Assembly (NCBI GenBank): GCA_026004455.1
Contig: BPJE01000003.1
Span: 1 to 64,000, forward strand
Reading direction: 5' to 3'
Length of the DNA stretch: 64,000 bases
Source of the DNA: Patescibacteria group bacterium
GTDB taxonomy: Bacteria; Patescibacteriota; Microgenomatia; UBA1406; GWC2-37-13
The notes under the pieces are model-generated. The model worked only from the letters and a program-made list of their open reading frames with translations, searched no databases and was not told where the DNA came from. The translations under genes were made by a program, and so were the position numbers. Shown here in pieces: positions 1 through 64,000 of the stretch. Numbering within the stretch: position 1 is the first letter of the stretch; each line of letters starts with the position of its first letter.

Positions 1-1
1 C

Positions 2-577
2 AAAATGCTTGGGCCAACTGGTGTTGGAGTTCTTTGGGGAAGATATCATCTTCTTGAGGCAATGTATCCTTTTAATTTTGGCGGTGAGATGATTAGCGAG
101 GTTTATATTGATAAAACAACTTTTAAATCTCCACCTCATAAATTTGAAGCAGGTACACCAGCAATTGCTGAAGTGATTGGGCTTGGTGCAGCAGTTGATT
201 ATTTAAATTCAGTTGGACTAGCTAAAATTGAAGATCATGAGAAAAAACTGGTTAATTATGCTTATAAAAGATTAAAAGAAGAGTTTGCTCACAATATAAA
301 GATTGTTGGTGAGGGAAATATTAAAGACCGAGCTGGAATTTTAGCATTTAATTTTTTTGATATTCATCCTCATGATGTTGCCTCGATTTTATCAGAAAAA
401 GATATTTGTATTCGCTCAGGTCATCATTGCGCTCAACCGCTTCATCATTTTTATAGACTATCTGCTTCTTGTCGAGCTAGTTTTTATATTTATAATAATG
501 AAGAAGATGTAGAGAAATTGATTGAGGGATTGAAGAGAGTAAAAATAATAATGAAAAAAAGAGAAGTAATTAAGTAA
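2..577 (+). CDS. sufS: Cysteine desulfurase SufS, C-terminal part (5' end outside window)
   Basis: This is the last 192 codons of a PLP-dependent cysteine desulfurase, which takes sulfur from cysteine for Fe-S cluster assembly. The reading frame is open to the window edge and begins KMLGPTGVGVLWG, the stretch just after the PLP lysine in SufS proteins, so the large PLP domain lies mostly upstream. The active-site cysteine loop is visible as RSGHHCAQPL around position 415-445, followed by the small-domain helix. sufU follows 215 bp downstream, which fits the SufS-SufU pairing of Gram-positive-type Suf systems. The C-terminus ends in Lys-rich residues next to a repeat tract. The family is clear; SufS rather than IscS/NifS is inferred from the RSGHHCAQP loop. 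Confidence 0.93.
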   Translation, partial: KMLGPTGVGVLWGRYHLLEAMYPFNFGGEMISEVYIDKTTFKSPPHKFEAGTPAIAEVIGLGAAVDYLNSVGLAKIEDHEKKLVNYAYKRLKEEFAHNIKIVGEGNIKDRAGILAFNFFDIHPHDVASILSEKDICIRSGHHCAQPLHHFYRLSASCRASFYIYNNEEDVEKLIEGLKRVKIIMKKREVIK

Positions 578-744
578 TTGAGTAATTAAGAAATTAAGAG
601 AAATAATTTTTCATTTTGAATTTTTCATTTTTCAATGAAAACTAAAAACTGAAAACTTATTGAAAACTAAAAACTGAAAAATAAAAAATTATTTTAGGTT
701 AATTTAAAAATTGATCATTTTTGTTTATTTTTATATTATTTTGA
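578..744. repeat. AT-rich degenerate repeat tract (TGAAAA/TTTTCA units)
   Basis: This intergenic stretch is made of imperfect short units such as aaaactgaaaa and ttttcattttgaa, in both orientations. Close relatives occur at 27520-27660 and 32577-32740. I see no gene in it. Confidence 0.6.
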
Positions 745-775
745 CAATCCACAGGCGACCGCGTAGGTCGGATTG
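745..775 (+). repeat. REP-like hairpin, family E copy 1
   Basis: A 31-bp GC-richer element with outer arms AATCC/GGATT and inner arms CGACC/GGTCG. It stands out from the surrounding AT-rich DNA. A second copy lies in inverted orientation at 62217-62247; the two differ at only a few central bases. Confidence 0.7.
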
Positions 776-792
776 GGAAATTTTTATAACAT

Positions 793-1152
793 ATGAGCAA
801 TCTTTATTCAGAGATAATTTTAGACCATTATCAGAATCCAAGAAATTTTGGAAAACTTGATGATTTTGATAAAAAAGTTGAAGTGGCTAATAGTTTGTGT
901 GGTGATAGACTAACTTTGTATTTAAAATTTGAAAATGAAAAAGTAAAAGATGTCAGATTTGAGGGAATTGGTTGTGCTATATCAAAAGCATCATCTTCAA
1001 TGTTAACCGAGGCAATTAAAGGCAAAACAAAAAATGAATTGAAAAAAATTGATAAAAATTTTATTATTAAAATGCTTGGAGTTGAGTTAGGAGTAAATAG
1101 AATCAAATGCGCTTTATTATCACTTGAAGCTTTAAAAAAAGCAATTATTTAA
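793..1152 (+). CDS. sufU: Fe-S cluster assembly protein SufU (NifU/IscU family)
   Basis: A 119-residue IscU-fold protein that accepts sulfur from SufS during Fe-S assembly in the cytosol. The N-terminal signature YSEIILDHYQNPRNFG is typical. The expected ligands are present: Cys36 and Asp38 in the LCGD motif, Cys61 in GCAIS, and Cys106 in IKCA, matching the Cys-Asp-Cys-Cys zinc site of SufU. It is shorter than Bacillus SufU (about 145 residues), with most of the loss between the second and third cysteines. It directly follows sufS and precedes a ferredoxin. Whether it acts as a zinc-dependent sulfurtransferase or as a scaffold cannot be told from sequence. Confidence 0.93.
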   Translation: MSNLYSEIILDHYQNPRNFGKLDDFDKKVEVANSLCGDRLTLYLKFENEKVKDVRFEGIGCAISKASSSMLTEAIKGKTKNELKKIDKNFIIKMLGVELGVNRIKCALLSLEALKKAII

Positions 1153-1179
1153 ATTATTATAAATTTATTTTTTTTAAAT

Positions 1180-1461
1180 ATGGATGATCAATATCAACTA
1201 AAAGATGAAAAAAATCCATCCGGTCCAGTAATAGTTAAAGGTAAATATAAAGTTTGGGTTGATAGAAATATCTGTATTGGTGCTGCTACTTGTGTGGCAG
1301 TTTCGCCAAAAAGTTTTCAGATGGACAATGAAGCAAAAGCAGTAATTGTCAGGACAATTGATGAGGAGGAGCTAGATAATATTATTGAAGCTGCTAAAGC
1401 TTGTCCAGTGGCAGCGATTTTTATTGAAGATGAAAATGGAAATAGAGTGTTTCCTAAATAA
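1180..1461 (+). CDS. Single-cluster ferredoxin, CxxAxxC type
   Basis: A 93-residue ferredoxin, probably the electron acceptor of the oxidoreductase encoded just downstream. The cluster-binding loop reads C32-I-G-A35-A-T-C38, with the remaining ligand Cys75 in ACPVAAI. The position that is normally the second cysteine is alanine, as in [3Fe-4S] ferredoxins of actinobacteria. The protein therefore probably binds [3Fe-4S], or a [4Fe-4S] with a non-protein ligand. It starts 27 bp after sufU and is followed by a 34-bp palindrome that can act as terminator. The fold is clear; the cluster type and partner are inferred. Confidence 0.88.
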   Translation: MDDQYQLKDEKNPSGPVIVKGKYKVWVDRNICIGAATCVAVSPKSFQMDNEAKAVIVRTIDEEELDNIIEAAKACPVAAIFIEDENGNRVFPK

Positions 1462-1470
1462 AAAAATAAT

Positions 1471-1504
1471 AAGGACAGAACCTTTTTAAAAAGGTTCTGT
1501 CCTT
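1471..1504. terminator. 34-bp perfect palindrome, family A copy 1 (probable terminator)
   Basis: Both 17-bp arms match exactly, from AAGGACAGAACC to GGTTCTGTCCTT, with A and T runs at the centre. It lies between the ferredoxin and the oxidoreductase. The same palindrome recurs at 55325-55358 and 62305-62341, with diverged copies at 7541-7583 and 23813-23855, so it is a dispersed element that may double as a bidirectional terminator. Confidence 0.7.
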
Positions 1505-1531
1505 AATCTAAATTAATTTAATTTTTAATAT

Positions 1532-3283
1532 ATGAAATTTACTTGGAAGATTGGTGGAGAAGCAGGATTTGGAATAATGACAACCGGTCTTCTTTTTTCA
1601 AAAATTGCTTCAAGGTTGGGTTATGAGATTTTTGATTATATTGAGTATCCATCACTTGTTCGTGGTGGTCATAATGCTTATGAGGTTTGTGTCTCAGATG
1701 AAAAAGTGACTGCATTGGAAAAAAATATTGATATTTTGGTTTGTCTAAATAAAGAAACTTTTGAAAAACACAAAAAAAGACTTCACAAAAATAGTTTAAT
1801 CATCTATGATAATCAAGAATTTGATTTTGAAGATGATTATGTAAAAATTAATGTGCCTTTTAAAAATATTCTTAAAGAGTTAAATGGCGAGCAAATAATG
1901 AAAAATACGATTTCACTTGGAGCTAGTTTGGCAATTTTAGGTGGAGAGATCAAAGTTTTAAATGACTTAATATATGAACAGTTTATAAAAAAAGGAAAAG
2001 AGATCATTGAGTTTAATCAAAAATTTGCCAAACAAGGATATGATTTTGTAAAAAATAATTATTCAAAACATATTAAAATTTTTTTGGTTGAAAAACAAGA
2101 AAAACAGGAAAAATTAGTCTTAACAGGTAATGATAGTTTTTCTTTAGGAGCAGTGGCAGCTGATTGTCGATTCTATGCGTCTTATCCGATGACACCTTCA
2201 TCATCAGTTTTGACAAATTTAGCTTCTTGGCAAGATAAAACTGGTATGATTGTTCGTCATGCTGAAGATGAGATATCAGTTATTAATACTGCACTGGGTG
2301 CATCTTTTGCTGGATTAAGAGTAGCAGTTGGGACATCTGGTGGTGGTTTTGCTTTGATGGTTGAAAGTTTATCTTTTGCTGGAGTAGCTGAGATACCAAT
2401 AGTGGTCTTTTTAGCTTCACGTCCTGGTCCAGCTACTGGTATGCCAACTTGGACAGAACAAGGAGATTTACTTTTTGCTACTTTTGCTGGACATGGTGAG
2501 TTTCCAAAAATTGTTTTCGCTCCTGGTGATCAAGAGGAGATGCTTGAGTTGACACTTAAGGCTTTTAATTTAGCAGATATTTATCAGACTCCAGTAATTG
2601 TTATCTCTGATATGTATTTGTCAGAAGGGCATAGAACTATTGGTAAAGATTGGTTTGAGAAAGTGGTTGGGGAATATAAAATAAATAGGGGAAAAATAAT
2701 AGATAATTCAAAAGTCAATCCGCCAAACGGCGGACAAAAGTCAAAATTAGAAAATTTTTTAAGATACAAAATCACTGAGGATGGGATTTCTGAAAAGATT
2801 TTACCAGGAACACCGGGATATTTTTATCAAGAAAATTCATATGAGCATTTAGAAGATGGTCATACGACTGAAGAGGCTGAGCCTAGAAAAAATCAAGTAG
2901 ATAAAAGAAATCGAAAATGGCAGACTTATTTAGATCAAGATTTTCAAATGCCAATATTTTATGGAGAGGAAGCTGAGATGGTTTTTGTTTCTTGGGGATC
3001 AATAAAAGGAATAATTTTGGAAGCACAAAAACAATTAGCTCAAAAAGGCATCAAAACTGGTTTTTATCATTTTAATCATATTTATCCAATTGATAATGAA
3101 AAAGTTAAAAAACTATTTGAAAAAGATAAAAGATATATTTTAGTGGAAAATAATTCTTGGGGGCAATTTGGAAAATTATTAACAATGGAGACAGGAATTG
3201 AGATTAAAGAAAAAATTTTACGTTATGATGGAAGACCAATTGAGGTTGAACAGATAATTAGATTAATAATTAAAAATTTTTAA
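1532..3283 (+). CDS. 2-oxoacid:ferredoxin oxidoreductase, fused gamma-alpha subunit
   Basis: The 583-residue large subunit of a cytosolic 2-oxoacid:ferredoxin oxidoreductase, which with the beta subunit downstream oxidatively decarboxylates a 2-oxoacid to acyl-CoA and reduces ferredoxin. Residues 1 to about 185 form the gamma domain (GGEAGFGIMTTG near the start, then YPSLVRGGHNAY). The alpha pyrimidine-binding domain follows, with YPMTPSS and GTSGGGFALM. This gamma-alpha order is that of KorA-type two-subunit enzymes; the true substrate (2-oxoglutarate, pyruvate or other) cannot be assigned. Around residue 396 an in-frame insert encodes NPPNGG; it comes from a 16-bp palindrome (2719-2734) flanked by AAAAGTC repeats, probably a tolerated insertion in a linker. 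Confidence 0.92.
   Translation: MKFTWKIGGEAGFGIMTTGLLFSKIASRLGYEIFDYIEYPSLVRGGHNAYEVCVSDEKVTALEKNIDILVCLNKETFEKHKKRLHKNSLIIYDNQEFDFEDDYVKINVPFKNILKELNGEQIMKNTISLGASLAILGGEIKVLNDLIYEQFIKKGKEIIEFNQKFAKQGYDFVKNNYSKHIKIFLVEKQEKQEKLVLTGNDSFSLGAVAADCRFYASYPMTPSSSVLTNLASWQDKTGMIVRHAEDEISVINTALGASFAGLRVAVGTSGGGFALMVESLSFAGVAEIPIVVFLASRPGPATGMPTWTEQGDLLFATFAGHGEFPKIVFAPGDQEEMLELTLKAFNLADIYQTPVIVISDMYLSEGHRTIGKDWFEKVVGEYKINRGKIIDNSKVNPPNGGQKSKLENFLRYKITEDGISEKILPGTPGYFYQENSYEHLEDGHTTEEAEPRKNQVDKRNRKWQTYLDQDFQMPIFYGEEAEMVFVSWGSIKGIILEAQKQLAQKGIKTGFYHFNHIYPIDNEKVKKLFEKDKRYILVENNSWGQFGKLLTMETGIEIKEKILRYDGRPIEVEQIIRLIIKNF
2719..2734. repeat. Palindrome TCCGCC...GGCGGA inside a CDS, family C copy 1
   Basis: A 16-bp palindrome with flanking CAAAAGTC units lies in frame in the oxidoreductase gene and encodes NPPNGG. 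Other copies are at 7275-7290 (inside the FemAB gene), 27587-27602 and 37113-37128 (both intergenic). Confidence 0.8.
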
Positions 3284-3286
3284 ATC

Positions 3287-4141
3287 ATGTCAACAATTCA
3301 AGATTTTACTGGATATCAACCAACTTGGTGTCCGGGATGTGGGGATTGGGGAATAGGAATGGCGATAAAAAAAGCCTTAGTTGATCTTGGATATTCACCA
3401 TCAGATGTAGCGATTGTCTTTGGAATTGGTTGCTCTGGAAATATGAATGATTTTGTTAATGCTTATGCTTTACATAGTCTTCATGGTCGGGCTCTTCCTA
3501 ATGCGATTGGTATCAAACTGGCTAATCATAAATTACCAGTGATCGCTGTTGTTGGTGATGGTGATTGTTATGGAGAAGGTGGCAATCATTTGATTCATGC
3601 TGCTCGTGGCAATCATGACATTACAGTGATTGTTCATGATAATCGGGTTTATGGGTTAACTACTGGTCAATCTGCGCCAACTTCACCAAAAGGATTTAAA
3701 TCAAAATCAACGCCTTTAGGACTCATTGAAGCTCCCATTAATCCTTTAGCTTTGGCTTTAACTCAAGGAGCTAGTTTTATTGCTCAAACTTTTGCTGGTG
3801 ATCTAAATCATATGATTTCAATGATAAAACTAGCACTTAATCATAAAGGATTTTCTTTGGTTAATATATTGCAACCATGTGTTACTTTTAATAAAGTTAA
3901 TACTTATCAGTATTATTTAAAACGAGTTTATAAACTTGATGACAATTATGATAAAACTGATTTTAAATTAGCACTAGAAAAAACATTAGAGTTAAATGAG
4001 GAAAAATTTCCTTTAGGAGTGATTTATCAAATAGAGAAAAAATCCTATCATGAACAGTTACCGCAACTATCTGATGATTTAACATTGATATCTAAAAAAA
4101 GATTTGAGAAAATTAATGATTTGATAAAAAATTTTCAATAA
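3287..4141 (+). CDS. 2-oxoacid:ferredoxin oxidoreductase, beta (TPP-binding) subunit
   Basis: The 284-residue partner of the upstream gamma-alpha subunit, separated from it by only 3 bp. It begins with the TWCPGCGDWG motif, where Cys15 and Cys18 are two of the cluster ligands, and a further Cys49 lies in GIGCSG. The thiamine-pyrophosphate and magnesium site is the GDGDCYGEGGNH stretch at about 90-101. It ends with no extra domain. The pair gives the cell a ferredoxin-linked 2-oxoacid metabolism, and the small ferredoxin upstream is the likely electron acceptor. The class is certain; the substrate is not. Confidence 0.93.
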   Translation: MSTIQDFTGYQPTWCPGCGDWGIGMAIKKALVDLGYSPSDVAIVFGIGCSGNMNDFVNAYALHSLHGRALPNAIGIKLANHKLPVIAVVGDGDCYGEGGNHLIHAARGNHDITVIVHDNRVYGLTTGQSAPTSPKGFKSKSTPLGLIEAPINPLALALTQGASFIAQTFAGDLNHMISMIKLALNHKGFSLVNILQPCVTFNKVNTYQYYLKRVYKLDDNYDKTDFKLALEKTLELNEEKFPLGVIYQIEKKSYHEQLPQLSDDLTLISKKRFEKINDLIKNFQ

Positions 4142-4174
4142 TACTGATTATAAAAGTTGAACATATTTGATATT

Positions 4175-4220
4175 TTAGATTGATAAGATAATCTAAATAA
4201 ACTATAGGATTATCCTATAG
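4175..4220 (+). promoter_or_regulatory. Two palindromes upstream of the lon promoter (possible operator)
   Basis: Positions 4202-4220 hold a near-perfect 19-bp palindrome (CTATAGGA, central T, TATCCTATAG), ending 9 bp before the -35 box. A second, looser inverted repeat with TTAGATT and AATCTAA arms precedes it. The position suits a transcription-factor site; which factor is unknown. The second repeat might alternatively be a weak terminator of the oxidoreductase operon. Confidence 0.45.
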
Positions 4221-4229
4221 AAAATTGAT

Positions 4230-4258
4230 TTGACAATTAGCAATTAATATGTTATACT
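4230..4258 (+). promoter_or_regulatory. lon promoter, consensus -35/-10
   Basis: TTGACA at 4230-4235 and TATACT at 4253-4258 are separated by exactly 17 bp. The predicted start of transcription is about 4265, only a few bases before the ATG at 4269, so the mRNA is probably leaderless. Confidence 0.8.
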
Positions 4259-4268
4259 GCTAAATAAT

Positions 4269-6614
4269 ATGGCTTTTTTACTTGGAGCATCAGAACAATC
4301 TATTTATCCAGTTGCCGCTGTGCGTGATGGAATTGTTTTTCCAGGCACCGAAAATGTATTGATTTTTGGTCGTTTAAAAAGTACTAATGCGATAAATCAA
4401 GCATTAAAAAAAGATAAAAAAGTAGTGTTACTGCTTCAAAAAAAACCAGACCAAGAAGATCCTAAAAAAGAAGATCTTTATACAGTTGGTGTTTTAGCTT
4501 CAATAGAAAAAACTGCGACTGGTGAAAAAGGAGAGATTAATGCCTTGATTAAAGGTTTGGAAAAAGTTAAATTAATTGAGTTTACTAAGGATAAAGATTA
4601 TTTTGAAGGAAAATTTGAAGTAGTAAAAGATATAGTGAAAATTGATGAAGAAACTGAGGCAATGGTAAAGTATTTATCTACTAAGATAAAAGAGGCAATT
4701 AATATGGGTAAAGCAGTTGATTTTGTTTTTTTAATGAATATTTTAAATGTTAGTAATCCGCAAAATTTTGCCAATCAAATGGCAGTAGTTTTGGATATTA
4801 AGCCAGAAGAACGACAAAAATTACTTGAGGAAAATGATTTAAAAAATAGACTTAAAAAAGAAGTTGAGTATATTAATAGAGAGTTAAAAATTCTTGAGAT
4901 CGAACATAAGATTGCTTCAAAAACTCAAAAGAAGTTTGAACAAGGAATAAAAGAAAATATTTTAAGAGAAAAGATGAGGACAATTGAAGAGGAATTAGGT
5001 GAACGAGATGATCAAAAAGAAATTAGAGAATATGAAGAAAAAATCAAAAAAGCAAAAATGCCAAAAGAGGTTGAGGAAAAAGCTTTAAAAGAACTTAAAA
5101 GATTAAAACAAATGTCGCAATTTAATCCGGAAACTTCATATATCAGAACATATTTAGATTGGTTAGTTGAACTTCCTTGGTCAGTAGCCTCACCAAATAA
5201 TATTGATATTAAACAAGCAGAAAAAATTTTAAACGAAGAGCATTATGGTTTGAAAAAGATTAAAGAAAGAATTTTGGAATACCTGGCAGTTTTGGAGCTT
5301 CGCAAAATGAAGAAAAATGAAAAAAACAAACAACCAACAATTATTTGTTTTGTTGGTCCTCCTGGTGTTGGAAAAACATCTTTGGGTAAATCAATTGCAA
5401 AAGCTTTAGGAAGAAAATTTGTCAAAATGTCTTTGGGTGGGATAAGAGATGAGGCGGAAATAAGAGGCCATCGACGAACATACGTTGGCGCTTTACCTGG
5501 TAGGATAATTCAGGGGATAAAGCAAGCTGGTACAAAAAATCCAGTTTTTATGCTTGATGAGATTGATAAAGTTGGTCGTGATTATAGGGGCGATCCTTCA
5601 GCGGCTTTGCTTGAAGCTTTGGATCCAGAACAGAATCAAGATTTTTCTGATCATTATTTAGAAGTACCTTTTGATTTATCTAATGTGTTTTTTATTACAA
5701 CCGCAAATATTCTAGATACAATTCCACCAGCATTACTTGATCGACTTGAGGTGATTCATTTTCCAGGATATACAGAAGATGAAAAATTTCATATTGCTAA
5801 AGATCATTTATTAAAAAAACAAATGGAAATTCATAGTTTGTCCTCAAAAGAGATAACAATTACTGATGCAGCAATAAGAATGTTAATTAGAAGATATACT
5901 CGAGAAGCAGGGGTAAGAGAATTAGACCGTCAGATTGGAACAATTATGAGAAAAGTTGCTCGTAATATTGTTGAGAAAAAATATCAGAGAAAAACAGTCG
6001 GTGTTAGTGATTTACCAAAATTTTTAGGACCTTATAAATACTCATCACAAATGATTGAGGAAAAAGATACAATCGGTATTTCCACTGGTTTGGCTTGGAC
6101 ACAAGCAGGAGGTGATATCTTGTTTATTGAAGTAGCAGTAATGCCAGGAAAAGGAAATTTGACTTTAACTGGGCATTTAGGTGATGTTATGAAGGAATCT
6201 TGTCAAGCAGCTTTATCTTATGTAAGGGCTAGATATGATAAGTTTGGTTTAAATAAAGATTTTTATCACAAAGTTGATATTCATGTTCATGTACCAGAAG
6301 GAGCAGTACCAAAAGATGGACCATCAGCGGGTTTAGCAATTGCTACAGCAATGATTTCAGCACTGACAAAAAGACCAACTTACAGAACTGTGGCAATGAC
6401 AGGCGAGATCACTTTAAGAGGTCGAGCGCTTGAGATTGGTGGTGTCAAAGAAAAAGTAATCGCTGCTCATCGAGCGGGTATAAAAACTGTGATTATGCCA
6501 AAAGATAATAAAAAAGATTTGGAAGATATTCCAGATTATGTCTTAAAAGATCTGAAATTTGTTTTTGTTAGACATATAGATGAGGTGGTTAAAGTAGCCA
6601 TAAAAGAGAAATAA
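4269..6614 (+). CDS. lon: ATP-dependent protease Lon
   Basis: A 781-residue LonA protease that degrades misfolded and regulatory proteins in the cytosol. The order is an N-terminal substrate-binding domain (1 to about 205), a coiled coil, the AAA+ domain with Walker A GPPGVGKTS at about 363 and sensor/lid, then the serine peptidase domain. The catalytic dyad is Ser686 in PKDGPSAG and Lys729 in GGVKEKVIAAHRAG, the usual 43-residue spacing. It has its own consensus promoter directly upstream with a palindromic operator candidate. Its last 72 bp overlap the end of the convergent FemAB gene. Confidence 0.97.
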   Translation: MAFLLGASEQSIYPVAAVRDGIVFPGTENVLIFGRLKSTNAINQALKKDKKVVLLLQKKPDQEDPKKEDLYTVGVLASIEKTATGEKGEINALIKGLEKVKLIEFTKDKDYFEGKFEVVKDIVKIDEETEAMVKYLSTKIKEAINMGKAVDFVFLMNILNVSNPQNFANQMAVVLDIKPEERQKLLEENDLKNRLKKEVEYINRELKILEIEHKIASKTQKKFEQGIKENILREKMRTIEEELGERDDQKEIREYEEKIKKAKMPKEVEEKALKELKRLKQMSQFNPETSYIRTYLDWLVELPWSVASPNNIDIKQAEKILNEEHYGLKKIKERILEYLAVLELRKMKKNEKNKQPTIICFVGPPGVGKTSLGKSIAKALGRKFVKMSLGGIRDEAEIRGHRRTYVGALPGRIIQGIKQAGTKNPVFMLDEIDKVGRDYRGDPSAALLEALDPEQNQDFSDHYLEVPFDLSNVFFITTANILDTIPPALLDRLEVIHFPGYTEDEKFHIAKDHLLKKQMEIHSLSSKEITITDAAIRMLIRRYTREAGVRELDRQIGTIMRKVARNIVEKKYQRKTVGVSDLPKFLGPYKYSSQMIEEKDTIGISTGLAWTQAGGDILFIEVAVMPGKGNLTLTGHLGDVMKESCQAALSYVRARYDKFGLNKDFYHKVDIHVHVPEGAVPKDGPSAGLAIATAMISALTKRPTYRTVAMTGEITLRGRALEIGGVKEKVIAAHRAGIKTVIMPKDNKKDLEDIPDYVLKDLKFVFVRHIDEVVKVAIKEK

Positions 6615-7535
6615 TTTTAAATAAATCTGTCTTAAAAAATATAAAATATTGTAGATTTGATATACAAAGGGATTGATAACAAGATCAAAACTACCAACAA
6701 ACTCGACAAATTTTGTTCCATAACCGCTTTTAAAACGAGTAAAACCTGCCCAAGGATGATTTTTATTATAATCAGGAGGTAATGATCCCCACATATCAAA
6801 TTTTTTCGCTCCATTTTTTTTAGCAAATTTTATTGCTTCCCACATCAGTAAATTTGCTCCCATTAAATTGCGATATTTATTAGATGAACCGCCATATACA
6901 TAATAACCAACTTTATCATAAATCCATATTTGATAAGCAGCTAGAGGTTCATCATTATAAAAAGCAATTAGAATATGAGCAATTTTATCTTTTAGATTAT
7001 TCCAAACAATTTTGTGATAATTGTAATTATGACCTAAATAATGTTGTCTTTTGCAAGTATCAAAATAAAGTTTGGAAAAAATTTCAAAACCTTTATCATT
7101 TGAGATTTCTTTAACAACGACACCTTTTTTTTGCGCTAAACGAATATTGTAACGGGTTTTATGATGCATATTTTTTAAAAGTTCTTCTTCAGATTTTGTT
7201 AGCTCCAAAATTTGCGTCCAATTAGGAAATAAAGGATGAGGAGAGTTGATAATTTTAAAAATTTTTGATTTTTGTCCGCCATCTGGCGGATTGATTTTTG
7301 ATTTTTCTTCATATGGCTCAATTTTTATAAAAATTAAATTGTTTTCTTTACCAAATTGATAAAGTTTTTTCAAAGTTTTTTCATTAGGCATAGTTGAGCG
7401 AGGAAGATAGCCGATTTTGTATTTTGTGTAAGGGATTTTGTGAATTGTTAATAAAAAATCATCTATTTTTTTTGTTTCAATACCCATTTGTTCGCGAGCA
7501 TTTTTCCAAAAAGATGTTTGTAGGGGATGAGTCAT
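6543..7535 (-). CDS. FemAB-family peptidoglycan bridge aminoacyltransferase
   Basis: A 330-residue FemX/FemAB protein. This GNAT-fold family transfers amino acids from aminoacyl-tRNA to the lipid II peptide, building interpeptide bridges. The start MTHPLQTSFWKN matches the family's HPLQS.W opening; the C-terminal GNAT half holds YYVYGGSSNKYRNLMGANLLMWEAI and FDMWGSLPPD. An in-frame palindrome (family C) at residues 82-87 encodes NPPDGG in a linker. The gene converges on lon and overlaps it by 72 bp. It opens the minus-strand surface-glycan block. Which amino acid is added is unknown; some members instead modify proteins. Confidence 0.85.
   Translation of the reverse strand: MTHPLQTSFWKNAREQMGIETKKIDDFLLTIHKIPYTKYKIGYLPRSTMPNEKTLKKLYQFGKENNLIFIKIEPYEEKSKINPPDGGQKSKIFKIINSPHPLFPNWTQILELTKSEEELLKNMHHKTRYNIRLAQKKGVVVKEISNDKGFEIFSKLYFDTCKRQHYLGHNYNYHKIVWNNLKDKIAHILIAFYNDEPLAAYQIWIYDKVGYYVYGGSSNKYRNLMGANLLMWEAIKFAKKNGAKKFDMWGSLPPDYNKNHPWAGFTRFKSGYGTKFVEFVGSFDLVINPFVYQIYNILYFLRQIYLKLFLFYGYFNHLIYMSNKNKFQIF
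7275..7290. repeat. Palindrome TCCGCC...GGCGGA inside a CDS, family C copy 2
   Basis: A 16-bp palindrome in frame in the FemAB gene, giving NPPDGG. On the gene strand the bases after it repeat the ACAAAAATCAAAAAT pattern seen next to the other copies. Confidence 0.8.
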
Positions 7536-7540
7536 TTTTA

Positions 7541-7583
7541 GGGACGGTCCTTTTAGGTTCTGTCCTTATCAAGGATAGAACCT
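7541..7583. repeat. Family A palindromic element, diverged copy 2
   Basis: 43 bp almost identical to 23813-23855. It contains an AGGTTCTGTCCTT / AAGGATAGAACCT hairpin (7555-7583) preceded by GGGACGGTCC. It overlaps the 3' end of the glycosyltransferase gene and supplies its last residues. Confidence 0.75.
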
Positions 7584-8659
7584 TTTATTACTTCTAATGT
7601 TTCGTCAGCGCATTTTTTCCAAGAGAATTGCTTTATTCGCTGATAACCTTTTTTTATTAGATCTTTTGCTAATTTTTTATCTTCTTTAAGAAGTTTTAAT
7701 TTTTCCACTAAATCAAAAACATTTTCTGGATCAAAATACAAGCAAGCATCACCACCAACTTCAGGCAATGATGAGGCAAAAGAAGCAATTACTGGACAAC
7801 TATAACTCATTGCCTCAAGAATAGGGATGCCAAAACCTTCATAAAATGAAGGTAAAACAAAACAAAAAGCATTTTTGTATAAAAAAATTAATTGAATATC
7901 AGTAACATAATCAGTAAAATAAATATCATTTTCCAAACCTAGATCTTTTACTAATTCAAATATTTTTTCATATAACCAACCTTTTTTTCCAGCAATAGTT
8001 AATTTAAATTCAGGATAAAAATGTTTAAATTTTTCAAAAGCTTTTATTAAAGTTTCGATATTTTTTCGTGGTTGAAGAGTGCCAACATAAAGAATATAAG
8101 GATTTTTAATCTTTTTATTTTTTACATCTTTTATTTGGTATTTAATATTTTTTTCAAAACCATTGTATATAACAGTAATTTTTTCTTCAGGAATTGAGTA
8201 ATTTTTTATAATATCTTTTTTTGTTGTTTTTGAAACAGCAATAATTTTTTTGGCTTTTTTTAAAGAATATTCAGTCCAGTTTTTTAACTGATACAAATCT
8301 TTTTTTAAAAAGTCTTGGGGATAATAAAGATAGGATAAATCATGAATAGTAACAACTGAAGGAATATTTAAAAATCTTGGGATATAATGGGCCGGTGAGA
8401 ACAAAACATCAATCTCTTTGTGCTTGCGAAGATATAAAGGTAAAAATATTTGTGACCAAAGAAAACTTCCTTTGACAATCTTATATTGAAAATATTTTGA
8501 TGGTTCAGGTAAATTATTAGCAGGTTTTTTTAAATACACAAAAAATCTAGTGTTTTTATCAGCTTTTTTTTTAAAATAATACAAAAGATTTAAGGTATAA
8601 GTCGAAACACCAACTTTTTTTTCAACATTAGCTTCATTGCCATCTATTCCAATAATCAT
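7553..8659 (-). CDS. Glycosyltransferase family 4 (GT-B)
   Basis: A 368-residue GT-B glycosyltransferase, probably using a nucleotide-sugar or lipid-sugar to extend a cell-surface polysaccharide. The N-terminal Rossmann domain begins MIIGIDGNEANVEKKVGVSTYT. The C-terminal domain carries the GT4 signatures ILYVGTLQPRKNIETLI and the donor-binding EGFGIPILEAMSYSCPVIAS with the EX7E glutamates. The final residues GSILDKDRT are encoded by the family A palindrome, so the natural C-terminus was probably altered by its insertion. It lies in a minus-strand run of glycan genes. Sugar specificity is unknown. Confidence 0.9.
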   Translation of the reverse strand: MIIGIDGNEANVEKKVGVSTYTLNLLYYFKKKADKNTRFFVYLKKPANNLPEPSKYFQYKIVKGSFLWSQIFLPLYLRKHKEIDVLFSPAHYIPRFLNIPSVVTIHDLSYLYYPQDFLKKDLYQLKNWTEYSLKKAKKIIAVSKTTKKDIIKNYSIPEEKITVIYNGFEKNIKYQIKDVKNKKIKNPYILYVGTLQPRKNIETLIKAFEKFKHFYPEFKLTIAGKKGWLYEKIFELVKDLGLENDIYFTDYVTDIQLIFLYKNAFCFVLPSFYEGFGIPILEAMSYSCPVIASFASSLPEVGGDACLYFDPENVFDLVEKLKLLKEDKKLAKDLIKKGYQRIKQFSWKKCADETLEVIKGSILDKDRT

Positions 8660-8674
8660 ATCGTAAATATTATA

Positions 8675-9878
8675 TCATGTTTTATTGGGATGAAGCATTT
8701 GATAGATTTGCTCTAATTTTTCCGATATCTTTTTCCAATTGTATTTTTCTTTGATTAATAAAAATGCTTGTTTTCTAATTTTTTCATAAAAATTTTTATT
8801 ATTAAGTTTTTTTATAGCTTGAATAAAATCTTCTGGATTATCAGCAATTAATACATGTTTATTATTAATAACATCAAGTCCAGTAATACCAATAGTGGTT
8901 GAAATAACTGGTAAGCCTGATGCCATTGCTGCTAAGATTTTTAATCTTGTTCCGCCTGGTCCAAAAATTGGCGCAATAAAAAATGTTGCTTGTTGATAAA
9001 TTTTTTTAACTTTATCTATATCGTTTGATTGGATATCGATAATTTGTAGATTTTTTGTTTTATAATTGCCAATTTTATTTTTTGCGTTTTGTCCAGCAAT
9101 AATAAATTTTAAATCCGGAATTTTTTTTTGCGCTAAAGGGATTATTTTTTTTATTAAATATAAAGCTGCCTCAGTGTTTTGTAGCCAATAAAAATTGCCT
9201 TGAAATAAAGCAATGGGATTTTTTAAATTTTTTGCAGTTAATTTTTTTGCAATCATGTCTTCACCAGCACCATTGGGGATAACTACTGGATCAATATTTT
9301 TATCTAAAGACATAATAATTTTTTTATCAGCTTCAGAAACAGTGCCAACTTTAATTGCTTTTTGCCAATAGTTTTTTTTCCCATTTTTTAAGTTTTAAAA
9401 TATCAATTAACAGAAAAGGTTGAATAAAAAAAGGAAGTGAATTAACAAAGTGTTGATAAACTTGATATTCAATGGTTTGTTCCAGTAAAAAAATAGGTAT
9501 GGTAGTTTTAGGAATATGAGGCATGATGTAAAAAGTTTCGGCGTGAATAATATCAAATTTTTCTTTATTTAATAATTCTTTTAATAAAATTTCTGCTTCA
9601 CTTGAGTAATTTCTCACAATTAAAAAAGGTTTTGAAGAAAAAACTGCTTTTAAGATGTTTTTGATTGTCCACGGTTTATAGGGTCTTTTGCAAAAATAAA
9701 TTTTTTCACAAACATTTTTTAAATTTTCATAATATTTTTTTTCTTCTTTATTTTTATAAAGACAAACAAGGGTAATCTTATTGTTTTTTGAAAGATATTT
9801 TAGTAGATTATAAGTTCTTACCTGACCACCTGATGATGGCGGATAAGGAACATAAGGAGTAAGCATCAAAATTTTCAT
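8675..9878 (-). CDS. Glycosyltransferase family 4, split by a +1 frameshift
   Basis: Two adjacent frames make one GT-B protein of about 400 residues. The upstream part (9878-9351) is the N-terminal domain, starting MKILMLTPYVPYPPSSGGQ. The downstream part (to 8675) is the donor domain with GPGGTRLKILAAMASGLPVIST. Removing one A from the A8 run (T8 on the plus strand at 9372-9379) joins them as WEKNYWQKAIKVGTVSEAD, where VSEAD is a normal GT4 hinge motif. Sequencing error, slippage or true inactivation are all possible. Its start overlaps the stop of the ArnT-like gene by 4 bp, and it ends next to the preceding GT4 gene, so it belongs to the same operon. Confidence 0.85.
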
Positions 9879-11306
9879 AGTTTAAAAATTGTGAATTTAT
9901 CGTTTTCAAAAATTATTTTGAAATTATTCTTTATTTTTTCAATTTGTTCTTTATTTGAAGTAACTAAATATTTATAGCCAAGATTTTTTAAATCAAGAGG
10001 ATCTTTGTATATAGCTGGTGCACCTTTTCTTTCTGATAGATAAAGCAAAGTTGTGTCTCCCATTCTATCAACAACAATTTTATCTTCGGGTAATGTCAAA
10101 GATTTGATGATGTTGGCCTCTTGAATTAATTCTTTAGAATAATCATAATGATCTTTAACAAGATAAAAAGATATAAACCATGAGAAAGATATTATAAAAA
10201 TAACTATTAATACACTTAAAAAAATATTAAAAATTTTTTTATTTTCAAAAATAAAGTTTATTCCTAATCCAGAAAAAATTGCAAGACTTGGCAAAATCAA
10301 GGTTTGATAATAATCATGTTGAACATTTCCACCTTGAAAAACAAACATATAGATAAGAGAAGAAAGCAATATTGAATGTAAAAAATATTTTTTAGTTTTT
10401 TGAAGAATTCCTAAAATAAAAAAGACAGTTAGATAACCGCCTAAAATAATATTATTAATTCTTTCAAAAAATATCCATCTAAAAAAAGCTGGTTTAAAAA
10501 AAATTTTTTTCATTTCTCCACCTGTGTTAATACTATCAATTAGCCATGAATTAGCTGGTATACCTTCAGGAAAGTTTTGAATATATTGTCGCCAAATAAA
10601 TAATGGCAAAAAGCTAATTAAAAAGTATAAATAAAAGGAAATTTTTGAAAAGATTTTAAAATGATATTTTTGAAAAAATAAATAAATTAAAGGAAAAACA
10701 AAAAAAAATTGTTGTTGGTTTAATCAAAAGACTAATAGCAAAAAATAAAGAAGAGATAACAATTAGTAAATTATTTAAAAGAGATCTTTTTGTATTGGAA
10801 ATATAAAGAAAAAAAATTGATAAAAAAGCAAAACTTAAAGCGGTAGTTTCAGGAAGAATCACCCTTGAATAAAAAACAAAAAAAGGAAATGTAGCATAAA
10901 TTAATGATCCAAAAAATGCAGTGAGGCGATTTTTTTCTTTTAAAAGAAAGTAGTATATTAGAGTAATAATTATTAGACTAAAAAATATTGATGTTAGTCG
11001 ACCCCAAATTTCAATGGTTAAAAAAGGAAATGTTTTATATAGATAAGCAAAAATAGCATTGTAAATAGGAAATTCAACCATTCTTAATCCTTGAGGATTT
11101 TCCAGTCCTGATTGAATATTTGAGAGATCATCGTATTTTGGTTTAAGTAAATCAAAGCCATTTTTAATAAAATTTCGAGCAACAGCAGCAGTATCAACTT
11201 GACGCCATGAATGAAAATCAGCTAAAGGAATATTTATTTTATATAACCTAAAAATTAATCCTAAAAATAAAATAAATCCTAAAATTAAAAAATCAATTTT
11301 TTTCAT
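9875..11306 (-). CDS. ArnT/PMT-like membrane glycosyltransferase, split by a +1 frameshift
   Basis: A multi-pass GT-C protein of about 476 residues in two frames. The N-terminal part (11306-10656) has the first membrane helix and the catalytic loop motif ADFHSWRQVDTAAVARNF, typical of dolichyl/undecaprenyl-phosphate sugar:lipid or protein transferases. The C-terminal part (10609-9875) has further helices and a soluble tail. Removing one base from the T9 run (A9 on the plus strand, 10700-10708) fuses them through helix residues IFFVFPLIYLFFQKY. It likely moves a sugar from a polyprenyl carrier to a lipid, glycan or protein outside the membrane. Its start overlaps the end of the ligase-like gene by 14 bp. 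Acceptor unknown. Confidence 0.8.
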
Positions 11307-12828
11307 ATTTTAATCGATAACCAATAAATAATCCAGCAACTATCCAAAAAGTATAAGCGACTTTTGAAGCTTCAAAAACATCAATATAAGTGGCGTTTAT
11401 TAAAAGAGCGCCAAGTCCAAAAGTAAAACCTATAAAGGGTAGATAATTTTTATCTAATTTTTTCTTAATTGAGAAAAATGTTTTTTTAACAATATTAAAT
11501 AAAATTAAAAAAAAGGTAAAGGTTCCAAGTAACCCAAATTCACCCAGCCATCTTAGATAATCATTATCAGTAGCTTCAGTGATTGATGATGGGCCAGTGC
11601 CAAGAAGTATATTTTTTTTAAAAGCGTTAATTGCTCTTGGCCATTCAACTTGAAGTCTTGTGGCAAAAGATATATCTGAAACGACTGTATTTATTGGTTT
11701 TAAATTAGCAGAAATAGTTGAGATTAATTTTTCTTTTTCAGTTTCTGTTAAAACTTTTCCAGTTGAAGTAACTTCTTTAATTTTTTCTTGAATAATTTCT
11801 TGTTTAAATTTATCTAAATTTATTTCATTATTTTCATTATTTTTTTCATTATTTTTATTATTTTTTATTGGTTCTTTTTGATCTTTTAATTTTATATAAA
11901 AAGAGCCAGCAGGTAATTCTTTAGTAGTAATTTTTTGACCTATATATACAGCACCAGTTTTTTCATCAACTAAAATTCTTCTTACTTGAAATGTTTTTAG
12001 AAATCTTTTTGTTAATTCTCCTGTTGTTAACATTAAAATAATTGTTAAAAACAAGACAAAAATAGAAAATTTATATTTTCGAATAAATATTAAAAAAGAA
12101 AAAGTAGCGATAATATAAGCGCCAAAAGAAATTCTTGAGGCAGTATAAATTAAGACAATTAAAGAAAGAATAAAAAGTATTAAATAACTTTTTTTATTAT
12201 TAATAAAATAGAAGCTTAAAATTATTGGAATAGCAAAAACTAAATAAGAAGCTAAATCATAATGACCAGCAAAAGTAGAGGAGATTCGTGCTTCAGGAGT
12301 AAGATATAAAAGATAGCCTTTAGCAAACTCTGGATTCATTGTTTGAACAGCTGGAAAATTTAAAAATTTTTGACCTAAGCCATACAAAGTTACTAACCAA
12401 ATTGAAACAAAAAAATATTTAATAATTTGAAAAAAATCTTCTTTTGTTTTAATAACAGATAAACTAATAAAAAAAACAATCATATACTCAACTCTTCGAA
12501 GGGAATGAAGAAAACCTAAATGGTGGTAGATTATTTCTTTTGAAATATAAGTATTATAAAAAAATGAAGCAAAAACAGACAACCAAAAAAGAGTAAATAA
12601 AATAAAAAATTTTTTTTCTAAAAAAGCTTTTTTTCTTAAAAGTTGGATAACATAGACAAAACTAAGTAATCCTAAAAATAAATCATCAGCCCGAAGAGCT
12701 ATATAAGTATAGTTAATTGTTTTAATCGGTAATTTTGGCCATAAAGGTACAAAAAAAATAAAACCAATTAAAAGCCATTTTAAAATATTATCATCAATTT
12801 TTTTAAGAAATCCAAAAAGCTTTTTCAT
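11293..12828 (-). CDS. O-antigen ligase/polymerase-like membrane protein (Wzy_C family)
   Basis: A 511-residue protein with about 11-12 predicted membrane helices and a long central extracytoplasmic loop, the architecture of O-antigen ligases and polymerases. The loop (about residues 280-385) includes an Asn/Glu/Lys-rich low-complexity stretch encoded by an imperfect AATAATGAAAA repeat, and is followed by AINAFKKNILLGTGPSSI, which resembles the Wzy_C motif H/N-x-F-x-G-x-G. It is embedded in the glycan operon, overlapping both neighbours by 14-26 bp. Its role is probably polymerising or attaching surface glycan; ligase versus polymerase cannot be decided. Confidence 0.8.
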   Translation of the reverse strand: MKKLFGFLKKIDDNILKWLLIGFIFFVPLWPKLPIKTINYTYIALRADDLFLGLLSFVYVIQLLRKKAFLEKKFFILFTLFWLSVFASFFYNTYISKEIIYHHLGFLHSLRRVEYMIVFFISLSVIKTKEDFFQIIKYFFVSIWLVTLYGLGQKFLNFPAVQTMNPEFAKGYLLYLTPEARISSTFAGHYDLASYLVFAIPIILSFYFINNKKSYLILFILSLIVLIYTASRISFGAYIIATFSFLIFIRKYKFSIFVLFLTIILMLTTGELTKRFLKTFQVRRILVDEKTGAVYIGQKITTKELPAGSFYIKLKDQKEPIKNNKNNEKNNENNEINLDKFKQEIIQEKIKEVTSTGKVLTETEKEKLISTISANLKPINTVVSDISFATRLQVEWPRAINAFKKNILLGTGPSSITEATDNDYLRWLGEFGLLGTFTFFLILFNIVKKTFFSIKKKLDKNYLPFIGFTFGLGALLINATYIDVFEASKVAYTFWIVAGLFIGYRLKYEKN

Positions 12829-13702
12829 AAGTATTTATTAAATAGTTATCTTTTTTTATTTTACCAATTATTAATGAAATAATTGCTTTTAATTTTAATA
12901 AAAAATAAAGTATTAAAAGACTTAATTTTGAATAATGTTTTTTATAAAAAAATATAAAACCTTTATAAACTTGAAGAATTGGAAAAGTTTTACCAGCTGA
13001 TGAAGCACTACCTAAATGTATAATCTGAGCATTAGGATAAAAATAAGTTTTTAATCCAAGTTTTTTAGCTCGATATAAAAGATCAACCTCTTCCATGTAC
13101 ATAAAAATTTTTTCATCGAAACCATTTAGAATATTATAATAAGTTTTTTTTGTTAAAATACAAGCTCCTGATAGCCAATCGACTTGACAAAATTTATTTG
13201 GTGAAAATCTAGTCAGCCCCCAATAATCACCTTTTAAAAATAAAGTGGCAAAAACAACTGGTAGACTAAAAAAATAAGCAGCTGATGGTTGGGGAGTAAG
13301 GTCTTTGTTAAGAAGTTTTGGTCCTAAAAAGTGAATATTTTTTTCATTATTTTTGTAAAAATAAAAAAGTTTTTCAATGGCTCGATTTAAAACAATGGTG
13401 TCAGAGTTTATAAGTAAGATATATTTTCCGTTTGATTTTTTTACTCCCAAATTATTTCCTTTACCAAAACCTAAGTTAGTATTTGTTTGAATGTAAATAG
13501 TGTTATTTTGTTTTTTTTTAGCATAATCTTCTAACATTTTTTTTGAGCCATCATGAGAGTTATTATCAACAACAATAATCTCATATTTGATTTTTGAGTT
13601 TTTTAAAGATTGGTTAATTGAATCAAGAGCTTGTTTGGTAATTTCTTTTGTATTAAATGAAACAATAATTATTGAGAGGTTAATTTGTTTTTTCTTTTTC
13701 AT
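12803..13702 (-). CDS. Glycosyltransferase family 2 (GT-A), rhamnosyltransferase-like
   Basis: A 299-residue GT2 enzyme, first gene of the minus-strand glycan block. It starts with LSIIIVSFNTKEITKQALDSI, then has the nucleotide-binding VVDNNSHDGS, the metal-binding region LLINSDT, and WLSGACILTKKTYYNILNGFDEKIFMYMEEVDLLYRAKKLG, a pattern typical of rhamnosyl- and other glycan transferases. Its C-terminus has a hydrophobic segment that may contact the membrane. The tRNA and its own upstream AT-rich promoter region lie between it and the divergent epimerase gene. Sugar unknown. Confidence 0.9.
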   Translation of the reverse strand: MKKKKQINLSIIIVSFNTKEITKQALDSINQSLKNSKIKYEIIVVDNNSHDGSKKMLEDYAKKKQNNTIYIQTNTNLGFGKGNNLGVKKSNGKYILLINSDTIVLNRAIEKLFYFYKNNEKNIHFLGPKLLNKDLTPQPSAAYFFSLPVVFATLFLKGDYWGLTRFSPNKFCQVDWLSGACILTKKTYYNILNGFDEKIFMYMEEVDLLYRAKKLGLKTYFYPNAQIIHLGSASSAGKTFPILQVYKGFIFFYKKHYSKLSLLILYFLLKLKAIISLIIGKIKKDNYLINTYEKAFWIS

Positions 13703-13751
13703 GATGAAATTATATTATATAATATAATTTAGCTAAATACTATTTTTTAAA

Positions 13752-13823
13752 GCTAGCATAGCTCAGCGGTAGAGCAATCCTTTCATAAGGGAGAGGTCGG
13801 GGGTTCGAATCCCTCTGCTAGCA
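13752..13823 (+). tRNA. tRNA with anticodon CAU (elongator Met, or Ile2)
   Basis: A 72-nt cloverleaf: acceptor stem GCTAGCA/TGCTAGC, D arm GCTC-GAGC, anticodon loop TTCATAA, T arm GGGGG-TTCGAAT-CCCTC, discriminator A. CCA is not encoded. The first pair is G-C and the anticodon stem lacks the three G-C pairs of initiators, so it is not the initiator. Elongator Met and lysidine-modified Ile2 cannot be told apart with certainty by eye. Confidence 0.95.
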
Positions 13824-13844
13824 CTATTACAATTTTTTAAAAAT

Positions 13845-14396
13845 ATGAAAAAATTACAAAAAGAAGATTTTTTAAAAAATATTCAAAATCAAATTTATAC
13901 TCAAGACTATTCAAAACAACCAGTGATTGAAGGAGTACAAATTATTGATATTAAAAGATTTGTTGGTGAAGATGGAACATTTGAAGAAATTATTCGAGTT
14001 AATGAGAATGGTTGTTTAGAGGTTTTTCCTGAATTTAGGGTAAGACAGATTAATCGTTCAAAATTATTGCCAGGAGCAGTTAAAGCCTGGCATCTGCATT
14101 ATAATCAAGAAGATATTTGGTATGTTGGTCCAGATGATCATATGATTTTAGGACTTTGGGATTTGCGTGATAATTCATCAACTAAAGATTTAAAAATGAG
14201 AATTGTTCTTGGTGCTACTTATTCAAGATTAGTTTACATACCTCGAGGTGTGGCTCATGGAGTAATGAATGTTTCCAATCAAAGTGGAACAATTATCTAT
14301 TTTGTTAATCAACGATTTGACGCTAAAAATCCAGATGAACAAAGATTAAAATGGGATGCAGCGGGAGAGGATTTTTGGCAACCGAAAAAAGAATGA
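13845..14396 (+). CDS. RmlC-like dTDP-sugar 3,5-epimerase family protein
   Basis: A 183-residue cupin of the dTDP-4-dehydrorhamnose 3,5-epimerase family, which makes activated deoxysugars for surface glycans. Recognisable points are GVQIIDIKRFVGEDGTFEE near the start, the RQINRSKLLPGAVKAWHLHYNQEDIW strand with the catalytic-type histidine, and YIPRGVAHGVMNVS. The usual RmlC catalytic sequence is varied, so it may act on another sugar. It sits right after the tRNA and 9 bp before the kinase gene, and close to the divergent glycan operon. The function is by family only. Confidence 0.8.
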   Translation: MKKLQKEDFLKNIQNQIYTQDYSKQPVIEGVQIIDIKRFVGEDGTFEEIIRVNENGCLEVFPEFRVRQINRSKLLPGAVKAWHLHYNQEDIWYVGPDDHMILGLWDLRDNSSTKDLKMRIVLGATYSRLVYIPRGVAHGVMNVSNQSGTIIYFVNQRFDAKNPDEQRLKWDAAGEDFWQPKKE

Positions 14397-14405
14397 TTTT
14401 TTAGA

Positions 14406-15203
14406 ATGACAAAAAAAATTGTTTTTATAAAATTTGGTGGAGGTTTAATAACTGATAAATCTACTTCTTTTAAAATAAATGAGGAAGTAATTGATGGATT
14501 GATTTTTCAGATAAAACATATTATTCAATCAAGGCAAGATTTGGGATTTATTATTGGTAATGGTGCTGGATCTTTTGGGCATTTTTATGCAGAGAAATAC
14601 AAAGTTAATGATAATTACACTAATTTTTCCTCAGAAGGATTAACTCTTATTCATCATTCAGTATTAACTTTAAACAAAATCATTATTGACAAGATGATTA
14701 ATAATAAAATTAATTGTTTTACTTTACACCCATCATCTTTTATTTTTTCATCAAATAAAAAATTAAAAAAAATTTTTATTGAACCAATGATTGGTTTATT
14801 AAATCAAAATATCATTCCTTTTGTTTATGGCGATATGGTAATTGATGAAAATCTTGGATCAGTTGTTTATTCAACTGAAAGAATTTTTTATGAAATAATA
14901 AAAAGATTGTACAAAAGATTTAAGATTGATGAAATTATTCATTGTGTTAATGTTGATGGTGTTTTGGATAGAGATAAAAAAAATATTGAAAAAATCAATA
15001 AGAAAAATTTTGCTCAAATAAAAAAGATGATTTATAAACCAGAAGGTTATGATGTTAGTGGAGGAATGATGCATAAGATAAGCGAAAGTTTAAAAATTGC
15101 TCAAAATTACAAAATTAAAACATTAATTTTTAACGGTTATAAGAATAACAATCTTTTAAGATATTTTTCCGGAGAAAAAGTGATTGGGACTTTTGTTGAA
15201 TAA
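14406..15203 (+). CDS. Isopentenyl phosphate kinase (amino-acid-kinase fold)
   Basis: A 265-residue kinase of the amino-acid-kinase superfamily. It starts IVFIKFGGGLITDKST, with the ATP-binding GGG at 11-13. The GNGAGSFGH stretch (52-59) includes the histidine (His59) that marks isopentenyl phosphate kinases. Later come PFVYGDMV, CVNVDGVLDRD and DVSGGMMHKI, all in family order. IPK converts isopentenyl phosphate to isopentenyl diphosphate in the alternative mevalonate route, known from archaea and some Chloroflexi. The convergent gene next door is uppS, which consumes that product, so supply of undecaprenyl carrier is a plausible role. Confidence 0.87.
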   Translation: MTKKIVFIKFGGGLITDKSTSFKINEEVIDGLIFQIKHIIQSRQDLGFIIGNGAGSFGHFYAEKYKVNDNYTNFSSEGLTLIHHSVLTLNKIIIDKMINNKINCFTLHPSSFIFSSNKKLKKIFIEPMIGLLNQNIIPFVYGDMVIDENLGSVVYSTERIFYEIIKRLYKRFKIDEIIHCVNVDGVLDRDKKNIEKINKKNFAQIKKMIYKPEGYDVSGGMMHKISESLKIAQNYKIKTLIFNGYKNNNLLRYFSGEKVIGTFVE

Positions 15204-15881
15204 TTATTTTCCAAATCTTCTTTGTCTTTTTGAATAATCTTCTATTGCTTTAAGAAGGCCTTTTTCATTAAAATCTGGAAAATATTTTTTAGAAAAGTAA
15301 AGTTCGCTGTATTCAGATTGCCAAAGCATAAATCCGGAAAGTCTTTTTTCACCACCTGTTCTTATAATTAAATCAGGATAAGGATATGGTAAATCTTTGG
15401 TATCAAGATTTTTTTCAATAATTTTTTTATCAATGTTTTTAACTTGATTGATTTTTTGAATCATTCGAATGATTTCATCTTGGCCACCATAATCTAAGGC
15501 AATACAAAAGTAATATTTATTAAAATTTTTTGTTTTTTCTTCAACTTGAATGATTTTTTCTTTTAAAATGTTATCAAAACGGTCTTTTCTTCCTAAATGA
15601 ATTAATCTGATTTTGTCTTTTAAAGCTTCTTTAAGATATTCGTCAACAATATTTTTAAAAAGATTCATTAAAAAATCTACTTCTTGTTTTTTTCTTTGCC
15701 AATTTTCTGTTGACAATCCCCAAGCTGTAAAGATTTTTACTCCTAATTTTCTTAAATATCGACCAAGATTGATGATATTTTCTAAGCCTTTTTTATGACC
15801 TTGAAAGGTCGGTAATCCTTTTTCTTTAGCCCAGCGACGATTACCATCTGGAATAAGAGCAACATGTTTTGGGATAATCAT
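15204..15881 (-). CDS. uppS: Undecaprenyl diphosphate synthase
   Basis: A 225-residue cis-prenyltransferase that builds the C55 lipid carrier for peptidoglycan and surface glycans. It opens with HVALIPDGNRRWAKEKG, where Asp12 is the catalytic aspartate, followed by GHKKGLENI. The C-terminal RTGGEKRLSGFMLWQSEYSELYF binds the second substrate. The chosen ATG at 15881 follows the rarA stop by one base; the frame also opens further upstream but without a family match. It is transcribed with rarA and converges on the IPK gene with no gap. Confidence 0.95.
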   Translation of the reverse strand: MIIPKHVALIPDGNRRWAKEKGLPTFQGHKKGLENIINLGRYLRKLGVKIFTAWGLSTENWQRKKQEVDFLMNLFKNIVDEYLKEALKDKIRLIHLGRKDRFDNILKEKIIQVEEKTKNFNKYYFCIALDYGGQDEIIRMIQKINQVKNIDKKIIEKNLDTKDLPYPYPDLIIRTGGEKRLSGFMLWQSEYSELYFSKKYFPDFNEKGLLKAIEDYSKRQRRFGK

Positions 15882-15882
15882 A

Positions 15883-17139
15883 TTACTTCCAATCAATTAT
15901 ATAATATTTTTTTCCTCTTAAATTTTTAGGCAAATATTCTTGAGAGACTTTTTTACTAGTTTGTTTCTCAACAAGCCAAGGATATCTAATATGCCCTTTT
16001 CCATAACCTAGATTTTTCATCACTTTATTTTCTGGATTTCTAAGATGAAGAGGAATTGGATCAAAGTTTTTTTCATCAATATCTGATAGTGCTTGTTGGA
16101 TACCCAAAGTTGAGGCGATTGATTTTTTGGCTGTTGCTAAATAGGTAGCTGTTTGAGCTAAGATCAAAGTGGCTTCAGGCATACCAATCATATGAACTGC
16201 TTGCATACAAGAGGTTGCTAAAACTAAGGCAGTTGGCTGAGCATTACCAATATCTTCACTAGCAAAAATTACCATACGTCTAGCAATAGAAACAGGATCT
16301 TCGCCGGCCTTAATCATTCGCGCTAAATAATGTAAAGTAGCGTCAGGATCGCCGCCGCGCATTGATTTGATAAACGCAGAAATGGTATCATAATGCCAGT
16401 CGCCTTTTTTATCATAAAAAATTGCTTTTTGTTGAACAGCTTTTTCTGCAATTTGAAGAGTAACTTTTTTACTTAAAGAGGCAGCTAGTTCTATGGCATT
16501 AACCGCTGTTCTTCCATCACCATGAGAGTATTTAATAATATGATTGATAGCCTCTTTTTCAAATTGATGATTTGGATAGAGTTTAATTGCTTTATCAATA
16601 ATTTTTTTTATTTCTTTATCGGTTAATTGATACAAAACATATATTTGACAACGTGATACTAAAGGAGCAATTACTTCAAAACCAGGATTTTCAGTGGTGG
16701 CGCCAATTAAGGTGATTGTTCCGTCTTCAACATATGGTAAAAATGCGTCTTGTTGGGCTTTGTTAAATCGATGAATTTCATCAATAAAAATAATCGTTTG
16801 ATTTGTGAAAATTTGATTTGTAGAGATTTGTAGATTTGTAGAGACATGCCATGGCATGTCTCTACGTTGTTTTATTTTTTCGATTATTTTTTTAACTTCA
16901 GCAATTCCTGATGTGACTGCGGAAAAAGGAATAAATTCAGCATTTGTATATTTAGCAATTAATCTTGCTAGAGTTGTTTTTCCACAGCCTGGCGGTCCCC
17001 AAAAAATCATTGAAGGAATTTTGCCTTTTTCAATAATTTTTCTAATAATACCATTTTTGCCAACTAAATGATCTTGACCAACAAATTCATCCCATGTCTT
17101 TGGTCTTAATTTTTCTGCAAGGGGAATATTATTGTTCAT
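15883..17139 (-). CDS. rarA: Replication-associated recombination protein A (RarA/MgsA)
   Basis: A 418-residue AAA+ ATPase acting at stalled replication forks. Walker A is [11 protein letters not shown] at 48-58, Walker [17 protein letters not shown] from about 118, then [12 protein letters not shown] and the C-terminal tetramerisation domain with SMRGGDPDA and [13 protein letters not shown]. The ATG at 17139 gives [13 protein letters not shown], the usual family start; the frame extends upstream only through palindromic repeats. About 22 extra residues (92-113) between Walker A and B are encoded by a 28-bp palindrome and flanking repeats, an unusual insertion inside the ATPase core. Confidence 0.94.
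16838..16865. repeat. 28-bp perfect palindrome GTAGAGACATGCC..., family B copy 1, inside rarA
   Basis: The arms are GTAGAGACATGCCA and its exact complement. It lies in the coding sequence between Walker A and Walker B and encodes [10 protein letters not shown] second identical copy at 23029-23056 sits inside the RAYT remnant. Nearby TAGAGATTTGTAGATTTGT direct repeats are part of the same insert. Confidence 0.9.
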
Positions 17140-17154
17140 GATTTTTATAATTTT

Positions 17155-17290
17155 AACACACCTCGTCAGGCTTTGCCTGACACCCCTCTCAAGAGGGGGA
17201 TAACACACCCTATTACCCCTCTCAAGAGGGGAATAAGAGGTATTATTTATAGAAACTCCCTTCTTTGAGAGGGGGTTTGGGGGTGTGTAA
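17155..17290. repeat. Cluster of short palindromes between rarA and a DUF559 gene
   Basis: It contains a hairpin GTCAGGC-ttt-GCCTGAC, two copies of CCCCTCTCAAGAGGGG and a diverged CTTTGAGAGGGGG, each joined by CACACC or similar spacers. The segment extends into the 3' end of the DUF559 gene, giving it a TPKPPLKEG tail. Confidence 0.75.
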
Positions 17291-17650
17291 AATGTTAATA
17301 ATTGTTTTATCAATAACATATATAACATTTTCAATATTTGTTAAAACATCTTTACTTTGAAATCTTAAAAATTTTATTCCATTTTTTTCTAATTCAATTT
17401 GTCTATTTTTATCTTTATAAAATTTATATTCATGACTAATTCCATCGATTTCTATTGCTAAATTTAATTTTGGACAGAAAAAATCAACAATGTAATTTTT
17501 TATTGGTTTTTGTCTATGAAAATCATAACCCAATCTTTGCTTACCTTTTAAATATTTCCAAAGTAGAATCTCGCTTGGAGTAGACTTATTTCTTAATTGA
17601 CTGGCAAGTTTTTTTAGTTTTGGATTGTAATTAAAAAAGTTTTTTTTCAT
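17243..17650 (-). CDS. DUF559 endonuclease-like protein
   Basis: A 135-residue protein of the DUF559 family, related to very-short-patch-repair-type nucleases. It has the order NKSTPSEILLWKYLKGKQRLGYDFHRQKPIKNYIVDFFCPKLNLAIEIDGISHEYKFYKD, where IVDFFCP and EIDG hold the probable metal-binding acidic residues, then KFLRFQSKDVLTNIENV. Its last 12 residues are encoded by the adjacent palindrome cluster, a fusion seen with this family in other bacteria. It is probably mobile or selfish in origin; the substrate is unknown. It is co-directional with rarA but spaced by repeats, so it need not be in its operon. Confidence 0.8.
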   Translation of the reverse strand: MKKNFFNYNPKLKKLASQLRNKSTPSEILLWKYLKGKQRLGYDFHRQKPIKNYIVDFFCPKLNLAIEIDGISHEYKFYKDKNRQIELEKNGIKFLRFQSKDVLTNIENVIYVIDKTIINILHTPKPPLKEGSFYK

Positions 17651-17754
17651 AAAGTTTTCAGTTATTTTTGATGAACAATCGTTTACCTAAATAATAGATT
17701 ATTTTTTAAATTAAATCAAGAATAATATTAATTTTAAAATGTTAAAATAAACAT

Positions 17755-19539
17755 ATGGATAAGTTTAAAAATCATCTATTTCTTAATATTAGACTTTTAA
17801 AAATTGCTTGGAGAGAAGAAAAGAAATTAGTCTTTTTCTATTTTTTTACTTCATTTTTAGGGGTGGTGTTTTTATTTTTGGTTTATTATCTATATCGGAT
17901 GATGATTGATCAAGTCTTTTTAGGTTTAACATTAGGTCAAAATCAAATAATTTTTTTAATAATAATTAGTTATCTTTTTTCAGAATATATTTCTCGATTT
18001 GTTTATTACACAGTAAATTCTTATTATCTTGAATATGTTTTAAGATCAAAATTTCAAAATATTTTAACTCGTCAATTTTGTCAAAAATTAGCTGATTTAG
18101 ATTTTGCTAATTTAGAAAATGGAGAAGTTAGAAATCTAATTGCAAAAGTTGAGAATACTTACGCATGGAGATTGCATGATAATTTAAGACTCATTAACTA
18201 CATTATTTATAATATCTCGGCTTTAATTTTATCTTTTTTAATTGCTTTAAAATTTAATTTATTTTATTTTTTAGCTTTGGGTTTATTTTCTATACCATTT
18301 TATTATCTTCGGGCAAAATACGGCAATGCTTATTGGTCAATATATTCATCTCATGCTAAAGATACTAATTTTCTTTGGTATTTGCGTTATATTTTTACAC
18401 ACTTTCAAACATTAGCCGAAATAAAAATATACCAACTTAAAGATTATTTTCTTCAAAAAATGAAGAAAGTACAAAATAATTTAATTGAAGAATATAAACA
18501 ACCAATAAAAAAATACACAATTTACTCAATTTTTTCTTCAGCAATTATACCGATTGTTATTTATTTCGCATTAAGCAACTTTGTATTAGAAATTTTTTTG
18601 AAAAGATTTTCAATAGGCGATTTTACTTTTTTTCTTAATACTCTTTTTACTTTTTCCGGTCAGATTTCAAACATTTTACTTAATATTGGCTCTATTTATG
18701 AGAATGATCTTTTTGTTGATGATTATTTTAAATTAATCGATCTTAATAATAAAATAAATTTTAATTCTCAATCAATTTCCTTAAAAAAAACTTTTTTAAC
18801 AATAGAGTTTAGAAATGTTAGTTTTTCTTATCCTGAAAGTAAAAAAGTAGTTTTGAAAAATATTAATTTAAAAATTAATAAAGGAGAAAATATTGCTTTG
18901 GTTGGTCATAATGGTGCTGGCAAAACTACCTTGATTAAGCTTTTGCTTCGTTTTTATGATCCAACTGAAGGAGAAATATTAATCGATGGAATAAACTTAA
19001 AAAAAATAAATCTTAATGATTGGTATCAACAGATTGGTATTTTATTTCAAGATTTTGCTAAATATTATTTGACTTTAAAAGAAAATGTTAAGATAGGGAA
19101 TATCAATAAAGAGAATAAAGATCTAATAATTGATTCTTTAAATAAGTCTAGTGCTGATGATTTATTAAAATTACCGAAAAAATTAGATCAAGTTTTAGGT
19201 CGATGGTTTGAAGAAGGACAAGAAATATCAATTGGACAATGGCAAAAAGTTGCTATTGCTCGAGCTCTATATAGAAACAGTCCGATTTTAATTTTAGATG
19301 AACCAACCTCAAACATTGATCCTGAAGCAGAAGAAAAAATTTTTGAAAATTTAATTAATGTTTATAAAAATAAAACACTTATTTTTATATCTCATCGTTT
19401 TTCAACTGTGAGAAAAGCTGATAAAATTTTTGTAATTGACAATGGAGAAATAGTTGAGTCAGGTACACATAATAAACTTCTTAAAAATAACAAACTTTAT
19501 GCAAACTTTTTTAAAATTCAAAAAAAAGGATATGAGTAA
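17755..19539 (+). CDS. ABC transporter, fused permease and ATPase
   Basis: A 594-residue half-transporter of the MsbA/exporter type. The first 320 residues hold about six membrane helices; the remainder is the nucleotide-binding domain with Walker A VGHNGAGKTTLIKLL (near 384), a variant signature EISIGQWQKVAIARAL (near 491) and Walker B ILILDEPTSNIDPEAE, then the H-loop in FISHRFSTV. The ISIGQ signature in place of LSGGQ is common in a CPR/Firmicutes exporter subfamily. No substrate can be assigned; it may export a lipid or peptide. A TAAAAT -10-like box lies seven bases before the ATG. Confidence 0.9.
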   Translation: MDKFKNHLFLNIRLLKIAWREEKKLVFFYFFTSFLGVVFLFLVYYLYRMMIDQVFLGLTLGQNQIIFLIIISYLFSEYISRFVYYTVNSYYLEYVLRSKFQNILTRQFCQKLADLDFANLENGEVRNLIAKVENTYAWRLHDNLRLINYIIYNISALILSFLIALKFNLFYFLALGLFSIPFYYLRAKYGNAYWSIYSSHAKDTNFLWYLRYIFTHFQTLAEIKIYQLKDYFLQKMKKVQNNLIEEYKQPIKKYTIYSIFSSAIIPIVIYFALSNFVLEIFLKRFSIGDFTFFLNTLFTFSGQISNILLNIGSIYENDLFVDDYFKLIDLNNKINFNSQSISLKKTFLTIEFRNVSFSYPESKKVVLKNINLKINKGENIALVGHNGAGKTTLIKLLLRFYDPTEGEILIDGINLKKINLNDWYQQIGILFQDFAKYYLTLKENVKIGNINKENKDLIIDSLNKSSADDLLKLPKKLDQVLGRWFEEGQEISIGQWQKVAIARALYRNSPILILDEPTSNIDPEAEEKIFENLINVYKNKTLIFISHRFSTVRKADKIFVIDNGEIVESGTHNKLLKNNKLYANFFKIQKKGYE

Positions 19540-19578
19540 AATTTTTAAAGAAAATTTTTAATATTAAAGAAATTTTTT

Positions 19579-19874
19579 ATGCTTGAAAAATTAGAAAAAG
19601 ATTTGCAAAAACTTGCTAATCCTAAAAAAGCAGAAATTTTAAAAAGATTTTTTAAGACAGGAAAAGGATATTAGTTTTAGGACTGATAGTGTAGCAGATA
19701 AAGAGAAGTTGAAAAAAGAGATGAAAAAGATTTAGAAAAATTTTTAGATAAACATTATCAAAAAATGCCCAAAACAATGCTTCGATATGCGATAGAAAAA
19801 TTTGGGGAAAAGAAGAAAAAAAATATTTAAATTGGTTTAATAATAACTTTAATAAATTTAATAAAAAACATTGA
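19579..19874 (+). pseudogene. alkD remnant (DNA alkylation repair protein) with large internal deletion
   Basis: The start MLEKLEKDLQKLANPKKAEILKRFFKTGKG is the N-terminus of an AlkD-type HEAT-like DNA glycosylase, and the end, KFLDKHYQKMPKTMLRYAIEKFGE, is its C-terminal helix region. The central 150 or so residues, including the DNA-binding helices, are missing and stops interrupt what is left. It is a decayed gene, lost by deletion. It lies between an ABC transporter and the attenuator-like leader. Confidence 0.75.
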
Positions 19875-19890
19875 AATTAATTTTTTATGA

Positions 19891-20034
19891 TATAATATAT
19901 AATAATATTAATCATATGATTAAAAAACAAAATAATTATCAAAATTTTTACTTCAGGAATAGGCTTCGTAGGGGGAGGTAATCTCTTTTTATTTTATTAT
20001 AAATTCTCCCCGATGATCTCACGGGGATTTTTTT
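19891..20034 (+). promoter_or_regulatory. Attenuator-like leader with arginine-rich leader peptide
   Basis: A TATAAT box (19891-19896) precedes a 21-codon open frame at 19916-19981 that ends FRNRLRRGR; four of its five arginines use AGG, a codon rare in this AT-rich DNA. A GGGGAG block at 19972-19977, overlapping the end of the frame, can pair with CTCCCC at 20006-20011. The alternative is a terminator hairpin, TCCCCG (20007-20012) with CGGGGA (20022-20027), followed by a T run. Mutually exclusive hairpins plus a leader peptide are the layout of ribosome-mediated attenuators. It would control the GNAT gene that starts at 20040. Confidence 0.6.
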
Positions 20035-20039
20035 ATATT

Positions 20040-20643
20040 ATGGAAAAATTAAATTTTTTACAATTAGAAAATGCAGCAAAAGACCCAAAATTAAAAATTT
20101 TAAATAATTCTTGGTTAGTTTTACCAAAAGATTTTCCTGAATTATTGAAAAAATATCAACCATTATTTTTAAATTTTGCTAATTTTTTAAGTGAGAAAAT
20201 TAGTGCTGATAGTCATATGCTGCCAATATCTGCAGATGAGATTTTAAAATCATTAGAAAAAGGATTAGGAATTATGTTAGTTGATCCTGAGTTTCTATTT
20301 CCCATAGGATTTGCAAAGTTTTATCCGTGGGAATTAGAAAGGCGAAGTTCAAGGTTTAGAATTGGGAAGTGTTTATATAATTGATGAATTGAGAGGATTT
20401 GGGATGGCTAGAGTTTTAATTGAAAACTTAGTAGCAAATTTAGATGATAATTTTAAAGAAATACCAATATTTGCTGTGGTAACTCAAGACAATCAACCAT
20501 CAAGAAAATTATTTAAAAAAATAGGTTGGAAAGAACAAGAGTTATCAGAAGAAGAGACAGATGGTTTTAATAAATTTATGATTGGAAAATCAAATATATT
20601 TGAAGGATGGGTTCAGCCATCAGTTATATATTGGTATAAATAA
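20040..20643 (+). CDS. GNAT-like acetyltransferase, split by a +1 frameshift
   Basis: Two overlapping frames form one protein of about 200 residues. The second part carries the acetyl-CoA-binding signature of GNAT enzymes, SVYIIDELRGFGMARVLIENLV, followed by AVVTQDNQPSRKLFKKIGW. Removing one A from the AAA at 20338-20340 joins the frames as WELEGEVQGLELGSVYI, a natural strand order for the fold. The ATG at 20040 follows directly after an attenuator-type terminator. Substrate unknown. The leader with arginine codons hints that the gene answers to amino-acid or translation status, but that is inference. Confidence 0.7.
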
Positions 20644-20648
20644 AAAAT

Positions 20649-21707
20649 ATGAAAAACATTAAAGAAATTTTTAAAAAAATTGTTCAGATTGATAGTGTTT
20701 CTGGAGAAGAAAAATTAATGAGAGATTTTATAATTTATCTTTTAAAAAATAAAAAAAATTATTTTTATAAGGTTGATAAGGTTGGCAATCTCTTTATTAA
20801 GAACAATAAAAAAAATAATAAACCATTACTTTTTTGCGCTCATTTAGATACAGTTGAACCTGGAAGAAAAATAAAGCCTCAGATAAAAAATGGTTATTTT
20901 GTTTCTGATGGTCAAACTATTTTAGGCGCTGATAATAAAGCTTTTGTTGCTGTTTTAATAGATATATTAATTAATCAAAAGATAGAAAAAAATATTGAGA
21001 TAGTTTTTTCTGTTAGAGAGGAAACTGGTGGTGGAATAGAGTTTTTTCCTTTTAGATGGCTAAAATCTAATAAAGGAATAATTTTTGATAATGCTAACCC
21101 AATTGGAGGTATTGTTTTGCGCTCCCCAAAAATTATAAATTTTTACATTAGTTTTTTTGGTAGATCTTCTCATGCATCTTTACCAAAGGATGGTATAAAT
21201 AGTTTAATACCAATGATAAAATTTATAAAAAATTTACCAATTGGTATTTATAAAAAAAATACGACTATCAATATAGGAATTATTAATTCAGGTAGCGCAA
21301 TTAATACTATTCCAGAAAAAACCGTTATCAAAGGAGAGATTAGATCTTATAATGAAAATAATTTTCAAGTTATTAAAAATAAGATTATTAAAAAAATTTC
21401 TTTGATTAAGAAAAATTTTCTTGGAAAAGTTGAGTTGGTTTTTGATGGTTATTGTCCTGGTTACAATTTTCAAGAAAAAGACTTTTTTGTTCAAGAGATT
21501 AAACAAATTATTATTAAAAATAAAATTAAGCCTTATTTTTTAAATCACTCAGGAATCAGTGATGCCAATATTTTAAATCAAAAAGGAATTAAAACTATTG
21601 TTTTATCTGATGGAGTGATTGATCCTCACACAACAAGAGAAAAAATTAAAGTAGAAGATTTATATAAATTAAAAGAATTAACGATTGATTTTATGAGTAA
21701 TCTTTAA
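20649..21707 (+). CDS. M20-family metallopeptidase, PepT-like
   Basis: A 352-residue cytosolic metallopeptidase like tripeptidase T. Zinc ligands and catalytic residues are visible in order: FCAHLDTVEPG (His/Asp), GADNKAFVA (Asp), FSVREETGGGIEFF (Glu pair), and the C-terminal NHSGISDAN region with VLSDGVIDPHTTRE supplying the last histidine. The dimerisation domain lies between. It likely finishes breakdown of imported peptides, in keeping with a host- or community-dependent organism. It begins 5 bp after the GNAT gene, so the two may be co-transcribed under the leader. Confidence 0.88.
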   Translation: MKNIKEIFKKIVQIDSVSGEEKLMRDFIIYLLKNKKNYFYKVDKVGNLFIKNNKKNNKPLLFCAHLDTVEPGRKIKPQIKNGYFVSDGQTILGADNKAFVAVLIDILINQKIEKNIEIVFSVREETGGGIEFFPFRWLKSNKGIIFDNANPIGGIVLRSPKIINFYISFFGRSSHASLPKDGINSLIPMIKFIKNLPIGIYKKNTTINIGIINSGSAINTIPEKTVIKGEIRSYNENNFQVIKNKIIKKISLIKKNFLGKVELVFDGYCPGYNFQEKDFFVQEIKQIIIKNKIKPYFLNHSGISDANILNQKGIKTIVLSDGVIDPHTTREKIKVEDLYKLKELTIDFMSNL

Positions 21708-21726
21708 GTTAGAATATTAAAAAAAT

Positions 21727-21757
21727 TATTCGGCAAAATTTGGCAAAATTCGGCAAA
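21727..21757. repeat. Three tandem CGGCAAA units
   Basis: ATTCGGCAAA, ATTTGGCAAA and ATTCGGCAAA follow each other with a 10-11 bp period between two convergent genes. No function is apparent. Confidence 0.5.
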
Positions 21758-21758
21758 G

Positions 21759-22736
21759 TTAGAGTAATCCCATTTTTTCTTTTACTTCTTTTATTGTCTC
21801 TTGAGCAACTTGGCTAGCTTTTTCTGCGCCATCTAAGATAACTTTTTTCACATAATTAATATCAGAGACAATTTGAGAGCGTTTTTCTTGAAATGGTTTA
21901 AGTTCCTCATAAATTGCTTGGGCTAAAGTATCTTTAAGTTCAACATATTTTAAAGTTTTATTATGATATTTGTCTTTAAACTCTTGATACAAATTTTTTG
22001 GTAAAAATATTTCTGATAAAATAAAGAGAGTTTTTATTCCGCCAATTATTGGTCCGCCAACTTCAGTTGAGGTCGGGATTGAGCGGATTTTTTTAACAAT
22101 TTCATCCAAACTATCAGTTAAGTTAATATAACTTCCTTCAACTGATTTACTCATTTTTCCTTCACCTTTTAAAGAAGGAATATATTCGCCGGAAGTAGCA
22201 AATCTTTTTGGTTCAGGAAAACTAGTTTTATAAATTTGATTCATTTTTCGAGCAATTTCTCGAGCAACTTCAAGATGTGGTTCTTGATCGATACCAACTG
22301 GTACTAAATCAGCTTTATATAAAAGAATGTCAGCTGCCATTAAAACTGGATAGTTTAAAAGGGCCATTGTATTGGCATCAGGATATTGTTTGACTTTTTC
22401 TTTATAGGTTGGTAGGTGTTGCATCCGAGCAATTGAGACAATTGAGGAGAAATAATATGCTAATTCAAAATGTTCATTGATTTGTGATTGAATAAAAAGG
22501 GTTGATTTTTCCGGATCAAGTCCAGCAGCTAGATAATCAATAATAATCTCAACTCTATTTTTTTGAAGTTCAGAAGGACTATATGGAGTGGTAATTGTGT
22601 GAGCGTCAGCTACCATATAAAAACATTGATAAGAAGGATTATTTTGGAGCTCTATCATTCCTTTAATAGCGCCTAAATAGTTGCCTAAATGAAGTCTACC
22701 AGTAGCTCTGATTCCTGATAATACTCGTTTTTTCAT
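21759..22736 (-). CDS. trpS: Tryptophanyl-tRNA synthetase
   Basis: A 325-residue class I synthetase charging tRNA-Trp. The HIGH-type motif is TGRLHLGNYLGA at about 12-23, and the KMSKS loop appears as GKMSKSVEGSYINL. Length and order fit bacterial TrpRS (about 330 residues). MVADAHTITTPY and VPVGIDQEPHLEVAREIARKMN are typical active-site pieces. It is transcribed away from the RAYT remnant. Confidence 0.97.
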   Translation of the reverse strand: MKKRVLSGIRATGRLHLGNYLGAIKGMIELQNNPSYQCFYMVADAHTITTPYSPSELQKNRVEIIIDYLAAGLDPEKSTLFIQSQINEHFELAYYFSSIVSIARMQHLPTYKEKVKQYPDANTMALLNYPVLMAADILLYKADLVPVGIDQEPHLEVAREIARKMNQIYKTSFPEPKRFATSGEYIPSLKGEGKMSKSVEGSYINLTDSLDEIVKKIRSIPTSTEVGGPIIGGIKTLFILSEIFLPKNLYQEFKDKYHNKTLKYVELKDTLAQAIYEELKPFQEKRSQIVSDINYVKKVILDGAEKASQVAQETIKEVKEKMGLL

Positions 22737-22746
22737 ATTATTTTAA

Positions 22747-23364
22747 TTATAACTGATTTTTTTTATTTTTTTCGTTAACTATTGGATTTTCAGTGTCGAA
22801 TTGCCATTTTAAAGGATTATTTTTGATATATTGGCGAATTTCATTTAAAGATTTTTTCATTGCGGATAATGTGATCATAAAATCGTGATTGCCAGTGAAA
22901 ATTGATTTTTTGTTTATTTGTATATCGTTTTACTGCAGATTTGTATTGATTGATTATCATTGATAATGAATTTTTTATTGGTTTTGAAAATTTATTAAAT
23001 TGATTTTTCTGTGAAAATTTATCATTTTGTAGAGACATGCCATGGCATGTCTCTACATTATTATTGTCATTATTTACATTTTTATTTTTAATTATCAAAA
23101 TCCCATGAATATGATTTGGCATAATAACAAATTCATCAAGATATACATTTGAAAAATGTTTTGGTATTTGCAGCCAAAATTTTTCAGCAATTTCCCCAAT
23201 CTTTGATAATTTCATTTTTCCATTCACGATATCACCAAACCAGCAATTTTATTATATGTACATATCGTCACAAAGTACCAACTAGAAGAAGAATAATCCC
23301 AATATTTTAATCTAACCGAAGAAATGCGAAATTTATTTTTAAAATAATCTGTAAAATCAGACAT
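22747..23364 (-). pseudogene. REP-associated tyrosine transposase (RAYT, Y1_Tnp), decayed
   Basis: Pieces in three frames together make an almost complete RAYT of the IS200-like HUH family. The N-terminal piece ends WYFVTICTYNK; after a one-base loss in the T4 run at 23247-23250 (plus strand) it continues WFGDIVNGKMKLSKIGEIAEKFW and then the HUH motif VIMPNHIHGI. After an extra base in the T6 run at 22852-22857, the C-terminus reads SLNEIRQYIKNNPLKWQ. The catalytic Tyr in the helix FYDHII is present. A 28-bp family B palindrome is inserted in the middle. RAYTs mobilise REP palindromes, so a once-active enzyme may have spread some palindromes here. Confidence 0.85.
23029..23056. repeat. 28-bp perfect palindrome, family B copy 2, inside the RAYT remnant
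   Basis: Identical to 16838-16865. It encodes ETCHGMSLQ in the RAYT frame. Confidence 0.9.
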
Positions 23365-23808
23365 TTAAAAATTTTTACTATCTAAAATTATTGTCACTGG
23401 TCCGTCGTTAATTATCTCAACTGTCATATAATGACCAAATTTACCAGTTTTTACAGGAATATTTTTTTCAGTTAAAAGTTTGATTAATAATTGATAAAGT
23501 TTTTCTGCTTCATCTTCTTTTAAAGCTTTGATAAATGAAGGTCGGCGTTGTGAGATATCAGCACATAAAGTAAATTGAGAGACTAGTAAAATTTCGCCAT
23601 TAACCTGGGAAATATTTAAATTCATTTTTCCTTGATCGTCAGCCATTATTCGCAGATTAGCAATTTTTTCTGCCATTTTTTTGACAATTTCTTCGTTGTC
23701 ATTTTCACAAAAGCCAACTAAAATGACATAGCCATGATTAATTTGTGAATAAATTTTATTATCAACAAAAACTTTTCCAGATTTAACTCTTTGGATAAGG
23801 CTAATCAT
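23365..23808 (-). CDS. dtd: D-aminoacyl-tRNA deacylase
   Basis: A 147-residue homodimeric enzyme that removes D-amino acids (and glycine from tRNA-Ala) from mischarged tRNAs. The two signature motifs are visible: SQFTLCAD in the middle and the cross-subunit NDGPVTIILDS at the C-terminus. Full family length. It begins next to the family A element and ends immediately before the RAYT start codon. Confidence 0.96.
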   Translation of the reverse strand: MISLIQRVKSGKVFVDNKIYSQINHGYVILVGFCENDNEEIVKKMAEKIANLRIMADDQGKMNLNISQVNGEILLVSQFTLCADISQRRPSFIKALKEDEAEKLYQLLIKLLTEKNIPVKTGKFGHYMTVEIINDGPVTIILDSKNF

Positions 23809-23812
23809 ATTT

Positions 23813-23855
23813 GGGACGGTCCTTTTAGGTTCTGTCCTTAGTAAGGATAGAACCT
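23813..23855. repeat. Family A palindromic element, diverged copy 3
   Basis: 43 bp nearly identical to 7541-7583, with the same GGGACGGTCC lead and AGGTTCTGTCCTT hairpin. It lies between dtd and the PBP1A gene. Confidence 0.75.
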
Positions 23856-23856
23856 G

Positions 23857-26076
23857 TTAAAGTTTAATTATTTGATATGGTTCATTATCATGATTACAAT
23901 CAACACAATAATATCCAAACATATCTTTAATAAGTGTTTTTTCTTTCATCTCAACATCAGGCCAATTGGGTGGAGCTAATTTATCGTCTTTAGTAACAGC
24001 AACTACTTGTTTAAAAATATGAGGTTCTTTTGGTTCAGTACCTTTTATAAAATATTCAAAACGTGATTGACAACTTTCTGTACCATCTTCTTTTTTTACC
24101 ATTAAATCACCACTGTCCCAGCAAACTTGTCGACCAACGACTGTTTCAGGTCGAATTGGCCAAAGATCAGGTTGATTTTTAAGAATATAACTCATTACTT
24201 TATTCCAAATAGGAGCTGCGCCAGATATACCAGAGGTTAACCAAGGATTCATAGGTGAGTTATCATTATTACCTACCCAAACTGCTACTAAAAAATTAGG
24301 CGTATAACCAATTGTCCAATTATCACGTTTATCGTCAGTGGTCCCGGTTTTAACCGATACAGCTTTTCCCGGAATTTTTAAATATGATGATTCACCAAAA
24401 GCAGCTGATCGAGCATTATTATCAAGCAAAATATGAGAGATAATGAAAGCAGTTTCTGGAGAAATCACCTGTTTACCATTAATTGTTAAATAAGAAGGAG
24501 ATTTTAAAGACTTCTTTACATCTTTAACAAAATTTGAATCTTTAAATTCATAAAGAGTTTTTCCAAATTTATCTTCAATTTTTAAGATCTCAGTTAAAGA
24601 TTTTGTTTTTCCACGATTAGCAAAGGCAGAAAAAGCCTGGGCCATCTCAGTCATCTTGACTTCTCCACCACCTAAAGTTAAAGATAGTCCATATTTAGAA
24701 GAATCTTTAAAAGTAGTAATTCCAAAGGCTGATGCTGAAGCGATAAATTCTTTAACACCATTTAAAGCCAACATTTTTACTGCAGGTATATTGTAAGAGT
24801 TGCCAAGAGCAAATCTTAAAGCAGTTGGACCGTGAAATTTACCATCGTAATTAACAGGACAGTATCCTTGAGGTTGACCAGCAGCAGTGAAGCAAGTTGG
24901 TTGATCATTAAAAATTGTTGCGGCAGTTACTAATTTTCTATCGATACCAACAGCATAATTTAAAGGTTTAATTGCTGATCCTGGTTGTCTTAAGGCTGTT
25001 GTTACATTAAAAGCGCCACTAGAGGAGGCAAAGTAATCAACTGAGCCAACCATTGCTAATATTTCGCCAGTTGGTGGTCTTGTAACTAAAATTGCACCAT
25101 TGGAAACATTTAGATCTTTAATTTTTTCTAATTCTTCTTTAATGATTTTTTCTGCTTGTTCTTGGATATCAAGATCTAAGGTCGTGATGACTTTTAGTCC
25201 ACCTTTTTCTACAGTTTCTACTCCATATTTTTCTTCAAGAATTTTTTTTACGTAAAAAACAAAATGAGGTGCTTTTATAGTATTTATTGGCGGTTTAATA
25301 TCAAGTTTTTCATTAATAGATTGTTTATAAGTTTTTTCATCAATATATTTTTGAATATACATTTGTTTTAAGACAGTATTTTTTCTATTCATTGATAATT
25401 CGGGATTTAAATATGGTGAATAGAGAGAAGGTGCTTGGGGAAGTCCAGCTAAAAAAGCTGCTTCAGCTAATTTTAAATTTTTTGCTGATTTACCAAAATA
25501 AAGTCGACTTGCTTGTTCAATACCATAAGCAGCGCCACCATAAGGGACTTGATTAAGATACATTTCTAAAATCTCATTTTTTGAATATATTTTTTCAGTA
25601 ATTATCGCTAAAATTATTTCTCTTATTTTTCTAATAATTGTTCTCTCAGGAGTTAAAAGAGAGGTTTTTATAAGTTGCTGAGTGATTGTTGATCCTCCTT
25701 GAATTTTTTGAGTTAATAAAGTGTCTTTAATTGCTCGCAATATTCCTCCCAAAAAAGAAACACCACCATGCTTATAAAAGTCTTTATCTTCTATTGCAAT
25801 TGTTGCTTGAGCAACATAAGGTGGTAGATCTTTCAATTTTATTGGCGTGCGATTTTGTTCTTTGTAAATTTGATATAAAAGTTTGCCATTTCGATCATAA
25901 ATTTCAGTTGAAAGAGGAGTAACTTGGTAATTTTTTAATTTGTATGGATTAGGTAGTTTATAAAAAACAACAAATAAAAAAATTCCAAAAAAAACTAAAG
26001 CAAAAACAAAAGCTATTTTAATTTTGTTTTTGAAAATAAAATTAATTAATTTATTAAATCTTTTTTTGATATTCAT
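23857..26076 (-). CDS. Class A penicillin-binding protein (PBP1A-like)
   Basis: A 739-residue bifunctional peptidoglycan synthase. One N-terminal membrane helix (about 20-42) anchors an extracytoplasmic GT51 domain with EDKDFYKHGG, the GGSTITQQLIK motif and EMYLNQVPYGGAAYGI. The transpeptidase domain follows: active-site serine in RQPGSAIKP, SYNIPAVKM as the SxN motif, and KTGTTDDKRDNW as KTG. A cysteine-containing C-terminal tail (YYCVDCNHD) is unusual for the family. It overlaps metG by 4 bp. It polymerises and crosslinks the wall made from the dcw-cluster precursors. Confidence 0.95.
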   Translation of the reverse strand: MNIKKRFNKLINFIFKNKIKIAFVFALVFFGIFLFVVFYKLPNPYKLKNYQVTPLSTEIYDRNGKLLYQIYKEQNRTPIKLKDLPPYVAQATIAIEDKDFYKHGGVSFLGGILRAIKDTLLTQKIQGGSTITQQLIKTSLLTPERTIIRKIREIILAIITEKIYSKNEILEMYLNQVPYGGAAYGIEQASRLYFGKSAKNLKLAEAAFLAGLPQAPSLYSPYLNPELSMNRKNTVLKQMYIQKYIDEKTYKQSINEKLDIKPPINTIKAPHFVFYVKKILEEKYGVETVEKGGLKVITTLDLDIQEQAEKIIKEELEKIKDLNVSNGAILVTRPPTGEILAMVGSVDYFASSSGAFNVTTALRQPGSAIKPLNYAVGIDRKLVTAATIFNDQPTCFTAAGQPQGYCPVNYDGKFHGPTALRFALGNSYNIPAVKMLALNGVKEFIASASAFGITTFKDSSKYGLSLTLGGGEVKMTEMAQAFSAFANRGKTKSLTEILKIEDKFGKTLYEFKDSNFVKDVKKSLKSPSYLTINGKQVISPETAFIISHILLDNNARSAAFGESSYLKIPGKAVSVKTGTTDDKRDNWTIGYTPNFLVAVWVGNNDNSPMNPWLTSGISGAAPIWNKVMSYILKNQPDLWPIRPETVVGRQVCWDSGDLMVKKEDGTESCQSRFEYFIKGTEPKEPHIFKQVVAVTKDDKLAPPNWPDVEMKEKTLIKDMFGYYCVDCNHDNEPYQIIKL

Positions 26077-27467
26077 ATTTTTATTTTAGGAAATAGCGGA
26101 GGAATTTTTTTTATTTTTCCTTGACAAGACTTTAATATTTTATCAGCAGTTTCTGGTAAAAAAGGTTGTAATTCTTTGGCAATCTTTATTAATTCTTGAA
26201 AAACCTCTATTAAAAAATCTTTTCTTTCTGTTTCTGTTTTTTTCCAGGGAGCAAAATCATCAATTTTTTTATTTAATATTTTTATTTTTTTCCAGATTTC
26301 CTCAATAATAAGATTAAATTGAAAATTATTAAATAAATCAATGATTGAATTGTCAAATTGAAAATTTTCATTAATTTTTATCGTTAGATTATCTTTTTCA
26401 GCTAAATTTGTCAATCTTGAGACTAGATTGCCTAATTCATTAGCTAAGTCGGAGTTGTAAACTTCATTAAGTCTTTTAAAAGAAAAATCACCATCATTAA
26501 AAGGTGATATTTCCTTTAATAAATAATAACGTAAAGCATCAGCGCCATATTTTTCAATAACTGAAAAAGGATCAATAATATTACCAAGAGTTTTTGACAT
26601 TTTTTGACCATTAACAGTAAAGTAACCATGGACCAAAATTGCTTTTGGTAAAGGAAGGTTAGCAGATAATAAAAATGCTGGCCAATAAACTGCATGAAAA
26701 CGAATAATTCCTTTACCAATCACATGAAGATCAGCAGGCCAGATATCATCAGCAACTCCTGATCGATAGACATTTAAAGCATCAAACCAAACATACATTC
26801 TTTGATCAGGATCATTTGGTACTGGTATACCCCAATTTTTTGCTCGCTTATTTGATCGAGAAATACTTATATCTTGAAGAGGTTGTTTTAAAAAAGATAA
26901 GACCTCATTTTTTCTAAATTCAGGATAAATTTTAATTTTGTCGTTTTTTATAATATCAATTAATTGATTTTGATATTTTGAAAGTTTAAAAAAATAGTTT
27001 TCTTCTTGGACAATTTCTAGTTTTTTACCAGGATGTTCAACACATTCACCATTTACTAATTCATCTTCAGTATAAAAAGCTTCACAACCAAGACAATAAA
27101 GTCCTTGATAAGTTTTTTTATAGATATCTTTAAGACATCTATTCCAGAGATCTTGGGAAGATTTAATATGATTTTGATTTGTACTTTTTTGAAAAACATC
27201 AAAACTAGTGTTGAGTTTTTTTAAAAGTTCTAAAAATTTTTCCGCATTTTTATCAACAAATTCTTTTGTTGGTATACCGGCAATTTGAGCTGCTTGAACA
27301 TTTTTTAAGGCATTTTCATCACTGCCTGTTAAAGCGATTGTTTTTTTGCCTAATAATCGATGAAAACGGGCAATAACATCAACTTGGACAAATTCTAAGG
27401 CATGACCGATATGAGGAGCAGCATTAACATAAGGAATAGCAGCAGTGACATAAAATGGCTTTGTCAT
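26073..27467 (-). CDS. metG: Methionyl-tRNA synthetase
   Basis: A 464-residue class I synthetase. The HIGH motif is PHIGHALEF near residue 19, the KMSKS loop GQKMSKTLGNIIDP, and YVWFDALNVY is the methionine pocket region. A zinc-knuckle remnant, YCLGCEAFYTEDELVNGECVEH, lies in the connective peptide. It ends after the anticodon-binding helical domain and lacks the C-terminal tRNA-binding (OB-fold) extension of many bacterial MetRS, a short form that is common in reduced genomes. Confidence 0.96.
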   Translation of the reverse strand: MTKPFYVTAAIPYVNAAPHIGHALEFVQVDVIARFHRLLGKKTIALTGSDENALKNVQAAQIAGIPTKEFVDKNAEKFLELLKKLNTSFDVFQKSTNQNHIKSSQDLWNRCLKDIYKKTYQGLYCLGCEAFYTEDELVNGECVEHPGKKLEIVQEENYFFKLSKYQNQLIDIIKNDKIKIYPEFRKNEVLSFLKQPLQDISISRSNKRAKNWGIPVPNDPDQRMYVWFDALNVYRSGVADDIWPADLHVIGKGIIRFHAVYWPAFLLSANLPLPKAILVHGYFTVNGQKMSKTLGNIIDPFSVIEKYGADALRYYLLKEISPFNDGDFSFKRLNEVYNSDLANELGNLVSRLTNLAEKDNLTIKINENFQFDNSIIDLFNNFQFNLIIEEIWKKIKILNKKIDDFAPWKKTETERKDFLIEVFQELIKIAKELQPFLPETADKILKSCQGKIKKIPPLFPKIKI

Positions 27468-27519
27468 TTTAAAATTATAACAAAAAATATAACATTTAAA
27501 AAATTGACCTAATTGATCT

Positions 27520-27664
27520 AAAATAAGTTTTTATTTTTCAATTTTCAGTTTTCAATAAGTTTTCAGTTTTTAGTTTTCATTGAAAATCCGCCAGCTGACG
27601 GAAAAAAATGAAAAATAAATATTCATTGAAAAATGAAAAATTTAAAATGAAAAATTACTTTTTT
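27520..27664. repeat. Degenerate TTTTCA/TGAAAA repeat tract with family C palindrome
   Basis: Imperfect ttttcagttttca-type units run in one direction, then in the other, with a diverged TCCGCC...GACGGA palindrome (27587-27602) at the turning point. The whole can fold as a very long AT-rich hairpin. Similar tracts are at 578-744 and 32577-32782. Confidence 0.65.
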
Positions 27665-27940
27665 TCATTTTATTATCAAAAATACTAAGGTAAAAAAGCT
27701 AGTAGCAAGAATGATATTTACTGGTTCAAAAAGTTTTAAAGCTAAAAGAGTTAAAAATAAAAATAATATTGAACTATAAAAAAGAGGATATTTATTGTTT
27801 TTTAAGATTAATTTTAAAATTAAAAAAAATATTAGAGTTTTTAAAATAATAAAAAGAAAAATTATTAGCCAATGGCTTGGTGGAATAAAGAAAAATATAC
27901 CTAAGAGAATTAATATTAAAAAAAGTATTGCAACTGACAT
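27665..27940 (-). CDS. Small hydrophobic membrane protein, unknown
   Basis: I do not recognise this 91-residue frame. It encodes three to four membrane helices with short polar links (KNNKYP in the middle, an SHW motif near residue 23). The start codon is 25 bp from, and divergent to, rpsO, and the rpsO promoter region overlaps its first codons. The codon and amino-acid pattern fits a real membrane protein, but low complexity makes a chance frame possible. Confidence 0.45.
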   Translation of the reverse strand: MSVAILFLILILLGIFFFIPPSHWLIIFLFIILKTLIFFLILKLILKNNKYPLFYSSILFLFLTLLALKLFEPVNIILATSFFTLVFLIIK

Positions 27941-27956
27941 AATTATTTATTATAAT
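27928..27956 (+). promoter_or_regulatory. rpsO promoter
   Basis: TTGCAA at 27928-27933 and a perfect TATAAT at 27951-27956 are 17 bp apart. The ATG at 27965 is only eight bases past the -10 box, so the transcript is probably leaderless. Confidence 0.7.
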
Positions 27957-27964
27957 GTTTAAAT

Positions 27965-28234
27965 ATGATTAAATTACCAGATGATAAACGAAAAATAATT
28001 GAAATGTTTGCTCAAGGAAAAGGTGATACTGGTTCGCCTGAAGTACAGATTGCCCTCCTTTCTTATAAAATTCAAAAATTAACTCAACATTTAGAAGAAA
28101 ATAAGAAGGATAATCATTCCCGTCGAGGTTTATTAAAAGTTATTGCTAAAAGAAGAAGAATTTTAAACTATCTTCAAAGACTTGATGAAAAAAGGTATAA
28201 AAAATTAATTAAGGAATTAGATCTTAAAAAATAA
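27965..28234 (+). CDS. rpsO: 30S ribosomal protein S15
   Basis: An 89-residue ribosomal protein binding 16S rRNA in the 30S platform. The sequence has the invariant DTGSPEVQIALLSYKI, HSRRGLL and RRRILNYLQR. It is followed 12 bp later by pnp, the conserved rpsO-pnp pair. Confidence 0.98.
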   Translation: MIKLPDDKRKIIEMFAQGKGDTGSPEVQIALLSYKIQKLTQHLEENKKDNHSRRGLLKVIAKRRRILNYLQRLDEKRYKKLIKELDLKK

Positions 28235-28246
28235 TAATATTTTTTT

Positions 28247-30334
28247 ATGAATGTTTTTGAAGACTCCATTGAAATTGATGGTCAAAAATTGACTTTACAA
28301 TTTGGAAAATTAGCCCAAGCAGTTGATACCTCGGTTTATGCGACATTGGGGGAGACAGCGGTTTTAGTGACAGTGGCTGTTGGTCCGGAAAATACAAATA
28401 TTGATTATTTTCCTTTAACAGTTGAATATGCAGAAAAACTTTATGCTGGAGGACTAATAAAAGGATCACGATGGGTAAAAAGAGAAGGTAGGCCTTCAGA
28501 TGAGGCAGTTTTAACTGGAAGATTAATTGATCGGTCAATCAGACCGCTTTTTCCAAAAACATACAAAAAACAAGTACAGGTAGTTATTACTTTGCTTTCA
28601 GTTGATGGAGTTAATGATCCAGCAGTTTTGTCTTGTATTGCTACTTCAGCGGCTTTAGCAGTTTCTTCAGTACCATGGAATGGTCCAATTTCAACTTTAA
28701 GAATTGGTTATGTTAGTATTAATGATAGTGGTGAGTCAGAATTGATTTTAAATCCTACAGAAAATGAAGAAGAGTTTTCTAGCCTTGATCTTTTAGTGTC
28801 AACAACAAAAGATAAAGTATTAATGATTGAAACTAAAGCAAAAATGATTGATGATAAGATAATTCAAGAAGGAATTGAAATGGCAAAAAAAGAGGGAAGA
28901 AAAATAATTGAATTTATTGAAGAAATTGCTAAAAAAATTGGTAAGAAAAAAGACATTATTCCTCCAGAACCAGATTATTCTTCAATTATAAAAATTATAA
29001 AATCAAAATATGAAGAGCCATTAAATCAAGCGATAAAACAAGCGATAGAAACTGCAGGTAGCGAAGATAAATTACTTCAAGAAATTATCAACTCAATTTA
29101 TGAAGATTTAAATAAAGAATTTGATACTAAACAAATTCAAGCAGCAATTACTAAATATAATTATGAAAATATTAAGAAAAATATTTTAGAAAAAAAGCAA
29201 CGACCAGATGGTCGAAAAGTCGATGAGGTGAGAGACCTTTATATTGAAGTATCAGTTCTACCAAGAACTCATGGATCAGCTTTGTTTCAAAGAGGTCAAA
29301 CCCAAGTTTTATCAATTACTACTTTAGGATCAACAACATTAGAACAGTTAATAGAAGGGCCTGAAGGAAAAGAAGCAAAAAGATATATTCATCATTATTC
29401 AGATGCACCCTATTCTTATGGGCAAGTAGGAAAAATTATGGGACCTTCAAGACGGGCAATTGGTCACGGAGCTTTGGCAGAAAAAGCAATTGAGCCAGTT
29501 TTACCAACTGAAGAAGAGTTTCCATATGCAATAAGAGTAGTTTCTGAAATATTATCTGAAAATGGTTCTTCATCAATGGGTAGTGTTTGCGGATCATCTT
29601 TATCTTTAATGGATGCTGGAGTACCATTAAAAGAGGCAGTTGCTGGAGTTGCTATGGGATTAATGAGTAAATCTGATGATGAGTATGTTATTTTGACTGA
29701 TATTATTGGACTAGAAGATTTTGCTGGAGAAATGGATTTTAAAATTGCTGGTACAAAAGACGGAATTACGGCAATTCAACTTGATGTGAAAAATCAGGGA
29801 TTAACAAAAAAAATGATCGCTGATACTTTTTCTCAAGCAAAAAAAGCTCGCCTTGAAATTCTTGAGGCTATGAATAAGGTTATTAGTAAACCAAGAAAAG
29901 AAATATCAAAATATGCACCAAAAGTAGTAGTATTAACTCCTCCTCTTGATAAAATTGGCGAAATTATTGGTCCAGGTGGAAAAAATATCAGGGCATTAAT
30001 TACTAAAACTCAAACAGATATTAATATTGACGATGAGGGAAAAGTAATAATTAGCGGATTAGATAGACAAAAAGTTGATGAGGCAGTTGAGTATATAAAT
30101 AATATTACTCGAACAATTGGGGTTGGTGAAGAGTTTATTGGTACAGTAAAGAGAGTTTTACAATTTGGTGCTTTTGTTGAGATTATTCCAGGAAAAGAAG
30201 GGTTAGTTCATGTATCAAAAATGGGTAGAGGTTTTATTAAAAATCCTTTTGATGTGGTTAAAATTGGTCAAAAAGTGAGAGTCAGAGTTTATGAGATTGA
30301 TAATATGGGCAGAATTAATCTTCAGATGATATAA
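28247..30334 (+). CDS. pnp: Polyribonucleotide nucleotidyltransferase (PNPase)
   Basis: A 695-residue phosphorolytic 3'-5' exoribonuclease. Two RNase PH domains (1 to about 220 and about 315-540) flank an all-helical linker; the second has SSMGSVCGSSLSLMDAGVPL and DFAGEMDFKIAGT, the catalytic aspartate region. A KH domain (IIGPGGKNIRALI near 570) and an S1 domain (FIGTVKRVLQFGAFVEIIPGKEGLVHVS) close the protein. It is directly downstream of rpsO. Confidence 0.97.
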   Translation: MNVFEDSIEIDGQKLTLQFGKLAQAVDTSVYATLGETAVLVTVAVGPENTNIDYFPLTVEYAEKLYAGGLIKGSRWVKREGRPSDEAVLTGRLIDRSIRPLFPKTYKKQVQVVITLLSVDGVNDPAVLSCIATSAALAVSSVPWNGPISTLRIGYVSINDSGESELILNPTENEEEFSSLDLLVSTTKDKVLMIETKAKMIDDKIIQEGIEMAKKEGRKIIEFIEEIAKKIGKKKDIIPPEPDYSSIIKIIKSKYEEPLNQAIKQAIETAGSEDKLLQEIINSIYEDLNKEFDTKQIQAAITKYNYENIKKNILEKKQRPDGRKVDEVRDLYIEVSVLPRTHGSALFQRGQTQVLSITTLGSTTLEQLIEGPEGKEAKRYIHHYSDAPYSYGQVGKIMGPSRRAIGHGALAEKAIEPVLPTEEEFPYAIRVVSEILSENGSSSMGSVCGSSLSLMDAGVPLKEAVAGVAMGLMSKSDDEYVILTDIIGLEDFAGEMDFKIAGTKDGITAIQLDVKNQGLTKKMIADTFSQAKKARLEILEAMNKVISKPRKEISKYAPKVVVLTPPLDKIGEIIGPGGKNIRALITKTQTDINIDDEGKVIISGLDRQKVDEAVEYINNITRTIGVGEEFIGTVKRVLQFGAFVEIIPGKEGLVHVSKMGRGFIKNPFDVVKIGQKVRVRVYEIDNMGRINLQMI

Positions 30335-30387
30335 ATCTTCATAAAAAAGTTGATTTTTAATAGAAAAATAAAGTAAAATCAATTTAT

Positions 30388-32553
30388 ATGGCAAGAAGAA
30401 AATCAATAATTAGACTTCCTTTTTTTAAATTTAAAATCAATAGTAAAACTGTTTTTAATATTTTTGGATTTATTTTAATTTGCACGTCACTAATAATGTT
30501 TTTATCATTTTCTAAAAATTTTTCTTCTGATAACTCGGGTCGATTGCTTTTTGTTTTAAATAATTTTTTAAAAGAGAAATTTGGAGGATTGGCAATATTT
30601 TTACCAGTATTAACACTTCTTTTTTCAGCTCATTTTTTTAACTCAAAAAAATTAAAATTTATTAAACCAAATATAACTTTTGGACTTTTATTAATATATT
30701 TTGCTTTATTAGGAATTTTATCAACTGGTGAAACAGGTAAATCAATCTTTGAAAATTTATCTTTATATTTTTCCTCAATTGGTACGGTTTTAATATTACT
30801 GATTACTTTTGTAATTGGTTTAGTGCTGTTTTTAGATACTTCAATTGATATTTTTTTAATTTATATTTTTAATCTAATTAAATCAGGTTTTATTTTTGTT
30901 AAAAAGTATTTATTTAGAAGTAGTTTTGATAAAAAACCTTTCATTACTGATAAAAAAGTAGAAAATCAATTAATCACCGATAAAAAAGTTGAAGAAAAAC
31001 CAAAATCACCCTTACCATTATTTAATCAACCACAATCACAATTAAAAGAACAAAAACAACCATTACAAGATATTGTTATAAAACCATTACCTCAACATCA
31101 AGGTAATTCAACTTGGATATATCCACCATTATCACTTTTATCAGATGTTGATCAAAAAGAAGCTGATAGAGGTGATATCAATAAAAATGCTGCGATTATT
31201 GAACAAACATTAGATAGTTTTGGAATTAGAGCAAAAGTTGAAGAGGTGAATAAAGGTCCAGCAGTTACCCAATATGCAATTGCCATTGCTATGGGAACAA
31301 AACTCTCTAAGATTACTGCTTTAGCTAATAATTTAGCTTTATCATTGGCAGCGACTACTGGTCAAGTGAGAATTGAAGCACCGATTCCTGGAAGATCATT
31401 GGTAGGGATTGAAATTCCCAATATCAGGCCAGAAATTGTTACTGAGAAAGCTATTTTATCATCACCTATTTTTACTTCAAATAGTGATCCTTTACTTGTG
31501 CCATTAGGTCTTGATGTTTCAGGTCAACCAGTTGCTTCATCAATTGCTAAGATGCCTCATGTATTAATTGCTGGTGCTACTGGTTCAGGTAAATCTGTAC
31601 TTTTGAACGCTTGGATATCTGCATTTTTGTTTAGAACAAGACCAGAACAATTAAGGTTAATTTTGGTTGATCCAAAAAGAGTTGAGTTATCTGTTTACAA
31701 TGATGTACCTCATCTTTTAACACCAGTGATTGTCGAGGCAGAAAAAATTATTTCGGCATTAAAATGGACTGTTGCTGAGATGGAAACAAGATATAAAATA
31801 TTTGCTAAATATGGAGTAAGAAATATTGAAAGTTATAATGAAATTCCAGGAGTTGAAAAAAAACCTTACATTGTCTTTATTATTGATGAATTAGCTGATT
31901 TGATGATATTTGCGCCGGGTGAAGCAGAAGAATTAATCACTCGAATTGCTCAAATGGCAAGAGCAACAGGAATTCATTTAGTTTTAGCAACTCAAAGACC
32001 ATCAGTTGATGTGATTACAGGTTTAATGAAAGCTAATATTCCAACTAGAATTGCCTTTAATGTATCATCAATGATTGATTCTCGAGTGATTATTGATATG
32101 CCTGGAGCAGAGAAGTTATTAGGTCGAGGAGATATGCTTTTTTTACCACCCGATAAAGCAAAACCAATTAGAATTCAAGGACCATTTATTACCGAAAAAG
32201 AAGTTCATAATTTAGTGAAATTTTTAAAAAGTCAAGCTCCTGAAGTTCATTATACTGAAGAAGTGACTGAACAACCAGTTTCTGTTAAAACTTCATCCGG
32301 CACAATTGCTGTCAATGGTGGAGATAGAGATCCATTATTTAATCAAGCGCTTGAGATAATTATGCAACAAGATAAAGCTTCAGCTTCGCTTTTGCAACGA
32401 CGACTATCAATTGGTTATGCGCGAGCGGCAAGAATATTAGATCAGATGGAAGCAGCTGGATATGTTGGTCCGGCTGAGGGTTCAAAGCCAAGAGACGTGA
32501 TTAAAAGACAGCAAGGGAATGAAGAGACGGTAATAGAGAATGAGACTGTTTAA
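30388..32553 (+). CDS. ftsK: DNA translocase FtsK/SpoIIIE
   Basis: A 721-residue septal DNA pump. Four N-terminal membrane helices (about 15-165) are joined by a short Gln/Pro/Lys-rich linker to the motor. The alpha/beta motor has Walker A GATGSGKSVLLN and Walker B FIIDELADLM, followed by LATQRPSVDVITGLMKANIPTRIAF. The C-terminal gamma winged helix, with SASLLQRRLSIGYARAARILDQME, reads the polar KOPS-type DNA signal. A -10-like TAAAAT (30374-30379) lies 8 bp before the ATG. Confidence 0.96.
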   Translation: MARRKSIIRLPFFKFKINSKTVFNIFGFILICTSLIMFLSFSKNFSSDNSGRLLFVLNNFLKEKFGGLAIFLPVLTLLFSAHFFNSKKLKFIKPNITFGLLLIYFALLGILSTGETGKSIFENLSLYFSSIGTVLILLITFVIGLVLFLDTSIDIFLIYIFNLIKSGFIFVKKYLFRSSFDKKPFITDKKVENQLITDKKVEEKPKSPLPLFNQPQSQLKEQKQPLQDIVIKPLPQHQGNSTWIYPPLSLLSDVDQKEADRGDINKNAAIIEQTLDSFGIRAKVEEVNKGPAVTQYAIAIAMGTKLSKITALANNLALSLAATTGQVRIEAPIPGRSLVGIEIPNIRPEIVTEKAILSSPIFTSNSDPLLVPLGLDVSGQPVASSIAKMPHVLIAGATGSGKSVLLNAWISAFLFRTRPEQLRLILVDPKRVELSVYNDVPHLLTPVIVEAEKIISALKWTVAEMETRYKIFAKYGVRNIESYNEIPGVEKKPYIVFIIDELADLMIFAPGEAEELITRIAQMARATGIHLVLATQRPSVDVITGLMKANIPTRIAFNVSSMIDSRVIIDMPGAEKLLGRGDMLFLPPDKAKPIRIQGPFITEKEVHNLVKFLKSQAPEVHYTEEVTEQPVSVKTSSGTIAVNGGDRDPLFNQALEIIMQQDKASASLLQRRLSIGYARAARILDQMEAAGYVGPAEGSKPRDVIKRQQGNEETVIENETV

Positions 32554-32576
32554 AATTTTTTAATTACTATAATTAA

Positions 32577-32782
32577 TCCAAAAATAAGTTTTCATTTTTC
32601 AGTTTTCATTTTTCAATAAGTTTTTAATTTTCAGTTTTCATTTAAAAATTAAAAAAATTAAAAATAAATATTCATTGAAAAATGAAAAATTTAAACTGAA
32701 AAATTATTTCCTTAATTACTCAATTACTTAATTACTTTTCATTTTGACTTTTGACTTTTGAATTTTGACTTTTGACTTTATC
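32577..32782. repeat. AT-rich repeat tract ending in TTTTGAC heptamers
   Basis: The first part repeats ttttcagttttcattttt in both orientations; the last 50 bp are heptamers TTTTGAC and TTTTGAA in tandem. No gene is visible between ftsK and mltG. Confidence 0.65.
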
Positions 32783-33745
32783 TTATCTTAAGTATTTTTC
32801 AATATTTCTTTCATGTTCTTCAAGAGTTTTTGCGTAGTGCATATTGGTATTTTTATCTGAAATATAATACCAATAAGGAGTATTAATATCTGATTCAATT
32901 ACAGCAATAATTGAGTCTAAACCAGGATTGCAAATTGGTCCAGGAGGCAAACCTTTATTTTTATAAGTATTGTAAGGAGAGTCAATTTTTAAATCATCTA
33001 AACTTAAGTTTTTTTTCCACCAAGTTTTTTCATTTATTTGATAACCTAAAGCATATTGAATTGAAGCATCAACTTGCAGTGGCCAGTCATTTTTTAATCT
33101 TTTTAAAAGAATACTAGCAACAGTTTTTTTATCTTGTTTATGTTTAGCTTCTTTTTCTACAATTGAAGCTAATGTAACAACCTCATCAACTGTTAAACCT
33201 TTTTTTTCTGCTTGTTTTTTAAGATTTTGATTAAATTTATTATTAAAATTATTTTTTAAAATATTAATAATCATTTTACTATCAGCGTTTTTCGGTATAA
33301 GATATGTATCTGGGAAAAGATAACCTTCTTTAGCAAGTTTTATGAATTCAGTTTGAGAAATATTGAATTTTTTACTTAAAATTTCAGCGATTTCTTCTTT
33401 TCTTAAACCCTCAATAATTGTGACCCAGACATCAAGGGTTCCATGAGTTAAGTTATTAGCGATTTCGTAAGCATTCATTGATTGTGATAATCGAAAATCT
33501 CCTGCTTGAATGTTTTTTTCAATACCAAGTTGTTTAACAACAAGAAAAAAAACAATTTTGCTCCGGATTAATTCCTCTTTTTCTAAATTATCAATAATTT
33601 TTTGCAATGGTTGACCTGGAGTAATAACAAAGATTTTAGTTGATTTATTATTTTTATTTACTGGTAAAGTACCTTGTTTAAAAAAAAGATAAAAAAATAA
33701 AACTAAAAATAAAATTATGAAAAATATAATTGAACTTTTTTTCAT
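32783..33745 (-). CDS. mltG: Endolytic murein transglycosylase MltG
   Basis: A 320-residue membrane-anchored lytic transglycosylase that cuts nascent glycan strands and ends their growth. One N-terminal helix (5-22) is followed by a LysM-like subdomain (VITPGQPLQKIIDNL) and the YceG catalytic domain, with the essential glutamate in LASIVEKEAKHKQD and GLPPGPICNPGLDSI near the end. The ATG at 33745 starts right after the stop of the phosphorylase gene. It belongs to a minus-strand group murJ-deoA-mltG. Confidence 0.95.
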   Translation of the reverse strand: MKKSSIIFFIILFLVLFFYLFFKQGTLPVNKNNKSTKIFVITPGQPLQKIIDNLEKEELIRSKIVFFLVVKQLGIEKNIQAGDFRLSQSMNAYEIANNLTHGTLDVWVTIIEGLRKEEIAEILSKKFNISQTEFIKLAKEGYLFPDTYLIPKNADSKMIINILKNNFNNKFNQNLKKQAEKKGLTVDEVVTLASIVEKEAKHKQDKKTVASILLKRLKNDWPLQVDASIQYALGYQINEKTWWKKNLSLDDLKIDSPYNTYKNKGLPPGPICNPGLDSIIAVIESDINTPYWYYISDKNTNMHYAKTLEEHERNIEKYLR

Positions 33746-33746
33746 A

Positions 33747-35015
33747 TTATTTTTCAATAATAAAAATTGGTAAATTTTGTAGCGTCACTTCAGCTTCTTT
33801 TAACAGATATTTATCACTTGAGTACATAATCATTATTGGTTCGTTTTTATCAACATTATGATCTAATTTTTTTAATAGATAAATTCCTGCTTTTTTATCT
33901 TTTGGCGCACCTAAAAGTTTAGCAATTGTGTTTAAATTATAATTGTTTATATCTTTTATTTTGCCAGAGACAGAAGAAACAATTTCTTTTTTAAACTCCG
34001 CTAATTTTAAACTTGAAGATGTGATATTTTTATCACCTTTTTGAGCAGCAACAATTTCTCTAAATTTTTTTAATGCTTCTCCAGATTTTAAAATTCTTAG
34101 TGCTTCTTCTTCTCCATTAAGATTTTTTATTCCTTTATCTTTAAAACATAAATCCAAAAGCATTCCAGCTAGTCTAACAGCTTTTGCCTCAAGTTTTAGT
34201 GGTCTGTCTTTATGTTGTTCTAATACATATAAGACGTCTCTTGCTTCAAGTACAGGTCCGATTCCGCGACCAGCTGGTTCTAACATCTCATTAATATCAA
34301 TAACAGTTTGGATATTAAATTTTTTTGCTAAATTTTCAAATTTTTTTGCGACTTTTTTTGCATCAGAAAAATGACGAATTTTAGCAGTTTTTCCATAAGG
34401 TAAATCTAAAGCTAAATGAGTAGTACCAGCGGCAACCTTTTTTGCCATAACAGAGATAATAATTTTATCAAATGATTCAAATGATAAAGGCTCCTCAACT
34501 CTTATGATAATATCATCAGCTGGAGCAATACCAAGATGACCATTCCAAGCAATACAACCACCAACATCATTAACAATTCTTTCAATTTCCTTTGGTGAAA
34601 ACTCAACATTAGCAATTGCCTCCATCACATCAGCAGTACCAGCGGGAGTTGTTATTGCTCGAGAAGAAATTTTTGGGATTTTAAAACCAGCAGCAGCAAT
34701 AATTGGTACAAGAATCATTGTTACTCTAGTGCCAGCAATACCGCCAACTGAGTGTTTATCAGCGACAATGCCTTTGAATTTTAATGTATTTCCAGTTTCT
34801 ACCATCGCTTTAGTAAAAAAATATAGTTCTTCAGCAGTATATCCCTCTTTAAATGATGAGGCGACAAAATATGTGATTAATATATCACTTAATTTTTCTT
34901 TAGCAATCTCATCCATTATTGTATAAACTTCTTTATAAGTAAGTTTTTTTCCTAAAAGTTTTTTTTGGATTGCTTTTATAGCAATGATTTTTTTTGTATC
35001 CTCATTTTTATTCAT
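33747..35015 (-). CDS. Nucleoside/AMP phosphorylase, archaeal type (DeoA family)
   Basis: A 422-residue phosphorylase of the thymidine phosphorylase superfamily. The motifs are those of the archaeal-type AMP phosphorylase branch: KHSVGGIAGTRVTM, SSRAITTPAGTADVMEAIANV, GGCIAWNGHLGIAPADDIIIRVE and GRGIGPVLEARDVL, rather than those of E. coli DeoA. The extra N-terminal domain of about 85 residues found in true AMP phosphorylases is absent, so the substrate may be a nucleoside. In CPR bacteria this family feeds a nucleoside/AMP salvage route that can involve RuBisCO; no RuBisCO gene is in this window. It overlaps murJ by 8 bp. Confidence 0.87.
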   Translation of the reverse strand: MNKNEDTKKIIAIKAIQKKLLGKKLTYKEVYTIMDEIAKEKLSDILITYFVASSFKEGYTAEELYFFTKAMVETGNTLKFKGIVADKHSVGGIAGTRVTMILVPIIAAAGFKIPKISSRAITTPAGTADVMEAIANVEFSPKEIERIVNDVGGCIAWNGHLGIAPADDIIIRVEEPLSFESFDKIIISVMAKKVAAGTTHLALDLPYGKTAKIRHFSDAKKVAKKFENLAKKFNIQTVIDINEMLEPAGRGIGPVLEARDVLYVLEQHKDRPLKLEAKAVRLAGMLLDLCFKDKGIKNLNGEEEALRILKSGEALKKFREIVAAQKGDKNITSSSLKLAEFKKEIVSSVSGKIKDINNYNLNTIAKLLGAPKDKKAGIYLLKKLDHNVDKNEPIMIMYSSDKYLLKEAEVTLQNLPIFIIEK

Positions 35016-36638
35016 ATTGGTTGTATATTTCTATAATTTTTTTCTGATATTCTTTAACTTTTATTAAAATTTTTGTAATTAAATAGATTTCTTTAACATT
35101 AATTATCCAACAAATAAAAAGATATATCAAGATAAATATACTAAAAACTGTCACTAAAAGAAAAAATACATTGATTGAAAATGAGGTATTAAATATTAAA
35201 CCATCAAGAAGCCTCATAGCAAAGTAGGCGATAAAAGAAGAAATAAAAGCGCTAAATAATATTTTCATTGTTGATAAAAAAAGATTTTTCATATCAAACC
35301 CATTGATTTTTTTTGAAAGAAATATAAAAAGTAAAATTGTGTTGATGATTATTGATGTAGAAAATGATATTGCTAAAGCCCAAACAGGTAGTTTTAAATA
35401 AAAAACAAAAATAAAACTGAATATTATGTTAATCAATATTGCAAAAAATCCGATTAAAAATGGTGTTTTGCTATCAATCATTGCGTAAAAACAGCGAGTT
35501 AAAAGATAATAAATTGAGTGAAAAGGAAGACCAATGGCAAAAAAAGATAAAGTTTTTGCTGTATCAACAGTTGCTTGCCAATCAAATTTTTCTCCGCCAA
35601 AAAAAAGTCTAATTAAAGGAGTTCTGGCGAATATAAAAAATACTGATAAAGGAAGTATCATAAAAAATACATTTAAAATAGATTGAGTAATAATATTTTT
35701 AAATTCTTCAATTTTTTTATCTTTATAAAGATCTGTTAGATAAGGAAGTGATGCTTGACCTAGGGAAATACCAATTACTGATACGGGCAAAAGTTGTAAA
35801 TGTTGAGCAAAGTAAAAAATTGTGTATGATCCGGCAGATAAGAAAGAAGATAAAATAAGATCAATTGTTGCGTCAATTTGAGCAATAATTACAGTTAAAG
35901 TTCGCGGAATAATCATCTTAAAAAAATCAATTAAAGCTTTAGCTTTTTTAATTATTAATTGGTATTGAAACTGAGAGTATTTAATTATTGGAATTTGGAT
36001 AATAAATAGAATAAAACTTCCTAAAACAACGCCATATATTGGTGCATAAAGTCCTAATTGATTATGAAAAATAACCGTTGAGACAATGATACTAATGTTA
36101 TATAAGACTGGTCCTAAAGCAGATAAAAAAAAGATTTTATTAGCTTGACCAATACCAGTTAAGATATTACCGGCAACAAAAAATGGTAATTGTCCAAAAA
36201 GTAAAATTCTTGAAAAAGTAACAATTACTTTGATTTTTTCTTGAGAAAAACCAGGAGTAATAAAATTAATAATAGGAGATAAAAAAATATTAATAAATAA
36301 AATAAAAATGAAAAGACTAATAAAAGTAAGATTAATAATGGACGAAATAGTTATTTTTAATTCATCTTGATTGTTTTTTAAAGAAAGATATATTGGTATA
36401 AATGAGGTAGTTAAAGCACCAGTGATTAAGATTTCAAAGATTAAATCGGGTATTTTGAAAGCAGCAAAAAAAAAGATCAAGGTCTTCTTTAGTAAAAAAA
36501 GTGGCTAAAATTCTGTATCTTAAAAAGCCGGGAGATTGAGGTGAGGATAATCATTGAGGAGATTAAAATTGCTGATGAAAAAATACTAGTTTGTTTGGCA
36601 AAAATAAAATCAGAAGTCTTTTTCAAAAATCTGTTCAT
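35008..36638 (-). CDS. murJ: Lipid II flippase MurJ (MviN), N-terminus frameshifted
   Basis: A MurJ of about 540 residues with some 14 membrane helices, exporting lipid II. The intact frame (36480-35008) starts within the first cytoplasmic loop, AAFKIPDLIFE. Upstream, the first helix SDFIFAKQTSIFSSAILISSM is clearly encoded from ATG 36638, but two single extra bases interrupt it: one in the GGG at 36530-36532 and one in the A9 run at 36466-36474 (plus-strand sense). Correcting both gives SISGFLRYRILATFFTKEDLDLFFAAFKIP, a normal MurJ start. Since MurJ is essential, sequence error or slippage is more likely than loss. Confidence 0.88.
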
Positions 36639-36663
36639 AAGAGTATTATAATGGATTTTCTTC

Positions 36664-36692
36664 TTGACAAAAGGATATTTTTGGTGAATAAT
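36664..36692 (+). promoter_or_regulatory. dcw-cluster promoter before mraZ
   Basis: A perfect TTGACA (36664-36669) and AATAAT (36687-36692) are separated by 17 bp. Transcription would start near 36699 and the mraZ ATG is at 36701, so the message is leaderless or nearly so. Confidence 0.8.
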
Positions 36693-36716
36693 GGTTATAT
36701 ATGGTGTTTTTTGGTG
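36682..36716 (+). promoter_or_regulatory. MraZ operator: four TGGTK boxes at exact 10-bp period
   Basis: TGGTG (36682), TGGTT (36692), TGGTG (36702) and TGGTG (36712) repeat with 5-bp spacers. MraZ proteins are known to bind such direct repeats (TGGGN-type boxes with 5-nt spacers in E. coli) upstream of their own operon. The boxes overlap the -10 region and the start codon, which suggests autorepression. Confidence 0.8.
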
Positions 36717-37099
36717 AATATCAACTATCCTTTACTTCACCTGGACGTTTAGTCTTACCTAAACGCATTCGCGAACTTCTTAAAGGTAACACTTTTATTT
36801 TAACCAAAGGGTTTGATTTATGCTTAGCTGGTTATGATAAAGAAGATTGGGAAAATAGAGCTAAAGAACTTTTTAAATCATCGCTTTTATCAAAAGAAAA
36901 TTTAGATAAGCAAAGATTGCTTTTTTCATCAATTGTTTATCTAGAGATTGATGATCAAGGAAGATTTGTTATTCCAAAAAATCTTTTAACTTATGCTGGA
37001 TTAAAAAAAGATGTTGTTATTTTGGGGGTTGGCGATCATTTTGAGATATGGGATCAAGAGTCATGGAAAAAATATAGTAAAGACAAAATGAATTTATAA
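36701..37099 (+). CDS. mraZ: Transcriptional regulator MraZ
   Basis: A 132-residue double AbrB-like (SpoVT/AbrB fold) protein forming a ring that binds direct repeats and controls the dcw operon. Both copies of the motif are visible: FTSPGRLVLPKRIRELL near residue 10 and IDDQGRFVIPKNLLTYAGL near 85. It begins the division and cell-wall cluster and lies immediately under four phased TGGTK boxes. Confidence 0.95.
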   Translation: MVFFGEYQLSFTSPGRLVLPKRIRELLKGNTFILTKGFDLCLAGYDKEDWENRAKELFKSSLLSKENLDKQRLLFSSIVYLEIDDQGRFVIPKNLLTYAGLKKDVVILGVGDHFEIWDQESWKKYSKDKMNL

Positions 37100-37112
37100 T
37101 TTTTGATTTTTG

Positions 37113-37128
37113 TCCGCCAGCTGGCGGA
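37113..37128. repeat. Palindrome TCCGCC...GGCGGA, family C copy 4
   Basis: A perfect 16-bp palindrome between mraZ and rsmH, flanked by TTTTGATTTTTG and TTTGAATTTTT. It might form a weak attenuator, but no T run follows immediately. Confidence 0.7.
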
Positions 37129-37143
37129 TTTGAATTTTTTATT

Positions 37144-37968
37144 ATGCACACCCCAGTACTTTTACAACAAGCGATTGAAAAGTTAGACATTAAAAAAGAT
37201 GGATTGTATGTTGATGCTACATATGGTGAAGGTGGTTATACAAAAGAGATTATTAAAAAAGGAGGAAAAGTTTTAGCAATTGATTTAGACATTGAACAAA
37301 TTCAAAAGCCAAAATTCCCGCCTAAAATGGCAGGTAAAAAAAATTTAAATTTGATTCAAGGGAATTTTGCTGAGATTGAGAAAATTGCTAAAGAAAATAA
37401 TTTTTTTCCGGTTGATGGAGTGGTATTTGATCTGGGTTTATCAATGAATCAACTTGAAAATTCAGGAAGAGGATTCTCTTATAAGAAGCTAGAGGATGAT
37501 TTGGATATGCGGCTAGATTTAAGTCAAGAAATGACAGCTAAAGAGTTGCTTAGAAAATTAACAGTTTTTGATTTAACAGAAATATTAGAAAAATATTCTG
37601 AAGAAGTTAATGCTAAAAAGATTGCTAAAGTCATAAAAAACAGTCAAAAAATGGAAAAAGTAAAAGATTTAGTTTTGGCAATTGATAAGGCTTTAGGAAA
37701 AAAAGATGAGAAAACATATGCCAGAATTTTTCAAGCACTAAGAATAGCAATTAATCATGAATTTGAAAATTTAGAAAAAGGTTTAGCAGGAGTATTAAAA
37801 ATTATAAAAAAAGGCGGAAGAATAGTTGTTGTCACTTTTCATTCGCTTGAGGATAGAGTGGTAAAAAAATTTGTTTTACAAAATCATTTAAAGTTTGTTG
37901 ATAAAAAACCAGTGTTTGGAGTTAAAAGTTTTGAGAGAAGCGCTAAGTTAAGAACAATAATCATATGA
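37144..37968 (+). CDS. rsmH: 16S rRNA (cytosine1402-N4)-methyltransferase RsmH
   Basis: A 274-residue SAM-dependent methyltransferase. It opens with MHTPVLLQQAIEKL, SAM-binding YVDATYGEGGYTKEI and AIDLDIEQI, then GVVFDLGLSMNQLENSGRGFSY and VVTFHSLEDRVVKKF. The C-terminal ERSAKLR matches the family's RSAKLR ending. It is slightly short (usual length about 300). Second in the dcw cluster; its TGA stop overlaps the ftsL start (ATGA). Confidence 0.96.
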   Translation: MHTPVLLQQAIEKLDIKKDGLYVDATYGEGGYTKEIIKKGGKVLAIDLDIEQIQKPKFPPKMAGKKNLNLIQGNFAEIEKIAKENNFFPVDGVVFDLGLSMNQLENSGRGFSYKKLEDDLDMRLDLSQEMTAKELLRKLTVFDLTEILEKYSEEVNAKKIAKVIKNSQKMEKVKDLVLAIDKALGKKDEKTYARIFQALRIAINHEFENLEKGLAGVLKIIKKGGRIVVVTFHSLEDRVVKKFVLQNHLKFVDKKPVFGVKSFERSAKLRTIII

Positions 37969-38244
37969 AAAAAAATCAATTTATTTTTAGGATTATTAAT
38001 TAGTTTATCAATAATAATTAATTTATTTTTTTTCTTTTTTTCGATTAAATTAAGTGACGATATTAGTCTATATGAAGATAAAATGGAAAAAATTCATCAT
38101 CAAAATATCAATTTAGAAAAACAGTTGTCACAAATTTCCTCTCTTGAATATGCTAAAAAAGTGGCTGTTAATCTTGATCTAAACAAAAAAGTTGAGCCAA
38201 TTTATTTAGAAAATTTGAAATATGCCTTTATTTTTAATAAATGA
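37965..38244 (+). CDS. ftsL: FtsL-like division protein, frameshifted at codon 2-4
   Basis: A short bitopic protein in the usual ftsL place between rsmH and ftsI. As given, the frame stops after 12 codons. If the A8 run at 37968-37975 had seven bases, it would read through about 92 residues: MKKINLFLGLLISLSIII as membrane helix, then a coiled coil with EDKMEKIHHQNINLEKQLSQISSLEYAKKVAVNLDL. That topology and length fit FtsL/DivIC. It overlaps both neighbours with ATGA junctions. Assignment is by position and shape, since FtsL sequences are poorly conserved. Confidence 0.75.
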
Positions 38245-39896
38245 AAACAAAAATTTTATTTTTGGGATTTATACTCCTTTTTATCTTAATTATTATTAAA
38301 CTTTTTTATATTCAAATAATCTCTCCAGTTAATGTCGATTATGATTTATATTTAAAATCAAAAAAACTATATCCAGAAAGAGGTAAGATTTATGATCGAA
38401 AAAATTCTCCTTTAGTTTTAAATCAGAACTCATATTTACTATATATTGAGCCAAAAAAAATTGATGATAAATTAAAATTACTCAAATTTTTAAGTGAAAA
38501 ATTAGAAATGGATGAGGCATCACTTGAAGCAAAAATTGATTTTAATAAACAGTGGGTGGCAATAACATCAGGATTGCTTGAAGAAAAAAAAATTGAGATT
38601 GAAAAACTTAACTTAAAAGGGGTTGGTTTTGAAAAAAAGATGAAAAGATTTTATCCCGAGGCTTCTCTTTCTGCTCATATTTTAGGATTTGTTGGTAAAA
38701 ATGAAAAAGGTGATGATGTTGGTTATTTTGGAATTGAAGGATTTTATAATCAAGATTTATCAGGTCTTCCGGGTTTAATTGAGACAGAAAGAGATCTTTT
38801 TGGTAGACCAATTTTTTTTGGTGTTCAAAAAAAATTAAATCCAGAAAACGGTCGAGATTTAATACTAACAATTGATAAGACAGTTCAAGAAATTGCTAAA
38901 AAAAAATTACTTAATGGTATTGAAAAATATCAAGCAAAACAAGGATGTGTTATTATCGCTGATCCAAAAACAATGGCGATTATTTCTTTAGTTTGCTTAC
39001 CTGATTATGATTTGGATAATTATTATCAATTTAATGAAAGTTATTTTAAAAATCCAGCTATTTCTGAAGTTTATGAACCTGGCTCAATTTTTAAACCATT
39101 GATAATGGCTGCAGCAATTGAGGAAAAAAAAATTAGACCAACTGATATTTATGATGAACAAGGACCAGTAAAAATTGGTGAGTATGAGATAAGAACATGG
39201 AATAATAAGTATGAGGGAAAAATATCAATGACAAGAATATTGGAAAAATCTTCTAATGTTGGTATGGTTTATATTGGTGAAAAATTAGGAAAAAATAAAA
39301 TTTTTGAATATTTAGATAAATTTCAATTTGGAAAAATTACCAATATTGATCTTCAAGGCGAGATAGCAGGAGTGATGAAACCAAAAAATCAATGGTATCC
39401 GATTGATTATGCGACAGTGACTTTTGGTCAAGGAATTGCGGTGACACCAATTGGGATGATTAAAGCATTTTCAAGTATTATTAATGGTGGATATTTAATG
39501 AGGCCATATGTTGTGGAAAAAATTATTTCTTCAAAAGGAGAGATTAAAATAAAACCAAAAATTGAAAAAAAGATTTTTTCTAACTTAACTTCAGAAATTA
39601 TGAAAAAAATGTTAGTTTCAACTGTAGAAAATGCTGAGGCAAAATGGAATCGACCAAAAAATATTAAAATTGGTGGAAAAACAGGCACAGCGCAAATTCC
39701 AATAAAAGGCCATTATGATCCTTCATTAACCAATGCTTCATTTATTGGCTTTTTACCAGCTGATGATCCGAAAATAATTGCCTTAGTGATGCTTAAAGAA
39801 CCAAGAACTTCTCCTTGGGGTTCAGAGACAGCGGCACCAATATTTTTTGAAATTGCCAATGACCTTATAGTATACTATGGCATAAATAATGAATAA
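38241..39896 (+). CDS. ftsI: Septal peptidoglycan transpeptidase FtsI (PBP3/PBP2-type)
   Basis: A 551-residue class B penicillin-binding protein. An N-terminal helix (3-20) is followed by the dimerisation domain with PERGKIYDRKNSPL, and the transpeptidase domain with EPGSIFKPLI (active-site serine), SSNVGMVYIG (SxN) and GGKTGTAQIP (KTG). Its place after ftsL supports a division role rather than elongation. No PASTA domain is present. Confidence 0.95.
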   Translation: MKTKILFLGFILLFILIIIKLFYIQIISPVNVDYDLYLKSKKLYPERGKIYDRKNSPLVLNQNSYLLYIEPKKIDDKLKLLKFLSEKLEMDEASLEAKIDFNKQWVAITSGLLEEKKIEIEKLNLKGVGFEKKMKRFYPEASLSAHILGFVGKNEKGDDVGYFGIEGFYNQDLSGLPGLIETERDLFGRPIFFGVQKKLNPENGRDLILTIDKTVQEIAKKKLLNGIEKYQAKQGCVIIADPKTMAIISLVCLPDYDLDNYYQFNESYFKNPAISEVYEPGSIFKPLIMAAAIEEKKIRPTDIYDEQGPVKIGEYEIRTWNNKYEGKISMTRILEKSSNVGMVYIGEKLGKNKIFEYLDKFQFGKITNIDLQGEIAGVMKPKNQWYPIDYATVTFGQGIAVTPIGMIKAFSSIINGGYLMRPYVVEKIISSKGEIKIKPKIEKKIFSNLTSEIMKKMLVSTVENAEAKWNRPKNIKIGGKTGTAQIPIKGHYDPSLTNASFIGFLPADDPKIIALVMLKEPRTSPWGSETAAPIFFEIANDLIVYYGINNE

Positions 39897-41046
39897 AAAT
39901 ATGTGGCAAAAAATTAAAAACATTTACCATCTATTTCAAGCAATAGTTGCCAATATCTATTATGGTTTTCCTTCAAGAAAAATAAAAGTTATTGGTGTTA
40001 CTGGTACGGATGGAAAAACAACAACAACGACCTTGATTGCTCATATTTTAAAACAATCTGGAAAAAAAGTTTCTTTTATCTCAACAGTTTATGCAGAGGT
40101 TGCAGGAAAGATATATGATGTTGGTTTGCATGTGACTACTCCTTCATCTTTTATGGTTCAAAAGTTTTTACGCCAAGCAGTTGATAATGATGATGAGTAT
40201 TTTGTTTTAGAGACGACTTCCCATGCTTTAGATCAAAATCGAGTTTGGGGAGTAAAGTTTGAAATTGGGGTGATTACTAATATTACTCATGAACACTTAG
40301 ATTATCATAAAACTTATGAAAATTATGTAAGAGCTAAAGAAAAACTGTTAAAAATGGCAAAAATTGGTATTGTTAATAAAAATATCAAATATCAAATATC
40401 AAATATCAAATATTCATATCAAATATCAAATACAATAAAAAAAAATTTTCCGAATATTACCAGATATAACCAAGAAAATTATTCAGCAGCATTTTTAGTT
40501 TGTCAACTGCTTGGTTTATCAGAAAAAAAAATTATTAATGCTATGCAAAATTTTACATTACCAAAAGGAAGATTGGAGGTTTTTTATGATAAAGAGTTTA
40601 AGGTGATTATTGATTTTGCTCATACACCTAACGCTTTTCAAAAATTACTACCTGAGATTAGAAAAAAATATTTGAAAAAAAATAGTCGATTAATTCATGT
40701 TTTTGGTTCAGCTGGTCTTCGCGATAGGACAAAAAGACCAATTATGGGTAAGATGAGTGATAAATACAGTGATTATATAATTTTGACCGAGGAAGATTAT
40801 CGTACAGAAAATGTTGATGATATCTGTATTCAAATTGCTTCAGGAATAAAACATAAGCCCTATGAAATTATTACCAATCGAGAAAAAGCAATTGAAAAAG
40901 CAATTTTTATGGCTAAAAAAGGAGATGTAGTTTTGTTGACTGGTAAATCTCATGAAAAAAGTTTAGCTCGAGGAAAAAAAGAGTATCCTTGGAGTGAACA
41001 TAAGGCAGTAGAGAAAGCGATAAAATTAAAAATTAATAATGAATAA
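39889..41046 (+). CDS. murE: MurE-like UDP-MurNAc-tripeptide ligase, short form
   Basis: A 385-residue Mur ligase. The ATP-binding domain starts almost at once with VIGVTGTDGKTTTTTLIAHIL at about 34, and the middle ETTSHALDQNRVWGVKFEIGVITNITHEHLDYH is MurE-like. The C-terminal domain has DFAHTPNAFQKLL and HVFGSAGLRDRTKRPIMG. The N-terminal UDP-substrate domain (about 90 residues) of ordinary MurE is missing. Around residues 164-182 an ISNIKYQ repeat is encoded by AATATCA heptamers. Whether it adds a diamino acid or acts on another substrate is uncertain. Confidence 0.88.
   Translation: MNKNMWQKIKNIYHLFQAIVANIYYGFPSRKIKVIGVTGTDGKTTTTTLIAHILKQSGKKVSFISTVYAEVAGKIYDVGLHVTTPSSFMVQKFLRQAVDNDDEYFVLETTSHALDQNRVWGVKFEIGVITNITHEHLDYHKTYENYVRAKEKLLKMAKIGIVNKNIKYQISNIKYSYQISNTIKKNFPNITRYNQENYSAAFLVCQLLGLSEKKIINAMQNFTLPKGRLEVFYDKEFKVIIDFAHTPNAFQKLLPEIRKKYLKKNSRLIHVFGSAGLRDRTKRPIMGKMSDKYSDYIILTEEDYRTENVDDICIQIASGIKHKPYEIITNREKAIEKAIFMAKKGDVVLLTGKSHEKSLARGKKEYPWSEHKAVEKAIKLKINNE
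40381..40433 (+). repeat. AATATCA heptamer microsatellite inside murE
   Basis: Six or more AATATCA units, one interrupted by TTC. A 7-bp period makes it frame-sensitive if the copy number changes by other than three units. Confidence 0.8.
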
Positions 41047-41054
41047 TGAAAAAT

Positions 41055-41102
41055 TAAAAATTTTGACTTTTGACTTTTGACTTTTGAATTTTGAATTTTA
41101 TT
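41055..41102. repeat. TTTTGAC/TTTTGAA heptamer tract between murE and pgeF
   Basis: Tandem TTTTGAC units (four) then TTTTGAA. The same unit recurs at 32741-32780, 44136-44168, inverted at 43190-43221 and 62113-62160. Confidence 0.7.
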
Positions 41103-41105
41103 ATT

Positions 41106-41843
41106 ATGATTCTATTTAATAAAAATTTAAAAATTTATTATTCAACCTTAATTAACGATAATCGTTATTTTAGTGGTTTTGGGACGAAGGATATTGGCGA
41201 TGGAAGAAAAATAGAGACGATTTTAAAATTTTTAAAAATAAATCAGATTGATTATAAAAAAATTGTTATTCCTGATCAGATTCATTCGGTTAATATTGAG
41301 GTTTTTGAAAATAAAAATAATGATTTGATTCAAAGAATTGATGACACTGATGGAATAATAACAACAGAAAAAAATATTGTTTTAACAGTAGTCACGGCTG
41401 ATTGTTTACCAATGATTATTGTTGATAAAAATCTTGGCGCAATTGGTATTTCTCATCAAGGTTGGCGTGGTAGTGTAAAAAAAATGGCGCAAAAAATGGT
41501 GGAGAAGTTTATCCAATTAGGGAGTAATTTAAAAGATATAAAAGTAGCTTTAGGTCCTCATATTGGCCAATGTTGTTATGATATTGATGAGGATAGATAT
41601 TATCAGTTTAAACAAGAATTTGATGGTTATTCAGAGAAAATTTTTCACTGGCAGCAAGGTCGTTGGCATTTGAATTTAGGACTTTTAAATTATTTGCTTT
41701 TGCAAGAAATTGGTTTGCAAAAACATCATATTGATTTTTTTCCATTTTGCACAAAATGCAATAAAAAACAATTTTTTTCTTTTCGTCGAGATAAAAAAGA
41801 AAACTATGGAGAAATGTTAAGTTTTATTATTAAAAATGAATAA
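41106..41843 (+). CDS. pgeF: Multicopper-oxidase/laccase-domain protein PgeF (YfiH, purine nucleoside phosphorylase)
   Basis: A 245-residue YfiH/LACC1-type protein. Motifs include VVTADCLPMIIV, GISHQGWRGSV and ALGPHIGQCCYDI, which carry the zinc-binding Cys/His site. The family has adenosine/inosine phosphorylase activity, and E. coli PgeF is linked to cell-wall quality control. Its place inside the dcw cluster fits that. The ATG at 41106 is chosen; the frame extends 15 bp upstream through a heptamer repeat. It overlaps murC by 8 bp. Confidence 0.9.
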   Translation: MILFNKNLKIYYSTLINDNRYFSGFGTKDIGDGRKIETILKFLKINQIDYKKIVIPDQIHSVNIEVFENKNNDLIQRIDDTDGIITTEKNIVLTVVTADCLPMIIVDKNLGAIGISHQGWRGSVKKMAQKMVEKFIQLGSNLKDIKVALGPHIGQCCYDIDEDRYYQFKQEFDGYSEKIFHWQQGRWHLNLGLLNYLLLQEIGLQKHHIDFFPFCTKCNKKQFFSFRRDKKENYGEMLSFIIKNE

Positions 41844-43224
41844 TAAATTTTTAAATCAATTTAAAAACATTTTTTTTCTTGGTATTAAAGGAGTGGCGAT
41901 GACTAATCTGGCGGTTTTTTTAAAAAAAATGAGAAAAAATATTTATGGAGTTGATGTTGAGGAAGAGTTTATAACTGATAAATTACTATCAAAATATAAC
42001 ATATTATATCAAAATAATTTTAATAATCTACCAGAAAATATTGACCTTTTTGTTTATTCAGCTGCTCATCAAGGATTAAATAATCCCTTAACAAAAGAGG
42101 CAAAAAAAAGAATGATTACAGTTATTTCTCAAGCAGAATTATTAGGAGAGATAATGAAAAATTTTCAAAATAAAATTGCAGTTTCTGGTTGCCATGGTAA
42201 GACAACAACCTCATCTTTACTATCATATGCTTTGCTTAAATTAAATCAAAAACCCTCATACATTGTTGGTGTGCCTTTTTTTGGAGATTATCAAGGTGGT
42301 GATTATCAAGAGAAAAAATATTTTGTTGTTGAAGCTGATGAATATGGGATTAATCCGCCAATTGATAAAATGCCAAAATTTTTAAAATTAAATCCTGATT
42401 GGATAATCTGTACCAATATTGATTTTGATCACCCGGATGTTTATAAGGATATCAAAGATACAAAATCAGTATTTTTAAAATTTTTTCAGAGTAAAAAGTT
42501 GATTGTCAATATTGATGATGAAAATATAAAAGAGGTAGTTGGAAAAATTAAAAATAATCAAAATATCTATACTTATGGTTTTTCTGATAAAGCTGATTAT
42601 CAAATATTAGATTGGCAAGTTAATGAAGATGGATCAAAGTTTACAATAAAGAATTTAGGAGAGTTTAAAATTGATATTTTTGGAAAACATAATATCTTAA
42701 ATGCCACTGCGGTGATTGTCCAGTTATTAAAACTTGGATTTGATGTTGACAAAGTAAAAGAAAATTTAAAAGGATTTATTGGCGCGAAAAGACGAATGGA
42801 ATTAGTTTTTAAAGGAGATTTTTATATTGTTGATGATTATGCTCATCATCCTCAAGAAATTAAAGCTACTCTTGAGGCAGCAAGAGAACGATTTAAAAAT
42901 AAAAGATTAATTGTTATTTTTCAACCTCATACTTATTCGAGAACAATGTCACTTTTAAATGATTTTAAGGAAAGTTTGGAGGTAGCTGATATTGGTTTTC
43001 TTTTGCCGATATTTGCCTCAGCAAGAGAAAATAAAGGTGATTTTACTGTTTCATCAAAAGACATTGTTTCTAATTCAAAAAAATTATTTTATTGCGAAAA
43101 TGAAGATCAGTTATTGAAAAATTTAGAAAAAATATTGAAAAAAAATGATGTTGTCTTTACAATGGGAGCAGGAGACATATATAAATTAAAAGTCAAAATT
43201 CAAAATGCAAAAGTCAAAAGTTAA
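41836..43224 (+). CDS. murC: UDP-N-acetylmuramate--L-alanine ligase
   Basis: A 462-residue ligase adding the first amino acid of the stem peptide. The N-terminal Rossmann domain has FLGIKGVAMTNLAVFL, ATP binding is SGCHGKTTTSSLLS, then EADEYGINPP and the C-terminal DDYAHHPQEIKATLEAARERF with IFQPHTYSRT. The final residues KVKIQNAKVKS are encoded by inverted heptamer repeats, so its tail has been altered. It starts inside the end of pgeF. Confidence 0.96.
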   Translation: MNNKFLNQFKNIFFLGIKGVAMTNLAVFLKKMRKNIYGVDVEEEFITDKLLSKYNILYQNNFNNLPENIDLFVYSAAHQGLNNPLTKEAKKRMITVISQAELLGEIMKNFQNKIAVSGCHGKTTTSSLLSYALLKLNQKPSYIVGVPFFGDYQGGDYQEKKYFVVEADEYGINPPIDKMPKFLKLNPDWIICTNIDFDHPDVYKDIKDTKSVFLKFFQSKKLIVNIDDENIKEVVGKIKNNQNIYTYGFSDKADYQILDWQVNEDGSKFTIKNLGEFKIDIFGKHNILNATAVIVQLLKLGFDVDKVKENLKGFIGAKRRMELVFKGDFYIVDDYAHHPQEIKATLEAARERFKNKRLIVIFQPHTYSRTMSLLNDFKESLEVADIGFLLPIFASARENKGDFTVSSKDIVSNSKKLFYCENEDQLLKNLEKILKKNDVVFTMGAGDIYKLKVKIQNAKVKS

Positions 43225-43225
43225 T

Positions 43226-44119
43226 ATGTTAGATATAAAATCAAGGATTGGGAAAAATAAGGAGATATCGAATCTTTTTACTTTGAAAAATCAGGTGATA
43301 GTAGAAAATTTTTTTGAAGCAAAAACAAGAGAGGATTTGATTAACATAAAAAAATACTGTTTAGATAATAATTTACCACTTTTAATAATTGGTGGCGGAT
43401 CAAATATTGCGATATTAAAAGAAAAGGTAAATGGTATTGTGGTAAAAAATAGTTATAAAGAGTTAAAAATTATTGAAGAAAACGATGATGAGGTTATTAT
43501 CTCTGTTTCTTCTGGTTATCCGGTATCTCTTTTAATTGCTAAATCACTTGAGGCTGGTTGGAGCGGGTTTGAATATCATCAAGGATTACCAGGTACAATT
43601 GGTGGAGCAATTTATATGAATTCAAAATGGACAAAACCTTTGACTTATTTTGGTGATAATTTAATCTATGGATATCTACTAGATAATCAAGCTAAGATAA
43701 AAAAAGTTTCTCGAGATTATTTTCAATTTGCTTATGATTATTCGATATTGCAAAAAACAAAAGAGATCTTACTTGAGGGAATTTTTAAATTAAAAAAAGA
43801 AGATAAAAAAATTATTAAAGAAAGAGCTTTATTTGCTTTAAATTATCGAAAAAAGACTCAGCCATTTGGAGTAGCAACTTGTGGCTGTTTTTTTAAAAAT
43901 CCTGGTAATATTTCTGCTGGTTATTTGATTGATAAGGCTGGATTAAAAGGATTTTCTGTTGGTGATTTTTATATTTCTGATATTCATGCTAATTTTATTA
44001 TTAACAAAGGTAAGGGTAAAAAAGAAGATTTGTTAAAATTATTATCAATTATAAAGACAAAAGTAAAAGAAAAATTTGGTGTAGAATTAGAGGAGGAAGT
44101 GATAATAATTAATAATTAA
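43226..44119 (+). CDS. murB: UDP-N-acetylenolpyruvoylglucosamine reductase
   Basis: A 297-residue FAD enzyme reducing enolpyruvyl-UDP-GlcNAc to UDP-MurNAc. FAD-binding LLIIGGGSNIAI and GLPGTIGGAIYMNS are plain; the catalytic acid residue sits in CGCFFKNP, where cysteine replaces the serine of E. coli MurB, as in type IIb enzymes. The ATG at 43226 is preferred: an ATG at 43205 would add only repeat-coded MQKSKVN. It follows murC after one base. Confidence 0.95.
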   Translation: MLDIKSRIGKNKEISNLFTLKNQVIVENFFEAKTREDLINIKKYCLDNNLPLLIIGGGSNIAILKEKVNGIVVKNSYKELKIIEENDDEVIISVSSGYPVSLLIAKSLEAGWSGFEYHQGLPGTIGGAIYMNSKWTKPLTYFGDNLIYGYLLDNQAKIKKVSRDYFQFAYDYSILQKTKEILLEGIFKLKKEDKKIIKERALFALNYRKKTQPFGVATCGCFFKNPGNISAGYLIDKAGLKGFSVGDFYISDIHANFIINKGKGKKEDLLKLLSIIKTKVKEKFGVELEEEVIIINN

Positions 44120-44171
44120 TAATGAATAATGAAAAATTTTGACTTTTGACTTTTGAATTTTAACTTTTATT

Positions 44172-45494
44172 ATGGAAGATTCTTATATTATAAAAGGCGG
44201 GAAAAAAATACAAGGTGATGTTTATTTATCAGGAGCAAAAAATGTTGCTTTAAAGATGATAATCGCTTCGCTTTTATTTGAAGAAAAAGTAATTTTGGAT
44301 AATATACCTCAAATTAATGATGTTAAGGAATTAATTCATTTAGTGAATCAATTAGGGGCAAAAACAATTTTTATAGAGAAAAACAAATTAGAAGTTGATC
44401 CAAGAGGATTAAAATTAAATAAAGTTGACTTTCTTCATGCTTCAAAAATAAGAGTTTCTTTTATGCTTTTTGCGCCACTATTATATAAATTTGGTAGTTG
44501 TTATATACCTAATCCAGGAGGTTGTCGGATTGGTGCTCGACCAATTGATAGAATAGTTGAGGGAATGAAGAGTTTAGGTGTTGATGTTGTTTATAATTCA
44601 GAGACTGGTTATTATTATGCAAAATTAACTAAAAAACCATCAGGTATTTATAAATTTTCTAAACAAACTCATACAGGAACAGAACTTTTGATAATGTTAT
44701 CGATTTTTTCCGATAGTGAAGTGATACTAGAAAATTGTGCTTTAGAGCCTGAGATTGATGATTTAATAAATTTTTTAAATCAATCTGGGGCCAAAATTGA
44801 AAAAAACGAGCGAACAATAAAAATTGTTGGTGTAAAAAAACTTAAATTTAATCAACCTTATTCAATCATTACTGACAGAAATGAAGCAGTAACTTTTGTT
44901 TGTTTGGGATTAGGAACTGGAGGATGGATAAATCTTAAAAATATTAATCCTTTTTATTTAGATTATTTTATAAACAAATTAAAGCAAATTGGAGTTAGTG
45001 TTGAAAAAAATAGTCAAGGATTATTATTTAAATCGGAAAAAAAATTAACTGCTACTAATATTGAAACTATGCCTCATCCTGGATTTATGACTGATTGGCA
45101 ACCCAATTGGGCAGTGTTGATGACTCAAGCTGAAGGAATATCAACAATAACTGAACGAGTTTTTGAAAATAGGTTTTCTTATGTTGAAGAGTTAAAAAAG
45201 TTAGGAGCAAAAATTAATTTTATTGAATTTACTCCATCTAATCCTTTTGATTATTATTATTTTAATTATGAAGAAAGAAAAAAATACTCTCAAAAAATTG
45301 AGATTATTGGTCCAACAAAACTTCACGGAGGAGTATTAAATATTGTTGATCTTCGGGCTGGAGCTTCATTAGCAATTGCCGCTTTAATTGCCAACGGAGA
45401 ATCAATTATTAATCAAGTCTCTATACTAGAACGCGGTTACGAAAATTTTATTGAAAAAGTTAAAAAAATAGGTGGAGAGATAAAAAAAGTGTAA
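44172..45494 (+). CDS. murA: UDP-N-acetylglucosamine 1-carboxyvinyltransferase
   Basis: A 440-residue enolpyruvyl transferase, the first committed step of peptidoglycan synthesis. GAKNVALKMIIASLLF with the conserved lysine-asparagine pair lies near the start, and the fosfomycin-target cysteine is present in NPGGCRIGARPIDR (about 117-120). Later DRNEAVTFVCLGLG, MPHPGFMTDWQPNWAVLMTQAEG and DLRAGASLAIAALIA match the family. A heptamer-repeat tract separates it from murB. Confidence 0.96.
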   Translation: MEDSYIIKGGKKIQGDVYLSGAKNVALKMIIASLLFEEKVILDNIPQINDVKELIHLVNQLGAKTIFIEKNKLEVDPRGLKLNKVDFLHASKIRVSFMLFAPLLYKFGSCYIPNPGGCRIGARPIDRIVEGMKSLGVDVVYNSETGYYYAKLTKKPSGIYKFSKQTHTGTELLIMLSIFSDSEVILENCALEPEIDDLINFLNQSGAKIEKNERTIKIVGVKKLKFNQPYSIITDRNEAVTFVCLGLGTGGWINLKNINPFYLDYFINKLKQIGVSVEKNSQGLLFKSEKKLTATNIETMPHPGFMTDWQPNWAVLMTQAEGISTITERVFENRFSYVEELKKLGAKINFIEFTPSNPFDYYYFNYEERKKYSQKIEIIGPTKLHGGVLNIVDLRAGASLAIAALIANGESIINQVSILERGYENFIEKVKKIGGEIKKV

Positions 45495-45523
45495 TCCTCA
45501 TTAAACTTTGATAAAATTAGTTT

Positions 45524-46801
45524 ATGAGAAAAATCAAAAATATTCTAATTTTAGCTGGAGGAGATGGAGATCGATTTTGGCCATTGGAAAATAAAGTTTT
45601 ATTTAATTTTTTAGGTGATCCGTTTATCATTCATCTTATTCGTCAATTAAAAGAATACGCTGAAAAAATTCATATTGTTAGTCATAGTTCAAATGCTTCA
45701 ACAATAAAAAGATTAATAGATAATTATCATTTATCAGTTAATACTGATGTGACGATCCAAAAAAGTGATATTCCGGGACAAGCAGGCGCAATTGAAACAA
45801 TGAAAAATTTTATTAGTGGTGAAGTTTTGATTTTGAATGCTAATGATAAAATTGATTTTTCTATTTTAAAAAATATTACTCAATTACCTTTTAAAAATAA
45901 TCAGATTATTTTATTTGGAAAAAAAGTTAATGAATATTTTCCTGGAGGTTATTTTAAATTTAATAACGCTAATCAATTAGAAGAAGTGATTGAAAAACCG
46001 AAAAAAGAAGCAGTTCCTTCAAATGTTATTAAATTAGTTTTAGATTATTTTTCAGATTTTAAAATATTAACAAACATAATCTCTACAGTTAAGACATTAA
46101 ATGATGATATTTATGAACAAGCAATAAATAAAATTTTGAAAGAAAATAATGTTAATAAAGATTATTTTGTTTATGATGGAGAATTCATAAGCTTAAAATA
46201 TCCTTGGCATGTATTAAAAATGATGAAAAGTTATTTGAGAGAGTTAAATAAAAGATATATTTCAAAATCAGCCAAGATCTCTAAAAAATCAAAAATAATT
46301 GGTGATGTTTTTATCAGTGATAATGTTGTTATAGGAGATTATGTAAAAATTTTAGGACCAGTATTTATTGGCGAAAATTCAATAATTGGTGATTATTCTT
46401 TAGTTCGCGAGTCACATATTGGCGAAGATTGCTTAATTGGATCATATAGTGAAATTGCTCGATCATACATTGCTAATAAAGTATTTTTACATAGAAATTA
46501 TGTTGGTGATTCGGTTTTAGACAATGAGGTGATGATGGGAGCACAAGCAGTAACAGCTAATTTAAGATTTGATGGAGAGACAATTAAGTCAAATATTTAT
46601 GAGAATAAAGTTGATACAAACTTTTATAAATTAGGAGCGATTATTGGTAGAGAATCAAAAATCGGTGTGAATACGACTATATTTCCTGGAGTAAAAATTG
46701 GTAAAAAAACTTGGGTGGGACCAGGTGAGTCTGTGAGATATGATTTAGAAGATAAAACATATCTGATTTTTGGCGAAGAAAAAAATAATTTGAAAGTTTA
46801 A
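45524..46801 (+). CDS. Nucleotidyltransferase with left-handed beta-helix domain (GlmU-like)
   Basis: A 425-residue protein. The N-terminal nucleotidyltransferase has LILAGGDGDRFWPLENKVLF, a variant of the GGxGTRL loop. From about residue 250 come hexapeptide repeats (AKISKKSKIIGDVFISDNVVIG and after) forming a left-handed beta-helix, with ANLRFDGE like the GlmU acetyltransferase site. It may make UDP-GlcNAc for murA, just upstream, but the altered nucleotide loop leaves its substrate open (GDP- or UDP-sugar). A TAAAAT -10-like box is seven bases before the ATG. Confidence 0.8.
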   Translation: MRKIKNILILAGGDGDRFWPLENKVLFNFLGDPFIIHLIRQLKEYAEKIHIVSHSSNASTIKRLIDNYHLSVNTDVTIQKSDIPGQAGAIETMKNFISGEVLILNANDKIDFSILKNITQLPFKNNQIILFGKKVNEYFPGGYFKFNNANQLEEVIEKPKKEAVPSNVIKLVLDYFSDFKILTNIISTVKTLNDDIYEQAINKILKENNVNKDYFVYDGEFISLKYPWHVLKMMKSYLRELNKRYISKSAKISKKSKIIGDVFISDNVVIGDYVKILGPVFIGENSIIGDYSLVRESHIGEDCLIGSYSEIARSYIANKVFLHRNYVGDSVLDNEVMMGAQAVTANLRFDGETIKSNIYENKVDTNFYKLGAIIGRESKIGVNTTIFPGVKIGKKTWVGPGESVRYDLEDKTYLIFGEEKNNLKV

Positions 46802-46806
46802 ACATT

Positions 46807-47775
46807 ATGAAAAAAATTACTGTTGTTGGCGGCGGAACTGGAACTTTTGTAGTTTTATCAGGATTAAAAAACTATCCTTTAGATTTAGCTGTGATTGTGT
46901 CAATGACTGATTCAGGTGGATCAACTGGTAAACTACGTGATCAATTAGGGGTGTTGCCGCCAGGTGATTTAAGACAGTGCTTGGTCGCTTTATCTGATGC
47001 TCCAATTTTATGGAGAAAACTTTTTTTATATCGTTTTGAAAAAGGAGATTTTCAAGGTCACAATTTTGGCAATTTATTTTTAGCTGCTTTAGAAAAAATT
47101 TGCAACAATTATGATGAAGTGATTGAAACTGCTTCTTATGTATTACAAACAAAAGGAAAAGTAATTCCTGTTACTCATGATAAACTACACTTAACAGTTG
47201 AGTATCAAAATGGTAAAAAGTTGACTGGCGAAGGATTAATTGATGAAAATATAACAGAAAGATCAAGGATAGTTAATGCTTATTTAACCCCATCAGGTCA
47301 AGCTAATAAAAAAGCTATTGATAGAATCATAACTTCTGATTTTATTGTTATTGGACCAGGAGATTTATATACAAGCATTATTCCTGTTTTTTTAGTTGAT
47401 GGAATAAAAGAGGCTTTTAAAAAAACCAAAGCAAAAATTATTTTTATTATGAATTTGATGACAAAAGCTGGGCAAACTACTGGTTATACTGCCTTAGATC
47501 ATATAAAAGATTTAGAGCAATATTTAAATAAGAAAATTGATTTTATATTAATTAACAACTCGCCAATAGATAAACAAATTTTAGAATTTTATCAAAGACA
47601 TGATGAAGAAAAAGTTATTGATAATTTAGATGATAAATTTTATAAAATTATAAGAGAAGATATTATTGATAATAAACCAATTGAAAAAAATAAGGTAGAT
47701 ATAGTTTATCGAAGTATTTTGCGTCATGATTCTAAAAAATTAGCTGAAGTTTTAAATAAAATTTTTTATGGTTAG
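46807..47775 (+). CDS. yvcK: YvcK-family (CofD-like) regulator of carbon and wall metabolism
   Basis: A 322-residue protein of the CofD/YvcK fold. It opens with VVGGGTGTFVVLSGLKNYP, then SMTDSGGSTGKLRDQLGVLPPGDLRQCLVALS, then GNLFLAALEKI and GPGDLYTSIIP. In Firmicutes YvcK (GlmR) binds UDP-GlcNAc and stimulates GlmS, tying precursor supply to wall synthesis; a place in the dcw cluster fits. Overlaps dgkA by 8 bp. Confidence 0.92.
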   Translation: MKKITVVGGGTGTFVVLSGLKNYPLDLAVIVSMTDSGGSTGKLRDQLGVLPPGDLRQCLVALSDAPILWRKLFLYRFEKGDFQGHNFGNLFLAALEKICNNYDEVIETASYVLQTKGKVIPVTHDKLHLTVEYQNGKKLTGEGLIDENITERSRIVNAYLTPSGQANKKAIDRIITSDFIVIGPGDLYTSIIPVFLVDGIKEAFKKTKAKIIFIMNLMTKAGQTTGYTALDHIKDLEQYLNKKIDFILINNSPIDKQILEFYQRHDEEKVIDNLDDKFYKIIREDIIDNKPIEKNKVDIVYRSILRHDSKKLAEVLNKIFYG

Positions 47776-48130
47776 ATACCACACGATTTCTTTTAAACAT
47801 GCTTGGGACGGATTGATTTGGTCATTAAAAACTCAACCAAATTATCGAATCCATTTATTTTTATCTTTTTTATCAATAATTGGCGGTTTTTATTTTAAAA
47901 TTAGTTATTTTGAATTTTTATTAATTATTTTTTTAATTACGGTTGGATTGGTGGTTGAGACAATTAATACTGGTTTGGAGCAAACAACTGATGCAATTGA
48001 TAAAAAAATACGTGAGGATATTAAAATTGCCAAAGATGTTGCAGCAGCAGCTATGCTTATTTATGCAATTGGTTCCTCAATAATTGCTTTGATTATATTT
48101 ATTCCAAGAATTTTTAAATTATTTATATGA
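47768..48130 (+). CDS. dgkA: Diacylglycerol/undecaprenol kinase DgkA
   Basis: A 120-residue membrane kinase with three helices. The active-site signature VVETINTGLEQTTDAIDK and the KDVAAAAML helix are present. In Gram-positive-like bacteria this family phosphorylates undecaprenol, giving the carrier used by mraY, whose start codon overlaps its stop. Confidence 0.93.
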   Translation: MVRYHTISFKHAWDGLIWSLKTQPNYRIHLFLSFLSIIGGFYFKISYFEFLLIIFLITVGLVVETINTGLEQTTDAIDKKIREDIKIAKDVAAAAMLIYAIGSSIIALIIFIPRIFKLFI

Positions 48131-49167
48131 CATCAGTATATTTATTTGCTTTAATTGTTTCCTTTATTTTTAATTTTTTTTTAATAATTCCTTTTATTAA
48201 TTATTTATATAAACTTAAATTTCAAAGAGTTGAACAAGGTTATAAAGATGTTTTAAATAAACCAACACCAATTTTTGAAAAATTTAACAAACATAAAACC
48301 GGTATACCAATTGGTGGTGGAATTTTAATATTGGCAACAACTACTTTAGTATTTTTTTTCTTTATTTTTATGTATTGGCTTTTTAAACAAAAAATTCTTA
48401 CCAATTATCCTTCAATTGCCTCCGAAATAAAAATTATTCTATTTACTTTTTTATCTTTTGGTTTTTTAGGATTATTTGATGATTTTCAAAAAATTTTTGG
48501 TTGGAAAAAAACTGGTTTTTTTGGTTTGAAGATGTCACAGAAGTTTTTAATTGAGTTTGTTTTATCAATTATTATTTCTTGGATGCTTTTTAATGAATTA
48601 AAAATCGATATTGTTAATATTCCTTTTTTTGGAGTTTTTGAATTAGGTTATTTTTATTTAATATTTGCTAGTTTTATTATTATTGCTTTTGCCAATGCAG
48701 TTAATATCACTGATGGTTTGGATGGTTTGGCTAGTGGAATTATGGCATTTTCATTAATTGGATTTTGGGTGGTGGCAAGATCAATCCTTGATGTCCCAAC
48801 TTCTCTTTTTATTGCTGCTTGGCTTGGTGGAATTTTAGCATTTTTATATTTTAATATTTATCCAGCAAGAATTATGCTTGGTGATACAGGAGCCTTGTCT
48901 TTTGGCGCTACTTTTGCGGTAATTGGTTTGATTTTAGGAAAAGCTTTTTCTTTACCAATTATTGGTGGAATTTTTGTTATTGAGGCAGCTTCTTCTTTAA
49001 TTCAGATTTTAGGAAAAAAATTTTTAAAGAAAAAAATATTTCCAGTTGCCCCTTTTCATCTTTATCTTCAATATAAAGGTTGGGAAGAGCCAAAAATCGT
49101 AATGCGACTTTGGCTTATCTCAATAATCCTAGTCTTCTTTGGTCTAATGATTGCGTTTATGAAATAA
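48127..49167 (+). CDS. mraY: Phospho-MurNAc-pentapeptide translocase MraY
   Basis: A 346-residue integral membrane enzyme forming lipid I. About ten helices. Catalytic motifs: GLFDDFQKI, NAVNITDGLDGLASG, ARIMLGDTGALSFGA and the cytosolic loop PFHLYLQYKGWEEPKIVMRLW, which has the HHxxExxGxxE-type position in diverged form. It is the last gene of the dcw cluster before the CRISPR locus. Confidence 0.95.
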   Translation: MTSVYLFALIVSFIFNFFLIIPFINYLYKLKFQRVEQGYKDVLNKPTPIFEKFNKHKTGIPIGGGILILATTTLVFFFFIFMYWLFKQKILTNYPSIASEIKIILFTFLSFGFLGLFDDFQKIFGWKKTGFFGLKMSQKFLIEFVLSIIISWMLFNELKIDIVNIPFFGVFELGYFYLIFASFIIIAFANAVNITDGLDGLASGIMAFSLIGFWVVARSILDVPTSLFIAAWLGGILAFLYFNIYPARIMLGDTGALSFGATFAVIGLILGKAFSLPIIGGIFVIEAASSLIQILGKKFLKKKIFPVAPFHLYLQYKGWEEPKIVMRLWLISIILVFFGLMIAFMK

Positions 49168-49200
49168 AAATAAATAATTAATAGAAAATACGTATAAAAA

Positions 49201-49229
49201 TTGACAAATAAAAAAATTTTTTATATATT
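49201..49229 (+). promoter_or_regulatory. Promoter of the scoutRNA-like gene / cas12d
   Basis: A perfect TTGACA (49201-49206) and TATATT (49224-49229) with a 17-bp spacer. The start of transcription should fall at about 49236, exactly at the GGGTCCC that opens the anti-repeat RNA. Confidence 0.85.
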
Positions 49230-49235
49230 TAAAAT

Positions 49236-49325
49236 GGGTCCCTAACCCAAGCGCTCAGGTGGTTTTCCCCTTGAATATTTTATTCAAGGTTGCCTTTTGA
49301 CTTATTAGTCATACTGCCTGAGCGC
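49236..49325 (+). ncRNA. Candidate scoutRNA/tracrRNA of the Cas12d system
   Basis: The region between promoter and cas12d carries a 10-nt perfect complement to the CRISPR repeat: GTCCCTAACC at 49238-49247 against GGTTAGGGAC in the repeat. A second match, GCCTTTT at 49292-49298, complements the AAAAGGC end of the repeat. Structure is strong: closing stem GCGCTCAGG (49251-49259) with CCTGAGCGC (49317-49325); inside it hairpin CCTTGAATA (49269-49277)/TATTCAAGG (49281-49289) and small hairpin TGACT (49298-49302)/AGTCA (49307-49311). Cas12d is known to need a short scoutRNA with brief repeat complementarity. Here the RNA would form the 5' leader of the cas12d message. Ends are estimated. Confidence 0.82.
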
Positions 49326-49337
49326 ATTTATATAAAA

Positions 49338-52300
49338 ATGAAAGGTTATAAAATTCATATAAAAAGAATTGAAGAAACTTCTGGAGAGATTATCAGAACT
49401 ATTAAATATCCTCTTCAAAATATAAATAAAAATAATATAGAAATTGAAAATCAGTTATTTTCCAATCTCATTAATGATGATAAAAAAACAAGAGGAATAA
49501 GCAATATTATAGATTTTTATCAAGAAAATGAAAATTATAATCTTTTTGATTTTTGGATTGATTCTTTAAAAGCTGGAATTATTTTTCAGCCTACCTCAAA
49601 ATATTTAATTGATTTTGTAAAAAAAATAAGAAACGAAAAATCAATCGCTGATGAAATTTTTGAAAATTCAAGTGAAGAAATAAAAAAATATTTTAAAAAG
49701 AGAGAGTTTATAAAGAATATAATTATTTCTGATCCAAAAAGATCAAATTCTTCAAAAAATGGTTTTTTTAATACTCTTTTTGAATCTATAAAAGATGAAT
49801 ACAAAGATTTAAAAAATAAGCGAATAGTTGATCAGAATTTAGAAAAAATTATCAAAACTATAATTGACTCTTTTTATGATGATAAAGATAAATTGTTATT
49901 AGAATCTGGAGAAAAACAAAATAATTTTTGGAAGAAACAATTTAATATAGACAAAGATTTACTTAGTAGTAAAGAAAAAACAAAAATAGGTGAATTAACA
50001 AATTTTATTTTACCTGAATTGATAAATATTAAAAATAATCAAGTTACTTTAGAAGAATTAATTAATCAAAGAATTAAATTAGCTGAATCATATTTACAAA
50101 AAATAAATTTAAATCTAAATAATAAATATGAAATAACAAAATCGTTATTGGGACTAGAAAATAATTTTAATGCTTTATCTAATTATTTAAATATTTTTTT
50201 TAATTTTTTAATTGAAGAAAAAATTGATGATATTATTGATGCTTATTTAAAAATAACAACTTTAAATGAACAAGAGAAAGAGCTTGTGAAAGAATCTTTA
50301 TTTTACTTATCAAAAAAAACAAAAAATTTAGGAAAACCTAAGTTTATTAATTCAAATTGGCAAGATTATAGAAGTATTTTTGGTGGTAAAATTCAAAGTT
50401 GGTATTCTAATTATGTAAACAGATTAACAAAATCAAAAGAAAATTATAATTTATTTATAAAAACTTTAGAAAATACTATTGATTATCTAAACAAAAATAT
50501 AAATTTAAATATTGATGAAAATAAGGAAAAGATAGAAATTGATATTTTAAATAGGATAAATTATCTTAAAGATATTTGTTTAAAAAATAAAGATATATTT
50601 GAAAATGTAGAAAAATTTCAAATATTTTCTGATTATTTAGCTGAAATAAAAACGTTAGTAAATCTTTATTTTCAAAAATATTTGAAAAAAAATGACGATG
50701 ATAAGATAAATCAAAATAAAATATTTGGTTTTTTATTCAAAAAAATAGAAAAACCAATTAATTTTTATGGGTATTCTAAAAAACAATTTTTAAGCAAAAT
50801 AATTAAAACTACTTCTTTAAAAATAAAAGATGGATACATTATTATAAAAAAACTATTAAATGAAATAAATAATTTAAAAGATAAAGATTACAAAAAAGCA
50901 ATTGAAGAGATATTAGAGATATTTTTTGAAAAAATATCAAGAAAAACAATAACTTCGGCTTTTTTCTTTAATGAATATAAAAAAATTTTTAAAAAATATA
51001 TAGACGAAAAAGAGGATTTAAAAAGGATTTTTAATCATTCTGATTATTATGCTTTTTATAAAAATCCAAGAGAAAAGCAGAATAAGAAAATTATTCAAAT
51101 AAAAAAAGATATAAAAATAAAAGATTTATTATATGATTTTTACAATTTAATCAATAGTATCAACTATGAATATCTTATTAAGAATCCTTTGTTATTCTTA
51201 GAATACCTTGAAACAGCAAAATCATTAATATCTATTTTTATTCAAAATAATGTCAATAATAAATTTAAAATAAACAAAAATGAGTTTTTAAACTATGAAA
51301 AAATTAATCATTTTATTGAGTTACAAAAAAAAGAGGATTTTACCAATGATGAATTTAATAAAATTATAAATCAATATTTTTTTTCAGAATTAAAAGGAGC
51401 TTTAAATATCTATTCAAAAAAAGTTGAAGTTAATAAATACAATCTTCAAATAATAAAAAGCCAAGAAAAATTTCCCATTATTTTAGAATTTCCTCAACAA
51501 TTAACTATTGATGATTTAATTAATAAAAATAAAGAATTAATTAATCTTTCTCATAAATATTTTGTTGTCTTTGATCAAAATTTTTCTTTTAAGAAAATCA
51601 AAAATAATAATGAAAAAACCAACCATTTCTTTATAAATAAAAATGAAATAATTCCTATAAAAATTATTAATTTAAAAAAAGAATTAATTTATTTTATTAA
51701 TTCTTCTTTTTACCAAACTCAATTTTTAGATAGATTAATTTATAAGCCAAAAAATTGGGAGAATATTAAGATTACAATATCTGAACCTTCTTTTATATTA
51801 GAGATAAAGAATTGTATAAACTTTGATATTTTTAATGAAAAAATTGATTTTAAGGAAAAAAATAGACAGTTATTTATATCAGTTCCTTTTAATATCACTT
51901 CAAAACAAAATATATCAACAAATAAAATGGAGAATAAAAAAAATCTTTATATGGGTATTGATGCGGGTGAGTATGGTGTAGCTTATTGTTTGGTAGATTT
52001 TTCAGAAAAAAAAACCAAAAATTTTAGAAACAGATTATATAAGAAGCAAAAATATAAGAAAAATCAAAGATTATTATCATAAAATTCAAGAAAGGGCAAA
52101 AAAAGGTATATTTATTCAATCTTCATCTATATTACAAGAAATTAGAGAAAACTCAATCAATGAGATAAGGAACAAAATACATAATTTATATGTTAAATAT
52201 AAATCTCCAATTATTTATGAATATTCAATCAGTAATTTTGAAACAGGTTCAGGAAGAGTCACTAAAATATATGATTCTATTAAAAAATCTGATGTTGTGC

Positions 52301-52950
52301 CAGATAATGAAGCTGATAAAACTATTATCAAACATATTTGGGGAAAAGAATACATAAGAGTAGGAAAAAATTTATCAGCTTATGCCTCAAGTTTTACTTG
52401 TGTTAAGTGTGGAAGAAGTATTTATTCTATTTTAGAAAATTTTGAAAATCATAAAATGAAAATTTTAAAAAGAATTCAGAATGATGGTATAAAAAATATT
52501 TTAGAAATAGAAACAAATTTAGGTATTATCTTTGGTTATTCAAATGATAGTAAGTTTAAAGAAGATTATCTATTTAATAATTCTAAAGAAGATAAAAGTA
52601 ATTTTATAAAAATAGTAAAAAATTTTACTAGACCTCCATTAGAAAAAAGCGAAGTTTTGCTAACTTTTAAAAAATTAAATAGAAAAACTTTAAAAAATAT
52701 CAAGAAAAAAAGAGGTAATTCTGCTATATTTATCTGCCCATTTAAAGATTGTCAACATGTATTTGATGCTGATTTACAAGCTGCTTTTATAATGGCTTTA
52801 AGGGGTTTTATAAAAGATATCATCCCAAATAATAAAGATATAAATATTTTTGAAGAAACTTTAGAATATTTATCTGAAAATAAACCTGTTAATTTTGAAT
52901 TTTTACAAAATCAAGATTTATTTTCTTTGCCTCAGTCCAAAAATCAGTAA
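49338..52950 (+). CDS. cas12d: Cas12d (CasY) effector nuclease, interrupted by a frameshift
   Basis: With one base removed this frame gives 1203 residues, the size of Cas12d. The N-terminus (MKGYKIHIKRIEETSG, RTIKYPL, FDFWIDSLKAG) and the SSFYQTQFLDRLIYKPKNW region match CasY proteins as I remember them. RuvC-I is YMGIDAGEYGVAY with Asp875; RuvC-II SPIIYEYSISNFETGSG with Glu961; RuvC-III FDADLQAAF with Asp1143/1145. A zinc ribbon is formed by TCVKCG (about 1020) and CPFKDC (about 1135). The frame breaks at an A9 run (52006-52014), between RuvC-I and -II; eight A would restore EKKPKILETDYIRS. The start ATG is chosen because the frame upstream is the RNA gene. As given, a truncated 914-residue protein without RuvC-II/III results. 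Confidence 0.93.
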
Positions 52951-53905
52951 TGCCTGCTGTATGACCATAAAGTTTAAACCCAGAATTTATCGGTCTTCCT
53001 CCTCTTGGTTTATCTATTTGAGGCACTATAAATCTTCTTGTTTTTTTATTTAAATACATCCTTAAAGATAAAACTATTCCATGTAAAAGTTCTTGAAAAG
53101 TAGCTATTTGTCTTGTTGAGTGGACATAGACTTGTTTATTTAGTAATTCTTTAATTTTTTCTATTGCTATTGGCAATAAATTATTATTATTTTTTATACT
53201 TTGATTTTCTTTGTATAAATCAAAAATTACTTTATCAAAATAACCCCTATAAGGCTCAATTAGATCATATACTAAAGATGGATAATCTGTTGGATTGTGT
53301 AAAAATCCATGATATGGGCTTAAATTATGATATAAAATCCATCTTAAAATAATACTACTTACAAATTTTGATATTGCGTTTAAAGTTTTTTGGATTTCAT
53401 TATTTTCTCTTCTTTTTTGATCTAAACCAAGGCTTAAAAAATATTCTTTCCAATATCGTTTTGCGTGCCAAGCTTCGATATTTTTCATTTTTTGAATATC
53501 TGTAATTTTATAAAGTTGATCTTTTGCTGAATTTATAAGCCATTCCATACTTTTAAATTTTGCTAAAATAAGTTTTTTTGCTATATAACTTCTTTTTTTA
53601 TCATTTTCTCTAAATTTTATTTGTTTTGTTAATAAATCATCTGAATCAGATGTAAGACTAGGAGTGATTATTGATGCTCGAGCTAAATTACGTCTATGAA
53701 AAATAATTGGTATTTTATAAAAGGCACATTTATCTATAAAATCTGCAGGCAAATCACAACTATCTCCATAAATCATTATTGAATGTATATCGACCCAATC
53801 TATCTGAACCTCTCCGCCTTTATATATAAATTTTACATTTTTTGGTTTTATATCTATACTATTTAGATAAGGAAGCCATAAATATTTTTTTCTTTTATAG
53901 GACAT
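52889..53905 (-). CDS. cas1: CRISPR integrase Cas1
   Basis: A 338-residue Cas1, which inserts new spacers at the leader end of the array. The metal-binding residues are in place: Glu144 in KNIEAWHAKRYW, His203 in GFLHNPTDYPSLVYDLIEPYR, and Asp214/Glu217 in the same stretch. No cas2 or cas4 is found near it, as in other Cas12c/Cas12d loci where Cas1 appears alone with short spacers. It is convergent with cas12d, overlapping its end by 62 bp, and divergent from the array. Confidence 0.94.
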   Translation of the reverse strand: MSYKRKKYLWLPYLNSIDIKPKNVKFIYKGGEVQIDWVDIHSIMIYGDSCDLPADFIDKCAFYKIPIIFHRRNLARASIITPSLTSDSDDLLTKQIKFRENDKKRSYIAKKLILAKFKSMEWLINSAKDQLYKITDIQKMKNIEAWHAKRYWKEYFLSLGLDQKRRENNEIQKTLNAISKFVSSIILRWILYHNLSPYHGFLHNPTDYPSLVYDLIEPYRGYFDKVIFDLYKENQSIKNNNNLLPIAIEKIKELLNKQVYVHSTRQIATFQELLHGIVLSLRMYLNKKTRRFIVPQIDKPRGGRPINSGFKLYGHTAGITDFWTEAKKINLDFVKIQN

Positions 53906-53976
53906 AAAAATATAAAATTTAAAATGTTAAAACAATAAAATCTATATATTATAAGATAATTATACACAGATTTTTA

Positions 53977-54005
53977 TTGATTTTCAAATTTATTTGGATT
54001 ATAAT
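53977..54005 (+). promoter_or_regulatory. Array leader promoter
   Basis: TTGATT (53977-53982) and TATAAT (54000-54005) with a 17-bp spacer lie in the 122-bp leader between cas1 and the first repeat. Transcription would start near 54012, about 16 nt before repeat 1, and run through the array on the plus strand. Confidence 0.7.
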
Positions 54006-54027
54006 AACAATAAAAAAATTAATTTCT

Positions 54028-55310
54028 CACCGAAGGTTAGGGACAAAAAGGCAATTGAAAACTCCGACATCACCGAAGGTTAGGGACAAAAAGGCAAGAC
54101 TTTCTCTCTGTCCCACCGAAGGTTAGGGACAAAAAGGCAAACTTTCAAGCGGGGATCACCGAAGGTTAGGGACAAAAAGGCTATCTCTGACCACATTAAC
54201 ACCGAAGGTTAGGGACAAAAAGGCAGCAGTGGTTGAGGTTGTCACCGAAGGTTAGGGACAAAAAGGCAGAGTGATTGGGAGGCTTCACCGAAGGTTAGGG
54301 ACAAAAAGGCAACAAATAAGAGAATTTTACACCGAAGGTTAGGGACAAAAAGGCTTTGAAACAAATGGTATGGCACCGAAGGTTAGGGACAAAAAGGCTC
54401 CGTCGTAATGAACAACGCACCGAAGGTTAGGGACAAAAAGGCGCGTGGTCTTATGATGGCGCACCGAAGGTTAGGGACAAAAAGGCATACCATACTTCAC
54501 ACCATCACCGAAGGTTAGGGACAAAAAGGCTTCTTTTTATTAACAGTTCACCGAAGGTTAGGGACAAAAAGGCTCTTTCGCATCAATTGCATCACCGAAG
54601 GTTAGGGACAAAAAGGCTTGGAACCTCCTGTTTTCCACCGAAGGTTAGGGACAAAAAGGCCAATATAAAAAACTTTCCCACCGAAGGTTAGGGACAAAAA
54701 GGCAACAGGAGGAAGTAGGAGCACCGAAGGTTAGGGACAAAAAGGCAAAGCGTTGCTCCTCTTTCACCGAAGGTTAGGGACAAAAAGGCTAATAGTCAAT
54801 AATCCAACACCGAAGGTTAGGGACAAAAAGGCCTTCTTTTGGTCTGCCTTCCACCGAAGGTTAGGGACAAAAAGGCACAAAACAAAAAAAGCATCACCGA
54901 AGGTTAGGGACAAAAAGGCTTTTATAACCTAAATCTTCACCGAAGGTTAGGGACAAAAAGGCAAAAACGAAACCCGCCAGCACCGAAGGTTAGGGACAAA
55001 AAGGCAAAAGCGGTGTTTTTGCCACACCGAAGGTTAGGGACAAAAAGGCAAAAGAGCTGATGGTTGGCACCGAAGGTTAGGGACAAAAAGGCTATCCCCC
55101 CTTTTTTGACCACCGAAGGTTAGGGACAAAAAGGCTTATAAACATTATCAGGTAACACCGAAGGTTAGGGACAAAAAGGCTGGCACAAAATCCAACAGGC
55201 ACCGAAGGTTAGGGACAAAAAGGCCAAGTCAGGCCAAACGGCCACCGAAGGTTAGGGACAAAAAGGCTTAACAAAAATTTTAGAACACCGAAGGTTAGGG
55301 ACAAAATAAT
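54028..55310 (+). CRISPR. CRISPR array, 30 repeats of 25 nt, 29 spacers of 18-20 nt
   Basis: Repeats begin CACCGAAGG and end AAAAAGGC, nearly all identical; units recur every 43-45 bp (first copies at 54028, 54071, 54114). The last repeat (55286) has lost the final AAGGC, so this is the trailer end and the leader is on the cas1 side. I counted 30 repeats. Spacers are 18 or 19 nt, one 20 nt, much shorter than the 30-40 nt of most CRISPR systems but as reported for Cas12c/d loci. The repeat resembles published CasY repeats (CNCCGA start, AAAGGC or ATAAGGC end). Several spacers are far more GC-rich than this genome. Confidence 0.98.
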
Positions 55311-55324
55311 TTTTTATTTTTAAC

Positions 55325-55367
55325 AAGGACAAAACCTTTTTAAAAAAGTTCTGTCCTTTTTTTTTAA
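55325..55367 (+). terminator. Terminator after the array (family A palindrome copy 4)
   Basis: Hairpin AAGGACAAAACC / AAGTTCTGTCCTT (55325-55358) runs into a T run (to about 55365). It would end the array transcript 15 bp after the last repeat. Confidence 0.8.
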
Positions 55368-55397
55368 ATGTTAGATGTTAGATGATATAATATCTTC

Positions 55398-56738
55398 ATG
55401 GGTTTAATTGATGATTTAAAAGCAAAATATCAAGGAAAAAAAGTTTTAGTAGTTGGTTTGGGATTGCAGGGTGGAGGAGTTGGAGTAGCGAAGTTTTTTG
55501 CAGAATTAGGAGCAAAAGTGACAGTCACTGATAAAAAAAATGAGACCCAATTAGCAGATTCAATTGAAAAATTAAAAAAATACTCCATTAATTATTCTTT
55601 AGGAGGTCATCGGACTGAAGACTTTTTAAATAGCGATATTATTTTTAAAGGACCGGGTGTTCCTTGGTCGCTAAAAGAGATCGTTGAGGCAGAAAAAAAA
55701 GGTATTCCTATTGAGATGGAGATGGCATTTGTAGCGAGATGTTTTCCTGGAAAAATTATAGGTATTACTGGAACAAGGGGCAAGTCAACAACTACCAATT
55801 TAATTTATAAACTTTTAAAAGATAATGGTTTTGAGACATTGTTAGGAGGTGGATTGCCAGGGATATCTAATTTAGAATATTTAAAAAAAGCAAATAATAA
55901 TACTTGGTTGGTGGCAGAGTTATCATCTTGGTCATTATCAGGTTTTCATAAGAAAAAAATTAGCCCTCATATTGCAGTTTTTACAAATTTTTATCCGGAT
56001 CATTTGAATTATTATCAAAATATGGATGATTATTTATTTGATAAAAAAGCGATTTTTATGTATCAAAAAGCTAGTGATTATTTAGTAATTAACAAAAAAT
56101 TATTAAATTTTTTAGATAAAAATTCAATTAAATCAAAAGTTTTAACTTTTAGTAGCAATGATGTTCAAGAAAATTTTGAAAATTTAACTGGCGATCATAA
56201 TAAAGAAAATATTGCTGCTGTTTTAAAGGTGGTTGAAATTTTGAATATTGAAAAAACAAAAGCGATTAATACAATTTCCAATTTTCAATCTTTACCTTTT
56301 AGACAACAAATTATTGCTAAAAAACAAAATGTAATTTTTGTTAACGATACTACCTCAACAACACCAACAGCCACAATTTACGCTATAAAAAGATTTTCTG
56401 ATAAGCCAATGATTTTGATTTTAGGCGGTAATAGCAAAAATCTTCCTTTTGAAAAATTAATTGAAGAATTAAATAATCCTCAAATAAAAAAAATATTTTT
56501 ATTAGCTGGTAGTTTTACTGATGAAATTTTGCCTTTTTTAGAAGAAAAATATCAAGAAAAAATATCAAAAAAAATTTATGACAATCTTCAATTAGCGATA
56601 AAAGAGGCTTTTTTAGAAGCTAAAAAAATAAATAATGATGTTTATTTAGTTTTTTCTCCAGGAGCAACTTCATTTGCGATGTTTAACAATGAGTTTCATC
56701 GCGGTGAAGAATTTAATAAAATAGTAAACAAATTATAA
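55398..56738 (+). CDS. murD: UDP-N-acetylmuramoylalanine--D-glutamate ligase
   Basis: A 446-residue Mur ligase adding D-Glu. Order: N-terminal Rossmann VLVVGLGLQGGGVGVAKFFAELGAKVTVTD, GPGVPW, ATP site GITGTRGKSTTTNLIYKLL, AELSSWSLSGF, TNFYPDHLNYY, and C-terminal NDTTSTTPTATIYAI with LILGGNSKNLPFEKL. It resumes the dcw cluster after the CRISPR locus, with a TATAAT six bases before the start codon (55386-55391), so it has its own promoter. Confidence 0.95.
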   Translation: MGLIDDLKAKYQGKKVLVVGLGLQGGGVGVAKFFAELGAKVTVTDKKNETQLADSIEKLKKYSINYSLGGHRTEDFLNSDIIFKGPGVPWSLKEIVEAEKKGIPIEMEMAFVARCFPGKIIGITGTRGKSTTTNLIYKLLKDNGFETLLGGGLPGISNLEYLKKANNNTWLVAELSSWSLSGFHKKKISPHIAVFTNFYPDHLNYYQNMDDYLFDKKAIFMYQKASDYLVINKKLLNFLDKNSIKSKVLTFSSNDVQENFENLTGDHNKENIAAVLKVVEILNIEKTKAINTISNFQSLPFRQQIIAKKQNVIFVNDTTSTTPTATIYAIKRFSDKPMILILGGNSKNLPFEKLIEELNNPQIKKIFLLAGSFTDEILPFLEEKYQEKISKKIYDNLQLAIKEAFLEAKKINNDVYLVFSPGATSFAMFNNEFHRGEEFNKIVNKL

Positions 56739-56741
56739 AAT

Positions 56742-57833
56742 ATGAAAAATTTTTTTTTAAAAAATAGTTTTTTTTGGCCTTTAGTTTATATTCCTTTGAT
56801 TTTATCTTTTCTAGGGATTGTATTTATATTTGAGGCATCAGCAATAAGAGCGGCAAATCAATATTATGATAGTCTTCATTTTGCAAAAGCTCAATTTATT
56901 TGGTTAATAATTGGTTTTTTAGCAATGATTTTTTTCTCAATTTTTGATTATAAAAAGCTTTATTTTTTTTCTTTTTTTTCAATGATAGCAACAATATTTT
57001 TGTTAATCATTGTTTTAATTCCCGGAATTGGTTTTCAGGCAGGTGGCGCCAGGCGTTGGATTGATTTTGGTTTTTTTAATTTGCAACCGACAGAATTAGC
57101 AAAATTTTCAATAATTATTTATTTATCATCTTGGTTTGTTAATAAAGAGAAAAAAGTTTTTTTACCATTCATCACCTTGATTGGATTTCTTGATTTACTA
57201 ATTATTCTTCAGCCAGATATGGGAACAGCGATTATTGTTTTTTTATTAAGTTTGATTGTTTATTATCAATCTGGTATGAATTTATTTTATTTATTATTAT
57301 TTTTACCAATTGCTATTTTTTGTTTTTTTATTTTAATAAAAGCCGCTCCTTATCGTTTAGCAAGATTAATGGCGTTTCTTAATCCTCAATCTGATCCTCA
57401 AGGAATTGGTTATCATATTAATCAAATTTTTATTTCTTTATCCAATGGAGGATTGTTAGGTCAAGGATTTGGAGCATCAAGACAAAAATATTTGTTTTTG
57501 CCAGAAGCTCATACTGATTCAATTTTTGCAATAATTGCTGAAGAATTTGGGTTTTTAGGTAGTTTAGTATTAATCTTTCTTTATTTTTTGTTTGTTTATA
57601 GAATTTATCATATAATTCGTTTAGCACCAGATAGATTGGGAAAACTTTTAGCAACAGGAATATTTGGTTTTTTTAATTTACAAATTATTATTAATTTGGC
57701 TGGTATGGTTGGTCTTTTTCCTTTAACTGGTGTGCCTTTACCATTTTTATCTTATGGGGGGAGTAATTTAATTATTTCTTTTGCTTTAATTGGGATTTTG
57801 TTAAATATTGAGAAAAGAATAAAAATAATTTAA
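56742..57833 (+). CDS. ftsW: SEDS glycosyltransferase FtsW (RodA/FtsW family)
   Basis: A 363-residue protein with about ten membrane helices that polymerises lipid II at the septum. Motifs: GGARRWIDFGFFNLQPTELAKF, the loop residue in LQPDMGTA, FLNPQSDPQGIGYHINQIFISLSNGGLLGQGFGAS, AEEFGFLGS and PLPFLSYGGSNLIISF. FtsW rather than RodA is inferred from its place between murD and murG. Confidence 0.93.
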   Translation: MKNFFLKNSFFWPLVYIPLILSFLGIVFIFEASAIRAANQYYDSLHFAKAQFIWLIIGFLAMIFFSIFDYKKLYFFSFFSMIATIFLLIIVLIPGIGFQAGGARRWIDFGFFNLQPTELAKFSIIIYLSSWFVNKEKKVFLPFITLIGFLDLLIILQPDMGTAIIVFLLSLIVYYQSGMNLFYLLLFLPIAIFCFFILIKAAPYRLARLMAFLNPQSDPQGIGYHINQIFISLSNGGLLGQGFGASRQKYLFLPEAHTDSIFAIIAEEFGFLGSLVLIFLYFLFVYRIYHIIRLAPDRLGKLLATGIFGFFNLQIIINLAGMVGLFPLTGVPLPFLSYGGSNLIISFALIGILLNIEKRIKII

Positions 57834-57841
57834 TAAAAAAT

Positions 57842-58942
57842 ATGAAAATTTTAATTACTGGTGGTCATTTAACTCCAGCTTTAGCAATAATTGATGAATT
57901 AAAAAAAACCAAACCTAATATTGAGATTATTTTTGTTGGTAGAAAGTATTCTTTAGATAGTGAAAAAACTTTATCACTTGAATATAAAGAAATTACTAAG
58001 AGGAAAATCTTATTTATTCCTTTTTATGCTGGTCGTTTAACAAGAGTGATTAATTTTCAGTCAATTATAAATTTTTTAAAAATTCCTTTAGGTTTTATCA
58101 GTGGTTTTTTTGTGATTAATCAATATCGTCCAGATTTTGTTTTATCTTTTGGCAGCTATCTAGCCTTACCAATTGTTTTTTGGAGTTATATTTACAAAAT
58201 TCCAATTTTTACTCATGAACAAACAATTAATCCAGGTTTAGCTAATAGAATTATTGCTCAATTTGCCAAAAAAATATTTGTTTCTTTTGAAAAAGCAAAA
58301 GACCATTTTAAAAAAAGGCAAGTAATCTTAACAGGTAATCCAATAAGAAAATCAGTTTTTGAGATTGTTAAAAAACCTTTTAATATTAAAAAAGATAGAC
58401 CGGTTATTTATATTACTGGTGGTAGTCTTGGTAGTCATAGTATCAACCTTCATATAAAAAAAATTTTAAAATCACTACTAAAAAAATACATTGTTATTCA
58501 TCAAACAGGTGATACTAAACAATATCATGATTATGAAGATTTATTAAAAATAAAAGAAAATCTACCTATCGAATTAAAAAGAAATTATTTTTTAGTAAAA
58601 CATTTTTTTGAAGATGAGATAGGTTATATTTATTCAATATCAGATTTAGTAATTGGTAGATCTGGGGCTAATACTTTTTTTGAACTTTTATATTTAAAAA
58701 AACCAGTAATTTTTATCCCTTTGCCTTGGTCAGCTGGAAAAGAACAACAATATCACGCAGAGATTTTTGCTAAAGCTGGTTGTGGTGAAATTTTTCATCA
58801 GATTGAAACCAGTGAAAAACTTTTAAGATTGATTGATAAAATGATTAATAATTTATCTTTTTATAAAAAAAATTTTTCAAATTTACAAAATTTATATCAT
58901 GAAAATGCCGCTTCTTTTATCATTAAAGAAATTTTTTCTTAA
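57842..58942 (+). CDS. murG: UDP-GlcNAc:lipid I transferase MurG
   Basis: A 366-residue GT28 enzyme making lipid II at the inner membrane face. The start is MKILITGGHLTPALAI, a shortened form of the family's GGTGGHI loop, where one Gly-rich pair is missing. Other motifs: FTHEQTINPGLANRI, TGNPIRKSVF, TGGSLGSHSIN, GRSGANTFFELLYLKKPVIFIPLPWSAGKEQQYHAEIF. ftsQ begins within its last 44 bp. Confidence 0.94.
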   Translation: MKILITGGHLTPALAIIDELKKTKPNIEIIFVGRKYSLDSEKTLSLEYKEITKRKILFIPFYAGRLTRVINFQSIINFLKIPLGFISGFFVINQYRPDFVLSFGSYLALPIVFWSYIYKIPIFTHEQTINPGLANRIIAQFAKKIFVSFEKAKDHFKKRQVILTGNPIRKSVFEIVKKPFNIKKDRPVIYITGGSLGSHSINLHIKKILKSLLKKYIVIHQTGDTKQYHDYEDLLKIKENLPIELKRNYFLVKHFFEDEIGYIYSISDLVIGRSGANTFFELLYLKKPVIFIPLPWSAGKEQQYHAEIFAKAGCGEIFHQIETSEKLLRLIDKMINNLSFYKKNFSNLQNLYHENAASFIIKEIFS

Positions 58943-59630
58943 GGTTTTAAAAATTGTTATTTTTTGTTTTATTGTTGGGTTTTTTGTTTTTTTAATTAAT
59001 TTTTTTTATGAATATACGAAAATTAAAGAACTAAAAATCATTAATGTTGAAAAAGAAGAAATTATCGGATTAGAAAATTTAAAAAATAAATCATTAGTTT
59101 TTTTAAATTTAGAGGAAACAAAAAAAATATTACTTAATAAAAATCCTTTTATAAAAGAAATTGATCTTGAAAAAAAAATTCCAAATATATTAATTATTAA
59201 AGTAATTTTTGATCAACCAATAGCTGTGTTATCGTCAGATAATGGTTATTTTTATTTATCAAGTGAAGGTAAAATTTTAGAAAAAATAAAAGACTTAAAA
59301 AAAGCATATTTTCCTAAGATTAATTTTTATCAAAAATTATCTTTTAATAGTTATAGTTTAGGAGATAAAATTGAGTTTAAAGAAATACTTTTTGGTTTAC
59401 AAATTTTAAAAATGTTAACTGATTTAAAAATTAAAGTTAATAGTCTTGATATTAATAGCGTAAATGTGCTACTATTTAATTTAGAAAACAAAAAGGTTTA
59501 TTTTTCAAGCGAAAAAGAAATAGGAGCTCAGTTTTATCAATTTGAAAAAATTTACCGGCAATTTAAGATTGAAGGAAGAAATTATCAAGAAATAGATTTA
59601 AGATTTGATAAACCAATAGTTAGATTTTAA
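58899..59630 (+). CDS. ftsQ: Division protein FtsQ/DivIB
   Basis: A 243-residue bitopic protein with a short cytosolic start, a helix (about 14-36) and an extracytoplasmic POTRA domain beginning IKELKIINVEK and containing KNPFIKEIDLEKKIPNILIIKVIFDQPIAVL, typical of FtsQ. The C-terminal beta domain ends DLRFDKPIVRF. It overlaps murG and precedes ftsA, the standard order. Confidence 0.9.
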   Translation: MKMPLLLSLKKFFLKVLKIVIFCFIVGFFVFLINFFYEYTKIKELKIINVEKEEIIGLENLKNKSLVFLNLEETKKILLNKNPFIKEIDLEKKIPNILIIKVIFDQPIAVLSSDNGYFYLSSEGKILEKIKDLKKAYFPKINFYQKLSFNSYSLGDKIEFKEILFGLQILKMLTDLKIKVNSLDINSVNVLLFNLENKKVYFSSEKEIGAQFYQFEKIYRQFKIEGRNYQEIDLRFDKPIVRF

Positions 59631-59641
59631 TATTAAAATAT

Positions 59642-60898
59642 ATGCCTGAAACAATTATCACTGCTTTAGATATAGGTAGTAGTAAAATAGCAACTGTTGT
59701 TGGTGTAAAAACTGAAAGTAGCGATGAGATAAAAATTATTGGCTTTAATACCACTTCAGCTCGAGGCATAAAAAAAGGTTTGATCGTTGATATTAAAGAG
59801 GTTGTTGATGCGGTTGAAGAAAGTGTGGAAAGAGCAGAAAGAATGGCTGGGCATAAGATTAATAATTTATTTGTTTCTGTTGGTGGTCCTCATATTTCTT
59901 CTCTTAATTCTCATGGTATTGTTGCTATTTCTAATCCTCAAGGAGAGATAAATGATATTGATGTGGATAGAGTAATTGAGGCGGCTCGGGCAATATCTTT
60001 GTCAACAACAAGACAAATAATTGAGGTTGTTCCTCGTGATTTTATTGTTGATGGTCAAAATGGAATTAAAAATCCTGTAGGAATGACTGGTGTAAGACTT
60101 GAAACTGATACTCATATTATAACTGCTTCATCAATTAATTTAAAAAATATTGAAAGAGTTTTAGACGAATTAGGATTAAATAACTCTGGTTTTGTTTTTT
60201 CAGGATTAGCTTCAGCGGAGGCAGTTTTAACTGATACGGAAAAAGAATTAGGAGTAGTACTTGTTGATATTGGTGGAGGAAAGATTGATTTAGCAATATT
60301 TGTTGAGGGAGCATTATCGCATTCATCATCAATTCCAATTGGCGCTCGTCATATAACTAATGATATTGCTGTTGGTTTGCGAGTATCTTTAGATTCAGCT
60401 GAAAAAATAAAACTTTATCTAAGCAAAAATTTAACTTCTAAAAAAAAGGCAACATCGCTTGATTTTTCCTCTCTTAATCTACCAGAGAACATTACTGATA
60501 TTTCTTTACCAACATTAGTTGACGGCATTATTGCTGCAAGACTTGAGGAGATTTATAAACTAATTTTTGAGGAGATAGAAAAAAGCGGATTTACTCAAAA
60601 TATTCCTTCAGGATTAGTAATTACAGGAGGAGGCGCATTAACTGTTGGAATAATTGAAATAGGTAAAAGAGTTCTTGGTTTACCAATTCGTCTCGGTATT
60701 CCTGATAAAGTCTCAGGTCTTGTTGATGAGACAAACGACCCTCAATATTCCACCGCCATAGGATTGCTTTTGTATGGATTTAAAAATATAATAAATAAAA
60801 ACAATAATTTTAAAAATTTTGGTAATATTTTAAAAGAATTTAATTTAGGAGTATCAGTTAATAAAATAAAAGATTTTTTTAAACAATTTATACCATAA
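59642..60898 (+). CDS. ftsA: Cell division protein FtsA
   Basis: A 418-residue actin-like ATPase that tethers FtsZ to the membrane. It starts TIITALDIGSSKIATVVG, with the FtsA-specific 1C domain (VDAVEESVERAERMAGHKINNLFVSVGGPHI) and VVLVDIGGGKIDLAIF plus GLVITGGGALTVGI. The C-terminal KIKDFFKQFIP can form the amphipathic membrane-targeting helix. It ends just before seven phased repeats in front of ftsZ. Confidence 0.96.
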   Translation: MPETIITALDIGSSKIATVVGVKTESSDEIKIIGFNTTSARGIKKGLIVDIKEVVDAVEESVERAERMAGHKINNLFVSVGGPHISSLNSHGIVAISNPQGEINDIDVDRVIEAARAISLSTTRQIIEVVPRDFIVDGQNGIKNPVGMTGVRLETDTHIITASSINLKNIERVLDELGLNNSGFVFSGLASAEAVLTDTEKELGVVLVDIGGGKIDLAIFVEGALSHSSSIPIGARHITNDIAVGLRVSLDSAEKIKLYLSKNLTSKKKATSLDFSSLNLPENITDISLPTLVDGIIAARLEEIYKLIFEEIEKSGFTQNIPSGLVITGGGALTVGIIEIGKRVLGLPIRLGIPDKVSGLVDETNDPQYSTAIGLLLYGFKNIINKNNNFKNFGNILKEFNLGVSVNKIKDFFKQFIP

Positions 60899-60970
60899 TA
60901 GTTGAAAATAGTTAAAAATGGTTATAAATAGTTGAAAATAGTTATAAATAGTTAAAAATAGTGGAAAAAA
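60899..60970 (+). promoter_or_regulatory. Seven 10-bp phased TRGTK repeats before ftsZ
   Basis: From 60899, TAGTT-GAAAA, TAGTT-AAAAA, TGGTT-ATAAA, TAGTT-GAAAA, TAGTT-ATAAA, TAGTT-AAAAA and TAGTG-GAAAA follow without a gap, each exactly 10 bp, ending right at the ftsZ start. The five-base core plus five-base spacer is the same layout as the TGGTK boxes of mraZ, so it may be a long MraZ-type operator. Alternatives are a bent-DNA element or a translation enhancer. Confidence 0.7.
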
Positions 60971-60971
60971 T

Positions 60972-62093
60972 ATGTTGGTAAAACCAAGAGCAGGACAAGA
61001 AGCAAAAATTAAGGTTGTTGGTGTTGGTGGTTGTGGCGGTAATGCTGTTTCTTCAATGATTGCTGATGGAGGAATAAAAGGAGTTGAGTTTATTGCCGTT
61101 AACACTGATGCTCAAGCTCTTCTTGCTAATAAAGCAACTGTTAAAATTCAAATTGGAGAAAATTTAACTAAAGGATTAGGTTCTGGTGGTAATCCAGAAA
61201 TTGGTCGACAGGCAGCAGAGGAGTCAAGAGAGAAATTAAAAGAGGAATTATCCGGCGCTGATATGATCTTTTTGACTTGCGGTGAAGGTGGTGGTACTGG
61301 TACAGGAGCAGCGCCAGTAATTGCGGAGATTGCCAAAGAAACTGGAGCTTTAACGATCGCGGTTGTTACTAAACCATTTGATTTTGAAGGAGTAAAAAGA
61401 AAGTTTACTGCTGAGGATGGAATTGCTAATTTAAAAGAAAAGGTTGATACCTTAATCGTTGTTCCCAATCAAAGGATTTTAAGTGTTATAGATAAAAAAA
61501 CTCCAATTCTTGATGCTTTTAGAAAAGTAGATGAGGTTTTGGTTTCTGGGGTAAAAGGAATTGCTGAGTTAATTACTACTCCAGGACTAATTAATGTTGA
61601 TTTTGCTGATGTCAAATCAATTATGACTAATTCAGGGACAGCGTTAATGGGTATGGGTATGGGAAGCGGTGATAAACGGGCAATTACCGCGATAAAACAA
61701 GCAATAAGCTCACCTCTTTTAGATATCTCAATTGAAGGAGCAAAAGGAGTGTTATTTAATGTTGTTGGCGGTCCAGATCTGACAATGTCTGAGATTGATG
61801 AAGCAGCTTCAGTGATTGCTAAAAACGTTGATCCTGATGCCGATATTATTTTTGGAGCAGTTATTGATGATAAGATGATGGATCAGATAAAAATCACTCT
61901 TATTGCTACCAGATTTGATGATAATAAGATTCGACTTTTTAAATTTAGAAAAAATGATGAAGAAAAGCAAGAAGTTATAAAACCTAAAGAAGAATTAAAA
62001 GATGATATAAATGAAGAATTAGTTGATGAAAATGAAGAATTTTTTGATGATTCCTCTGAGTTTGATATTCCTGCTTTTTTGAGGAAAAAATAA
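60972..62093 (+). CDS. ftsZ: Cell division protein FtsZ
   Basis: A 373-residue tubulin-like GTPase that forms the Z-ring. [17 protein letters not shown] opens the GTP site, [20 protein letters not shown] is the tubulin signature, and [11 protein letters not shown] the catalytic T7 loop. An acidic linker (about 325-362) leads to the conserved tail DIPAFLRKK, the peptide bound by FtsA. Last gene of the dcw cluster. Confidence 0.98.
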
Positions 62094-62304
62094 AAATATT
62101 TAACACTTAAAAATAAGTCAAAAGTCAAAATTCAAAAGTCAAAATGAAAATTCAAAATTAAAAATGGAAAAAAACTACTTTGTCATTCCTGGCTTGACCA
62201 GGAATCCAATCTTCTCCAATCCGACCTACGAGTTCGCCTGTGGATTGCCGGGACAATATAAAAATAAACAAAATTGAGTAATTTTTAAATTAAACTTAAT
62301 TATT

Positions 62305-62341
62305 AAGGACAGAACCTTTTTTTCAAAAAGGTTCTGTCCTT
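62305..62341. terminator. Family A palindrome copy 5, probable terminator after ftsZ
   Basis: Two perfect 17-bp arms (AAGGACAGAACC to GGTTCTGTCCTT) around a 3-nt loop. It may end dcw transcription. Confidence 0.7.
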
Positions 62342-62428
62342 GTTATTTTATCAAATACTGTCTTTGCAATTTTTGCAAAGACAGTCTTTAATAAATTAGT
62401 CTTTATCATTTTTCATTATTTATTATCA

Positions 62429-62457
62429 TTGTTTTTTAAAATTATTTTTAATATAAT
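62429..62457 (+). promoter_or_regulatory. ileS promoter
   Basis: TATAAT at 62452-62457 with a weak TTGTTT (62429-62434) 17 bp upstream. The ATG lies nine bases past the -10, again suggesting a leaderless message. Confidence 0.6.
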
Positions 62458-62466
62458 TTTTTTCAT

Positions 62467-64000
62467 ATGTTTAAACCAATTGCTGACAATCATAATTTTA
62501 TTGAGATGGAAAAGAATTGGTTAAAGCATTGGTATGAAAAAGGAGTTGTTAATAAATATTTGAAAAAAAACAAAGATTCAAAAAAATACTTTTCATTTCT
62601 TGATGGACCGATTACTGCTAATAATCCAATGGGTGTTCATCATGCTTGGGGTCGAACTTACAAAGATCTTTGGCCAAAATTTTATAATTTATTAGGTTAT
62701 AAACAACGTTTTCAAAATGGTTTTGACTGTCAGGGGCTTTGGGTTGAAGTCGAAGTAGAAAAAGAGCTTGGATTAAAGACAAAAAAAGACATTGAAAATT
62801 TAGTCCCAGGTGATAAATTTGCCTCAATTGCTAAATTTGTTCAGCTTTGCAAAGATAGAGTAAAAAGATTTTCTGCAATTCAGACAGAGCAGTCAAAAAG
62901 ATTGGGTTATTTTGCTGATTGGGAGAATTCTTATTTTACAATGAGTGATGAGAATAACTATATGATCTGGACTTTTTTAAAAAAGTGTTATGAAAACGGC
63001 TGGATTTATAAAGGTCAAGAATCAGTGCCTTGGTGTCCAAGATGCCAAACAGCAATATCTCAACACGAGATTTTAACTGAAGATTATAAAGAAGTAGTTC
63101 ATGAATCAATATATTTTAAATTAAAACTTAAAGAAAAAGATAATGAATATCTTCTTGTTTGGACAACTACTCCTTGGACACTGATTGCTAATATTGCTGT
63201 TGCTGTTGAGAAAACATATGATTATTCTTTGGTTGAAGTTAAAAATAGTGAGCGATATTGGTTAGCAAAAGAGTTAGTAAAAACTGTTTTAGGTGAAGAT
63301 GTTAATAAAATTATTAAGACAGTTAAAGGTAAAGATTTGGTTGGTTTAGAGTATGAAGGACCTTTTGATAATTTAGAAGCAGTGAAAAAAGTAGCTGAAA
63401 ATAACAAAGGTAAATTTCATATTGTTATTGCTACTGATGAAAATATTATGCCAATATCGCTTGAAGAGGGTACAGGATTAGTTCATACAGCAGTTTCTGC
63501 GGGAACAGAAGATTATAAGCTTGGTAAAAAACTAGGATTGCCAATGATACCAGTGATTGATGATGAGGCTAATTATTTAGAAGGATTAGGTGAGTTTTCG
63601 GGCAAAAATGCTAAAAAAAATCCTCGTTTAATTTTAGACTACATGGAAAAAAACAGTTATGCTTATAAAATTCACAATTATAAACATCGTTATCCTGCTT
63701 GTTGGCGTTGTAAGACAGAATTAGTTTGGAAAGTCGCTGATGAATGGTATATCGCAATGGATAAATCAAGCAAAAATCAAAATTTGGAAAATAAAACATT
63801 AAGAGAGAGGATGATTGATGTCGCGAAAAAGATAAAATGGATGCCTGAATTTGGTCTTGATAGAGAGCTTGATTGGCTTAAAAATATGCATGATTGGCTT
63901 ATCTCAAAAAAAAATCGTTTTTGGGGATTGTCTTTGCCTATTTATGAATGCAAAAAATGCGGTCATTTTGAGGTGATTGGTAGCAAAGAAGAGTTAAAAG
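62467..64000 (+). CDS. ileS: Isoleucyl-tRNA synthetase, N-terminal part (runs off the window)
   Basis: 511 codons of a class I synthetase, open at the window end. It begins MFKPIADNHNFIEMEKNWLKHW. The HIGH region reads GPITANNPMGVHHAWGRTYKDLW, as in a eukaryote/archaea-like branch; VPWCPRCQTAISQHE and YPACWRCKTELVWK are expected zinc or editing-border positions, and TTTPWTLIANIAVAV is the CP1 editing domain start. The KMSKS loop lies beyond the edge. The HHAWGR form rather than HVGH indicates the IleRS type with a different inheritance from E. coli. Confidence 0.94.
   Translation, partial: MFKPIADNHNFIEMEKNWLKHWYEKGVVNKYLKKNKDSKKYFSFLDGPITANNPMGVHHAWGRTYKDLWPKFYNLLGYKQRFQNGFDCQGLWVEVEVEKELGLKTKKDIENLVPGDKFASIAKFVQLCKDRVKRFSAIQTEQSKRLGYFADWENSYFTMSDENNYMIWTFLKKCYENGWIYKGQESVPWCPRCQTAISQHEILTEDYKEVVHESIYFKLKLKEKDNEYLLVWTTTPWTLIANIAVAVEKTYDYSLVEVKNSERYWLAKELVKTVLGEDVNKIIKTVKGKDLVGLEYEGPFDNLEAVKKVAENNKGKFHIVIATDENIMPISLEEGTGLVHTAVSAGTEDYKLGKKLGLPMIPVIDDEANYLEGLGEFSGKNAKKNPRLILDYMEKNSYAYKIHNYKHRYPACWRCKTELVWKVADEWYIAMDKSSKNQNLENKTLRERMIDVAKKIKWMPEFGLDRELDWLKNMHDWLISKKNRFWGLSLPIYECKKCGHFEVIGSKEELK

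Follow-up and report, generated by a model that had tools for sequence, protein, structure and literature searches.

The window analysed here (64,000 nucleotides) comprises positions 1-64000 of contig C3 of the genome G000, which is affiliated with Microgenomates/Roizmanbacteria-like Patescibacteria; the nearest named relatives are Microgenomates/Roizmanbacteria MAGs. A KorA-like 2-oxoacid:ferredoxin oxidoreductase alpha subunit (Pfam POR_N/POR) is encoded at 1532-3283(+). This ORF contains an in-frame copy of a short palindrome, referred to as family C, at 2719-2734(+) (TCCGCCAAACGGCGGA, translated as DNSKVNPPNGGQKSKLEN; longer context ...IIDNSKVNPPNGGQKSKLENFL...), which together with CAAAAGT flanks forms a composite at 2710-2741. 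A second in-frame copy is located at 7275-7290(-) (coding strand TCCGCCAGATGGCGGA, translated as EEKSKINPPDGGQKSKIF; longer context ...YEEKSKINPPDGGQKSKIFK...; composite 7268-7299) in a gene for a FemAB/FemX-like aminoacyl transferase (Pfam FemAB; 6543-7535(-), read from 7535 to 6543). Two further copies are intergenic: a degenerate one (TCCGCCAGCTGACGGA) at 27587-27602(+) in a TTTTCAG/TGAAAAA heptad-like tract, and a perfect one (TCCGCCAGCTGGCGGA) at 37113-37128(-), 14 and 16 nt away from the neighbouring genes. All four positions, and their division into two in-frame and two intergenic copies, had been given correctly in the original prediction. Its wording for the family, TCCGCC...GGCGGA with CAAAAGTC-like flanks, does not fit the copy at 27587, which is imperfect and has flanks of the TTTTCA/TGAAAA type.

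Other elements were recorded in the same window. Palindromes of a second family are present at 1471-1504, 7555-7583, 23827-23855, 55325-55358 and 62305-62341 (10 half-sites versus 0.04 expected). Elsewhere in the genome, this second palindrome (AAGGACAGAACCT..AGGTTCTGTCCTT) is found on both sides of the only Y1_Tnp (RAYT-like) gene (G000:C2:730-1528, L059); it therefore looks like the REP of that Y1 transposase, and the RAYT probably belongs to it. A split Cas12d/CasY, a Cas1 and a CRISPR array occupy 49290-52082, 52297-52950, 52892-53905 and 54027-55310. Positions 1-914 of the Cas12d/CasY profile are matched in one ORF and 1011-1180 in the next, Cas1 is encoded on the other strand, and the array has repeats of ~25 nt and spacers of ~18 nt. 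Fragmented CasY with self-targeting spacers has been reported in Roizmanbacteria (PMC6509639).

For copy number analysis, the whole genome (894,682 bp, 0.895 Mb, 5 contigs) was searched for TCCGCC-NNNN-GGCGGA (TCCGCCNNNNGGCGGA), and 23 copies with exact arms were obtained. The control, here and throughout, was the reversed pattern, which is likewise palindromic and has an identical composition. It had 0 copies in the same 0.895-Mb genome (p ~2e-7), so the abundance of family C is not due to chance. A search that tolerated at most 2 mismatches to TCCGCCARYTGGCGGA gave 34 copies, 14 of them in frame within genes and 20 intergenic. The core is 16 nt long, with a 6-bp stem and a 4-nt loop (TCCGCC-ARYT-GGCGGA), and the minimal context is CAA-[16 nt]-CAAA. 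The predicted hairpin is stable (about -11 to -12 kcal/mol), and in one copy an arm change is compensated (TTCGCC..GGCGAA). An ARYT loop is present in 32/34 copies. The two exceptions are those of the two window proteins, with AAAC (encoding N) in KorA and AGAT on the coding strand (encoding D) in FemAB. The peptide NPP[ND]GG originally predicted for the family does occur in both window proteins, but these loops mark it as a local variant: in copies elsewhere in the genome this frame reads NPP[A/T/V]GG, and SASWRT and IRQLADK are also present.

Most copies in the genome are embedded in degenerate AT-rich heptad tracts, (CAAAAGT/CAAAATT)n, in one orientation; a typical copy with its flanks reads ...CAAAAGTCAA-TCCGCCARYTGGCGGA-CAAAAGTCAAAA.... 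Heptad tracts without palindrome were also found, both between genes and within proteins. The window contains (TTTTGAC)5.6 at 41061-41099(-) and (ACTTTTG)6.7 at 32734-32779(-), both intergenic and without palindrome, an AAATTCA/AAAAGTC array at 43183-43221(+) which spans a gene junction, and intergenic (TTTTGAC)4.6 and (TCAAAAT)7 at 44137-44168(-) and 62118-62165(+), respectively. Since these arrays are short and local, lag-7 autocorrelation over the window was not raised, but 4 strict arrays were counted at lag 7 versus 0-1 at each other lag from 4 to 12. It had been claimed that the flank was inserted together with the palindrome. The palindrome does come with its flank, but the flank is a heptad tract that also exists without it. 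In the genes for LeuRS (L067:2505-5078(-)) and MiaB (L054:2398-3648(+)), several heptad-coded peptides without palindrome were noticed (e.g. NSKFKIQNSKLQFKIQN). The LeuRS heptad peptide comprises 13 residues and corresponds to a gap in Thermus LeuRS.

Hosts of genic copies include KorA, FemAB, LeuRS, transketolase, MiaB, a P-type ATPase, an Xaa-Pro peptidase, a LysRS-like protein, a SpoU methylase, glycosyltransferases and an NAD(P)HX dehydratase-like protein. Only 14/34 copies (41%) are genic, versus 88% coding sequence in the window (p ~1e-10), which indicates that genes tend to be avoided as sites but can tolerate copies. Without exception, the genic copies are read on the stop-free CAAAAGT strand (14/14, p ~1e-4); the opposite strand of the tract reads TTTTGAC and soon gives TGA. 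All three reading frames are used in the genome (NPPxGG in 9, SASWR in 4 and IRQLAD in 1 of the 14), hence NPPxGG is not "the" family C peptide. When the genic copies of all inspected genomes were pooled (47), the frames PPxGG, SAxWR and RQLAD were counted 26, 15 and 6 times, a bias toward PPxGG (p 0.002), though the copies from GC-rich genomes may include some native sequence.

The genic copies are insertions at loops and linkers prone to indels. In KorA, the insertion (residues ~392-405) lies in an indel-prone linker just before FLRYKITEDG. Internal gaps shared by many of 30 homologues fall, E186 apart, at 392-397 (SKVNPP) only, and in the AF2 model pLDDT is below 50 at 396-398 and 400-408, with other loops of the model low too. 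The FemAB-like protein has a FemX fold (PDB 6snr), and its insertion INPPDGGQKS (residues 81-90) is in a loop that is hypervariable among homologues. The mean pLDDT of its AlphaFold model is 91; residues 81-90, at 61, form the lowest block outside the C-terminal tail. In transketolase, the eight residues NPPVGGQK are missing from human transketolase (TKT). Homologues with the same peptide at the same site, which the original prediction had named as counter-evidence, were not found: homologues of KorA, FemAB and transketolase, from 29 relatives each, were without the palindrome there. The six added residues first proposed for both window proteins are confirmed against the nearest KorA, but 8 were counted in transketolase; the count varies with the homologue chosen for comparison, since these linkers were prone to indels already. 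Against homologues, the insertion comprises 10-11 residues in the P-ATPase and ~23 in the LysRS-like protein. Transketolase of genome G007 carries a 15-nt heptad-free insertion (FGG-PPAGG-FF).

In FemAB relatives, the same loop is filled by heptad-type peptides (VKSQKSK..., VKSQKLK...) and also holds other repeat-like peptides (VILNSFQDL..QVQHDKN, RVIPAKSGIQ...); two transketolase loops are likewise filled by repeat-like peptides in relatives. NSFQDL..QVQHD, VIPAKSGIQ, DSRLRGND, PFDKTQGHPEQSR and RVRND are presumably translations of other bacterial repeats. Such peptides were seen in FemAB homologues L131/L138, L115 and L125 and in transketolases L183, L184 and L198. Recurrence at the same site was found for GDH, MiaB, LeuRS, GT2 and Pth. 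In GDH, the palindrome precedes TVAVQGFGNVGY in two genera, with differing frames and repeat contexts. In the GDH of G006 (L021, near 1501), family C is nested in an inverted repeat of greater length (GTCATTCCGAG...CTCGGAATGAC) that is in frame throughout, and two repeat families are thus stacked within one protein loop. GT2 contains the palindrome in three genomes; one copy is in another frame, and two have the same frame and flank, either by common descent or by transfer. Pth contains it in two genera. In MiaB and LeuRS, G000 has only heptads, and G052 and G058 have the palindrome in addition.

For distribution analysis, copies and controls were counted across genomes. Summed over the host family (sums transcribed from tables), 264 family C copies were obtained versus 2 controls, with copy numbers from 0 to 23 among genomes within one genus or family. 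A Patescibacteria sample outside this family (380 genomes) gave 841 copies versus 27 controls, whereas 300 Bacillota genomes gave 240 versus 258, i.e. no excess. Of the two phyla compared, the excess is present in Patescibacteria and absent from Bacillota. The composite AAAAGTCAA-TCCGCCNNNNGGCGGA-CAAAAGT (3 mismatches allowed) was detected in 9/72 family genomes from 6 genera (control 0). The CAA..CAAAA form was detected in 17/380 phylum genomes (control 0), where it is frequently bordered left and right by a heptad that differs from locality to locality. The flanks in further genomes are unrelated, which identifies the core as the shared part. For viral stretches, at least 120 matches to the core were listed, a count made without control and hence uninformative on carriage by viruses; the composite of palindrome and heptad flanks had 0 matches. 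No account of family C in Patescibacteria was found in an incomplete literature search, which is weak evidence of novelty.

A comparison of the MiaB genes of G000 and G052 points to a way in which the palindrome may enter a coding tract. AATTCAAAATTCAAAATTC in the former stands against a tract with TCCGCCAATTGGCGGA in the latter, a difference of exactly 12 nt; in this one pair, the 16-nt palindrome is in place of 4 nt of heptad. Because CAA plus 16 nt gives 19 nt versus the 7-nt heptad, i.e. +12 nt, the frame is kept. Flanks in CAA phase were found in 12/14 genic versus 2/20 intergenic copies of the genome (p ~1e-5, tested post hoc after the pattern had been noticed). Intergenic copies are mostly CAAA+16, which would be +13. 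From the one pair and the post hoc test, we hypothesize a frame-neutral +12 exchange.

Family C is probably best regarded as a short repeat unit that, in this lineage, lives mostly in heptad tracts, (CAAAANT)n, and is spread by exchange or slippage plus selection. Heptad tracts would arise and lengthen through slippage and trade units via recombination or gene conversion, whereby a palindrome-bearing unit (CAA+16, 19 nt) could replace a 7-nt unit with the frame intact. Selection would then purge copies which cause frameshifts, introduce stops or land in structured regions, so that surface-loop peptides remain. Most likely, the inserts are close to neutral and the turn-like PPxGG frame is mildly preferred; a dedicated transposase would not be needed. 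A more far-reaching version can be put forward only tentatively, as it seems somewhat less probable than not: a transposase-free mode of protein evolution, in which interchangeable 7-nt and 19-nt units spread into coding linkers throughout Patescibacteria, the palindrome-bearing one persists there because its +12 nt are frame-safe, and the same loops of core enzymes are overwritten time and again, with the repeat family differing between lineages.

Slippage and recombination would explain flank, phase and loops. They leave unexplained that one palindrome is kept phylum-wide and that heptad-free insertions occur. The heptad-free core cases (G007 transketolase, G006 GDH) indicate that heptads are not required and that the core may move by itself. 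A rather unlikely alternative is a MITE-like mobile element which is moved by another transposase and for which the heptads are merely a preferred target. It would fit the several unrelated contexts in which the core is found within the phylum, in some cases as a clean insertion, and the composition-controlled excess phylum-wide. Against it, terminal inverted repeats are absent apart from the 6-bp stem, the heptad phase is limited to mainly two registers, and no consistent target duplication was seen where filled and empty sites were compared, between distant relatives only. The enzyme survey, which covered Y1, yielded no candidate.

Mobilisation by a Y1 (RAYT/IS200-like) transposase, with family C as a REP-like miniature transposon, is improbable. 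Y1_Tnp genes are present in 52/72 family genomes, including one in the genome studied here, and the GC-rich hairpins of REPs are comparable in the size of stem and loop (PMC3733652). However, the only Y1_Tnp gene of this genome (G000:C2:772-1479) has AAGGACAGAACCT, not family C, on both flanks, and the nearest family C copy is ~0.85 kb off with another gene between. Palindrome number and Y1 number are not significantly correlated (Spearman 0.19, p 0.11), no Y1 match was obtained in five genomes (incomplete MAGs) that have 6-12 family C copies, and the hairpin foot carries neither a GTAG nor a CGTC tag. Y1/RAYT was therefore rejected as the likely mover on the lack of copy-number correlation, which is indirect evidence, and on the different palindrome flanking the genome's own gene.

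A functional DNA or RNA site under selection (terminator, DNA-uptake signal or protein-binding site) is very unlikely. The stable hairpin and the compensated arm change would suit such a role, but copy number varies from 0 to 23 within one genus or family and 41% of the copies lie within genes. Between co-directional genes, the U-rich side is turned toward the transcript in 5/14 cases (p 0.42), and without such a bias family C does not behave as a terminator; this role was rejected. Classic uptake signals are far denser than the ~25-40 copies per Mb of family C, which counts against that role. Chance, or native protein sequence encoding PPxGG, is suggested by a few genic palindromes without repeat flank in GC-richer genomes, but is already refuted for the genome studied here by the control counts, the ARYT loops, the heptad flanks, the three frames and the absence from the site in homologues.

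Family C extends a process comparable to that of the protein-coding palindromes best known from Rickettsia and Wolbachia to a major, mostly uncultured bacterial radiation with reduced genomes. The affected loops belong to aminoacyl-tRNA synthetases, transketolase, MiaB, P-type ATPases and others, and the system offers a model, open to testing, of peptide addition to essential proteins by short DNA repeats. Caution is advised in reading lineage-specific insertions in such proteins as adaptations, as they may be repeat debris.

Cyanobacterial heptanucleotide STRRs are degenerate 7-nt arrays which fill intergenic space, like the heptad tracts described here. Their sequence differs, and the arrays in the present genome include a palindrome unit and extend in frame into genes. 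RPEs of Rickettsia (and WPEs of Wolbachia) are dispersed palindromes found between genes and in frame in unrelated, often essential genes, inserted at solvent-exposed or loop positions, with different repeat groups sometimes near one site (PMC3767692, PMC10969869, PMC2229807). They are defined by a size of ~105-150 bp, long stem-loops and ~12-bp terminal inverted repeats (PMC2229807, PMC3767692). The likeness to RPEs noted in the original prediction extends to in-frame peptides in unrelated proteins, to the occurrence of family C both between genes (20) and in frame within them (14), and to insertion at surfaces or loops (FemAB pLDDT 61, KorA linker <50, indel-prone sites). It does not extend to size and sequence features: the family C core has 16 nt (24-34 nt with flank) and a 6-bp stem, and three frames (NPPxGG, SAxWR, RQLAD) take the place of one conserved peptide. 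Heptad-tract context and Patescibacteria host differ as well. Family C works like RPEs but is not a member.

CGTC-tagged palindromic repeats, which include RPE-4 and RPE-6, are short hairpins with 8-9 bp stems, a CGTC tag and 4-5 nt loops; they have intragenic units and no transposase association (PMC3733652). Family C resembles them as a short intragenic hairpin with a 4-nt loop and, as far as Y1 is concerned, without transposase association, but has no CGTC at either end, a 6-bp stem and the flank consensus CAA / CAAAA. With REP/REPIN and their RAYTs, of which intragenic copies are known, it has in common a short GC-rich hairpin and tens of copies. It differs in having no GTAG tag, in not flanking the RAYT gene and in showing no correlation with Y1 copy number. 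Family C is filed among protein-inserted palindromic repeats, outside the two known short-palindrome superfamilies.
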